DNA of 43,119 nt from the NCBI GenBank assembly GCA_014236755.1, contig JACCKY010000013.1, positions 1-43,119 of the forward strand. Reading direction: 5' to 3'. This document shows positions 1 to 43,119 of the stretch, one piece after another (positions within the stretch are counted from its first letter, which is position 1; the number at the start of each line of letters is the position of its first letter). The stretch is from Candidatus Petromonas tenebris. GTDB taxonomy: Bacteria; Bacillota; Clostridia; Peptostreptococcales; Caminicellaceae. The position numbers and the translations under genes were made by a program. Under the pieces are notes generated by a model. It worked only from the letters and a program-made list of their open reading frames with translations. It was not told the origin of the DNA and did not search any database.

Positions 1-120
1 AACGTAGAAATGGAAATAGAACTTATCACACCAATAGCAATAGAAGAGGGACTAAGATTTGCGATTCGTGAAGGTGGTAGAACTGTAGGAGCAGGTGCTG
101 TTGCTAAAATTATAGAGTAA
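1..120 (+). CDS. tuf: Elongation factor Tu, C-terminal end (partial)
   Basis: The first 40 codons are open from base 1 and end in TAA at 118-120. The peptide is the last part of EF-Tu domain 3, with the conserved ending [22 protein letters not shown]-Tu delivers aminoacyl-tRNA to the ribosome as a GTP complex. The start and GTPase domain lie upstream of the window. tuf just ahead of the S10 operon is the usual order in Firmicutes, but here a terminator and a new promoter separate the two units. Confidence 0.97.
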
Positions 121-137
121 TCACTTTAAGAAAATGA

Positions 138-181
138 CATGCAGACCTAGAGGAAAATTTTCTTCTAGGTTTGCATGTTTT
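138..181 (+). terminator. Intrinsic terminator after tuf
   Basis: A 14-bp stem (138-151 with 164-177, one G-U pair) is followed by TTTT at 178-181. It lies 17 bases after the tuf stop codon and should end the upstream str-type transcript. Confidence 0.85.
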
Positions 182-238
182 GAATAAAGTAGGATTTGCA
201 TAAGAAAAATTTAAAATTCTGAATAATTAATTAAGGGC

Positions 239-267
239 TTGAAAAAAAACGTAAGTTAGGCTATACT
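239..267 (+). promoter_or_regulatory. Sigma-A promoter of the S10-spc-alpha operon
   Basis: TTGAAA at 239-244 and TATACT at 262-267 are separated by 17 bases, close to the housekeeping consensus. The start site should fall near 274, giving a leader of about 200 nt before rpsJ. No other near-consensus promoter was noticed for the following ribosomal genes until the alpha part of the cluster. Confidence 0.8.
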
Positions 268-274
268 ATAAAGG

Positions 275-460
275 TATGTGTTTGGACTGCGATGATACAG
301 AAGGTTGCCAGTCATGCTGGGTGAATTTCTGTAGAGAAGTGTCCGTTCATGAATCGGGCGACGGGAAGCTAACCTCTCCCTATATAAAAAAAAGAATGTG
401 AACACCCGGGAGAGTGTACATGGTTCCAGTCGCACGTAAAATTTCAAGTGCGTGCGATGA
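275..460 (+). promoter_or_regulatory. Structured 5' leader of the S10 operon
   Basis: This untranslated stretch is more GC-rich than its surroundings and folds well by eye. TACAGAA (296-302) pairs with TTCTGTA (326-332) around an inner CCAG/CTGG hairpin. GTCCG and CGGGC (about 339-357) form a second hairpin. A 7-bp hairpin (430-436 with 451-457) ends a few bases before the rpsJ ribosome binding site. Ribosomal-protein leaders that bind one of the encoded proteins are known in many bacteria, so autoregulation is plausible. I do not recognise a specific leader family. Confidence 0.55.
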
Positions 461-475
461 AAAGGAGGGGAAATG

Positions 476-790
476 ATGGCTAATAAAAATCAGAAGATCA
501 GAATAAGGTTAAAGTCCTATGATCACAAAGTATTAGATCAATCTGCTGTAAAAATAGTTGAGACTGCTAAGAGAACAGGTGCGGAAGTTTCAGGTCCAGT
601 ACCGCTTCCAACAGAGAAGCAGATAGTTACTATTCTAAGAGCTGTTCACAAGTATAAGGATGCTAGAGAACAGTTTGAAATGAGAACTCACAAGAGACTC
701 ATTGACATTCTAAGCCCTACTCCTAAGACTGTAGATTCACTTATGAGATTGGATTTGCCAGCAGGAGTAGACATTGAAATCAAATTATAA
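476..790 (+). CDS. rpsJ: 30S ribosomal protein S10 (uS10)
   Basis: The protein begins [18 protein letters not shown] and keeps the S10 loop [21 protein letters not shown]10 sits in the head of the small subunit and, as NusE, also joins NusB in antitermination complexes. Two ATG codons lie in tandem at 473 and 476. I chose 476 because it gives the usual N-terminus and a better 7-base gap from AAGGAGG. It is the first gene of the super-operon, after a long structured leader and before a 120-base gap to rplC. Confidence 0.97.
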
Positions 791-808
791 TTAAGAAAAA
801 TTAATAAT

Positions 809-859
809 TACTAAGATATAGGTTTATATATATGTGTGGTAAGCCTACCTATCTTAGTA
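809..859 (+). promoter_or_regulatory. Stem-loop between rpsJ and rplC
   Basis: The arms 809-823 and 847-859 pair over 13 bp with a 2-base bulge. The loop is about 23 bases. No T-tract follows, so it is unlikely to be a simple terminator. It fills an unusually wide gap inside the S10 operon and may be an RNA processing or protein binding site. Confidence 0.5.
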
Positions 860-910
860 TGATTGCATTTAATTATGTAATCCGCTGTAAGATTAATGGG
901 AGGTGTAAAG

Positions 911-1543
911 ATGAAAGGAATAATGGGAAGAAAAATAGGCATGACACAAGTGTTTGACGAAGATGGAAATGTAATTCCGGTAACAGTTGTAGAAGCTGGG
1001 CCGGTATATGTGACTCAGATAAAGACAGAAGAAAATGACGGTTATAAGGCTATTCAGGTAGCTTATGAAGACAGAAAAAGCAAAAGAGTTAATAAGCCTT
1101 TGAAAGGACATTTTAACAAGGCGGGAGTAACTCCTAAAAAATATATGAAAGAGTTTGAGATAGAAGATGAGAATGCTTATAGTATTGGTCAAGAATTAAA
1201 GGCTGATGTTTTTCAAGCTGGAGAAAAAGTTGATGTGATCGGTATTTCAAAGGGTAAAGGAACTCAAGGGCCGATCAAGAGACACAACCAAGGAAGAGGA
1301 CCTATGAGTCACGGTTCTAAATACCACAGAGGCCCTGGTTCGTTAGGAGCGTCCGCTCATCCGTCAAGAGTATTTAAAGGACAAAAAATGGCGGGGAGAA
1401 TGGGTAATGAGAGAGTTACTGTTCAAAACTTAGAGGTAGTAAGAGTGGATGCAGACAGAAATCTTTTACTGATTAAAGGTGCGATACCAGGTCCTAAGGG
1501 CGGAGTAGTAACAATAAAAGAAGCTATTAAGGGTAACAAGTAG
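911..1543 (+). CDS. rplC: 50S ribosomal protein L3 (uL3)
   Basis: A 210-residue L3 starting [15 protein letters not shown], with the conserved central stretch [19 protein letters not shown] that reaches toward the peptidyl transferase centre. L3 is an early assembly protein of the large subunit. ATG 911 follows GGGAGG (898-903) at normal spacing. The in-frame ATG at 896 overlaps that ribosome binding site and is rejected. It is second in the S10 operon and lies 29 bases ahead of rplD. Confidence 0.97.
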
Positions 1544-1572
1544 TATTCTAGCTAAAGAGAGGAGGATGTAAA

Positions 1573-2196
1573 GTGCCTAAGGTAGACGTATTGAATGTAT
1601 CGGGGCAACGAGTAGGAGAGTTAGAGTTAAATGATAACATCTTCGGGATTGAAGTGAATCAACACGTATTATATGAAGCTGTTAAAAATTACCTTGCTAA
1701 TCAGAGACAAGGCACTCAATCAGCAAAAAATAGATCAGAAGTAAGAGGTGGAGGAAGAAAGCCTTGGAGGCAAAAAGGGACAGGTAGAGCTCGCCAGGGA
1801 AGCATTAGATCTCCACAATGGGTTGGCGGTGGAGTAGTATTTGCACCAAAGCCAAGGGATTATAGCTATAAATTACCTAAAAAGGTTAAAAGACTTGCAA
1901 TGAAATCAGCTCTTAGCTCAAAAGTTAAGAACGATGAAATAATAGTACTTGATGAACTGACAATGGATGCTCCAAAAACTAAGGATATGGTTAGCATCTT
2001 GAAAAACATTAATTCAGCTAAAAAAGCGCTTATTGTATTAGGAGAAAAGGACGATAATGTTTTAAAATCAGCAAGAAATATACCAGGAATAAATACTACA
2101 TTGGTTAACACATTAAATGTCTATGATATATTGAACTGCGATACTTTTATAGTAACTAAGGACGCTGTACAAAAGATTGAGGAGGTGTATGTATAA
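1573..2196 (+). CDS. rplD: 50S ribosomal protein L4 (uL4)
   Basis: A 207-residue L4, starting at GTG after GAGGAGG. It keeps the exit-tunnel loop [19 protein letters not shown] at about residues 58-76. In gamma-proteobacteria L4 also represses the S10 operon through its leader; whether it does so here is not known. The stop overlaps the rplW start as TAATG at 2194-2198, which suggests translational coupling. Confidence 0.97.
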
Positions 2197-2486
2197 TGAA
2201 GACACCTTACGATATCATAATCAAGCCGATTATTACAGAAAGAAGTATGGAAGAAATGGCAGAGAAAAAATATACTTTCGAAGTAGACAAAAGATCAAAT
2301 AAGGTTGAAATTAAAAAGGCTGTAGAAAAGATATTCGGTGTAAATGTTGATAAGGTTAACACTATTAGTGTTAAAGGTAAGAAGAAAAGAATGGGAAGAT
2401 ATGAGGGAAGAACTAAAAGCTGGAAAAAGGCAGTTGTTACGCTGACACCGGACAGTAAAGAAATCGAATTCTTTGAAGGTATGTAG
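2196..2486 (+). CDS. rplW: 50S ribosomal protein L23 (uL23)
   Basis: A 96-residue protein with the L23 N-terminal motif [14 protein letters not shown] and the basic loop [21 protein letters not shown]23 sits at the tunnel exit, where trigger factor and the signal recognition particle dock. The ATG shares one base with the rplD stop. The AGGAGGTG ribosome binding site lies inside the end of rplD. Confidence 0.97.
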
Positions 2487-2522
2487 ATAGATTTTTAAAA
2501 GGATAGAAGGAGGGAAAGCACA

Positions 2523-3353
2523 ATGGGTATTAAAAAGTTTAAGCCCACTTCTCCTGGTGTAAGGCAGATGACAGTTTCAACTTTTGAAGAAGTAACCAAA
2601 AAAGAGCCAGAGAAATCTCTAACAGTTACTTTGAAAAAGAATTCAGGAAGAAATAACCAGGGAAGAATAACAGTTCGTCATAGAGGTGGCGGTCAAAAGG
2701 TTAAGTACAGAATTATAGACTTTAAGAGAGATAAAGAAGATATACCAGCAAAGGTTACTGCTATAGAATACGATCCAAACAGATCAGCAAACATTGCACT
2801 TTTGACATATGCAGACGGAGAAAAAAGATATATACTTGCACCCCATAAATTATCAGTTGGTGACACGGTAATTGCAGGTGACAATGCTGATATAAAGCCT
2901 GGAAACGCATTGAAGCTTAAAAACATTCCGGTAGGTACTATGATACACAATATAGAACTTAAGGCTGGAAAGGGTGGCCAATTAGCCAGATCTGCTGGAG
3001 CTGCTGCACAGCTTATGGCTAAAGAAGGCAATTACGCTCATGTAAAACTTCCATCTAGTGAGGTAAGACTTATAAGGCTGGAGTGTAAAGCTACAATTGG
3101 TCAGGTAGGAAATTTAGATCATGAAAATATTACGATAGGTAAAGCTGGAAGAAAGAGACACATGGGAATAAGACCTACAGTAAGAGGATCTGTTATGAAC
3201 CCTAACGATCACCCGCATGGTGGTGGAGAAGGTAGAGCACCTATAGGTAGACCTTCACCGGTTACTCCTTGGGGTAAACCTACAATAGGGTATAAGACTA
3301 GAAAGAAAAATAAAAAGTCTGATAAATTCATCGTTAGAAGAAGAAAGAAATAA
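2523..3353 (+). CDS. rplB: 50S ribosomal protein L2 (uL2)
   Basis: A 276-residue L2, the usual length. It starts [19 protein letters not shown] and ends in the basic [21 protein letters not shown]-type tail. The segment [19 protein letters not shown] near residues 227-246 holds the conserved histidine near the peptidyl transferase centre. L2 helps join the subunits. A GAAGGAGG site precedes ATG 2523. The 72-base gap to rpsS holds only weak pairing. Confidence 0.98.
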
Positions 3354-3425
3354 CAAGGGCTTGGAATTCGGTTTTTCTGAGTGAAAGACTTGTTGTTTTA
3401 CAGATGAAAGGAGGATTCAGAAAAC

Positions 3426-3707
3426 ATGGGTAGATCTTTGAAAAAGGGACCATTTGTACACCCAAGGCTTCTTAAAAAGATAGAAGAGATGAATAAAAAG
3501 GGTGAAAAGAAAGTTATTAAAACTTGGTCAAGGGCATCTACTATATTCCCGCAGATGATTGGCCACACTATAGCAGTTCATGATGGAAGAAAACATGTTC
3601 CAGTATACATTACTGAGGATATGGTCGGACATAAATTGGGAGAGTTTGCTCCAACGAGAACTTTTAGAGGACACGCAGGCAGTGAAAAATCAAGTAAGGT
3701 CAGATAA
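3426..3707 (+). CDS. rpsS: 30S ribosomal protein S19 (uS19)
   Basis: A 93-residue S19 beginning [18 protein letters not shown], with the family motif [20 protein letters not shown] and ending near [12 protein letters not shown]19 forms the head of the small subunit with S13 and contacts the A-site tRNA. ATG 3426 follows AAAGGAGG. The gene lies between rplB and rplV as in nearly all bacteria. Confidence 0.97.
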
Positions 3708-3742
3708 CAAGTTAATGTAATGCAGTGGAAGGAGGTAACAGC

Positions 3743-4078
3743 ATGGAAGCAAGAGCAATTGCAAAATATGTAAGGATTTCACCTAGGAAACTTAAGCCTA
3801 TTGCTGATATGGTAAGGGGTAAAAATGCCCAGGAAGCATTAGCTATATTGAAGTTTACGCCTAGAAGAGGTGCTAAAGTATTTTTGAAAGTAATTGAATC
3901 TGCTATGGCAAATGCTGAAAATAATTTTGGCATGGATGCAGAAAATTTATATATATCTGAAATATATGCTAATCAAGGGCCAACCATGAAGAGATGGAAA
4001 GCCGGCTCGATGGGAAGAGCTAACCCAATCTTGAAAAGAAGTAGTCATGTAGGAGTTGTTTTAAAAGAGAAAGAATAG
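3743..4078 (+). CDS. rplV: 50S ribosomal protein L22 (uL22)
   Basis: A 111-residue L22 beginning MEARAIAKYVRISPRKLKPI and ending in the exit-tunnel hairpin GSMGRANPILKRSSHVGVVL. L22 lines the peptide tunnel, and changes in its loop are a known cause of macrolide resistance. No loop deletion is apparent. ATG 3743 follows GGAAGGAGG. A GTG at 3725 lies ahead of that site and is rejected. The rpsC ribosome binding site begins at the stop codon. Confidence 0.97.
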   Translation: MEARAIAKYVRISPRKLKPIADMVRGKNAQEALAILKFTPRRGAKVFLKVIESAMANAENNFGMDAENLYISEIYANQGPTMKRWKAGSMGRANPILKRSSHVGVVLKEKE

Positions 4079-4093
4079 AAGGAGGGAAAGTGA

Positions 4094-4801
4094 ATGGGTC
4101 AGAAAGTTAGTCCTCACGGATTAAGAGTTGGAATAATTAAGGACTGGGATTCAAAGTGGTTTGCAAATAAAAAAGACTTTTCGGATCTTTTAGTAGAAGA
4201 TTTTAAAATAAGAAAATATATAAAGAACAAGATGTACACAGCAGGAATCTCAAGAATTCTTATACAAAGAGCAGCGAACAATAGAGTTAATATAAACATC
4301 TTTACTTCTAAGCCAGGAATGGTTGTGGGAAGAGGCGGAGAAAATATTGAGGCACTAAAAAAAGAACTAGTAAAGATGACAAATAAAACTATTCACATAG
4401 ATATTACAGAAGTAAAGAAACCTGAACTTGATTCACAATTAGTAGCAGAAAGTGTAGCCTATGCTTTAGAGAGAAGGATTTCTTTTAGACGTGCTATGAA
4501 GCAGGCTATGGGTAGAGCTATGAAAGCTGGTGCTGAAGGTGTAAAGGTTCAAGTTGCAGGAAGATTAAATGGTGCTGAAATGGCAAGAACAGAACATTAT
4601 AGTGAAGGGAACGTTCCTTTATCAACTTTAAGAGCAGATATAGATTACGGTTTTGCTGAAGCTGATACTACTTATGGTAAGATCGGTGTTAAAGTGTGGA
4701 TATACAAAGGAGAAGTTCTTCCTGGTGTAAAAGAAGAGAATAAAGGAAAAAGAAAAAACAAAAGTAACAGAAGGGATCAAAACCGAGACAATAATAGATA
4801 G
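4094..4801 (+). CDS. rpsC: 30S ribosomal protein S3 (uS3)
   Basis: A 235-residue S3 beginning [20 protein letters not shown]. It has a KH RNA-binding domain with the GxxG loop in [18 protein letters not shown] (about residues 75-92) and the C-terminal domain with [21 protein letters not shown]3 lies at the mRNA entry channel. The protein is somewhat longer than the usual 215-225 residues because of a basic, Asn-rich tail of about 20 residues. GAAGGAGG precedes ATG 4094. Confidence 0.97.
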
Positions 4802-4833
4802 AGCAGAAAGTGTAAGGAAGGAGGAGAAACGTC

Positions 4834-5277
4834 ATGTTAATGCCTAAAAGAGTGAAACGTCGTAGAGTTCATAGAGGAAGAATGAAGGGTAAAGCTAATA
4901 GAGGTAATACGATCACTTATGGTGAGTACGGTTTAATGGCATTAGAGCCGGCATGGATTACTTCTAATCAGATAGAAGCGGCAAGGGTTGCAATTAACAG
5001 ACGAGTAAAAAGAGGTGGAAAAGTCTGGATAAAGATTTTCCCGCACAAGCCGGTTACGCAGAAACCTGCGGAAACTCGTATGGGTGCTGGTAAAGGGTCA
5101 CCGGAATACTGGGTAGCGGTAGTTAAGCCTGGTAGAGTTATGTTTGAATTGGCAGGTGTAAGCGAAGAGCTTGCTAGAGAAGCTATGAGACTGGCTGCTA
5201 TGAAGCTACCAATCAAATGTAAATTTGTAACACGCCAGGATGCAGTAGAAAAGGATGGTGAAGCAGATGAAAGCTAG
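4834..5277 (+). CDS. rplP: 50S ribosomal protein L16 (uL16)
   Basis: A 147-residue L16 starting [20 protein letters not shown], with the family core [17 protein letters not shown]-like and [20 protein letters not shown]16 contacts A-site tRNA and is added late in assembly. ATG 4834 follows GAAGGAGGAG. The last 11 bases overlap rpmC. Confidence 0.97.
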
Positions 5278-5470
5278 TAAATTACACGACATGACTTCAC
5301 AAGAATTGACAAATACACTAAGTGATTTAAAGGCTGAGCTATTCAATCTTAGGTTCCAATTGGCCACAGGTCAACTGGAAAACCCAATGAGAATCAAAAG
5401 TGTAAAGAAAGATATTGCCCGTGTTAAAACTATCTTGAGAGAAAGAGAATTAAAGGAAACTAACGCATAG
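5267..5470 (+). CDS. rpmC: 50S ribosomal protein L29 (uL29)
   Basis: A 67-residue, mainly helical protein, [14 protein letters not shown] with the L29 core [21 protein letters not shown]29 lies near the tunnel exit beside L23. The start at ATG 5267 lies inside the end of rplP, overlapping by 11 bases. Its ribosome binding site is the weak AGGATGGTG, so translation is probably coupled to rplP. A longer start at 5255 would overlap that site. Confidence 0.95.
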
Positions 5471-5493
5471 ATTGATTGAGAGGAGGTAATATC

Positions 5494-5748
5494 GTGGAGA
5501 GAGCAAACAGAAAAGTTAGAGTTGGCCGCGTAGTAAGTGATAAAATGGATAAAACAGTTGTTGTGGCTGTAGTAGATTTTGTTCGCCATCCTCTATATGG
5601 AAAGGCAGTTAAAAGAACAAAGAAATTTAAAGCTCACGATGAAAACAATGAATGTAATGTAGGTGATAAGGTTAGAATTATGGAAACAAGACCTCTAAGT
5701 AAGCAAAAAAGATGGAGAGTCGCTGAAATAATTGAACGTGCTAAGTAG
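5494..5748 (+). CDS. rpsQ: 30S ribosomal protein S17 (uS17)
   Basis: An 84-residue OB-fold protein: [20 protein letters not shown], then [10 protein letters not shown]-like and [20 protein letters not shown], the S17 signature. S17 is a primary 16S rRNA binder. The start is GTG 5494, nine bases after AGGAGG; the ATG-like extension upstream would include the ribosome binding site. Between rpmC and rplN as in most bacteria. Confidence 0.96.
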
Positions 5749-5769
5749 GTTATGAGGGGAGGTATATAA

Positions 5770-6138
5770 ATGATTCAACAAGAATCACGTCTAAAGGTTG
5801 CAGACAATTCAGGTGCAAAAGAATTATTGTGTATTAGAGTTTTAGGCGGTTCTGGTAGAAGATATGCAAATATTGGTGATACGATAGTTTGTTCTGTTAA
5901 AAATGCAACGCCAGGCGGAGTTGTAAAAAAAGGTCAGGTAGTTAAAGCTGTTGTGGTTAGAAGTAAGCAAGGCCTAAGAAGAAAAGATGGTAGTTATATT
6001 AAATTTGATGAGAATGCTGCAGTTATTATTAAAGAAGATAAATCCCCAGTGGGAACACGTATATTTGGACCGGTTGCAAGAGAATTGAGAGATAAACAAT
6101 ACATGAAAATAGTATCATTAGCTCCTGAAGTACTATAG
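5770..6138 (+). CDS. rplN: 50S ribosomal protein L14 (uL14)
   Basis: A 122-residue L14 beginning [20 protein letters not shown], with [20 protein letters not shown] and the ending [16 protein letters not shown]14 forms an intersubunit bridge and is the docking point for the silencing factor RsfS. The length is exactly the family norm. ATG 5770 follows AGGGGAGG at eight bases. Confidence 0.98.
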
Positions 6139-6155
6139 TCTAGGAGGTGGAATGA

Positions 6156-6467
6156 ATGCATGTTAAAAAAGATGACACTGTAGTAGTGATTTCAGGTAAA
6201 GATAAGGGGAAGGTTGGCAAAGTATTACAGGCTTTTCCAAAGGAAGAAAGAGTTATAGTAGAAGGTGTAAACATGGTTAAAAAGCATCAAAAGCCAACAC
6301 CTAATATGCAGCAGGGCGGAATTATCGAAAAAGAAGCTCCAATACACGTATCTAACGTTATGATATATGATTCTAAGGCCAAAAGCGGCACAAGAATTAG
6401 ACATAAAGTATTAGATAACGGAAAGAAAGTCAGAGTTTCAGTAAAAACTGGTGAAGTTCTAGACTAA
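6156..6467 (+). CDS. rplX: 50S ribosomal protein L24 (uL24)
   Basis: A 103-residue protein with an N-terminal KOW motif, [20 protein letters not shown], followed by [22 protein letters not shown]24 is an assembly initiator bound to the 5' end of 23S rRNA. ATG 6156 follows TAGGAGGTGG. An overlapping ATG at 6152 is in another frame. Confidence 0.97.
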
Positions 6468-6495
6468 TCTACGGGGTTGAAAGGAGGTAAACTTT

Positions 6496-7035
6496 GTGGC
6501 TAGATTAAAAGATAAATACAAAAATGATGTTATAAAGTCATTAATGGATAAGTTTCAATATAAAAACATTATGGAAGTTCCGAAGCTTGAAAAGATCGTA
6601 CTGAACATGGGTTTAGGAGACGCTAAGGATAATCGTAAGGCTTTAGATGCAGCTGTAAAGGAGCTTGAAATTATAGCAGGTCAAAAACCTGTTGTAACAA
6701 GAGCCAAAAAATCAGTTGCTAATTTTAAGGTTCGTGAAGGAATGCCTGTCGGTGCTAAGGTAACTTTAAGAGGAGAAAGAATGTATGAATTTCTTGATAG
6801 ATTGATTAGTGTAGCTCTACCAAGGGTTAGAGACTTTAGGGGAATTAATCCTAATTCATTTGATGGTAGAGGAAATTACTCACTAGGAATAAAAGAGCAG
6901 CTTATATTCCCTGAAATAAATTATGATGATGTTGAAAAAGTTAGAGGTATGGATATAATCTTTGTCACTACGGCAAAGACAGACGAAGAAGCCCGAGAAT
7001 TGTTAAAGCTAATGGGAATGCCATTTAGCAAATAG
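6496..7035 (+). CDS. rplE: 50S ribosomal protein L5 (uL5)
   Basis: A 179-residue L5 starting from [23 protein letters not shown], with [16 protein letters not shown] and the typical ending [13 protein letters not shown]5 binds 5S rRNA together with L18 to make the central protuberance. AAGGAGGT precedes the start by eight bases. Standard place between rplX and rpsZ. Confidence 0.97.
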
Positions 7036-7050
7036 TAAGGAGGGAAAATA

Positions 7051-7236
7051 GTGGCAAAAAAGGCTCTTAAGGTGAAACAACAGAGAAAACAAAAATACTC
7101 TACACGAGAATATAATAGATGCAGAATATGCGGTAGACCACATGGTTACTTGAGAAAATTTGGAATATGCCGTATTTGTTTTAGAGAATTAGCCTATAAA
7201 GGGCAAATTCCAGGCGTTAAAAAGGCAAGCTGGTAA
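7051..7236 (+). CDS. rpsZ: 30S ribosomal protein S14, zinc-binding type (uS14)
   Basis: A 61-residue short-form S14 with two CxxC pairs, [20 protein letters not shown], which hold a zinc ion. The Firmicute zinc-independent alternative is longer and lacks these cysteines. S14 is needed for late assembly of the 30S head. The start is GTG 7051 after AAGGAGGG. Placement between rplE and rpsH is standard. Confidence 0.97.
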
Positions 7237-7258
7237 ACTGGGAAGGAGGTATAAGGCC

Positions 7259-7657
7259 ATGACAATGACAGATCCAATTGCAGATATGTTGACACGTATA
7301 AGAAATGCAAACTTGGTTAAGCATGAATCTGTAGATATTCCTGCTTCTAATATGAAAAAGTCTATTGCAAATATATTATTAGAAGAAGGTTTTATCAAAG
7401 GTTTCGATGTTATAGAAGACGGTAAACAAGGAATAATAAGAGTCCAGATGAAATACGGACCGAATAAGGAAAGAGTTATAACAGGCTTAAAGAAAATATC
7501 AAAGCCAGGTTTAAGAGTTTATGCTAAGAAAGATGAGGTACCAAAGGTGCTTGGAGGTTTAGGAGTAGCTATTATCTCTACATCTAAAGGAGTTATAACT
7601 GACAAAGAAGCGAGAAAACATGGAGTAGGTGGAGAAGTAATTTGCTACGTATGGTAA
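7259..7657 (+). CDS. rpsH: 30S ribosomal protein S8 (uS8)
   Basis: A 132-residue S8 beginning [17 protein letters not shown], with the C-terminal signature [21 protein letters not shown]8 binds the central domain of 16S rRNA and, in E. coli, represses the spc operon by binding its mRNA. A second in-frame ATG at 7265 is possible. I kept 7259 because GAAGGAGGT lies eight bases ahead. Confidence 0.97.
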
Positions 7658-7687
7658 TAAGAAATTAGTGGCATAGGAGGTGCAAAA

Positions 7688-8227
7688 ATGTCAAGGGTAG
7701 GTAAGCAACCAATAACGATACCGCAGGGTGTACAGGTTACTGTTGACGACAATAATGTAGTTACGGTAAAAGGTCCTAAGGGAGAACTAAGTGAAAAAAT
7801 AAATTCTGATATTAAAGTTAATATAAATGAAAATGAACTTATCGTAGAAAGACCTAGCGATAATAAAGCACACAGAGCTTTACACGGACTTTCCAGAGCT
7901 TTAATAAACAACATGGTAGAAGGTGTTACAAAGGGCTACGAGAAAAAACTCCAAATAGTTGGAGTTGGTTATCGTGCTGCTAAGCAAGGTAAGAAGCTTA
8001 ACTTGACTTTAGGATTTTCACATCCGGTTGAGATGGAGGATCCAGAAGGAATTACTACTGAAACACCTTCACAAACTGAAATAATAATCAAAGGGATAAA
8101 TAAGCAGGCAGTTGGAAGTTATGCTGCTAAAATAAGAGAACTTAGACCACCTGAACCATATAAGGGTAAAGGTATTAGATATGCCGATGAATATGTAAGA
8201 CGTAAAGAAGGTAAAGCAGGTAAATAG
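7688..8227 (+). CDS. rplF: 50S ribosomal protein L6 (uL6)
   Basis: A 179-residue L6 with two similar alpha/beta halves, beginning [19 protein letters not shown]. It carries the C-terminal signature [18 protein letters not shown]-like sequence near residues 153-170. L6 lies near the factor-binding site. TAGGAGGTG precedes ATG 7688. Confidence 0.97.
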
Positions 8228-8247
8228 TAGGAAAGGAGTGACATAAG

Positions 8248-8616
8248 GTGATTACAAAACCAAGCAGTAATTTTAAAAGAAAGAAAAGGCATCGCAGAGT
8301 GCGCAAAAAAGTATTTGGAACTCCTGAACGTCCAAGACTTAATGTTTATCGAAGCCTGAACAACATATATGCTCAAATTATTGATGATGTAAATGGCATT
8401 ACTTTAGCTGCTGCTTCATCTTTAGAAAAAAATATTAAAGATAAGGTTTCACATACAGGTAACAAAGAGGCAGCAAGACTTGTAGGAACCCTTATAGGTC
8501 AAAAGGCTAAAGAAAAAGGAATAGAAAAAGTAGTTTTCGATAGAAGCGGATATATATATCATGGAAGAATTAAAGAATTAGCTGAAGGGGCTAGAGAAGC
8601 TGGTTTAGAATTTTAA
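8248..8616 (+). CDS. rplR: 50S ribosomal protein L18 (uL18)
   Basis: A 122-residue L18 with a basic N-terminus ([20 protein letters not shown]) and the ending [20 protein letters not shown]. It binds 5S rRNA with L5. The start is GTG 8248 after AAAGGAGTG. The 17-base gap to rpsE holds only its ribosome binding site. Confidence 0.97.
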
Positions 8617-8633
8617 CAGAAGGAGGGAAATAA

Positions 8634-9140
8634 ATGCGCCGCGAGTTAATAGATGCTAGCAAACTTGATCTAAAAGAGCAGGTTGTTTCCATAAGTCGTG
8701 TAGTTAAAGTTGTAAAAGGTGGTAGAAACTTTAGATTCAGCGCCTTAGTTGTGGTTGGCGATGAAAATGGTCACGTAGGCATTGGAACAGGAAAAGCTCA
8801 AGAGGTTCCAGCAGCCATTAGAAAAGCTATACAAGATGCTAAAAAGAACTTGATACGTGTTCCAATGGTAGGCACTACAATTCCACATGAAATAAAAGGT
8901 CGCTTTGGTGCAGGTAAAGTTCTTATAATGCCGGCTAGTGAAGGTACAGGAGTCATAGCTGGAGGACCAGTACGTGCAGTACTAGAGCTTGCTGGAATTA
9001 AAGACGTTAGAGCGAAATCTATCGGAAGTAATAATTCTAGAAACATGGTTAATGCTACAATGAATGGATTAAAAAATCTAAAAACAGTTGAAGAAGTTGC
9101 AAAACTTAGAGGTAAGACTGTAGAAGAAATATTAGGTTAG
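8634..9140 (+). CDS. rpsE: 30S ribosomal protein S5 (uS5)
   Basis: A 168-residue S5. The N-terminal dsRNA-binding-like domain carries [20 protein letters not shown] and [20 protein letters not shown]. The C-terminal domain carries [21 protein letters not shown]5 helps decoding fidelity, and changes in the GGRNF loop can give spectinomycin resistance; the sequence here looks like wild type. GAAGGAGGG precedes ATG 8634. Confidence 0.97.
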
Positions 9141-9152
9141 GGGGGGAATACC

Positions 9153-9335
9153 TTGGCTAACAAATTAAAAATCACATTAGTCAGAAGTACAATTGGCACA
9201 AAGCCTGAGCATAGAAAGACTATCAAAGCTCTTGGACTTAGAAAAATAAGACAAACAGTTGAAAAACCTGATAATCCTCAGATGAGAGGTATGGTTAACA
9301 AAGTAAGGCATTTGGTAGAGGTTGAAGAAGTTTAA
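9153..9335 (+). CDS. rpmD: 50S ribosomal protein L30 (uL30)
   Basis: A 60-residue protein, [20 protein letters not shown], with [20 protein letters not shown], the bacterial L30 pattern. The start codon is TTG 9153, preceded by a run of seven G's that can act as a G-rich ribosome binding site. It lies between rpsE and rplO as expected. Some bacteria lack L30. Confidence 0.95.
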
Positions 9336-9352
9336 TAAAAGGAGGTGCAGTT

Positions 9353-9793
9353 ATGAAACTTCATGAGTTAAAACCTGCTAAGGGAGCAGTTAAAAATAGA
9401 AAAAGACTAGGTAGAGGTACGGCAACTGGACAGGGAAAGACAGCCGGTCGTGGACAGGGCGGTCAAAAGTCACGTTCAGGTGGAGGTGTAAGACCCGGTT
9501 TTGAAGGTGGTCAGATGCCTTTGTACAGAAGAGTTCCTAAGAGAGGATTCAATAATCCATTCAGAAAAGAATGGACAATTGTGAATATAGAAGATTTAAA
9601 TAGATTTGAAGATGGAACTGTAATCACTCCTGAGCTGCTTAAAGAAGAGGGCCTAGTTAAGAAGATGCAATATGGTCTTAAAATTCTTGGCAACGGTAAC
9701 CTTGAAAAGAAACTAACGATTAGAGCTCATAAATTCAGTCAGTCTGCTATAGAAAAGATTGAGGCTGCTGGAGGAAAGGCAGAGGTGATTTAA
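9353..9793 (+). CDS. rplO: 50S ribosomal protein L15 (uL15)
   Basis: A 146-residue L15. The glycine/arginine-rich N-terminus ([20 protein letters not shown], then [20 protein letters not shown]) threads into 23S rRNA, and the C-terminal domain ends [20 protein letters not shown] precedes ATG 9353. The end of the gene contains the ribosome binding site of secY. Confidence 0.97.
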
Positions 9794-9794
9794 G

Positions 9795-11069
9795 GTGATA
9801 TCTACCCTTAGAAATGCTTGGAAAATTCCAGATTTAAGAAAAAAGATTTTATATACCCTGATGATGCTTGCAGTATTTAGACTTGGGGCAAATATACCAG
9901 TTCCGGGTATGAATAAAGAAGTATTAGAAAGTATGTTTACCGGTCAAGGCGGTTTACTCAATTTTTTTAACTTTATATCTGGTGGAGCATTTAAAAACTT
10001 CACCATATTTGCACTGAGCATTTCACCATATATCACCGCTTCCATAATTATGAATCTGCTTACTATTGCAATTCCAAGTCTTGAAGCCCTTGCTAAAGAA
10101 GGGGAAGAAGGAAGAAAGAAGATAGCTCAGTATACAAGATACGGAACAGTTGTCCTCGCAGTTATTCAAGCCATTGGAATTAGTATAGGATTATTTAGAA
10201 GAGCTTTGATATCCACTGATGTTTGGTCTATTTCCGTAGTGGTTATCACATTGACAGCAGGTACTGCTTTTTTAATGTGGCTAGGAGAACAGATCACTGA
10301 AAAGGGAATTGGAAACGGAATTTCACTTATAATTTTTGCCGGTATTGTATCTAGAATCCCTGTGGGAACGTTCCAAACTTTTAGGAAACTTCAGGTTGGA
10401 GATGTTTCAATAGTTTCACTAATTATATTTGTCGTGTTAGCGATAATTATAATAGCTGGTGTAATAGCTATACAGCAGGGAACTAGAAAAATACCTGTCC
10501 AGTATGCTAAAAGAGTTGTGGGAAGAAAGATGTATGGTGGACATAGCACCCATATTCCATTAAAAGTAAATCAAGCCGGCGTTATTCCGGTAATATTTGC
10601 AATATCTCTTTTGCAGTTTCCATTAACTCTTACTTATTTCTTCCAAAATGGAGGATTTTCAAACTTTGTTAACACATATCTGTCACCTACTGGAAATCCA
10701 GGGGTTTGGATATATAATATATTATATGCGATTCTAATAGTGTTCTTTACTTATTTCTACACAGCGGTTACTTTCAATCCTGTAGAAGTGGCTAATAATA
10801 TGAAGAAAAACGGTGGATTTATTCCAGGAATAAGACCTGGTAGACCAACCTCTGAATATCTTTCAAGAACTTTAAACAGAATAACTTTAGCAGGAGCATT
10901 GTTTTTAGCAGTGATAGCTGTAATGCCATCTATAATCTTAAACTTTACTGATCTTCAGTTTAGATTCGGTGGAACAGCACTGCTTATAGCTATAGGTGTA
11001 TCACTTGAAACCATGAAACAAATAGAAGCTCAAATGGTTATGAGACACTATCAAGGCTTCTTGAAATAG
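9795..11069 (+). CDS. secY: Protein translocase subunit SecY
   Basis: A 424-residue membrane protein with about ten hydrophobic segments, the channel subunit of SecYEG, which moves proteins across or into the membrane with SecA. Visible landmarks are FRLGANIPVPG in segment 1, the plug-region glycines GLLNFFNFISGGAF, TWLGEQITEKGIGNGIS-like and the cytoplasmic loop PVQYAKRVVGRKMYGG. The start is GTG 9795, one base after the rplO stop, with its AGAGGTGA site inside rplO. Typical end of the spc section. Confidence 0.97.
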   Translation: MISTLRNAWKIPDLRKKILYTLMMLAVFRLGANIPVPGMNKEVLESMFTGQGGLLNFFNFISGGAFKNFTIFALSISPYITASIIMNLLTIAIPSLEALAKEGEEGRKKIAQYTRYGTVVLAVIQAIGISIGLFRRALISTDVWSISVVVITLTAGTAFLMWLGEQITEKGIGNGISLIIFAGIVSRIPVGTFQTFRKLQVGDVSIVSLIIFVVLAIIIIAGVIAIQQGTRKIPVQYAKRVVGRKMYGGHSTHIPLKVNQAGVIPVIFAISLLQFPLTLTYFFQNGGFSNFVNTYLSPTGNPGVWIYNILYAILIVFFTYFYTAVTFNPVEVANNMKKNGGFIPGIRPGRPTSEYLSRTLNRITLAGALFLAVIAVMPSIILNFTDLQFRFGGTALLIAIGVSLETMKQIEAQMVMRHYQGFLK

Positions 11070-11071
11070 AT

Positions 11072-11773
<702 letters not shown>

Positions 11774-11774
<1 letters not shown>

Positions 11775-12520
11775 TGATTATCATCAAGTCCGATAAAGAA
11801 ATTGAACATATGAAGGAAGCAGGTAAAATTGTAGCTCATACCCATGAGGTATTGAGAAAGCATATTAAACCTGGCATTACCACAGAGGAACTTGATAAAA
11901 TTGCAGAAAAAGAGATAAGAGCTCTTGGAGGAATACCTGCTTTTAAAGGATACGGGGGCTTCCCTGCAAGTATTTGTACATCAATAAACGAAGAGGTAGT
12001 TCATGGAATTCCCGGATTAAAACAATTAAAAGATGGCGATATTATAAGTATAGATATAGGGGCCGTATATAATGGCTACTATGGTGATGCAGCTAAGACA
12101 TATCCTGTTGGAAGTGTAAATGAGGATGCACTTAAGCTCATAAGAATAACAAAAGAAAGTTTTTATGAAGGGTTAAAGTTTTGCAAAGAAGGCCATAGAC
12201 TTTCAGATATTTCCCATGCGATACAAATCCATGTAGAAAAAAACGGATTTTCAGTTGTAAGGGATTATGTAGGTCATGGAATAGGAGCTAATATGCATGA
12301 AGATCCTCAAATACTTAACTTCGGTCCTCCAGGAAAAGGCCCTAGACTTACTAAGGGAATGGTTCTAGCTATTGAACCTATGGTTAATATAGGTACTTAT
12401 AAAGTAAGAACACTTCTTGATAATTGGACGGTAGTAACCCTTGACGGTAAGTGGTCTGCCCATTATGAACACACAGTAGCCATAACTGATGATGAACCTT
12501 TAATCTTAACAAAGCTATAA
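11774..12520 (+). CDS. map: Methionine aminopeptidase, type I
   Basis: A 248-residue pita-bread metalloenzyme that removes the initiator methionine from new proteins. Metal ligands can be seen in [20 protein letters not shown] (two Asp), [14 protein letters not shown] (His), [12 protein letters not shown] (Glu) and [10 protein letters not shown] (Glu). The length fits a type Ia enzyme without an N-terminal SH3-like extension. ATG overlaps the adk stop by one base. Confidence 0.97.
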
Positions 12521-12535
12521 AAAGAGGTGTATAAC

Positions 12536-12843
12536 TTGCAAAGCATAAGGGAAGTTACTTTAGGTCAATTTGTTAAATCCAAGGCAGGTAGAGATAAAAA
12601 TAGAGTTTTTATAGTTGTGGATATAATAGATGATCTTTACGTTCTAATAGCAGACGGTGATCTTCGAAAAATAGAAAAACCGAAGAAGAAAAAAATAAAA
12701 CATTTGTCCAAATACAACTTAATCAGTGACGAAATAAAGCAAAGATGCGAAGAAAAGAAAAAGATTAGTAATTTGATGCTAAGGCGAGAGATCGATAAAT
12801 TGGGACCTAACATTCCCAACAACAATAGGAGGTATGATTCCTA

Positions 12844-12844
<1 letters not shown>
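12536..12844 (+). CDS. KOW-domain RNA-binding protein (L14e/L6e/L27e-like)
   Basis: A 102-residue basic protein. Its N-terminal part, [20 protein letters not shown], is the KOW-type motif of a small Firmicute family often annotated as L14e/L6e/L27e-like and found between map and infA. The rest is lysine-rich ([12 protein letters not shown]). RNA or ribosome binding is inferred from the fold and place. I chose TTG 12536 because AGAGGTG lies seven bases ahead; GTG 12527 lies inside that site. The stop overlaps infA as TAATG. Confidence 0.85.
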
Positions 12845-13192
<348 letters not shown>

Positions 13193-13368
13193 TTTTTTTA
13201 ATTTCATATAGTATTTTAATTAAAGATTTAGTATAATACTGTTTTAGGGAATAACCCTAGCGGCTGCAAACTATATTATTAGTTATTTTGTTACAAAGAG
13301 AAATTCATCCTGAGCAAAGTTTAAAGATAGATAAACTAGTAGTATGTATATTTAGGAGGTGTAATTAA
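13193..13368 (+). promoter_or_regulatory. Candidate promoter and leader of the alpha (rpsM-rplQ) section
   Basis: This 176-base AT-rich gap holds a perfect TATAAT at 13232-13237, but no good -35 hexamer at 16-18 bases. A small hairpin (TAGGG 13245-13249 with CCCTA 13255-13259) and a second (AGTTTA with TAAACT near 13317-13336) follow. The width suggests an internal promoter and perhaps an S4-type leader, since S4 represses alpha operons in some bacteria. The structure is not diagnostic. Confidence 0.4.
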
Positions 13369-13737
13369 ATGGCAAGAATTGCAGGTGTTGACTTGCCCAG
13401 AGACAAAAGGGTAGAGATTGGTTTAACCTATATCTTTGGTATTGGTAGGCCAACTTCTCAAGAGATCCTAAAAAAAGCTGGTATAAACTATGATACACGA
13501 GTAAAAGATTTAACAGAAGAAGAAGTAAGCAAATTGAGACATATAATAGATAACGAATATACAGTTGAAGGTGACCTGAGAAGAGAAGTATCTTTAAATA
13601 TTAAGAGATTGAAGGAAATTGGATGCTATAGAGGAATTCGTCATAGAAAAGGTCTGCCAGTTAGAGGACAGAGCACTAAAAATAATGCTAGGACTCGTAA
13701 AGGGCCTAAGAGAGTTGTAGGACGTAAGAAGAAATAG
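13369..13737 (+). CDS. rpsM: 30S ribosomal protein S13 (uS13)
   Basis: A 122-residue S13 starting [21 protein letters not shown] helix-two-turn-helix region is followed by the basic tail [20 protein letters not shown] that reaches the tRNA sites. TAGGAGGTG precedes ATG 13369 by seven bases. First gene of the alpha section. Confidence 0.98.
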
Positions 13738-13755
13738 TAAAGGAGGTTTGTGATA

Positions 13756-14151
13756 GTGGCTAAGAAGGTACGTAAGGTACGTAGAAAAAGACGTGAGCGT
13801 AAAAATATAGAACGTGGTCAAGCACATATTCAATCAACATTTAATAATACAATAATTACTATAACTGATATGAATGGAAATGCTGTAGCATGGTCAAGTG
13901 CGGGCAATTGCGGATTTAAGGGTTCAAGAAAATCAACTCCATTTGCTGCACAAATGGCTGCTGAACAGGCAGCAAAATCAGCTATGGAGCACGGATTAAA
14001 GACTGTTGAGGTATATGTAAAGGGACCAGGATCCGGAAGAGAGGCGGCAATAAGATCTCTTCAGGCTGCAGGACTTGAAATAAATTTAATTAAGGATGTT
14101 ACTCCGATACCACATAACGGATGTAGACCGCCAAAACGTAGAAGAGTATAG
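13756..14151 (+). CDS. rpsK: 30S ribosomal protein S11 (uS11)
   Basis: A 131-residue S11 beginning [20 protein letters not shown]. It has [20 protein letters not shown] and the C-terminal signature [19 protein letters not shown]11 forms the platform of the small subunit. GTG 13756 follows AGGAGG at nine bases. GTG 13750 is too close to that site and is rejected. Confidence 0.97.
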
Positions 14152-14178
14152 TAAAAGAGTAGGAGGTGCATAAAAAAA

Positions 14179-14799
14179 ATGGCTAGATATACAGGACCAT
14201 CTTGTAGACAATGTCGTAGAGAGGGAATGAAACTATATCTTAAAGGTGAAAGATGCTATACAGATAAATGTGCTATTTCAAGAAGAGGTAAACCACCAGG
14301 ACAACATGGAGGTAGAAGAATAAAATTATCAAGCTACGGCATTCAGTTAAGGGAGAAACAAAAAGTTAAGAGATATTATGGAATTTTAGAAACTCAATTT
14401 AGAAACTACTATGAAAAAGCTGCAAATATGCCAGGTATTACAGGTGAAAACTTTTTAAGATTACTCGAGTCAAGACTTGATAATGTAGTCTATAGATTAG
14501 GATTTGCTTCATCAAGAAAGGAAGCAAGACAACTTGTAAGACATGGTCATTTTACATTAAATGGGCACAAGGCTGACATTCCGTCAATAATTGTAAATGT
14601 AGGTGACGTTGTAGAGGTTAAAGAAAAGAGCAAAAATTCACCTAAATTTAAAGAGTTAAAAGAAAGGTCAGTGAATGCTCCTAAATGGCTAGAAGCTGAC
14701 ATGGAAAATTTAAAGGGCAAAGTTGTTGCAGCACCAACAAGAGAAGATATAGACCTTCCAATAGAAGAACACTTGATAGTAGAGTTGTATTCTAAATAA
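14179..14799 (+). CDS. rpsD: 30S ribosomal protein S4 (uS4), zinc-binding form
   Basis: A 206-residue S4. The N-terminus [20 protein letters not shown] carries C9 and C12, with C26 and C31 further on, the zinc-binding form. The central S4 RNA-binding domain contains [20 protein letters not shown] (about residues 99-118). S4 starts 30S assembly and in many bacteria represses its own operon. TAGGAGGTG precedes ATG 14179, spaced by a longer than usual 12 bases. Confidence 0.97.
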
Positions 14800-14834
14800 T
14801 ATATATTAGTAATATTAATATATTAGAATCAGTT

Positions 14835-14865
14835 ACCCTCGCAATAATATTAAATTAAGAGGGGT
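14835..14865 (+). promoter_or_regulatory. Hairpin that can cover the rpoA ribosome binding site
   Basis: ACCCTC (14835-14840) can pair with GAGGGGT (14859-14865, one bulged G). The 3' arm is the ribosome binding site of rpoA, whose GTG starts at 14874. The loop is about 18 bases of A/T. This would lower rpoA translation unless opened. Seen by eye only. Confidence 0.4.
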
Positions 14866-14873
14866 GGTAAAAC

Positions 14874-15824
14874 GTGATTGAGATAGAAAAGCCTAAAATT
14901 GAATGTATTGATATAAGCGATGATTTCACATATGGCAAGTTTGTAGTGGAACCCTTAGAAAGAGGCTACGGTACAACCTTAGGTAATAGCCTTAGAAGGA
15001 TCTTACTATCATCCCTTCCGGGTGTAGCTGTAAAATGGATAAAGATAGATAATGTGCTTCATGAATTCTCAACTATACCTGGTGTAAAAGAAGATGTAGT
15101 TGAAATAATCCTAAATTTAAAAGGGTTATCTGCAAAAATACACTCAGAAGAAGAAATAAAGGTAGTTAGAATTGAAGCTCAGGGACCTGGTAAAGTCACT
15201 GCGGGAGATATAATTGCTGACGCTGATGTAGAGATACTCAGTACAGATCTTGAAATTGCAACCCTTGAAGAGGGAGCGCAACTTAATATGGAGATGGGAC
15301 TATCTAAGGGTAGAGGTTATGTTCCAGCAGAAAACAATAAAGAAGAAGGAATGCCAATAGGAGTTATACCGGTAGACTCTATATATACACCGGTAAAAAA
15401 GGTAAACTACATGGTTGAAAACACAAGAGTTGGACAGGTAACTGATTATGATAGACTGACTTTAGAAATTTGGACAGATGGAAGTATCAAACCTGATGAG
15501 GCTGCTTCCCTAGGTGCAAAGATTATGAATGAGCATTTGAATCTATTCATAAATCTTACCGAACACATTGAGGATGTAGAAATCATGGTAGAAAAAGAAG
15601 AAGATAAGAAAGAAAAAGTGCTTGAAATGACTATAGAAGAATTAGACCTTTCTGTTCGTTCATATAACTGTTTAAAACGTGCGGGTATTAATACTGTTGA
15701 GGAATTAACTGAAAGAACGGAAGAAGATATGATGAAGGTTAGAAATCTTGGTAAAAAGTCTCTAGAAGAAGTTAAGAATAAACTGGCTGAACTCAATCTT
15801 ACTTTAAAACCTAGTGACGAGTAG
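14874..15824 (+). CDS. rpoA: RNA polymerase alpha subunit
   Basis: A 316-residue alpha subunit. The N-terminal dimerisation and assembly domain has [20 protein letters not shown] (about residues 24-43). The C-terminal DNA- and activator-binding domain has [20 protein letters not shown] and [18 protein letters not shown]. The start is GTG 14874 after GAGGGGTGG. It lies between rpsD and rplQ, and its ribosome binding site may be partly masked by the hairpin just upstream. Confidence 0.98.
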
Positions 15825-15847
15825 ACTAGTGAAAAGGAGGGAAAGAT

Positions 15848-16189
15848 ATGGCTTCACATCGTAAATTAGGACGTCCTACAGGTCACAGAAACCTTATGCT
15901 TAGAAACCTTGTTACCAGTCTATTAAAGAATGGACGCATTGAGACTACAGAAACAAGAGCTAAGGAAACTCGCAAAATGGCGGAAAAAATGATTACTCTT
16001 GCTAAAAGAGGAGATCTTCATGCAAGACGTCAAGTTCTTGCGTACGTTCTTGATGAATCTGTAGTTAAAAATCTTTTTGATGAGATTGCTCCTAAGTATC
16101 AGGATAGAAACGGCGGATATACTAGAATTCTCAAATTAGGGCCACGTAGAGGAGATGCTGCTCCAATGGCTATAATAGAACTGATCTAG
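15848..16189 (+). CDS. rplQ: 50S ribosomal protein L17 (bL17)
   Basis: A 113-residue L17: [20 protein letters not shown], then [20 protein letters not shown], ending [20 protein letters not shown]. It lies near the tunnel exit. AAAGGAGGG precedes ATG 15848. It is the last gene of the super-operon and is followed by a terminator. Confidence 0.98.
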
Positions 16190-16201
16190 TTAGTGAGCTG
16201 G

Positions 16202-16231
16202 GGGATTAAGTAAAAACTTAGTCCCTTTTTT
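16202..16231 (+). terminator. Intrinsic terminator of the ribosomal super-operon
   Basis: GGGATTAAG (16202-16210) pairs with CTTAGTCCC (16217-16225) with one G-U, followed by six T's at 16226-16231. It lies 12 bases after the rplQ stop. Confidence 0.9.
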
Positions 16232-16265
16232 ATTCAGTAAATTATTACAAAAATTTTAAAACATA

Positions 16266-16294
16266 TTGACTTATATATGATTTTATTTTAAAAT
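16266..16294 (+). promoter_or_regulatory. Promoter of the Trp T-box / trpP unit
   Basis: TTGACT (16266-16271) and TAAAAT (16289-16294) are 17 bases apart. The predicted start near 16301 is about 20 bases before T-box stem I. Confidence 0.75.
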
Positions 16295-16321
16295 AAATAC
16301 AATAAATTAAAATATAAATTC

Positions 16322-16595
16322 TTTGAACAGGAATAGTAATCAGAATATCTTGCTTATAGCGAGTCGGAGTTGGTGGAAGTCCGATAGAAAGATGTCTGAT
16401 GAATGGGCCTGGGAGAAGCTAGGTGAAATCATTATAAAAGTAGCCGTAGCCGGGGGTTTCCCGTTATAGAAACAGGATATCGAGATTTATACAGAATCTC
16501 CGTATCTGGAAAGAGAAATAGCATAGAGCTATTTAATCAGGGTGGTACCGCGGAAAAAAGCCTTTCGTCCCTTAATAGGGGTGAAAGGCTTTTTT
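16322..16595 (+). ncRNA. T-box riboswitch, tryptophan-specific
   Basis: The leader has the AGTA bulge motif near 16332, a GGTGGAAG-type apical loop near 16372, and the stem I distal strand GATGAATGGGCC. The specifier triplet there is TGG (16404-16406), a Trp codon. The T-box proper, AGGGTGGTACCGCG, lies at 16539-16552. The terminator stem follows (16554-16571 with 16578-16595), ending in a T-run. Uncharged tRNA-Trp should stabilise the antiterminator and switch on trpP, which agrees with the gene downstream. The tRNA-end pairing element is TGGT (16543-16546). Confidence 0.93.
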
Positions 16596-16621
16596 GGTAT
16601 AAAAATAAGGAGGTGATCAGA

Positions 16622-16630
16622 ATGTTTTGA
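16622..16630 (+). other. Two-codon leader ORF (Met-Phe-stop) with perfect ribosome binding site
   Basis: AAGGAGGTGATC at 16607-16618 matches the full anti-Shine-Dalgarno and is the strongest such site noticed in the window. It is followed four bases later by ATG TTT TGA. trpP itself starts 64 bases downstream with a weaker site. The frame after TGA stays open to 16798 and holds two Trp codons close together. Whether this is translated, regulatory, or the wreck of a leader gene cannot be told from sequence alone. Confidence 0.3.
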
Positions 16631-16694
16631 AAAGATGATGAATTAGATTGGAATTGGGAGAATAAAAAAATAATTAAAAAAGGAGAGAGAAATA

Positions 16695-17222
16695 ATGAAT
16701 ACGAATTTGAGAAAAAATATTATTACAGCATTGCTGATCGCCATAGGTTTTATTTTAAGACAAATTATACCAGGAACGATTGGAGGAATGAAGTTTGATT
16801 TAATGTTGGCAGTTATGTTTGTTTGCCTTCTAATCAATCAAGACTTTAAAAACGTACTCCTAACAGCATTCTTAGGAGGAGTAATTACTGCAATGACAAC
16901 TACATTTCCAGGTGGTCAAATACCAAATATAATTGATAAATTTATTACAAGTTTAGTTGTATATGTTATAATTAGAATGCTTGGAGATTTAAAAGAAAAC
17001 ATACTATTTGTTGGACTAATAGCGTTAATTGGAACTTTAGTAAGTGGTAGCGTATTTTTAACATCTGCACTATATATGGTTGGGCTGCCAGTGCCATTTA
17101 AAGTATTATTTTTAAGCATTGTAGTGCCTACTGCAGTGGCTAATACTTTTGTAACAATATTTGTATATAAGGCAGTTAAGATTTCAATGAGATCCATAGG
17201 AGTAAAAGTTTTACAGAAATAA
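16695..17222 (+). CDS. trpP: Tryptophan transporter TrpP
   Basis: A 175-residue, very hydrophobic protein with about five or six membrane segments. It resembles the TrpP (YhaG) family of Firmicutes, of similar length, with the pattern GFILRQIIPGTIGGMKFDLM near the N-terminus and TTTFPGGQIPNIIDKFITSL in the middle. The Trp T-box upstream supports tryptophan as substrate. ATG 16695 follows AAAGGAGAG. The fold resembles the substrate-binding subunits of ECF transporters, and genes for an ECF energising module follow directly. Coupling to that module is my inference. Confidence 0.85.
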   Translation: MNTNLRKNIITALLIAIGFILRQIIPGTIGGMKFDLMLAVMFVCLLINQDFKNVLLTAFLGGVITAMTTTFPGGQIPNIIDKFITSLVVYVIIRMLGDLKENILFVGLIALIGTLVSGSVFLTSALYMVGLPVPFKVLFLSIVVPTAVANTFVTIFVYKAVKISMRSIGVKVLQK

Positions 17223-17230
17223 TTAATAAT

Positions 17231-17263
17231 TTTGGACAATGGGGTTAGCCTCCATTGTCCAAA
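17231..17263 (+). repeat. Perfect 12-bp inverted repeat after trpP
   Basis: TTTGGACAATGG (17231-17242) and CCATTGTCCAAA (17252-17263) enclose a 9-base loop. No T-tract follows on either strand. It may slow or end transcription, protect the trpP mRNA end, or bind a protein. Confidence 0.5.
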
Positions 17264-17357
17264 TCATGATCGAATGGAAGTAGACGGGTAGGTATTGAAA
17301 TTAAAACTGTAAGATATATAATATATAAGTGTAAATCTAAATTTGTGAGGTAGTTAT

Positions 17358-18194
17358 ATGACAAAAATGATAGAAACTATTGATTTAGTTTATGAATACC
17401 AAAAAGATGAAGATGAAAGGATTATGGCCCTTAAAAAAGTAGGACTTAAGGTAAAAAAAGGCGAGTTCGTAGCCATATTGGGGCATAATGGATCAGGTAA
17501 GTCTACATTGGCAAAACTTATGAATGCAATTTACCTTCCCAGCGGGGGAAAGGTTTATATAAAAAACATGGATACAACCAATGAAGAAAAGATTTGGGAA
17601 ATAAGACGAACTGCAGGAATGGTATTTCAAAATCCTGATAACCAGATTGTGGCTACCACAGTAGAAGAGGATGTGGCTTTTGGCCCGGAAAATCTAGGTG
17701 TTGCTCCAAAGGAAATAAGAGAAAGAGTTGAAGGTGCTATGAAGGCTGTAGGTATAGATGAATTTAGAAAAAAATCCCCCCATCTGCTATCGGGAGGGCA
17801 AAAACAGAGAGTAGCTATAGCAGGAGTTTTAGCAATGAAACCGGAGTGCATTATATTGGACGAACCTACAGCTATGCTTGACCCTTCAGGAAGAAAAGAA
17901 GTAATGGATACAATAGTAAAACTTAACAAAGAAGGAATAACTGTTATTCATATTACTCACTTTATGGATGAGGCAGTTAAAGCAGACAGAATAGTAGTCA
18001 TGGATAATGGTAACATAGCCTTAGACGGAAAACCTAAAGATGTATTTTCAAATGTAGATAGACTAAAACAGCTTGGACTTGATGTACCTCAAGTAACTCT
18101 TTTAGCCCATGAACTTAAAAACGAGGGAATTGCAATTTCAGAAAATATACTTACAGTTGATGAGATGGTGAATGAATTATGTCGATTATTATAA
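17358..18194 (+). CDS. ecfA1: ECF transporter ATPase EcfA1
   Basis: A 278-residue ABC ATPase (CbiO type). It has Walker [10 protein letters not shown] (about residues 42-50), Q-loop [20 protein letters not shown], signature [13 protein letters not shown] and Walker [14 protein letters not shown]. EcfA1, EcfA2 and EcfT make the energising module shared by many vitamin-binding S subunits. The C-terminal EcfA extension of about 60 residues is present. It overlaps ecfA2 by 16 bases, so translation is probably coupled. The first ATG (17358) follows GTGAGGTAG. Confidence 0.96.
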
Positions 18195-19042
18195 AAGATC
18201 TTGTACATGTATATAACCCAGACAGCCCATTTGAAACTGTGGCGTTGTCGAATATAAATTTTAAAATAGAAAAAGGTGAATTTGTAGGGCTGATAGGACA
18301 TACAGGCTCAGGAAAATCCACATTAATACAGCATTTAAATGGACTGCTCAAGGCAACATCAGGCAAAATTTATATAAATGATTTAGATATTTCTCAAAAG
18401 GATGTTAAGCTGAGCGAGGTGAGAAAAAAAGTTGGATTAGTATTTCAATATCCTGAATATCAGCTCTTTGAGGAAACAGTCTTTAAGGACGTGGCCTTTG
18501 GACCTTTCAATCTGGGTCTTGAGCAAAAAGAGATAGAAAGCAGAGTTAAGGAAGCTTTAGAGATTGTGGGACTTAATTTTGAAGAAATTAAAGATAGATC
18601 ACCCTTTGAATTAAGTGGAGGACAAAGAAGGCGTATAGCTATAGCGGGAGTAATTGCCATGAAACCTGAGGTTCTTATATTAGATGAGCCAACGGCTGGA
18701 CTTGATCCGGAAGGCAGAGATGAAATCCTTGCTCAGATAAAAGAGCTTCATTCTAAATATAAAATGACGGTTATTTTAGTTTCCCATAGCATGGAAGATA
18801 TAGCAAGATTAGTAAATAAAATTATAGTGATGGATAAAGGAAAGGTTGCACTAATAGGAACTCCAAGAGAAGTCTTTAAAAAAGCAGATATTTTAGAGAA
18901 AATAGGGTTGGGAGTTCCACAGATCACCTATTTGGTAAGAAAATTAAGAGAAAAGGGCATAGCCATTAGAGAGGATGTCCTTACCGTTGATGAAGCAAAG
19001 GAAGAAATAATTAAATTGATAAGAGGGAAAAAACATGCTTAG
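18179..19042 (+). CDS. ecfA2: ECF transporter ATPase EcfA2
   Basis: A 287-residue ABC ATPase: Walker [11 protein letters not shown]-loop [20 protein letters not shown], signature [13 protein letters not shown], Walker [14 protein letters not shown]. The [13 protein letters not shown] form of the Q-loop is typical of EcfA2, against FQNPDNQ in EcfA1. It forms the heterodimer that drives S-subunit toppling. The start lies in the end of ecfA1 and the stop overlaps ecfT by eight bases. Confidence 0.96.
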
Positions 19043-19835
19043 AGATATTACTATAGGACAATATTATCCTGAAAATTCAATAATTCACAGATTAGATCCC
19101 AGATTCAAAATACTGGCTACATTTGTATATATAATATCCTTATTTATTATAGATAAGCTTTTTGCATATACTTTAGTAACGGTCTTTTTGGGAATACTAA
19201 TTATACTTTCTAAAGTTCCATTAGCCTATATATTAAGGGGCTTAAAACCCATATTTATAATAATAATAATAACCTTCGGGATAAATATTTTTATGACAAA
19301 AGGAGTAGTAATATATAACATAGGCCCCCTTGAAATAACTAAGGAAGGTTTGACAACAGCGGTATTTATGGTCTTAAGACTTATTTACCTTATTGTAGGA
19401 ACATCGCTTTTAACGTTGACTACTTCGCCAATACAACTTACCGATGGAATAGAAAAGCTCTTAAATCCTTTTAAAAGGATTGGTGTTCCTGCCCATGAAC
19501 TGGCAATGATGATGACTATAGCTTTGAGGTTTATTCCAACACTCCTTGAAGAAACGGATAAGATTATGAAAGCTCAGATGGCAAGGGGGGCTGACTTTGA
19601 AAGCGGAAACATAGTAAAGAGAGCCAAAAGTCTTATTCCGCTGCTGGTGCCACTTTTTATAGGAGCTTTTAGAAGAGCTGATGATTTAGCAATGGCCATG
19701 GAAGCAAGATGTTACAGAGGTGGAGAAAACAGGACAAGGATGAAAGAACTAAGGCTTCACAAAAGAGATTACATTGCTTCAGTAATAGTAATAGCCTTTG
19801 TGGTATTATTAATATTTACTAGAATTCAAGGTTAG
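19035..19835 (+). CDS. ecfT: ECF transporter transmembrane subunit EcfT
   Basis: A 266-residue membrane protein with about five hydrophobic segments. Two Ala-Arg-Gly-type motifs that dock on the ATPases are seen as [10 protein letters not shown] and [10 protein letters not shown]. It starts [20 protein letters not shown], common to the family. EcfT links the ATPases to exchangeable S subunits. It overlaps ecfA2 and ends the three-gene module. ecfA1A2T next to truA-rplM-rpsI is conserved in Firmicutes. Confidence 0.96.
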
Positions 19836-20027
19836 AGATTGGTGATAAGTTATCGGTTACAGGAAATACCCTAAAGAATGACCTGGATTTACTAAGGATT
19901 AGGAGCTAAGAGCTAACAAATGCGTCGTCAGAGCCTGTGTTCTCTTGAAACCCGTTAGAAAGACTTTAAAACTTTCAACATGCAACATGGAACATGCATA
20001 GAAAAAGCGTCATCAGACGCTTTTTTC
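19836..20027 (+). promoter_or_regulatory. ecfT-truA gap with terminator or attenuator just before truA
   Basis: The gap ends in a long hairpin, CATAGAAAAAGCGTC (19997-20011) with GACGCTTTTTTCTATG (20016-20031), whose T-run gives a terminator shape. The truA start at 20062 is only about 30 bases further, leaving no space for a promoter after it. The word GCGTC also occurs upstream at 19922-19926 and could compete for the 3' arm. The rest of the gap (19836-19996) holds short direct repeats (AACATGCAACATGGAACATGC) and no visible gene or clear promoter. Confidence 0.55.
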
Positions 20028-20061
20028 TATGTATAGCCTAAATAAAAAGAAGGTGCTTATT

Positions 20062-20796
20062 ATGAAAAATGTAAAATTGACAATTGCATATGACGGAACA
20101 AACTACAGCGGTTGGCAGTTTCAGATTAATGCCAGAACTGTCCAAGAAGAAATTCAAAAGGCACTAAAGATAATAATGAAAAAAGATATAAAAATAAATG
20201 GTTCCGGCAGAACCGACGCAGGAGTTCACGCATTAGAACAAGTTGCCAATTTTAAAGCAGACTTTACCATACCAGTAGATAGGATACCGGTTGCTATGAA
20301 TGGCTTATTACCACCAGATATAGCTATTAAAAAAGCAGAAGATGTAGATATGAATTTTCATGCCAGATACTCTTCTAAGGGTAAAAGATATATATATAAA
20401 ATATATAATGCAAAGGTAAGAAATCCTTTATATAGAAATTATTCATACTTTGTAAATAGAGAAATAGATATTAATAAAATAAAGGAAGCTAGTAAATACT
20501 TTTTAGGAGAGCATGATTTTAAAGCCTTTATGACCAAAGGGAGCAGCATTAAAACTACAGTACGAACTATTTACAGTATAAATGTATATAAAAGAGATGA
20601 TTTTATTGTTATTGATTATAAAGGAAATGGATTTTTATATAACATGGTGAGAATAATTACGGGGACCCTATTAGATGTAAATTTCGGCAAGATAAATATG
20701 GAAGACTTAGAAGATATAATTAGATTAAAGGATAGAAACAAAGCAGGCCATACTGCTCCTGCAGAAGGATTGTATCTGGCTGAAGTTTATTATTGA
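20062..20796 (+). CDS. truA: tRNA pseudouridine(38-40) synthase TruA
   Basis: A 244-residue TruA, MKNVKLTIAYDGTNYSGWQF. The catalytic Asp lies in GSGRTDAGVHALEQVANF (about residue 52), and the C-terminal FLYNMVRIITGTLLDVNFGK is conserved. It isomerises U38-U40 in the anticodon arm of many tRNAs. ATG 20062 follows AGAAGGTG. An upstream in-frame ATG at 20029 lies within the hairpin and is rejected. Confidence 0.96.
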   Translation: MKNVKLTIAYDGTNYSGWQFQINARTVQEEIQKALKIIMKKDIKINGSGRTDAGVHALEQVANFKADFTIPVDRIPVAMNGLLPPDIAIKKAEDVDMNFHARYSSKGKRYIYKIYNAKVRNPLYRNYSYFVNREIDINKIKEASKYFLGEHDFKAFMTKGSSIKTTVRTIYSINVYKRDDFIVIDYKGNGFLYNMVRIITGTLLDVNFGKINMEDLEDIIRLKDRNKAGHTAPAEGLYLAEVYY

Positions 20797-20814
20797 AATA
20801 ATGTTAAAAACTCC

Positions 20815-20843
20815 TTGACACACACGGGTCCATGTATTAAAAT
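20815..20843 (+). promoter_or_regulatory. Promoter of rplM-rpsI
   Basis: A perfect -35 TTGACA (20815-20820), 17 bases, then TAAAAT (20838-20843). The start near 20850 gives a leader of about 107 nt. Confidence 0.85.
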
Positions 20844-20867
20844 ATAATATGGTTTAAATGTGTCTAT

Positions 20868-20890
20868 AAAATCCACTAGCCCCGGATTTT
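20868..20890 (+). promoter_or_regulatory. Hairpin in the rplM leader
   Basis: AAAATCC (20868-20874) pairs with GGATTTT (20884-20890) around a 9-base loop, about 18 nt into the predicted transcript. L13 leaders with a hairpin are known in Firmicutes; this may be such an autoregulatory site, but no T-run follows it. Confidence 0.4.
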
Positions 20891-20956
20891 AAGATAAATA
20901 GATGAAACTACTAACTGGAAATTAACAATTGAAATTGCAGGATAGGAGGGAAAAAG

Positions 20957-21385
20957 ATGAAATCATACGTAGCGAAACACCATGAGGTAGAAAGAAAATG
21001 GTACGTAGTTGACGCAGAGGGAAAAACTTTAGGTAGACTTGCTTCTCAAGTTGCTACTATATTAAGAGGGAAACATAAGCCAACATTTACTCCACATGTT
21101 GATACAGGTGATTTTGTAATAATTTTAAATGCTGATAAGGTAAAGCTGACTGGTAGAAAATTAGATCAAAAGATGTATAGATGGCATACTGGTTATCCAG
21201 GTGGATTAAAAGAAAGAACGTATAGAGATATGTTAAACACTAAACCTGAAAAGGTTATTTTCCATGCTGTTAAAGGAATGCTTCCTAAAAATAAGTTAGG
21301 AAGAAAGATGATTAAAAAATTAAGAGTATACAGAGGATCAGAGCATAATCATCAAGCACAACAACCAGAAGTTCTTGATATATAG
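20957..21385 (+). CDS. rplM: 50S ribosomal protein L13 (uL13)
   Basis: A 142-residue L13: [40 protein letters not shown], and the end [10 protein letters not shown]13 is an early 23S rRNA binder. ATG 20957 follows TAGGAGGG. rplM-rpsI after truA is the usual Firmicute arrangement. Confidence 0.98.
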
Positions 21386-21408
21386 TAAATGTCAAAGGAG
21401 GGAGATAA

Positions 21409-21801
21409 ATGGCTAAAGTACAATATTATGGAACTGGCAGAAGAAAAACCTCTATAGCCAGAGTTAGATTAGTACCTGGGAACGGAAAGGTAGTAATTAA
21501 TGGTAGAGATATAGATGAGTATTTTAATTATGAAACATTAAAAAAAGAAGTAAAGGCTCCTTTAGAAATAACTGAAACCGAAGGAAAGTTTGACGTTATT
21601 GCTAAGGTTGAAGGTGGAGGATTTACAGGACAGGCAGGAGCTTTAAGACATGGTATAGCAAGAGCATTACTTAAAGCTGACGGAGAATTAAGATCTACCC
21701 TTAAGAAAGCTGGATACTTAACTAGAGACCCAAGAATGAAAGAAAGAAAGAAATACGGTCTCAAAAAAGCAAGAAGAGCTCCACAATTCTCAAAAAGATA
21801 A
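21409..21801 (+). CDS. rpsI: 30S ribosomal protein S9 (uS9)
   Basis: A 130-residue S9: [20 protein letters not shown], with [20 protein letters not shown] and the C-terminal tail [17 protein letters not shown], whose last residues touch P-site tRNA. AAAGGAGGG precedes ATG 21409. A strong terminator follows. Confidence 0.98.
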
Positions 21802-21820
21802 ATATTTCATACATCCAACC

Positions 21821-21858
21821 AAAACAAAAGACATCGCATATGCGATGTCTTTTGTTTT
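21821..21858. terminator. Bidirectional terminator, perfect 38-bp palindrome
   Basis: Two 19-base arms centred at 21839/21840, rich in A at the left and T at the right (CAAAAGACATCGCA / TGCGATGTCTTTTG core). By symmetry it can terminate rplM-rpsI on the + strand and the convergent spo0E-like gene, whose stop is at 21864, on the - strand. Confidence 0.9.
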
Positions 21859-21863
21859 GCAAA

Positions 21864-22022
21864 TTATTTAGAACGTTTCATAAACTCAACAATCAACTTG
21901 TCTAAACGTTTACTATAAATAATTACAGATGAATCTAATAAATCAAAATTCTTTTTTTGTATTAATTTTTCTAATTCGCCATGAAGCTCGTCCATTTTCA
22001 TTTTAATTATTTCTTTCGACAT
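21864..22022 (-). CDS. Spo0E-like aspartyl-phosphate phosphatase
   Basis: A 52-residue helical protein, MSKEIIKMKMDELHGELEKL, with the family motif in YSKRLDKLIVEFMK (SxxLDxLI type). Spo0E proteins dephosphorylate Spo0A~P and so delay sporulation. The start is the ATG at 22022 on the minus strand, after AAGGGAG; a longer in-frame start exists to 22061 but lacks this site. The gene is convergent with rpsI and divergent from cwlD. Spo0A-type boxes lie at its start codon and about 70 bases upstream. Confidence 0.85.
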   Translation of the reverse strand: MSKEIIKMKMDELHGELEKLIQKKNFDLLDSSVIIYSKRLDKLIVEFMKRSK

Positions 22023-22060
22023 GCTTTTCAATCTCCCTTCAAAAAATGACAAAAAACTCA

Positions 22061-22095
22061 AAAAGGCCCTTGTGAAACAAGAGGTTTTTGTCGAA
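22061..22095 (-). promoter_or_regulatory. Spo0E-like gene leader: Spo0A box and attenuator-like hairpin
   Basis: TTGTCGAA at 22088-22095 (read on the + strand) matches the Spo0A box core TGTCGAA. A second core copy, TGTCGAA on the minus strand at 22015-22021, overlaps the start codon of the gene. Between them, on the minus strand, CAAGAGG-type and CCTTGT arms (22061-22089) can form a hairpin followed by T-rich sequence, which could act as an attenuator. The remaining gap to cwlD (22096-22350) is AT-rich and shows no gene. Confidence 0.45.
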
Positions 22096-22350
22096 ATTTA
22101 TATATAATTGAATATATGGAAAAAATATGTATACATACTCTACAAATATTTTATAACATATGAGCTAGCTTTTCAATATGAAAATTGAATAATTTAGTAG
22201 GAATTTTTATCTTTCGCTTTCAGAATTGGGAGTATCATAATCAGGTGAGAAAAATTTTGCAGAATGTTTACATTCAATTTAAGGCAGTTTAAGTGTTAAA
22301 AAAGGATTTTTTTACATATTTATATATATGAAGTCGGGGAGGGAGAAAAA

Positions 22351-23073
22351 GTGATAATAATAATACTAAAAAAGAAGTGGATAATATGGGGCCTAATTAT
22401 ATTGTTAATAATATGTATAGCCTTAGTTTTACTGGGTAGCTATAACGAAATAGTAAAGGCTTCATCCCTGCCAACATTGAGAAAAGTAATAATTATTGAC
22501 CCGGGCCACGGTGGCGTTGATGGAGGAGCAGTTGGAATAAATACAGGCGTCCACGAGGATAAAGTAAATCTAGAAATTGCATTAAGGGTGAAGGAATTTT
22601 TAGAAGAAAGTGGAAGTTTAGTATTAATGACTAGGGATAAGGATGTAGGTCTGTATACTGAAGATGGCAGTATAAGAAAGAAGAAAAATGAAGACTTGAG
22701 AAACAGAAAGAAACTTTTTGATGAAAGTAATGCAGACTTAGTTTTAAGCATACATCTGAACAGCTTTCCTCAGTCTCAATATTACGGAGCTCAGACTTTT
22801 TATCCCAGCAACTCAGAAAACAGCAAATTACTTGCTGAACTGATTCAAGAAGAGCTAATAAGGGTATTAGATAATGGAAATACTAGAAAGGCAAAGGCTA
22901 AAAATGATGTATATATACTTCAGGATATAGAAGTCCCTACGGTGATTGTAGAATGTGGTTTTTTATCAAATCCCAAAGAAGAATTATGGCTGCAAGATCC
23001 TGAATATCAGGAAAAAATTGCTTGGAGTATATATGTAGGAATACTTAGATATTTTCATAGGATAAATGTATAG
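22351..23073 (+). CDS. cwlD: N-acetylmuramoyl-L-alanine amidase CwlD
   Basis: A 240-residue Amidase_3 protein with one N-terminal membrane segment (about residues 10-30). Zinc ligands and catalytic Glu are visible: IIDPGHGGVDGG (H53), NLEIA (E75), LSIHLNSF (H135) and VIVECGFLSNP (E201). CwlD removes side peptides from cortex peptidoglycan so that muramic delta-lactam can form, which is needed for germination. The length and single membrane anchor fit CwlD. The start is GTG 22351 after GGGGAGGG. Confidence 0.92.
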   Translation: MIIIILKKKWIIWGLIILLIICIALVLLGSYNEIVKASSLPTLRKVIIIDPGHGGVDGGAVGINTGVHEDKVNLEIALRVKEFLEESGSLVLMTRDKDVGLYTEDGSIRKKKNEDLRNRKKLFDESNADLVLSIHLNSFPQSQYYGAQTFYPSNSENSKLLAELIQEELIRVLDNGNTRKAKAKNDVYILQDIEVPTVIVECGFLSNPKEELWLQDPEYQEKIAWSIYVGILRYFHRINV

Positions 23074-23075
23074 TG

Positions 23076-23126
23076 AGCTTTTAAAACTTAATCTATGATA
23101 ACATTATAGATTAGGTTAAGCTTTAT
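23076..23126 (+). terminator. Terminator-like hairpin after cwlD
   Basis: AACTTAATCTAT (23085-23096) pairs with ATAGATTAGGTT (23106-23117) with one G-U. A further 5 bp, AGCTT with AAGCT, lies outside a small bulge. Only a short, broken T-tail follows, so termination may be partial. Confidence 0.55.
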
Positions 23127-23161
23127 TGCTTTATATTTTATGGAAAGGGGATAATATAACT

Positions 23162-24571
23162 ATGGGGAAAATATTGGCTGGATATTTAATGCCCCACCCT
23201 CCAATTCTATTGAAGGAAATTGGAAAAGGACAAGAAAGGAAGATAAATAAAACTTCAGAAGCTATGAAGGCAGTAGCAAGAGATATCAAGAGTAAAAAAC
23301 CAAAAACTATCATACTTATTACTCCCCATGGCCCATTGTTCAGCGATGGCATTGCCATATCAATTAAAGATGAACTTAAGGGAGACATGTCCCAGTTTGG
23401 AGCATGGGAAGTAAAAATTGTTAAAGACAATAATCTTAAACTGGTTAATAAAATTATTGCTTATGCAGGGCAAAAAGGTATTCCATGCGCTAAGATAAAT
23501 GAGGAATTGGCTAAGGAGTACAATTTGTCAACAAAACTGGACCATGGAGCTATTGTTCCATTATATTTTATAGATAAGGAGTATATACATTATAGATTGG
23601 TCCACATAACCTACGGACTTCTTTCCTATGAGGACCTATATGCCTTTGGTAAAGTAATACAAGAAGTTGTAGAAGGAGAACAGGAAGATGTGGTAGTAAT
23701 AGCAAGTGGCGATTTATCCCATAAACTCACAGAGGACGGACCCTATGGGTATAATCCGGCGGGGGGAAAATTTGATAAATTAATCATGGATCTATTAACA
23801 AGCTATAAGCCTGAGGAAATAATTGGCATAGATAAGGAATTGTGTGAAGAAGCTGGAGAATGTGGCTTGCGTTCCATAGATATTATGATGGGATCATTAG
23901 ACGGATACGATATATATTCAGAGCTCTTATCCTATGAAGGACCCTTTGGAGTAGGCTATGGAGTGGTAAAGCTGGAGATAGGAAAGAGAAATAGAGATAA
24001 GGAGATTTTAGACAAGTTATATAATAATCGGAAAAACAGAATTAGAAAAATCAGAACAAATGAGGATAATTATATAGCTCTTGCAAGGAAAAGTCTTGAG
24101 CATTATGTTAAAAATCACAGTAAACTCCCAATAGATAACAATGTGTCTGAAGAGATGTTGAATCAAAAAGCCGGTACCTTTGTATCTATAAAGAAGGATG
24201 GCAAACTAAGAGGATGTATAGGGACGATCGCACCTACTACGGGAAGCATTGCTGAAGAAATTATCGAAAATGCCATAAAGGCAGGTACTGAAGATCCAAG
24301 ATTCTATCCTGTAGAGGAAGACGAGCTTGATGCTCTTGTATATTCAGTGGATATTTTGAAGGATCCAGAGCCTGTTGAATCTATAGATGAGTTGGATGAG
24401 AAAAAATATGGTGTTATAGTAAGTAGCGGAATGAGAAGGGGCTTACTTCTTCCAAACATAGAGGGAGTGAATTCGGTAGAGGAACAGATAAGAATAGCCT
24501 TAAGGAAGGCAGGGATAAGCCCAAATGAAGGATACAATATAGAAAGATTTGAAGTTGAGAGACATAAATAA
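23162..24571 (+). CDS. amrA: AmmeMemoRadiSam protein: Memo-like/LigB domain fused to AMMECR1 domain
   Basis: A 469-residue two-domain protein. Residues 1-275 are a Memo/class III extradiol-dioxygenase-like domain with histidines at H12 (LMPHPP), H56 (TPHGPLF), H128 (LDHGAIVP) and H187 (SGDLSH). Residues 300-469 are an AMMECR1 domain with its hallmark LRGCIGT (349-355). In other genomes the two domains may be separate (AmrB and AmrA). The radical SAM partner follows. The biochemical role is unknown. ATG 23162 is chosen, about 12 bases after AAAGGGG; TTG 23126 would add 12 unconserved residues. Confidence 0.92.
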   Translation: MGKILAGYLMPHPPILLKEIGKGQERKINKTSEAMKAVARDIKSKKPKTIILITPHGPLFSDGIAISIKDELKGDMSQFGAWEVKIVKDNNLKLVNKIIAYAGQKGIPCAKINEELAKEYNLSTKLDHGAIVPLYFIDKEYIHYRLVHITYGLLSYEDLYAFGKVIQEVVEGEQEDVVVIASGDLSHKLTEDGPYGYNPAGGKFDKLIMDLLTSYKPEEIIGIDKELCEEAGECGLRSIDIMMGSLDGYDIYSELLSYEGPFGVGYGVVKLEIGKRNRDKEILDKLYNNRKNRIRKIRTNEDNYIALARKSLEHYVKNHSKLPIDNNVSEEMLNQKAGTFVSIKKDGKLRGCIGTIAPTTGSIAEEIIENAIKAGTEDPRFYPVEEDELDALVYSVDILKDPEPVESIDELDEKKYGVIVSSGMRRGLLLPNIEGVNSVEEQIRIALRKAGISPNEGYNIERFEVERHK

Positions 24572-24577
24572 ATGACT

Positions 24578-24795
24578 TGTGGATAAAATGTTGATAAAAT
24601 CTTTAGGGAATAGGTCGAAAGTAGCAAATACCATAGGTTGCTGCACTTAAAGTTATCCACATGTTTATCCATAAGTATATTAATTTATTAATATGGATAT
24701 GTGGACAAGCATTTATGATTCACTACTTATGGGAAATTTAATGTAAACAATTTGTCAATAAAATTTATCCACATATCAATAGAACTTGTGGATTA
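24578..24795. promoter_or_regulatory. DnaA box cluster between amrA and amrS
   Basis: Three exact DnaA boxes (TTATCCACA or its complement) lie at 24578-24586 (-), 24653-24661 (+) and 24765-24773 (+). One-mismatch copies lie at 24589-24597 (TGTTGATAA), 24665-24673 (TTATCCATA), 24700-24708 (TGTGGACAA) and 24787-24795 (TGTGGATTA). The middle, around 24672-24695, is nearly pure A/T. The cluster fills the 249-base gap. dnaA and dnaN are not near, so it is more likely a DnaA titration or regulatory site than the replication origin. Confidence 0.75.
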
Positions 24796-24820
24796 AGTGG
24801 GATAAAGTAGGAGGTGTAAG

Positions 24821-25819
24821 ATGTGTCTATATCAAAATTTAAAAGAAGTCTATTTTTATCAAAAATTGAAAGATAATAAGGTCAAATGTGAAGTTTGTCC
24901 CCACTACTGTATAATTTCTCCAAACCAAACGGGCATCTGTAGAGTAAGAAAAAATATTGACGGAAGTTTATTTGCATTAAATTATGGTAAAGTTGCCGCC
25001 TTTAATATAGACCCTATAGAAAAAAAGCCACTCTATCACTTTTATCCGGGGCAAGATATCCTTTCTATAGGAAGTTACGGATGTAATTTAAAATGTGATT
25101 TCTGTCAAAATTATACGATAGCCCATGGGGAGCCAAATGGTACTTATACAGAGTCGGAAAAGATTGCAGATATTGCTTGCAGGGAGGAAAACAATATAGG
25201 TATAGCCTACACTTATAATGAACCATTTATGTGGTATGAATTCGTAAAGGACTCAGCACAGATGGTTAAGAAGAAGGGTAAAAAGAATGTAATGGTAACT
25301 AATGGGTATATCAATGAGGAATCTCTAAAAGAACTTCTTCCTTTCATTGATGCCATGAACATAGATTTAAAAGCATTTTCAGATGAATTTTATAAAGACA
25401 TATGTAAAGGAGCTGTTAGACCAGTTTTAAAAACTATTAAAAGAGCGGTCAAGTATTGTCATGTAGAGGTAACTACATTACTAATAGATAATTTAAACAC
25501 GTCAGAAAAAGAAATAGATGCTTTATCTCGGTGGATAGCATCTATCGATAGGGATATACCTTTGCATTTAACAAGGTACTATCCTGCATATAAAATGAAC
25601 ATTCCCCCCACTTCTATAGAGAAAATAAAAAAATTGAAGGATATAGCGCAAAATTATTTAAATTACGTGTACATAGGAAATGTCGTAGGGATAGATAGAA
25701 ATACATACTGTCCCCAGTGTAGTGCCCTATTGATTAACAGAGAAACTAAAGTAGTAGCACAAAATATTAAATCAAGTAAATGTACAAATTGTGGGAGGAA
25801 AGTAAGCATTACTATTTAA
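24821..25819 (+). CDS. amrS: AmmeMemoRadiSam system radical SAM enzyme
   Basis: A 332-residue radical SAM protein. The cluster motif is CNLKCDFCQN (C88, C92, C95). The N-terminus carries four more cysteines (C23, C26, C30, C40), the PflA-like pattern of this family, and the C-terminus ends in a zinc-ribbon-like CPQC...CTNC pair. It is the third partner of the Memo/AMMECR1/radical SAM trio; the substrate is unknown. ATG 24821 follows TAGGAGGTG. DnaA boxes lie directly upstream and could affect its expression. Confidence 0.93.
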   Translation: MCLYQNLKEVYFYQKLKDNKVKCEVCPHYCIISPNQTGICRVRKNIDGSLFALNYGKVAAFNIDPIEKKPLYHFYPGQDILSIGSYGCNLKCDFCQNYTIAHGEPNGTYTESEKIADIACREENNIGIAYTYNEPFMWYEFVKDSAQMVKKKGKKNVMVTNGYINEESLKELLPFIDAMNIDLKAFSDEFYKDICKGAVRPVLKTIKRAVKYCHVEVTTLLIDNLNTSEKEIDALSRWIASIDRDIPLHLTRYYPAYKMNIPPTSIEKIKKLKDIAQNYLNYVYIGNVVGIDRNTYCPQCSALLINRETKVVAQNIKSSKCTNCGRKVSITI

Positions 25820-25821
25820 AC

Positions 25822-25871
25822 CTAAAATGAACGATAAACCTATTTTACATAGGTTACATAGTGCATTTTAG
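25822..25871. repeat. Nested inverted repeat after amrS
   Basis: An outer perfect stem CTAAAATG / CATTTTAG (25822-25829 with 25864-25871) encloses an inner stem AACCTAT / ATAGGTT (25837-25843 with 25849-25855). It has no T-run, but lies between the convergent ends of amrS and a possible minus-strand small gene, so it may serve as a weak terminator for both. Confidence 0.45.
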
Positions 25872-25902
25872 CCATATCTTTGTTTGCAAAATAATTTTTA
25901 GC

Positions 25903-26028
25903 TTAATTAAGTTCTCTTAAAACTGTTTTTTCACATTTGGGACAGTATTTGTGATAAATTGATAAAATTAAAGTACCACATCTTTTACAGCCTATATAGT
26001 TAGAGGCGCTTATATTAAAAATAGGCAT
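25903..26028 (-). CDS. Possible small zinc-ribbon protein (41 residues)
   Basis: On the minus strand an ATG at 26028 opens 41 codons to TAA at 25903-25905. The product has two knuckles, GCKRCG (C14, C17) and YCPKCEK (C29, C32), an ideal zinc-ribbon spacing. It is too short for common ORF cut-offs. No clear ribosome binding site precedes the ATG, which argues against it or suggests weak expression. It may also be a fragment of a longer lost gene. The rest of the gap (26029-26192) shows no gene. Confidence 0.4.
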   Translation of the reverse strand: MPIFNISASNYIGCKRCGTLILSIYHKYCPKCEKTVLRELN

Positions 26029-26192
26029 AACGAACTATATATAACTTTAAAACAAATCGACCAATGGAGTTAAAAGTATATTAACAGATTTTTAACAAAC
26101 TAAGATAGAAAATATGAAGAACATAATAGGCTATATGATCATAATATAAATTATTAACTGGTATAGAAAATCTATATCAAGGAGTGGGTAGA

Positions 26193-28034
26193 ATGTGTGG
26201 AATAGCAGGATGGATTAATTATAAGAGTAATATCATTGAAAAAAAACAAGTTATTACAGATATGACTGATACTTTAAAGAAGAGAGGGCCTGACTGCTTT
26301 GGATTTTATTTATCGCAAAATGTACTGCTAGGACATCGAAGACTTACCATAGTAGATCCTGAGGGCGGTAGGCAGCCAATGACAAAAAGAATAGGAGATA
26401 GAGAATATACCATAATATATAATGGTGAACTTTATAATACTGAAGAGGTAAGGGAAAAGCTTCTGGCAAAGGGATATTCATTTAAATCATATTCTGATAC
26501 AGAGGTTCTGCTGACTTCTTATATAGAATGGGGTACTGATTGTTTGAAAAATATCAATGGAATATTCGCATTCGGTATATGGGATGAAAAGAATAAAAGA
26601 CTTTTTATGGCAAGAGATCATCTGGGAGTAAAACCTCTATTTTATGTATATAAAAATGATTCTCTGATATTTGCCTCAGAGATTAAAGCAATACTAAAAC
26701 ACCCTGAAGTAGAACCTGTTATAGATAGGACAGGACTTATGGAAATATTTGGACTAGGTCCTGCTAGATCCCTTGGAAGCGGAGTGTTTAAAGATATTAA
26801 GGAAGTTCCACCTGCACATTATCTAATTATTGATCCGGAAGGGATAAAAAAGAATCAGTATTGGGACTTAGAGGCAAAACCCCATTTAGAAGATTTAGAT
26901 ACAACAGTAGAACACTTAAGAGATTTAATCCTTGACGCCGTAGAAAGACAGTTGGTGTCAGATGTGCCTGTGTGTACATTTTTATCTGGAGGACTTGATT
27001 CAAGTGCTATATCAGCTATAGTAAAAAATAAATTTGAAAAAGATGGTAGAGGCAAATTAGATACTTTTTCTATAGATTATGAAGATAATGAAAAATATTT
27101 TAAAGCAAATGAATTTCAGCCCAATTCTGATTCATACTGGATTCCTAAAGTGGTAGATTATATAGGAAGCAATCATAACAATATTGTATTAAATAATCTA
27201 CAGCTGGTTAATTCACTTAAAGAAGCAGTTTTAGCAAGGGATTTGCCTGGTATGGCAGATATAGATTCTTCCCTTTATCTTTTTTGTAAAGAAGTTAGAA
27301 AAAAGGCAACCGTAGCTCTTTCGGGTGAGTGTGCCGATGAAATATTTGGTGGCTATCCATGGTATACAAGGAATGAGGATATAAATGCAAATACCTTTCC
27401 ATGGTCAAAATCTATCAATGAGCGAAAAAGTATTTTGAACAAAAATTTAAAAACATTGCCACTAGAAGAATATGTAAAATATAGATATGATGAAACTATT
27501 GCTAAGGTTCCAAAACTTAAGGGAGAATCCTTTGAAGATGAAAGGATGCGAGAGTTATTTTACATCAACATAAAATGGTTTATGATAACCTTGCTAAACA
27601 GGAAAGACAGAATGAGTATGTATAATAGTTTAGAAGTAAGAGTTCCCTATGCAGATTACAGACTAGTGGAGTATGCATACAATATTCCAAGAAAAATGAA
27701 GTTGTGCGATGAAAGAGAAAAAGGACTTTTGAGAAGAGCCCTTAAGGGCATACTACCCGATGATGTGATATATAGAAAGAAAAGTCCATATCCTAAAACC
27801 CATCATCCACAGTATACTAAAGGAGTACAAAGCTGGATGATGGAAATTTTACAGGATAAAACTTCTCCTATTCTACAGCTTATTGATAAAAATAAAGTTA
27901 GCGAAATAGTAAAAACCGGAGGAGAAACTTTCAAAAAGCCGTGGTTCGGACAGTTGATGACTGGCCCACAACTTATCGCTTTTTTGATACAGCTTAATAT
28001 TTGGATGAAAGAGTATGGAGTGATATTGAGATAA
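26193..28034 (+). CDS. asnB: Asparagine synthase (glutamine-hydrolysing)
   Basis: A 613-residue enzyme making asparagine from aspartate, glutamine and ATP. The N-terminal glutaminase begins MCGIAGW with Cys2 as nucleophile once Met is removed, followed by RGPDCFGFY and TIIYNGELYN. The synthetase domain holds the PPi-loop FLSGGLDSSAISAI near residue 257 and SGECADEIFGGYPWY. I chose ATG 26193, since the upstream GTG would bury Cys2. AAGGAGTG precedes it. No clear promoter was found; a terminator-like hairpin follows. Confidence 0.95.
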   Translation: MCGIAGWINYKSNIIEKKQVITDMTDTLKKRGPDCFGFYLSQNVLLGHRRLTIVDPEGGRQPMTKRIGDREYTIIYNGELYNTEEVREKLLAKGYSFKSYSDTEVLLTSYIEWGTDCLKNINGIFAFGIWDEKNKRLFMARDHLGVKPLFYVYKNDSLIFASEIKAILKHPEVEPVIDRTGLMEIFGLGPARSLGSGVFKDIKEVPPAHYLIIDPEGIKKNQYWDLEAKPHLEDLDTTVEHLRDLILDAVERQLVSDVPVCTFLSGGLDSSAISAIVKNKFEKDGRGKLDTFSIDYEDNEKYFKANEFQPNSDSYWIPKVVDYIGSNHNNIVLNNLQLVNSLKEAVLARDLPGMADIDSSLYLFCKEVRKKATVALSGECADEIFGGYPWYTRNEDINANTFPWSKSINERKSILNKNLKTLPLEEYVKYRYDETIAKVPKLKGESFEDERMRELFYINIKWFMITLLNRKDRMSMYNSLEVRVPYADYRLVEYAYNIPRKMKLCDEREKGLLRRALKGILPDDVIYRKKSPYPKTHHPQYTKGVQSWMMEILQDKTSPILQLIDKNKVSEIVKTGGETFKKPWFGQLMTGPQLIAFLIQLNIWMKEYGVILR

Positions 28035-28059
28035 AAAATAGGTAAATAAAATGAAACTT

Positions 28060-28095
28060 AGTTTAGATGGAGCAAATACTCCATCTAAACTTTAT
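28060..28095 (+). terminator. Terminator after asnB
   Basis: AGTTTAGATGGAG (28060-28072) and CTCCATCTAAACT (28079-28091) form a perfect 13-bp stem with a 6-base loop, followed by TTATT. The rest of the stretch to the tRNA (28096-28297) is AT-rich with no gene seen. Confidence 0.75.
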
Positions 28096-28297
28096 TGGAA
28101 TTTATCCGTGAATCTATGGCTTCTTCTTGCTATTATTAATACTTGCCATTTTTCTTATTTCATTCCTAGTTTAAAATATAAATTTAAATATATCAATCTA
28201 GAAGGCATTATTATATAATAAAGTATACAATTTAAGTAAATATGTGACAATTGCAGCAATATTTTTTAATAGATAAAGAGAAAATTAGAAAAAAATA

Positions 28298-28326
28298 TTG
28301 TAAAATTTAAAAATATAGTTTAAAAT
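28298..28326 (+). promoter_or_regulatory. Promoter of tRNA-Ala
   Basis: TTGTAA (28298-28303), 17 bases, TAAAAT (28321-28326). The start near 28333 would leave a 7-base 5' leader before the mature tRNA. Confidence 0.6.
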
Positions 28327-28339
28327 ATTATATGTGCAT

Positions 28340-28415
28340 GGGGATGTAGCTCAGTTGGGAGAGTACCTGAATGGCATTCAGGGGGTCGTGGGTTCAAGTC
28401 CCATCATCTCCACCA
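28340..28415 (+). tRNA. tRNA-Ala (anticodon GGC)
   Basis: A 76-nt cloverleaf with all arms: acceptor GGGGATG/CATCTCC, anticodon stem CCTGA/TCAGG with loop ATGGCAT giving anticodon GGC, and T arm GTGGG/CCCAT with TTCAAGT. The G3-U70 pair (28342 with 28409), the main alanine identity element, is present. The discriminator is A and CCA is encoded. It reads GCC and GCU. The gene stands alone with its own promoter and terminator. Confidence 0.97.
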
Positions 28416-28451
28416 TATTAGATTAAACTCTCTGTAAAAACCAGTGCAAGA

Positions 28452-28497
28452 AGAAGCATAGATTTGTCCGATGGGCAATCTTATGCTTCTTTTCTAC
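28452..28497 (+). terminator. Terminator after tRNA-Ala
   Basis: AGAAGCATA (28452-28460) pairs with TATGCTTCT (28482-28490), extended inward by GTCC/GGGC-type pairs, then TTT-rich sequence. It lies about 36 bases after the tRNA end. Confidence 0.75.
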
Positions 28498-28662
28498 TTT
28501 AATAACCTATCTCCACATTATTAATTTGTTTCTAAATTTTAAGTATATTTGTAAATGATAGAAATAATTATTTCAAATCAAAAGTTTTCCATTTGAAGAT
28601 TGTCCCTTGTAATATGAACGCGTCTTCCTAGCATATAAATTTATATGTGGGGAGGGATCGGG

Positions 28663-29424
28663 TTGAAAAATTCATTTCTATGGGTATTAATATGCATAAT
28701 ATGTTTGAGTATTTTAATGATTGTGGCAAAACTTTTTTTTAGTAACATGGGATTAGTAACCAATTCTTTATCAGGTTTTATGTTAGATAGAGAATATAAT
28801 CAGTGGGAAGAAAAGCAAATGAAGGAAAATTCCAACTACAATAATTTAGCTATTTTTGTAGATATAAATAGAAAGACCCTTGAATTGATTGATTTAGATA
28901 ATAATAAATTTATAAAAAAATATACAATAGCTAGTGGAAAACCAAGTACACCGTCGCCTATAGGCAGCTTTAAAATAATAAACAAGGCAAAATGGGGAGA
29001 AGGCTTCGGTACAAGGTGGATGGAATTGAATGTTAGATGGGGGAAGTATGGTATTCACGGCACTAATAAACCTCACTCCATCGGGTGGGCTTCATCCCAT
29101 GGGTGTATAAGAATGAGGAATAAAGATGTGGAAGAACTTTACAAGATAGTTAAAGTAGGTACGCCGGTAACTATTTGGGGAGGACCCTTTGGACCCTTTG
29201 GTAATGGATTAAGAATACTAAAACCAGGGGACAGGGGAGCTGATGTTTTTGAAGTACAAAAAAGAATGAAGATACAGGGATATTATCCCCTATGGATCGA
29301 TGGAATATATGGAGATGGAATGAAGGCCTATGTGATTAAATTCAGAAAGGATAAAGGATTAAGACTGACTCACAATATAGATTATGAGTTTTACAAAGCC
29401 ATTGGGATAGAGCTTATGGAATAA
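28663..29424 (+). CDS. L,D-transpeptidase with peptidoglycan-binding domain
   Basis: A 253-residue protein with an N-terminal membrane anchor (about residues 5-27). A YkuD catalytic domain (about 62-173) contains YGIHGTNKPHSIGWASSHGC with H132, H147 and Cys148. A C-terminal peptidoglycan-binding repeat follows (about 184-250, LKPGDRGADVFEVQKRMK). Such enzymes make 3-3 cross-links or attach proteins in the cell wall. The start is TTG 28663, seven bases after GGAGGG; ATG 28645 lies upstream of that site. It has its own terminator. A spore-wall role is possible. Confidence 0.9.
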   Translation: MKNSFLWVLICIICLSILMIVAKLFFSNMGLVTNSLSGFMLDREYNQWEEKQMKENSNYNNLAIFVDINRKTLELIDLDNNKFIKKYTIASGKPSTPSPIGSFKIINKAKWGEGFGTRWMELNVRWGKYGIHGTNKPHSIGWASSHGCIRMRNKDVEELYKIVKVGTPVTIWGGPFGPFGNGLRILKPGDRGADVFEVQKRMKIQGYYPLWIDGIYGDGMKAYVIKFRKDKGLRLTHNIDYEFYKAIGIELME

Positions 29425-29428
29425 ATAG

Positions 29429-29460
29429 AAAATCCTTTAAATATAAAAGGATTTTTATTT
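29429..29460 (+). terminator. Terminator after the L,D-transpeptidase gene
   Basis: AAAATCCTTT (29429-29438) pairs with AAAGGATTTT (29446-29455), followed by T-rich sequence to 29460. The remaining gap to 29619 shows no gene. Confidence 0.85.
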
Positions 29461-29619
29461 TAGTAAAATATAACAGTGGAAAATATTAAACCTTGCTAAA
29501 CCAAATAACTTAATATTACAATAAAAGTAGCTTTGTATAATAAGTTGGAGATACTTTTTAGCATTAAAACAAGTTAAAGCTTGGACTATAATCCATCACT
29601 GTTAGAAAGGGGAACCCTA

Positions 29620-31296
29620 TTGAAAAAGTATTTAGTAGTACTATTAATTATAACGGCATTATATGTCATATTATACTACAATCATAATTATATATTCGAA
29701 CCTGCCTTTACCACTAATAGAGAAACAAAATTAGTTATATATGGTTCAAACTTTATTAAAGAGTATTACGGAGAAGAAAAAATCAAAGTCTCAGAAAAAA
29801 ACTTGATATACCTTTCGCTTGATATTTTAAAAACAGATCTTAATATAAATCTTGACTATGATTCCGATGATAAAGTAGCTATAATCACGACTGATGATAA
29901 AGTTATTAGATTTTATGGTAAGGATAGTAAGGTAAAAATTAATAATGCTGAAAAAAATATAAAACAAATGATTTTTGTTGATGAGAAGCCCATGATACCA
30001 ATTAATGAAATAGAAAAATTCATTCATATAGAAAGTAAGTTTATAGAAGAAAGTAATACAGTTATGATTAGGAATCTGTATAGAATTCAAATCGTTGCAG
30101 AGGCTGTAAGAGATAATATAAAGGTTAAGGATGAGAAAAGCCTTTGGGCTAAAAACAAAGATACGCTAATGGATGGGGAAAAGGTATATATTATTAAGAA
30201 GGGAACAAAATGGATTGAGATTTTAACTGATAAGGGAATTAAAGGATATATAAAAATTAATGAAGTTAAAAATAGCAAAGAAATTGTAGGAAAAGAAAAA
30301 ATAATAAACCTCCCTATATGGAAGCCTGAAAAAGGAAAAGTATTTTTAACGTGGGAACATGTATATTCTAAAAATCCTGATACAGATGAGATAGGAAAGA
30401 TGTCAGGGGTAAACATAGTTTCACCGACTTGGATAAGCCTTAAGAACTCTTCAGGTGAATTAAAAAATAATATAAGTGAGGAATATATAGAGTGGGCCAG
30501 AAATAGAGGCTATAAAATCTGGGTATTATTTTCAAATTCCTTTGACCCTGATCTTACTCATGAATTTTTAAATAATTCTTTAGCTAGGGAAAAAGTAATA
30601 GAAGATTTATTAAGAATGATAAAAGAAAATGATATGGATGGAGTAAATATAGACTTCGAAAATGTTTATCTTAAGGATAAAGAAAAACTTGTACAGTTTG
30701 TAAGGGAATTGACACCTGTTTTTCATGAAAATGGATTAGTAGTTTCCATGGATGTAACTGTGAAAGGTGGCAGTGAAAATTGGTCACTTTTTTACGATAG
30801 AAAGGCACTTGGAGAAGTGGTAGACTATATGGCCGTTATGACCTATGATGAACACTGGGCTTCCAGTCCTGTCAGCGGGTCCGTGGCTTCATTAGATTGG
30901 GTAGAAAGGGGTATAAAAGGGGTGCTGGAGGAAGTGCCTGCAGAGAAACTGCTGTTGGGTATACCTTTTTACACCAGAGTGTGGATAGAGACTCCTTCAA
31001 CCAAAGAAGTTAACAAGATGGATGTAAGATCTAAGGCTATCACTATGGAAACTGTCAATGAAATACTTAAGAAGAAGAATATAACAAAATTATGGGATGA
31101 AAAATCTGGACAATATTATGTTGTATATATAGAAGATAATAAACTTCATAAAATTTGGGTTGAAGATTCAAAATCTATTAGATTAAAGGCTCAACTTGTT
31201 AACAAATATGGGCTAGCTGGTGTGGCTACATGGAGAAGGGGCTTTGAAACCGACGATATTTGGGATACAATAGACCAGACATTAACAGGTCATTAA
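29620..31296 (+). CDS. Glycoside hydrolase family 18 protein with SH3 domain (YaaH/SleL-like)
   Basis: A 558-residue exported or membrane-anchored protein. After an N-terminal membrane segment (about 3-22) comes a domain resembling the copper amine oxidase N-terminal repeat (about 45-155), an SH3-type wall-binding domain (about 160-220), then a GH18 barrel (about 240-555). The active site reads DGVNIDFENVY, with catalytic Glu at about residue 347. Related YaaH-type enzymes cut spore cortex or cell-wall glycans. The start is TTG 29620 after GAAAGGGG; TTG 29581 lacks such a site. It is followed by a terminator. Confidence 0.88.
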   Translation: MKKYLVVLLIITALYVILYYNHNYIFEPAFTTNRETKLVIYGSNFIKEYYGEEKIKVSEKNLIYLSLDILKTDLNINLDYDSDDKVAIITTDDKVIRFYGKDSKVKINNAEKNIKQMIFVDEKPMIPINEIEKFIHIESKFIEESNTVMIRNLYRIQIVAEAVRDNIKVKDEKSLWAKNKDTLMDGEKVYIIKKGTKWIEILTDKGIKGYIKINEVKNSKEIVGKEKIINLPIWKPEKGKVFLTWEHVYSKNPDTDEIGKMSGVNIVSPTWISLKNSSGELKNNISEEYIEWARNRGYKIWVLFSNSFDPDLTHEFLNNSLAREKVIEDLLRMIKENDMDGVNIDFENVYLKDKEKLVQFVRELTPVFHENGLVVSMDVTVKGGSENWSLFYDRKALGEVVDYMAVMTYDEHWASSPVSGSVASLDWVERGIKGVLEEVPAEKLLLGIPFYTRVWIETPSTKEVNKMDVRSKAITMETVNEILKKKNITKLWDEKSGQYYVVYIEDNKLHKIWVEDSKSIRLKAQLVNKYGLAGVATWRRGFETDDIWDTIDQTLTGH

Positions 31297-31308
31297 AATA
31301 AGAACTTT

Positions 31309-31337
31309 AAATCTCTTCCTAGAGGAAGAGGTTTTTT
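31309..31337 (+). terminator. Terminator after the GH18 gene
   Basis: AAATCTCTTCC (31309-31319) pairs with GGAAGAGGTTT (31324-31334), one G-U pair, with T's to 31337. The gap to 31588 also holds a TATAAT at 31425-31430 next to a Spo0A-like GTCGAC word (31391-31396), but no gene. Confidence 0.85.
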
Positions 31338-31588
31338 ATTTATAACAACATAAAAATTTAATTCTTTCAAGATTCTACAAAAAAACAAAAGTCGACAAAG
31401 GTTAAACAAGGGTGAGTGTAGAATTATAATAAAAGAGGGAAGTATAGGCTTCGTGAAATTAATATTTATCATATAATTCTAAATGGTGTAAGTGATTAGT
31501 TATATGTATTAGTAAAACCAAAAATATTCATAGCATCATTTTGACATAAAATGTAATTTTAATAACATAAATGATGAGGAGAATGTCT

Positions 31589-33172
31589 ATGAATTGTGAA
31601 AAAAACAAATGTAATAATCCTGAGAAAGACAAAAAATCAACTTTTAAAAAATTTAATAAAACTTTTTTTGATAATATATATCATTTAACTAAAGAAAAAA
31701 AATATGCATTAAAAATCCTGGGGATTTATTTATTGATTTCTGAAATTTGGGTCGTAACTTCCAATATATTTATGAAGTTTATTTTCAAAGATATGACGGT
31801 TAGAATCAGTTATTATATAATTAAAGAAAGTGCATATGTTATACTGTCATCTATTATTATCTACTTGCTTACCTATAATGCCATACTGAAAATTACGGAC
31901 CTAAAACAAAAAAATAGGGATGGGGTAAAAGATAAGATAAAAAATATTTTGTTAGAAAGTGAAGATTGGTATAGTAGTTTCATTGAACACTCGCCGTATG
32001 CTATTTATGTGCATGATAATCATAAGATAATATTTGCCAATGAAGCGGGAATTCGACTCCTAGGATTATTAAAAGAAGAGGATGTACTGGGGAAATCAAT
32101 TATTACTTTTATTCACCCCAATTACTATGGAAAGGCACAAAAACGTATTCATACGGTTTTAAATGAAAAAAGAAGTGTTCCTCTTGAAGAAAGCAAATTT
32201 GTATCATCTGGCGGTGAAGAGATAGATGTTGAAGTATCATCTAATATATTGAATATCGGCGACAGGCATGCAATAGTAAGCTTTGCAAGAGATATCAGTG
32301 AACGTAAAAAAGTAGAAGAATATTTAAGAAAAATGATGGAAGAAAATAAAGAGCTCTTTCATAAAACAATAGAAAACGAGAGGATGAAAACTGAGCTTTT
32401 TTCTAATGTATCCCATGAACTTAAAACACCACTGAATGTAATTCTTGGAGTTGTACAAATTTTAAATAACTATAAGGAAAAATATATTGATGAACTTGAA
32501 GGTGAAAAAATTGCAAAATATATTAACGTAATGAGGCAAAATTGCTATAGACTACTTAGGCTAATAAATAATGTAATAGATATAAATAAGATAGATTTGG
32601 GATTTTACAAAATAAATCCGGGAAATTATGATATTGTAAATGTTATTGAAGGAATAACCCTATCCGTAGCAGAATTCGCTAAGGAAAAAGGAATAAATAT
32701 TGTGTTTGATACAGAAATAGAAGAAAGGATAATGGCCTTTGATCCTGATAAAATAGAAAGAATAATGCTAAACTTGCTTTCAAACGCTATAAAATACACT
32801 GATGACGGAGGAAGTATCTTTGTAAATATTTATGACAGGATAAAAAAGATCATTATTTCTGTTAAAGATACCGGTAAAGGTATCCCGAAAGATAAACTAC
32901 AAACAATATTTAACCGTTTTGAACGTATAGAATCATCAACTACAAAATATAGAGAAGGAAGTGGTATTGGATTATCACTGGTAAAATCTCTTGTAGAAAT
33001 GCATGGGGGTAAAATCAGCGTAAAAAGCCAATACGAGGTCGAAACGGAATTTTTTATTGAACTACCTGTTAAAATACTAGACAAGCAGTTTGTCGGTACT
33101 TCTGGCAATGATTATTGTTTTGACGGCCATGTGGAAAGAATAAATGTTGAGTTTTCAGATATATACAACTAA
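31589..33172 (+). CDS. Orphan sensor histidine kinase with PAS domain
   Basis: A 527-residue kinase. Two membrane helices (about 40-66 and 72-100) form a short sensor hairpin, followed by a PAS domain (about 125-240). The HisKA dimer has FSNVSHELKTPLNVILG (H276). The ATPase domain has LNLLSNAIKYT, VKDTGKGIPKDKL and GSGIGLSLVKSL. No response regulator lies beside it. In Clostridia such orphan kinases can feed the Spo0A pathway; that role here is inference. ATG 31589 is chosen at seven bases from GAGGAG; ATGs at 31571 and 31583 are possible. Confidence 0.9.
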   Translation: MNCEKNKCNNPEKDKKSTFKKFNKTFFDNIYHLTKEKKYALKILGIYLLISEIWVVTSNIFMKFIFKDMTVRISYYIIKESAYVILSSIIIYLLTYNAILKITDLKQKNRDGVKDKIKNILLESEDWYSSFIEHSPYAIYVHDNHKIIFANEAGIRLLGLLKEEDVLGKSIITFIHPNYYGKAQKRIHTVLNEKRSVPLEESKFVSSGGEEIDVEVSSNILNIGDRHAIVSFARDISERKKVEEYLRKMMEENKELFHKTIENERMKTELFSNVSHELKTPLNVILGVVQILNNYKEKYIDELEGEKIAKYINVMRQNCYRLLRLINNVIDINKIDLGFYKINPGNYDIVNVIEGITLSVAEFAKEKGINIVFDTEIEERIMAFDPDKIERIMLNLLSNAIKYTDDGGSIFVNIYDRIKKIIISVKDTGKGIPKDKLQTIFNRFERIESSTTKYREGSGIGLSLVKSLVEMHGGKISVKSQYEVETEFFIELPVKILDKQFVGTSGNDYCFDGHVERINVEFSDIYN

Positions 33173-33269
33173 AGCAAAATTTCAACCTAAGTACAGCCAA
33201 TATATGATATAATTTATTTGTATCGTTAAAAAGTAATAACTCTATAAATAATAAACTAGGTGATATATT

Positions 33270-33839
33270 ATGGATAGTTCAAGGAGAAAAATTTTGTATA
33301 TAATACTTCTTGTATTTGGGGTAGTACTTACTGTTGCAAGTTTAATAAATATGATGAATCCTACTATAAAATATGTAGAATATACCGATGAAGAAATCAA
33401 GCAAAGGGCTAGAGAACTAGGGATGGTCGAATTAAAGGAAGTTATAGAATTAGATAAAGAAAAAAAGGCTGATGAAAAGACTAATACAGAAGAGAATACC
33501 AAACAGGAGCTAGAGAAAACTCAGGAAAAAGATACAAAGATAGTCACAGAAACTAAACTCAATGAAGAAGTCATAGAAGAAGATAATGGAGATGGGGCAC
33601 AAAAGACTCTTGAATCAGGTAAACAATCAGAAGAGTATATAGAATTCAAAATACATAAAGGGGAAAAAAGTGAAGATATAATCAGTAGACTATTCAAATT
33701 GGGAATTATTGATGATAAGGAAAAATTTACTGAGGTAGTTGTGAGTAAAAAAGCTGGAAGGGATTTTGTTTTTGGAACCTTCAAAGTAAAAAAGGGAATG
33801 GACTACGAAAGATTGATAAAAATTCTCACAGGAAGATAG
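33270..33839 (+). CDS. Membrane protein with MltG-type LysM-like domain only
   Basis: A 189-residue protein. One N-terminal membrane helix (about 8-28) is followed by a charged, Glu/Lys-rich linker (about 40-125) and a C-terminal domain with FKIHKGEKSEDIISRLFKLG and FGTFKVKKGMDYERLIKILT. That domain looks like the LysM-like part of the lytic transglycosylase MltG (YceG), but the catalytic domain is absent and the gene simply ends. It may bind peptidoglycan without cutting it. ATG 33270 follows AGGTGAT. A terminator follows. Confidence 0.75.
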   Translation: MDSSRRKILYIILLVFGVVLTVASLINMMNPTIKYVEYTDEEIKQRARELGMVELKEVIELDKEKKADEKTNTEENTKQELEKTQEKDTKIVTETKLNEEVIEEDNGDGAQKTLESGKQSEEYIEFKIHKGEKSEDIISRLFKLGIIDDKEKFTEVVVSKKAGRDFVFGTFKVKKGMDYERLIKILTGR

Positions 33840-33863
33840 AAAGCAGCCTTGCTGCTTTTTTTT
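33840..33863 (+). terminator. Terminator after the MltG-like gene
   Basis: AAAGCAGC (33840-33847) pairs with GCTGCTTT (33851-33858) around a 3-base loop; eight T's run from 33856 to 33863. It starts directly after the stop codon. Confidence 0.9.
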
Positions 33864-33950
33864 CAGCAAGAAAATCTTAAAAACTTGAAACTTTTTCACT
33901 TGAAAATGTGTCTATAATAGGGGTATGTAAAATGGGGGGAGGAAACACTT

Positions 33951-34928
33951 ATGAACAGAAGCATTTTATTCCTGCTAGTTATTGTGTTGTTTGTATTAAC
34001 TTTTGTAGGATGTCAGTCTGAAGCAAATATAAAGAGAGAAAAAGATAATAACGATCAAGATAATGAGGTAACTAAACAAATTGACAATGCTACCAGAGGG
34101 GACATAAGGGCTATTTATACAGTAGGAAAAAGGGATAAAGAGCTTTTGGAAAAACAAAAAGAATATGAAAATAAAGGTTATACATATTTTCAAGTTATAA
34201 AAAACAAACAAAACCTGGATAATGTAATCAAAAAATATGAACTCATTAACGAAAAAAAGGATCAAAACTTAAGCTATACAGAAAAATTTTTTAATGACTA
34301 TGCTATTATAGCAATTTACCCGGGGGAGGCTTCTAAAAATATATATTATTACATAAAGAATGTTGACAAAGAGAATGACCATTGGGAAGTTGAAATAGAA
34401 AAAGAAGTGTTTCCAAAATCAGAGGATGATAGATTAAATCGGGTAATACTGCTTGAGATGAGGAAGGATTTATATAAACAAATAAATAACTTCAGAATAG
34501 ATATTAGGACAAAATTGGTTCTAAGTGAAGACTTTAACAAAAATGAATTAACTTACTATGACTTGCAGCTAGGGAATTTAAGCCTAAAATGGACAAAGGA
34601 AAAAATTCAAAATATGATAGGGAAAAAATCTTCTGAAACCATAAAGGATCCGGAGCCATATGAAGAAAAGTTGATTTATAATGACGGTACTGAAATATTG
34701 TTTAAAGATATGAAAGCATTTGAAATATCAGTAACAAGTCCTAAATACATCACACCCAGGGGACTAAAAGTTGGAGATAGTGAGGATAAATTGAAAGATC
34801 TTTATGGAGAACCATCCTTCATAAAAAATGGGATCTACAGCTATGATTTATCTCAGAATCTTTATCCCTTCCATGTAGAGGTGAAGGGTGGAAAAGTTAT
34901 AAGACTGAAGATTAATTCAGCCTACTAA
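33951..34928 (+). CDS. Putative lipoprotein of unknown function
   Basis: A 325-residue protein with a lipoprotein signal peptide: hydrophobic residues 4-20, then FVGC with Cys21 as the likely lipid site (Phe at -3 is unusual). A middle region, YAIIAIYPGEASKNIYYYIK, recalls the protease-complex PrcB C-terminal type, but weakly. The last 130 residues hold two similar units (LGNLSLKWTKEKIQNMIGKK and RGLKVGDSEDKLKDLYGEPS), a pattern seen in small lipoprotein domains. Function is unknown. A TATAAT at 33913-33918 lies upstream without a good -35. Confidence 0.75.
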   Translation: MNRSILFLLVIVLFVLTFVGCQSEANIKREKDNNDQDNEVTKQIDNATRGDIRAIYTVGKRDKELLEKQKEYENKGYTYFQVIKNKQNLDNVIKKYELINEKKDQNLSYTEKFFNDYAIIAIYPGEASKNIYYYIKNVDKENDHWEVEIEKEVFPKSEDDRLNRVILLEMRKDLYKQINNFRIDIRTKLVLSEDFNKNELTYYDLQLGNLSLKWTKEKIQNMIGKKSSETIKDPEPYEEKLIYNDGTEILFKDMKAFEISVTSPKYITPRGLKVGDSEDKLKDLYGEPSFIKNGIYSYDLSQNLYPFHVEVKGGKVIRLKINSAY

Positions 34929-35047
34929 CCCACTGATCGAGATAGTTTTTAATAATGCATAATGAAAAATTTAATAAAATGTTTAAAAATAAAAAATAAT
35001 AATATAAAATAGAAATATAACAACGTCTATATTGAGGAGAAAAAGAT

Positions 35048-35446
35048 ATGTTATTTAGATTGATTCTACTTTTTACAATAACTCCTATAGTGGAGTTGTT
35101 TCTGTTGCTTAAGTTGGCTAAGATAACTAATGTTTGGGTAACTATAAGCATTGTTTTATTTACAGGAATATTAGGAGCATTTTTAGCTAAAAGTCAGGGC
35201 AGATTAATTCTTTTTAAAATCAGAAGTGAAATAAATGAGGGTAAAATGCCGGGAGATCAGCTTATAAACGGTCTTTGTGTTTTAATAGGAGGAGCTTTAC
35301 TATTGACACCTGGAATTATAACTGATGCTATAGGATTTAGTTTAGTTATTCCTGGAACTAGAGAAGTTTTTAAAGGAGTTGTTAAAAAATATTTATCTAA
35401 AAGAATACAAAGAGGAGATATTCATATTCATTATAGAAGATGGTAA
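35048..35446 (+). CDS. fxsA: FxsA family membrane protein
   Basis: A 132-residue membrane protein with three to four hydrophobic segments. It has the FxsA features of an N-terminal LLFTITPIVELFLLLKL, a TGILGAFLAKSQGR loop, and GGALLLTPGIITDAIGFSLV. In E. coli FxsA overproduction eases F-plasmid exclusion of phage T7; the native role is unknown. ATG 35048 follows GAGGAG. Confidence 0.9.
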   Translation: MLFRLILLFTITPIVELFLLLKLAKITNVWVTISIVLFTGILGAFLAKSQGRLILFKIRSEINEGKMPGDQLINGLCVLIGGALLLTPGIITDAIGFSLVIPGTREVFKGVVKKYLSKRIQRGDIHIHYRRW

Positions 35447-35518
35447 TAGAACCAAAGTGCCTACGTCACTTTGATGGCTTGTAGTTAGTAGTTCGTAGCA
35501 TATGAAAGTCATTCTTTA

Positions 35519-35557
35519 GGGGCATTAAAAATCAGATATGCTGATTTTTAATGCCCC
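35519..35557. terminator. Perfect 17-bp stem between fxsA and hisK
   Basis: GGGGCATTAAAAATCAG (35519-35535) and CTGATTTTTAATGCCCC (35541-35557) pair fully around a 5-base loop. The two flanking genes converge on it. No T-tract lies outside the stem on either strand, so it is a terminator by position more than by form. A smaller stem (35453-35459 with 35467-35473) precedes it. Confidence 0.55.
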
Positions 35558-35604
35558 ATGTAATTTCTTCTATCGCTTGGTTTTTTAGGATCATTGAACA
35601 TTTT

Positions 35605-36399
35605 CTATATTTTTATAAATTTGGGTTCCATTTTCTCAAAGGTAGTTATATATTTAAATCCAATATCTTTTAGTACATCATAGACATAATCAAACCTTTG
35701 ACATAATGTATTCGGGATATGGGAGTCGGAACCGAGGGTCAGAATTTGACCTCCAAGTTCTTTATAAAACTTTAAAACGCTATATGTAGGCATTAGATCA
35801 TTTAGGCTATATCTAAAACCCGATGTATTTATTTCAAATCCTTTATTTTTATTAATCAAGGTCTTTAAAATTTCCTCAAGTATATCAAAATAATCTTCAA
35901 TTTTTTCTTTGGCTACCTCATCGTTATATCTTATTAGAATATTTAAATGTCCAACTACGTTAAAAGTATCAAAATGCTTAACGCAGTATAATAGTTCTTC
36001 CAAATATTTTTGATAGGCCTCTTTAGGTGTTTTACCTACAAAGAAATCACCGGTATAGAGGTCCTTTTTCTCACAGGTATGAAGAGAGGCGATAACAAAA
36101 TCAAAATCACCGTTATTTATAAAGTTTTTGCACCTCTCTATTATATGAGGTTGGATACCCATCTCAACTCCTTTGAGTATCTTGATTTTTTCTCCGTACA
36201 TTTTTCTCATTTCATTCAAATACTCAGTATATTCGTTGAGATCAAAATCAAAACTGATTGAAGGATCGCAGTAGTCGTAGTCTATATGATCCGTAAAGCA
36301 TATTTCCTTAAGCTTCATGTCTATGGCTTTTTTAATCATATCTTTCATATCTGCATCACAATCGGAAGAAAAACTACTGTGCACATGGTAATCATACAT
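35605..36399 (-). CDS. hisK: Histidinol-phosphatase, PHP family
   Basis: A 264-residue PHP-type metal-dependent phosphatase. It starts MYDYHVHSSFSSDCDADMKD, with metal ligands in HVH, TDHIDYD, the EMGIQPH stretch, ASLHTC and GSDSHIP. It removes phosphate from histidinol phosphate, the step before HisD. The start is the minus-strand ATG at 36399, eight bases after AGGAG; GTG 36408 overlaps that site. Divergent from the his operon, which lacks this step. Confidence 0.88.
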   Translation of the reverse strand: MYDYHVHSSFSSDCDADMKDMIKKAIDMKLKEICFTDHIDYDYCDPSISFDFDLNEYTEYLNEMRKMYGEKIKILKGVEMGIQPHIIERCKNFINNGDFDFVIASLHTCEKKDLYTGDFFVGKTPKEAYQKYLEELLYCVKHFDTFNVVGHLNILIRYNDEVAKEKIEDYFDILEEILKTLINKNKGFEINTSGFRYSLNDLMPTYSVLKFYKELGGQILTLGSDSHIPNTLCQRFDYVYDVLKDIGFKYITTFEKMEPKFIKI

Positions 36400-36468
36400 A
36401 GAAATCACTCCTATTTCCTATCTCCTATATTCTGTGACTTGCAACCTTATATATATAGTTTACCAGTA

Positions 36469-36497
36469 ATTATTATTTATTAAAGATCAATTTTCAA
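36469..36497 (-). promoter_or_regulatory. Candidate promoter of hisK
   Basis: On the minus strand TTGAAA (36497-36492) and AATAAT (36474-36469) are 17 bases apart. It lies about 70 bases ahead of the hisK start and about 40 bases from the divergent his promoter. Confidence 0.45.
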
Positions 36498-36534
36498 TTG
36501 AAAACGCTTTCTTAAAAAAATATAATAAAATCTA

Positions 36535-36563
36535 TTGACTTATAAAGATAAAAATAATAAAAT
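36535..36563 (+). promoter_or_regulatory. Promoter of the his operon
   Basis: TTGACT (36535-36540), 17 bases, TAAAAT (36558-36563). The transcript should start near 36570, just before the palindrome at 36577. Confidence 0.75.
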
Positions 36564-36576
36564 AAACACAAAATAA

Positions 36577-36606
36577 TTTATTGCTTTATCGCGATAAAGC
36601 AATAAA
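36577..36606. promoter_or_regulatory. Perfect 30-bp palindrome, candidate his operator
   Basis: TTTATTGCTTTATCG and CGATAAAGCAATAAA are exact inverse copies with no loop, centred at 36591/36592. It covers about +7 to +36 of the predicted his transcript. There is no loop to favour an RNA hairpin, which suits binding of a dimeric repressor. A TrpR-like repressor (HisR) has been proposed for his operons of some Firmicutes; I cannot confirm that this is its site. Confidence 0.7.
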
Positions 36607-36627
36607 GAAAAAAACGGTGGTGACTGT

Positions 36628-37920
36628 ATGGTTTTTTATAAGGATCTTTTTCCAGAGGGAGTAGAAGATTTACACAGTGAAGAATATGAATTCAAGGAAG
36701 AAATAATAAACTGCATTAAAAAGATATTTAAAAGTTTCGGTTATAGGCAGATAGTAACTCCCAGCTTTGAATATTATGATCTTTACTCAGGAATAGAGGG
36801 AACACTATCTAAGGATAAGATGTTTAAGCTTATAGATAATAACGGTAGAATACTGGTTTTAAGACCCGATGCAACTATTCCAGTTGCAAGAATGGCTGCA
36901 ACAAATTATAAGTCTTGTAAGGATTATCTTAAATTTTCCTATGTTACAAATATTTTTAGGTTGAACAATACTCAGCAGGGAGATAAAAGAGAATTTATTC
37001 AAGCGGGAATTGAACATTTGGGAAATGATAAGCCCGATTGTGACGCCGAAGTAATTGCAGTAGGGATAAAAAGTCTTCTGGAGTGTGGATTTCAAGATTT
37101 TCATATAGACCTAGGACAGATAAAGTTTTTAAACAGTCTTATTGAAGAAACGAAACTTAATAAATTTGAAAAGATAAAACTCCATAACCTTATTGAAAAT
37201 AAAAACTATGGAGATTTAAAGGAATTTTTAGCTAAAGCAGATATTTCTCCAAGACTTCAAGATATTTTTAACAAGGTTCCAAAACTCTATGGAAAGCCTG
37301 AAAAGGTACTTATGAAGGCAAGAAGTCTGGTTATAAACGATGAGATGGGAAAAGCCTTGGATAATCTTGAACATGTATACAATATACTGAAGGATTACGG
37401 ATACGGCAAGTACATCATATTTGATTTAGGGTTTACAGAAGAGATGAATTATTATACAGGAGTGATATTTAAAGGATATGTAAATAACTTTGGTGAGGTA
37501 GTTTTAAGTGGAGGAAGGTATGACGATTTGACGAAACAGTTTGGTGCCCAGAAGCCGGCCTGTGGGTTTGGCCTTAATATAGATAAATTAATTGAGGTGA
37601 TGAGTATGTATGATGTAAAAAAAGAAATAGACTGTTATACTGATTATCTTGTGCTTTATAGAGAAAATGCTAGAGAAAAGGCTATAAAAATTTGCCAAGA
37701 TTTAAGAGAGAGAGGATTTATTGTAGAATCTGATTCCTACAATGGCGATGCCTCCTTTTATATAAAAAATTCAACCTTTAGAAATATAAAAGAAATAATA
37801 GAAGTCAATGGAGAGAATGTAAAAGCAACAAATGTTTTAAAAAATCAGATTAACAGATATAATATAAAACAATTTTACAAGGTTTTAGACAATAAAGAAA
37901 TTTTAGTTTCTATTCATTAG
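36628..37920 (+). CDS. hisZ: ATP phosphoribosyltransferase regulatory subunit HisZ
   Basis: A 430-residue relative of histidyl-tRNA synthetase, with motif-like stretches RPDATIPVARMAAT, REFIQAGIEHLGND and MNYYTGVIFKGY, but no catalytic role in tRNA charging. HisZ is required with short-form HisG for the first step of histidine synthesis and passes on feedback by histidine. ATG 36628 has a weak GGTGGTG site. It is first in the operon, 11 bases before hisG. A longer hisS-like anticodon-binding end seems partly kept. Confidence 0.92.
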   Translation: MVFYKDLFPEGVEDLHSEEYEFKEEIINCIKKIFKSFGYRQIVTPSFEYYDLYSGIEGTLSKDKMFKLIDNNGRILVLRPDATIPVARMAATNYKSCKDYLKFSYVTNIFRLNNTQQGDKREFIQAGIEHLGNDKPDCDAEVIAVGIKSLLECGFQDFHIDLGQIKFLNSLIEETKLNKFEKIKLHNLIENKNYGDLKEFLAKADISPRLQDIFNKVPKLYGKPEKVLMKARSLVINDEMGKALDNLEHVYNILKDYGYGKYIIFDLGFTEEMNYYTGVIFKGYVNNFGEVVLSGGRYDDLTKQFGAQKPACGFGLNIDKLIEVMSMYDVKKEIDCYTDYLVLYRENAREKAIKICQDLRERGFIVESDSYNGDASFYIKNSTFRNIKEIIEVNGENVKATNVLKNQINRYNIKQFYKVLDNKEILVSIH

Positions 37921-37931
37921 GGGGAGTTGTA

Positions 37932-38555
37932 GTGGAATCAGTAAAGATAGCTCTTGCAAAGGGAAGGCTGGCAGAAGATGCAGTAAAAATGCTTGAAAGT
38001 ATTGGAATAAAATTTAAAGATTATTCCCCAAAGAGCAGAAAACTCATCTTTGTAGATGATTCGGAAAAAATAAAGCTAGTATTTGTGAAATCGGCGGATG
38101 TTCCTGTCTATGTTGAAAAAGGAGCAGTAGACATGGGTGTAGTAGGAAAAGATATACTTATGGAAAATAAAGCAGATGTCTATGAAATATTAAACTTAAA
38201 CATGGGCAAGTGCAAGATGTGTGTGGCCGGTTTTAATGAATATGAATTTAATACCAATAAAAAGCTGATTGTGGGAACTAAATACCCCAATACGGCTAAA
38301 AATTACTTCAATAAAAAGGGAATACTATCGGAGGTAATTAAGCTAGGTGGTTCTGTTGAGCTGGCTCCAATTTTAGGTCTTTCTGATGTAATTGTAGATA
38401 TAGTTGAGACCGGAAGAACTCTAAAGGAGAATGGCTTGGTGGTTTTAGAGGAAATGTATGATATAAGTGCTAGACTTATAGTGAACAAGGTAAGCCTTAA
38501 AACTAAGAGTCAGAATATAGAGAGGATAATTGAAGGTTTAGAAAGCATCGTATAA
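37932..38555 (+). CDS. hisG: ATP phosphoribosyltransferase, short form
   Basis: A 207-residue HisG(S) joining ATP and PRPP, the first step of the pathway. It has IALAKGRLAEDAVKMLESIG at the start and the PRPP motif DVIVDIVETGRTLKENGLVV. The short form lacks the C-terminal histidine-binding domain and therefore needs HisZ, which is encoded just upstream. The start is GTG 37932 after GGGGAG. Confidence 0.95.
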   Translation: MESVKIALAKGRLAEDAVKMLESIGIKFKDYSPKSRKLIFVDDSEKIKLVFVKSADVPVYVEKGAVDMGVVGKDILMENKADVYEILNLNMGKCKMCVAGFNEYEFNTNKKLIVGTKYPNTAKNYFNKKGILSEVIKLGGSVELAPILGLSDVIVDIVETGRTLKENGLVVLEEMYDISARLIVNKVSLKTKSQNIERIIEGLESIV

Positions 38556-38569
38556 AGGAGAGACAAATA

Positions 38570-39850
38570 ATGAGGATAATAGAAATAAAAGGGGACGATT
38601 ACAAAGAGGTTTTAGATGAGATATTAAACAGAGGTGAAGATAACTTTGCAGATATTGATAAAACTGTTATGGAAATAATAGAAGGTGTAAAAAGAGATGG
38701 TGACGAAGCTCTGTATAGATATACTGAAAAATTTGATGGAGTAAAGCTTACAGGGTTGAAGGTAACTGGAGATGAAATAGATGAAGCCCTTGAAATAGTT
38801 GGAAGTGAGTTTTTGGATATTTTACGGGAAGCCAGGGATAATATAGCCTCCTATCACGAAAAGCAGCTGCAAAATTCATGGATGACTAACGAAAAAAATG
38901 GAATCATCTTGGGTCAGTTGATAAATCCTCTATCTAGAGTTGGAATTTACGTACCAGGTGGAAAGGCTGCATATCCATCTACGGTTCTAATGAACAGCAT
39001 ACCTGCCAAGGTAGCAGGGGTGAAGTCCATAGCGATGGTTACTCCTCCAGGGAAGGAAGGCAAGGTAAATCCATATATATTAGCAGCGGCCAAAGTAGCA
39101 GGAGTAGATGAGATATACAAGATTGGAGGAGCACAATCTGTGGCAGCATTAGCCTATGGAACAAGGATAATAAAACCGGTAGAAAAAATAGTTGGACCGG
39201 GAAACATATATGTAGCTAGGGCTAAGAGGGCAGTATTTGGATTGGTGGATATTGATATGATCGCAGGGCCCAGTGAAATATGTATAATTGCCGATGAGAA
39301 TAAAAACCCAAAATATATAGCAGCTGATCTATTATCTCAGGCAGAGCACGACGAGATGGCTTCTTCTATACTAGTTACTACCTCAAGGACTTTAGGAGAA
39401 AAGGTGATTGAGGAAGTTAAAGTTCAGACAGAAAGACTTGAGAGGAAGGAGATTATAGAGAAGGCCCTCTCAAGTTACGGATATATATTTATAGTTGAAG
39501 ATATAGAAAAGGCCATAGAGATTTCAAATGAAATAGCACCTGAACACCTTGAAATTATGGTAGATAATCCTTTTGAATTACTTCCAATGATTAAAAATGC
39601 AGGAGCAATATTTTTAGGAGAGTATACACCTGAGCCTGTGGGAGATTACTTTGCAGGACCAAATCATACTCTACCCACATCAGGGACAGCTAAATTTTCT
39701 TCTCCACTGGGTACCTATGACTTTATCAAGAAATCCAGCTTACTTTACTACAAAAGACAAAGCCTTGAAAAGATAAAGGATAAAGTTATAACTTTTACAG
39801 AAGCTGAAGGACTAACTGCCCATGGAAATTCAATAAAGGTGAGGTTTTAA
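38570..39850 (+). CDS. hisD: Histidinol dehydrogenase
   Basis: A 426-residue zinc enzyme that oxidises histidinol to histidine in two NAD-dependent steps. Visible are VGIYVPGGKAAYPSTVLMNS, IGGAQSVAALAYGT, DLLSQAEHDEMASS with zinc ligands, and EHLEIMV and GPNHTLPTSG. The length is typical. AAAGGAGAG precedes ATG 38570. Confidence 0.96.
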   Translation: MRIIEIKGDDYKEVLDEILNRGEDNFADIDKTVMEIIEGVKRDGDEALYRYTEKFDGVKLTGLKVTGDEIDEALEIVGSEFLDILREARDNIASYHEKQLQNSWMTNEKNGIILGQLINPLSRVGIYVPGGKAAYPSTVLMNSIPAKVAGVKSIAMVTPPGKEGKVNPYILAAAKVAGVDEIYKIGGAQSVAALAYGTRIIKPVEKIVGPGNIYVARAKRAVFGLVDIDMIAGPSEICIIADENKNPKYIAADLLSQAEHDEMASSILVTTSRTLGEKVIEEVKVQTERLERKEIIEKALSSYGYIFIVEDIEKAIEISNEIAPEHLEIMVDNPFELLPMIKNAGAIFLGEYTPEPVGDYFAGPNHTLPTSGTAKFSSPLGTYDFIKKSSLLYYKRQSLEKIKDKVITFTEAEGLTAHGNSIKVRF

Positions 39851-39852
39851 TT

Positions 39853-40902
39853 ATGAAGGATTTGATAAAAAAGAATGTACAAAATTTAGGAGTTTATAAA
39901 GTAGGAAGAGAACCATATGATGTGAAATTAGATGCTAATGAAAACCCTTATAATGTACTGGAAGAGCTTACAGAATTGATAACTTCGAGGCTTGTAAGTG
40001 AAAATCTTAACAGATATCCCGATAATGATGCCTTAATGTTAAGAGAAGCTATAGCCACATATATTGGAGTGAAGGATGAAAATATAATATGTGGAAACGG
40101 ATCCGATGAAATAATAAAGATGATTGTAGATGCCTTTGTGGATAAGGATGATGTAGTAGTTACCCATACACCTACATTTTCCATGTATAAAGTAGCGGCT
40201 GAGATATCAGGGGGTAGAGTTATTGAAATAGAAGATAATGAGGACTTTGAGATAAATATAGAAAATATAATTAACGCAGCAAATGAAAATAATGCTAAAG
40301 TAATATTTCTATGTAACCCCAACAATCCTACCGGCATTCTAATTGGGCAAAGCGATATAATCAGGGTTTTAGAGAGTACCAATGCTATTGTAGCTATAGA
40401 TGAAGCCTATTACGAATTTTGCGGAGAAACCGTTGTAGATAAGATAGATAAATACGATAGACTTATAGTCCTAAGGACATTGTCAAAGGCCTTTGGGCTG
40501 GCAGGAATGAGAGTAGGATACGGTGTGGCAAACAGTGACTTTATAAATGTACTAAACAAGGTTAGACCTCCCTATAATTTAAATACTGTTTCCCAAGCTA
40601 TTGGTGAAGTAGTCTTGCAAAATATGGGTATTGTAGATAAGTATATAGAAGAAATAAAAAGAGAACGTGAATTTTTTATGAATGAACTATCTTCAATTAA
40701 GGATATAAAAGTAATTCCAAGCAAGAGTAATTTTTTGCTAATAAAAACCGATAAATACTTAGATTTAATCGAGAGATTTAAAGAGAATAAAATTAAAGTC
40801 AGGGATTTTGGCAGCGATGGTATTTTGAAAAACTGTATTAGATTAACTGTTGGAACAAGAGAAGAAAATAAAAAGGCACTAAAGGTAATAAAGGAAGTGT
40901 AA
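39853..40902 (+). CDS. hisC: Histidinol-phosphate aminotransferase
   Basis: A 349-residue class I/II PLP aminotransferase that makes histidinol phosphate from imidazole acetol phosphate and glutamate. It has KLDANENPYN, CNPNNPTG, VAIDEAYYEF, and the PLP lysine in RTLSKAFGLAGMRVGY. ATG 39853 lies two bases after hisD; its weak AAAGGTGAGG site is inside hisD, which suggests coupling. Confidence 0.95.
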   Translation: MKDLIKKNVQNLGVYKVGREPYDVKLDANENPYNVLEELTELITSRLVSENLNRYPDNDALMLREAIATYIGVKDENIICGNGSDEIIKMIVDAFVDKDDVVVTHTPTFSMYKVAAEISGGRVIEIEDNEDFEINIENIINAANENNAKVIFLCNPNNPTGILIGQSDIIRVLESTNAIVAIDEAYYEFCGETVVDKIDKYDRLIVLRTLSKAFGLAGMRVGYGVANSDFINVLNKVRPPYNLNTVSQAIGEVVLQNMGIVDKYIEEIKREREFFMNELSSIKDIKVIPSKSNFLLIKTDKYLDLIERFKENKIKVRDFGSDGILKNCIRLTVGTREENKKALKVIKEV

Positions 40903-40904
40903 AA

Positions 40905-41492
40905 ATGAAACGATCAGCTGAAATATTTAGAAAAACTAATGAAACAGAAATCGAAGTTAGCTTGGACCTGGATGGAAGTGGCAACGTATCTATTGATACG
41001 GGAATCAAATTCTTAGATCATATGCTTGAACTTATGGCTAAGCATGGACAATTGAATCTGGACGTGAGATGTAAGGGAGACCTTGAAGTAGATAATCACC
41101 ACACAGTTGAAGATTTAGGAATAGTGCTGGGTCAGGCCATAAAGAAAGCCCTGGGAGATAAAAAGGGTATCAAAAGATATTCCACTGTTTTCACTCCTAT
41201 GGATGAATCCCTTTCCATGGTTTCACTGGACATGAGCGGAAGAAGCTTTCTAAAGTACAATGTAAATCTAACAAGGGAATTCGTAGGAGATTTTGAAACG
41301 GAAACAGCGGAAGAGTTCTTTATTGCACTGGTTAACAACGGAGGAATAACTCTTCATATCAACTTGCTTTATGGAAAGAATAACCACCATATAATTGAAT
41401 CTATATTTAAGGGACTAGGAAGGGCTATTAAAGAGGCTACTTCTATTGATGAGAATATAGAAGGGGTAATGTCTACTAAAGGAGTACTGTAA
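40905..41492 (+). CDS. hisB: Imidazoleglycerol-phosphate dehydratase
   Basis: A 195-residue monofunctional HisB that removes water from imidazole glycerol phosphate. The metal histidines are seen in FLDHMLELMAKHG and DNHHTVEDLGIVLGQA, and again in ITLHINLLYGKNNHHIIESI. No fused phosphatase domain is present, which fits the separate PHP phosphatase. ATG 40905 lies two bases after hisC. Confidence 0.96.
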   Translation: MKRSAEIFRKTNETEIEVSLDLDGSGNVSIDTGIKFLDHMLELMAKHGQLNLDVRCKGDLEVDNHHTVEDLGIVLGQAIKKALGDKKGIKRYSTVFTPMDESLSMVSLDMSGRSFLKYNVNLTREFVGDFETETAEEFFIALVNNGGITLHINLLYGKNNHHIIESIFKGLGRAIKEATSIDENIEGVMSTKGVL

Positions 41493-41503
41493 GGAGGAAA
41501 GCT

Positions 41504-42109
41504 ATGATAGCTATAATAGATTATGGAGTCGGCAATATAAAGAATGTATATAAAGCTTTTGTAGGGCTGGACTTGGATGTAACAGTAACAGCTGACGAAA
41601 ATGTGATAAACAAAAGCTCAGCTATTATTTTACCTGGAGTAGGGGCCTTTAAGGATGCAATGGACAATTTATATAAACATGGGCTTGTGGATTGTATAGA
41701 GAAGAATGTTCAAAAAGGAAAGCTGCTCTTTGGGATATGTCTTGGAATGCAGCTATTATATGAAAAAAGTCATGAAGATGGTGAGTGGAAGGGATTGGGC
41801 CTTCTAAAGGGCGATATAGTCAGATTTGGCGAAGGTTTAAAAGTTCCCCATATGGGATGGAACAGTTTGATAAAGAACAGAGAGGATATGATAGGTAAGG
41901 GCATAAAGGATGGGGAGTACGTATATTTTGTACATTCCTATTATCTAAAGCCCAAGGATGAAGATGAAGTAGTTTTTTGGACAGAATATGGAGTAAAGGT
42001 GCCTGCTGTGATCAGAAAGGATAATATAATTGGTATGCAGTTTCATCCCGAAAAGAGCGGTAAAACTGGCTTAAAGCTTTTGAAAAACATTAAGGAGATG
42101 ATAGGGTGA
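41504..42109 (+). CDS. hisH: Imidazole glycerol phosphate synthase, glutaminase subunit HisH
   Basis: A 201-residue class I glutamine amidotransferase that feeds ammonia to HisF. It has IDYGVGNIKNVYKAF, the nucleophile in LFGICLGMQLLYEKS, VPHMGWNSL, and His-Glu in GMQFHPEKSGKTGL. AAGGAGGAAAG precedes ATG 41504. The stop overlaps the hisA start as GTGA. Confidence 0.96.
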   Translation: MIAIIDYGVGNIKNVYKAFVGLDLDVTVTADENVINKSSAIILPGVGAFKDAMDNLYKHGLVDCIEKNVQKGKLLFGICLGMQLLYEKSHEDGEWKGLGLLKGDIVRFGEGLKVPHMGWNSLIKNREDMIGKGIKDGEYVYFVHSYYLKPKDEDEVVFWTEYGVKVPAVIRKDNIIGMQFHPEKSGKTGLKLLKNIKEMIG

Positions 42110-42804
42110 TAATATTTCCAGCAGTAGATATTCGTCAAGGTAGATGTGTAAGACTTTATCAGGGGAAAAAGGACCAGGAAACCATATACAATGATGATCC
42201 CGTAATAGCTGCAAAAAAGTGGGAGCAAAAAGGTGCAAAATATCTTCATATAGTAGATTTAGACGGTGCCTTCACAGGTGATCAGAAAAATAAAGATGTA
42301 ATAAGAAAAATAGTAAAAAGTATAAATATACCTGTGCAAGTGGGTGGAGGTATAAGGACCCTCGAGAGAGCAAAGGAAATTATAGAGCTAGGAGTAGAAA
42401 GAATAATAGTGGGCACTTCAGCAGTAAAAAAAGAAGGATTTGTAGAGGAATTAGTAGAGGAACTTAAGAGCAAAGTAGTTGTATCTATAGATGCTAAGAA
42501 TGGTTATGTATGCGTAGACGGTTGGGTGAAGAGTAGTGACCTTCAAGCAGTGGACTTTGCCAAGAGTCTTGAAGAAAAGGGAGTAAAGACAATAGTATAT
42601 ACTGATATATCAAAGGACGGCACCATGGTAGGACCTAATTTTTATGAGCTTAAAAAACTAAAGAAAAGTGTAGATATAAACATAATTGCTTCCGGGGGCA
42701 TAGGAAGAAAAGAAGATGTTGAAGAGCTAAAGAGAATGGGTATTTACGGAGCGATAATAGGAAAGGCTCTTTATGAAGGGAAGATAAAACTAGAAGAATT
42801 ATAA
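42106..42804 (+). CDS. hisA: Phosphoribosylformimino-5-aminoimidazole carboxamide ribotide isomerase HisA
   Basis: A 232-residue (beta-alpha)8 barrel that carries out the Amadori rearrangement in the pathway. The catalytic Asp lies in [17 protein letters not shown]; the phosphate sites are [11 protein letters not shown] and [12 protein letters not shown]. The start is GTG 42106, overlapping the hisH stop by four bases, with AGGAGATGATAGG ahead of it. Confidence 0.95.
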
Positions 42805-42817
42805 AGGGGGGATCCAT

Positions 42818-43119
42818 ATGCTTACTAAAAGAATAATTCCTTGTCTTGATGTAGACAAGGGAAGAGTTGTAAAAGGAAAGAAATTTAAGGACATAGAAGA
42901 TGTAGACGATCCAGTTTCATTGGCAAAGTTTTATAGTGAAGCCGGTGCCGATGAACTGGTGTTTTATGATATAACGGCCTCTAATGAAAATAGGGATATT
43001 TTCATTGATGTGGTAGAAAGAACGGCAGAGAATATTAATATTCCCTTCTGTATAGGTGGAGGAATAAGGACTATAGATGATTTCACAAAGGTTTTAAGGG
43101 CTGGAGCCGATAAGGTATC
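42818..43119 (+). CDS. hisF: Imidazole glycerol phosphate synthase, cyclase subunit HisF (partial)
   Basis: The first 100 codons, open to the window end. It begins [20 protein letters not shown], with Asp11 as a catalytic acid, then [20 protein letters not shown] and [15 protein letters not shown]. HisF closes the imidazole ring using ammonia from HisH. AAAGGGGGG precedes ATG 42818 by a normal distance. Confidence 0.97.

What the first reader, a model, noticed from the sequence alone, without database searches (positions are those of the whole stretch)
24572..24820. DnaA box cluster inside the AmmeMemoRadiSam locus
At least three exact DnaA boxes and four one-mismatch copies, on both strands, lie within 218 bases around an A/T-only middle. 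This is far denser than chance. dnaA/dnaN are not nearby, so it resembles the DnaA-binding clusters that titrate DnaA in Bacillus, or it may tie amrS expression to DnaA.
Basis: partly seen in the sequence, partly recalled or inferred. Interest (0 to 1): 0.8.

Follow-up and report, generated by a model that had tools for sequence, protein, structure and literature searches.

The report
DnaA-binding site cluster outside the origin
A precisely spaced array of binding sites for the DNA-replication starter protein DnaA sits away from the replication origin, and relatives have kept it while the genes around it came and went, so it probably helps control when the chromosome is copied rather than a nearby gene.

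Summary
The gap 24572-24820 holds seven DnaA boxes with at most one mismatch (three exact) in 218 bp; 400 shuffles never exceeded four, or one exact. The array is a conserved element with fixed order, strand and spacing (0-, 11-, 75+, 87+, 122-, 174+ degenerate, 187+, 209-). Its box 1-3 geometry occurs once per genome in 18 of 198 genomes of the order, with no hit for the reversed control. Boxes are conserved and the DNA between them is not (1.25-1.80 versus 0.43 bits).

It is not tied to amrS. In the 16 of 18 loci examined the shared neighbour is cwlD. Relatives without AMMECR1/amrS at this place keep the array right after cwlD, in three cases before a convergent gene; three carry remnants of lost genes beside it.

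The genome has similar clusters at oriC, tsaD (gcp) and hpf. The tsaD one lies where Bacillus subtilis has a strong DnaA region. Most likely this is an extra-origin DnaA-box cluster that sequesters DnaA. DnaA binding is strongly inferred; titration is likely but unproven. Nearest known kinds: Bacillus DnaA-box clusters; E. coli datA/DARS as functional analogues.

The parts
24578..24586 (-). DnaA box 1, TTATCCACA (exact)
   Evidence: box present in all 22 sequences tabulated, but every retrieval pattern used required it
24589..24597 (-). DnaA box 2, TTATCAACA, 11 bp after box 1 (tandem)
   Evidence: within one mismatch in 20 of 22 (not in G004 and G095); partly fixed by the retrieval pattern
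24653..24661 (+). DnaA box 3, TTATCCACA (exact), 73-75 bp after box 1 in all 22 (retrieval patterns allowed only a few bp of play)
24665..24673 (+). DnaA box 4, TTATCCATA, 12 bp after box 3; the same non-consensus word in 12 of 22 (8 of 15 f11, 4 of 4 f1 tabulated)
   Evidence: within one mismatch in 16 of 22; not part of any retrieval pattern
24676..24694 (.). A/T-only stretch between boxes 4 and 5; sequence not conserved among relatives
24700..24708 (-). DnaA box 5, TTGTCCACA, 119-124 bp after box 1; the same word in 15 of 22
   Evidence: a minus-strand box at 115-128 in 22 of 22, 0.005 expected per sequence from the window background; not part of any retrieval pattern
24752..24760 (+). Degenerate box 6, TTGTCAATA (three mismatches), 13 bp before box 7, the register of box 6 in f11
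24765..24773 (+). DnaA box 7, TTATCCACA (exact)
   Evidence: a box in this register in 15 of 15 f11 sequences tabulated and G000, not in G002-G004 or f8
24787..24795 (-). DnaA box 8, TAATCCACA, 22 bp after box 7 (21-22 in the 8 relatives that have it)
22351..23073 (+). cwlD-type N-acetylmuramoyl-L-alanine amidase (gene name recalled), the gene shared by all 16 array loci examined
   Evidence: Pfam Amidase_3
23126..24571 (+). LigB-like/AMMECR1 fusion gene lying between cwlD and the array here; absent or a remnant in several relatives
   Evidence: Pfam LigB + AMMECR1
24821..25819 (+). amrS radical-SAM gene downstream of the array; absent, elsewhere or a remnant in several relatives
   Evidence: Pfam Radical_SAM

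Best explanation
The gap holds a conserved extra-origin DnaA-box cluster anchored at the cwlD (rplM-rpsI-cwlD) locus of this clostridial order. DnaA binds the strong boxes (1, 3, 7) and spreads cooperatively to the tandem and weaker boxes (2, 4, 5, 6, 8), forming one ordered complex. The locus lies in the early-replicated part of the chromosome (0.13-0.16 of the contig from dnaA in four relatives). It is therefore duplicated soon after initiation, doubling a DnaA sink (or DnaA-remodelling site) and holding free DnaA below the re-initiation threshold. It works together with sister clusters at tsaD and hpf. Shown: box array, chance test, conserved geometry, independence from neighbouring genes, co-occurrence with oriC-type boxes. 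Inferred: DnaA binding in vivo, cooperative complex, and the negative effect on initiation (from B. subtilis cluster deletions).
For: Density far above chance. The box 1-3 geometry occurs once per genome in 18 of 198 order genomes, 0 reversed-control hits; three f1 relatives missed by that pattern have the array after cwlD and the fourth keeps boxes 3-4-5 in register. Box columns are conserved while spacers drift: box means 1.25-1.80 bits, spacer 0.43; box 4 alone, free of retrieval and register choice, p = 3e-6 against spacer, and a box 5 in 22 of 22. cwlD upstream in 16 of 16 loci examined. Persists when AMMECR1/amrS are absent or decayed. Followed by a convergent gene in three f1 genomes, as is f3's own cwlD cluster in 8 of 8. 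The same 9-mer makes up the oriC clusters of this genome. Sister clusters: tsaD (19 of 30 order loci) and hpf (3 of 3 genomes examined, spacing 12/9/136-137). B. [quoted passage not shown] deleting six non-origin clusters gives early initiation (PMC5295017 and PMC13220808 passages).
Against: No binding data for any of these genomes. The element is not universal: 0 of 14 f4 genomes examined, 5 of 13 f3 genomes and one of 16 f11 genomes (G060, one weak box) lack a cluster after cwlD, and 28 of 29 class-level loci lack one, so it is dispensable. Nearness to oriC may only reflect where ribosomal-protein genes lie; only four genomes gave distances for this geometry, and in G120 it is on the other arm. 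B. subtilis clusters had a strong effect only when all six were removed, and the same review says they play no significant role in initiation (PMC5295017). In the f8 genomes boxes drift to TTTTCCACA, mostly not matched by their oriC boxes, and boxes 4, 6, 7 and 8 are not found.
Confidence: 0.62

Rival explanations
1. The boxes are a DnaA-controlled regulatory region for the neighbouring gene (amrS here, hydrogenase genes in others), tying its transcription to DnaA level or replication stress.
For: Several B. subtilis DnaA clusters lie at promoters and regulate genes (PMC8203912 and PMC4447404 passages). In G000, f8 and many f11 genomes a co-directional gene follows the array. Transcription control can coexist with titration.
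Against: The downstream gene is not conserved (amrS, Fe-hydrogenase genes, others). In G002, G003 and G004 the array lies between cwlD and a convergent gene. AMMECR1 remnants (G044 clear; G100 18 residues, weak) and an amrS remnant (G001) flank an intact array or array core. No promoter-like site above shuffle expectation around the gap (2 found, mean 2.9).
Confidence: 0.17
2. A datA- or DARS-like nucleoprotein switch: the ordered array changes the nucleotide state of DnaA (hydrolysis or ADP release) rather than merely soaking it up.
For: Spacing, orientation and even the deviations from consensus of single boxes (box 4 ..CATA in 12 of 22, box 5 TTG.. in 15 of 22) are shared between families f1 and f11, more order than a simple sink needs. 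Short conserved patches lie outside the boxes (after box 7, and in the box 2-3 spacer). Relative distance to dnaA 0.13-0.16 lies between datA (0.10) and DARS2 (0.21) of E. coli (PMC5010248 Table 1 passage).
Against: datA and DARS2 need IHF; B. subtilis lacks IHF and Hda homologues (PMC13220808 passage). I know of no nucleotide-switch element from this phylum (recalled, not searched for as such), and nothing here measures nucleotide state.
Confidence: 0.16
3. A secondary or relic replication origin.
For: Box cluster beside an A/T-rich stretch; DnaA boxes of the oriC type.
Against: The A/T stretch is not conserved; this genome has two box clusters at rpmH-dnaA-dnaN in the usual bipartite arrangement. 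No DnaA-trio search was made.
Confidence: 0.02
4. A structured leader RNA of amrS; opposed boxes pair as stems.
For: Opposed boxes can pair: 15 consensus pairs in the 9 sequences folded.
Against: All predicted pairs are box-to-box; the covariation term is unfavourable (+0.61) and one pair has a compensatory change. No Rfam family there at gathering threshold. The downstream gene is not conserved.
Confidence: 0.01

Closest known systems
B. subtilis extra-origin DnaA-box clusters (DBCs; Okumura et al. 2012, not held, seen only as cited in passages of two reviews)
   Same: Multi-box clusters of the same 9-mer outside oriC; this genome also has one next to tsaD (gcp), the site of B. subtilis DnaA region 4.
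   Different: This one is at cwlD, a place not among the top DnaA regions in the part of Table 1 that I saw (PMC4447404). Its box geometry is conserved across families, a comparison I did not make for Bacillus.
E. coli datA
   Same: Five-box non-coding cluster near oriC (relative distance 0.10) whose box spacing matters (PMC4585315, PMC5010248 passages).
   Different: datA needs an IHF site; none was looked for here, and nucleotide hydrolysis is untested.
E. coli DARS1/DARS2
   Same: Small cores of DnaA boxes with conserved chromosomal position (passages).
   Different: Three-box core plus IHF/Fis sites in DARS2; rejuvenation activity untested here.
Bipartite oriC of Clostridioides difficile and B. 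subtilis
   Same: Same box word and mixed orientations (PMC7561715 passages).
   Different: No dnaA/dnaN beside it and no conserved A/T element.

Membership tests
Extra-origin DnaA-box cluster (DBC) | At least three DnaA boxes with average spacing under 100 bp (definition quoted in PMC7561715) | tested here: met
   Seven boxes with at most one mismatch in 218 bp
Extra-origin DnaA-box cluster (DBC) | Outside oriC | tested here: met
   dnaA-dnaN and its two clusters are on contig C23, not in the window's contig; 0.13-0.16 of the contig from dnaA in four relatives
Extra-origin DnaA-box cluster (DBC) | Bound by DnaA | not testable with these tools
   Sequence and conservation only
Extra-origin DnaA-box cluster (DBC) | Loss advances replication initiation | not testable with these tools
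   Known for B. subtilis from review passages
datA | IHF site between two essential DnaA boxes | not tested
   No IHF-site or IHF-gene search was run
datA / DARS | Promotes ATP hydrolysis on, or ADP release from, DnaA | not testable with these tools
   Biochemistry needed
DnaA-regulated promoter | Boxes at the promoter of a conserved target gene | tested here: not met
   Downstream gene varies; between cwlD and a convergent gene in G002, G003 and G004
oriC | Adjacent to dnaA/dnaN | tested here: not met
   dnaA is on contig C23, the window is contig C74
oriC | DNA-unwinding element with DnaA-trio | not tested
   Only noted that the A/T stretch is not conserved

The most novel reading that the evidence does not exclude
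This is an ordered DnaA-remodelling element of clostridia: a datA/DARS-like switch that works without IHF. Its multi-box grammar is conserved nearly to the base pair across families while neighbouring genes turn over. With the tsaD cluster, found in the same place in many phylum members, it forms a chromosomal system that sets initiation timing throughout this phylum.
Probability: 0.16. Interest if true: 0.82.

Novelty: new member of a known kind. Interest (0 to 1): 0.6.

Why it matters
How clostridia and their relatives limit re-initiation is, as far as I know, largely open; the one C. difficile origin paper that I found (passages) leaves DARS/datA-like elements open. A precisely defined element with strict grammar, natural presence and absence between relatives, and only a few sister sites in the genome makes the DnaA-titration model directly testable in this group. 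The tsaD cluster, present at the same place in 21 of 29 phylum loci examined and in B. subtilis, suggests that extra-origin DnaA clusters may be an old and general part of replication control in this phylum rather than a Bacillus oddity.

Tried and rejected

Carried as an AMMECR1-array-amrS cassette by transfer: in the AmrS tree (30 rows) the label 'cluster upstream' needs five changes against 9.7 for shuffled labels, so it is clustered; but G000 is unresolved and does not join its family member G004; undecided.

Change of DnaA reading specificity in f8 to match TTTTCCACA: f8 DnaA has Q where the others shown have R in the basic loop. Counting back from P423 and D433 (positions given in PMC7561715) along the E. 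coli sequence as I recall it puts this at 401, not R399, and f8 oriC still holds TTATCCACA/TTATCAACA; rejected.

RNA structure, promoter, Rfam: nothing. The first alignment was invalid because six loci were on the minus strand; redone. In one search the wrong hit was used for G003; corrected.

Literature (8 searches): none of the listings showed a paper joining DnaA boxes with cwlD (0 papers) or one that I recognised as on non-origin clusters in Clostridia. The key Bacillus paper is not held and most subscription papers are missing, so 'not in print' is not claimed.

Selection effects: 18 of the 22 tabulated sequences were found with a pattern fixing parts of boxes 1-3, the other four with looser patterns on boxes 1 and 3. 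In some searches the registers of boxes 5 and 7 were set by those boxes themselves, which inflates their bits; G095 was dropped (21 rows), and box 6/7 values rest on 15 rows. Box 4 is free of both effects. The phylum tsaD loci are the 29 most similar of 117 matches, own genome left out; one of the 21 positives (L278) has only weak boxes. In one search, G105 and G115 were left out of the 18 because little flank was available. Five of the 14 f4 loci had under 650 bp held after cwlD.

Full report
What is there. The gap between the AMMECR1-type gene (stop at 24571) and amrS (start at 24821) holds three exact TTATCCACA boxes and four one-mismatch copies in 24578-24795, plus a degenerate site at 24752-24760. 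In 400 dinucleotide shuffles of the window the best 218-bp stretch had four such boxes (2 shuffles), against seven observed; exact boxes reached one, against three observed. The own genome (2.94 Mb, 120 contigs) has 60 exact boxes. Seven places hold two or more within 200 bp, against 0.25 expected by random placement: the two oriC clusters around dnaA, one next to tsaD, one next to hpf, one between dnaB and ilvD, this one, and one pair inside ilvB coding DNA (ilvB named by recall). One-mismatch boxes were not mapped genome-wide.

It is conserved. Of 97 amrS loci whose upstream 500 bp (or what was held) were scored, 13 had three or more boxes (12 genomes). In the main group these fall in the same register. 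Over the 22 array sequences tabulated, box positions are 0 (-), 11 (-), 73-75 (+), 85-87 (+), 119-124 (-), and, mainly in f11, 182-185 (+), 194-198 (+), 216-219 (-); the window has 0, 11, 75, 87, 122, 174 (degenerate), 187, 209. A pattern fixing only parts of boxes 1-3 and their spacing found exactly one place in each of 18 of 198 order genomes and none for the reversed control. Boxes not in that pattern are conserved all the same. Box 4 has 1.25 bits against 0.43 for spacers, p = 3e-6 on its own; a minus-strand box 5 lies at 115-128 in 22 of 22, where 0.005 per sequence is expected. Around boxes 1-4 the window is 27-45% identical to the other 20 sequences outside the boxes, and 75-94% at the boxes (boxes 1-3 are partly fixed by the retrieval). 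Even deviations from consensus recur between families f1 and f11: box 4 is TTATCCATA in 12 of 22, box 5 is TTGTCCACA in 15 of 22. This is the pattern of a protein-DNA assembly with graded sites.

It does not belong to amrS. Seven of the 18 genomes (G014, G025, G036, G044, G052, G077, G089) have no AmrS match at E <= 1e-60, and in G100 amrS is about 213 kb from the array. The gene shared by 16 of 16 loci examined is cwlD (G105 and G115 not examined); rplM and rpsI, where the stretch reached far enough, lie upstream of it (seven loci each; also G001-G004, for G001, G002, G003 and G004). In genomes without the AmmeMemoRadiSam genes there, the array starts 30-75 bp after cwlD (303 bp in G044). In G044 that interval holds a frameshifted remnant of the AMMECR1 C-terminus (E = 3e-13), and G100 has a possible 18-residue remnant (E = 0.003). 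In the family member G001, AMMECR1 matches over 470 residues, boxes 3-4-5 are in register, and only a 38-residue piece of amrS was found (E = 7e-7). In the family members G002, G003 and G004 the array lies between cwlD and a convergent gene. In f12 genome G015, cwlD is missing from the locus, yet a cluster of other spacing sits between AMMECR1 and amrS, next to rplM-rpsI. The neighbours come and go; the array stays.

Range. By family label: f1 5 of 5 (G001 with a partial array), f11 15 of 16 (14 by pattern, G095 a variant, G060 with one weak box), f8 3 of 3 with a reduced set, f12 2 of 2 with their own geometry, f3 8 of 13 examined with their own geometry, f4 0 of 14 examined, f7 0 of 1, f10 0 of 2 (G124 keeps two boxes 74 bp apart). 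Among the 29 class-level cwlD loci examined (the best of 93 genomes with a match, own left out), one has a cluster. That the order contains Romboutsia is inferred from a shared contig length and position between G152 and NZ_LT629850.1; the window's organism was not identified.

Sister clusters. Own hpf cluster: the spacing 12, 9, 136-137 recurs in G066 and G110 (3 of 3 examined). tsaD cluster: three or more boxes close together downstream of tsaD in 19 of 30 order loci (my count from the listing; L219 was truncated) and in 21 of 29 phylum loci by a mechanical rule of three boxes in 150 bp (the 29 are the most similar of 117 matches, and L278 counts on weak boxes only). In B. [quoted passage not shown]). 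Own locus L001 has an ABC-F-type gene and acpP on one side and tsaD, convergent, on the other.

Position. In four genomes with dnaA and the array on one contig, the array is 0.127, 0.146, 0.129 and 0.159 of that contig away from dnaA (G014, G036, G100, G120). In G120 it is on the other arm by the direction of dnaA, so the arm is not fixed (inference from coordinates). E. coli datA lies at 0.10 and DARS2 at 0.21 (PMC5010248, passage). Since rplM-rpsI genes tend to lie near the origin (recalled), this may be a by-product.

Mechanism. Shown: box array, conserved grammar, independence from neighbouring genes, same box word at oriC, sister sites. Inferred: DnaA binds the strong boxes and spreads to weaker tandem boxes; because the site is replicated early, its duplication lowers free DnaA after initiation. 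The analogy is B. subtilis, where removing six non-origin clusters causes early initiation and one cluster put back partly relieves it (PMC5295017, passages; PMC13220808, passages; the original paper was not available). PMC5295017 also says that the Bacillus clusters play no significant role in initiation control. A datA/DARS-like nucleotide switch is not excluded and would explain the strict grammar better than a plain sink. The promoter rival fails on neighbour turnover and placement before a convergent gene; the RNA and second-origin rivals have little support.

Verdict. A real, conserved extra-origin DnaA-box cluster at a place I did not find described: a new member of a known kind.

Noticed in passing
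L001:2979-3114 (own genome C13) and loci L193-L222, L258-L286: DnaA-box clusters directly downstream of tsaD in 19 of 30 order loci and 21 of 29 phylum loci examined, the same place as the B. subtilis gcp-ydiF DnaA region; possibly phylum-wide.
   Followed up: partly
L002:1862-2027 (own genome C13), L249, L251: DnaA-box cluster between flgN and hpf with spacing 12/9/136-137 conserved in G066 and G110.
   Followed up: partly
L005:2392-2912 (own genome C47): DnaA-box cluster between the replicative helicase gene dnaB and ilvD; four boxes at 2392-2445 overlap the 3' end of a small ORF (1803-2432, acetyltransferase-like by recall), two more at 2876 and 2904. Conservation not tested.
   Followed up: no
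L183, L184, L187, L190-L192, L247, L248: Family f3 has a different cluster right after cwlD (nearly all boxes on one strand), followed by a convergent gene in 8 of 8.
   Followed up: partly
L160, L161, L162 (f8 genomes): Array boxes drift to TTTTCCACA while oriC boxes mostly do not; f8 DnaA has Q in place of R in its DNA-binding loop (E. coli 401 by my count).
   Followed up: partly
window 24774-24782 and the box 2-3 spacer 24598-24652: Short conserved patches outside the boxes in relatives (ACATAA-like after box 7; AGTAAAATCAA-like in the spacer), possibly weak DnaA sites or another protein's site; both weak in the window itself.
   Followed up: no
L001:3375-4316 (minus): Own tsaD aligns to a relative's 340-residue protein from end to end but is 28 residues shorter; family and homologue matches stop near residue 260-265, so the gap is towards the C-terminus.
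   Followed up: no
window 16314-16575 and 28340-28412: A T-box leader and a tRNA gene (Rfam).
   Followed up: no
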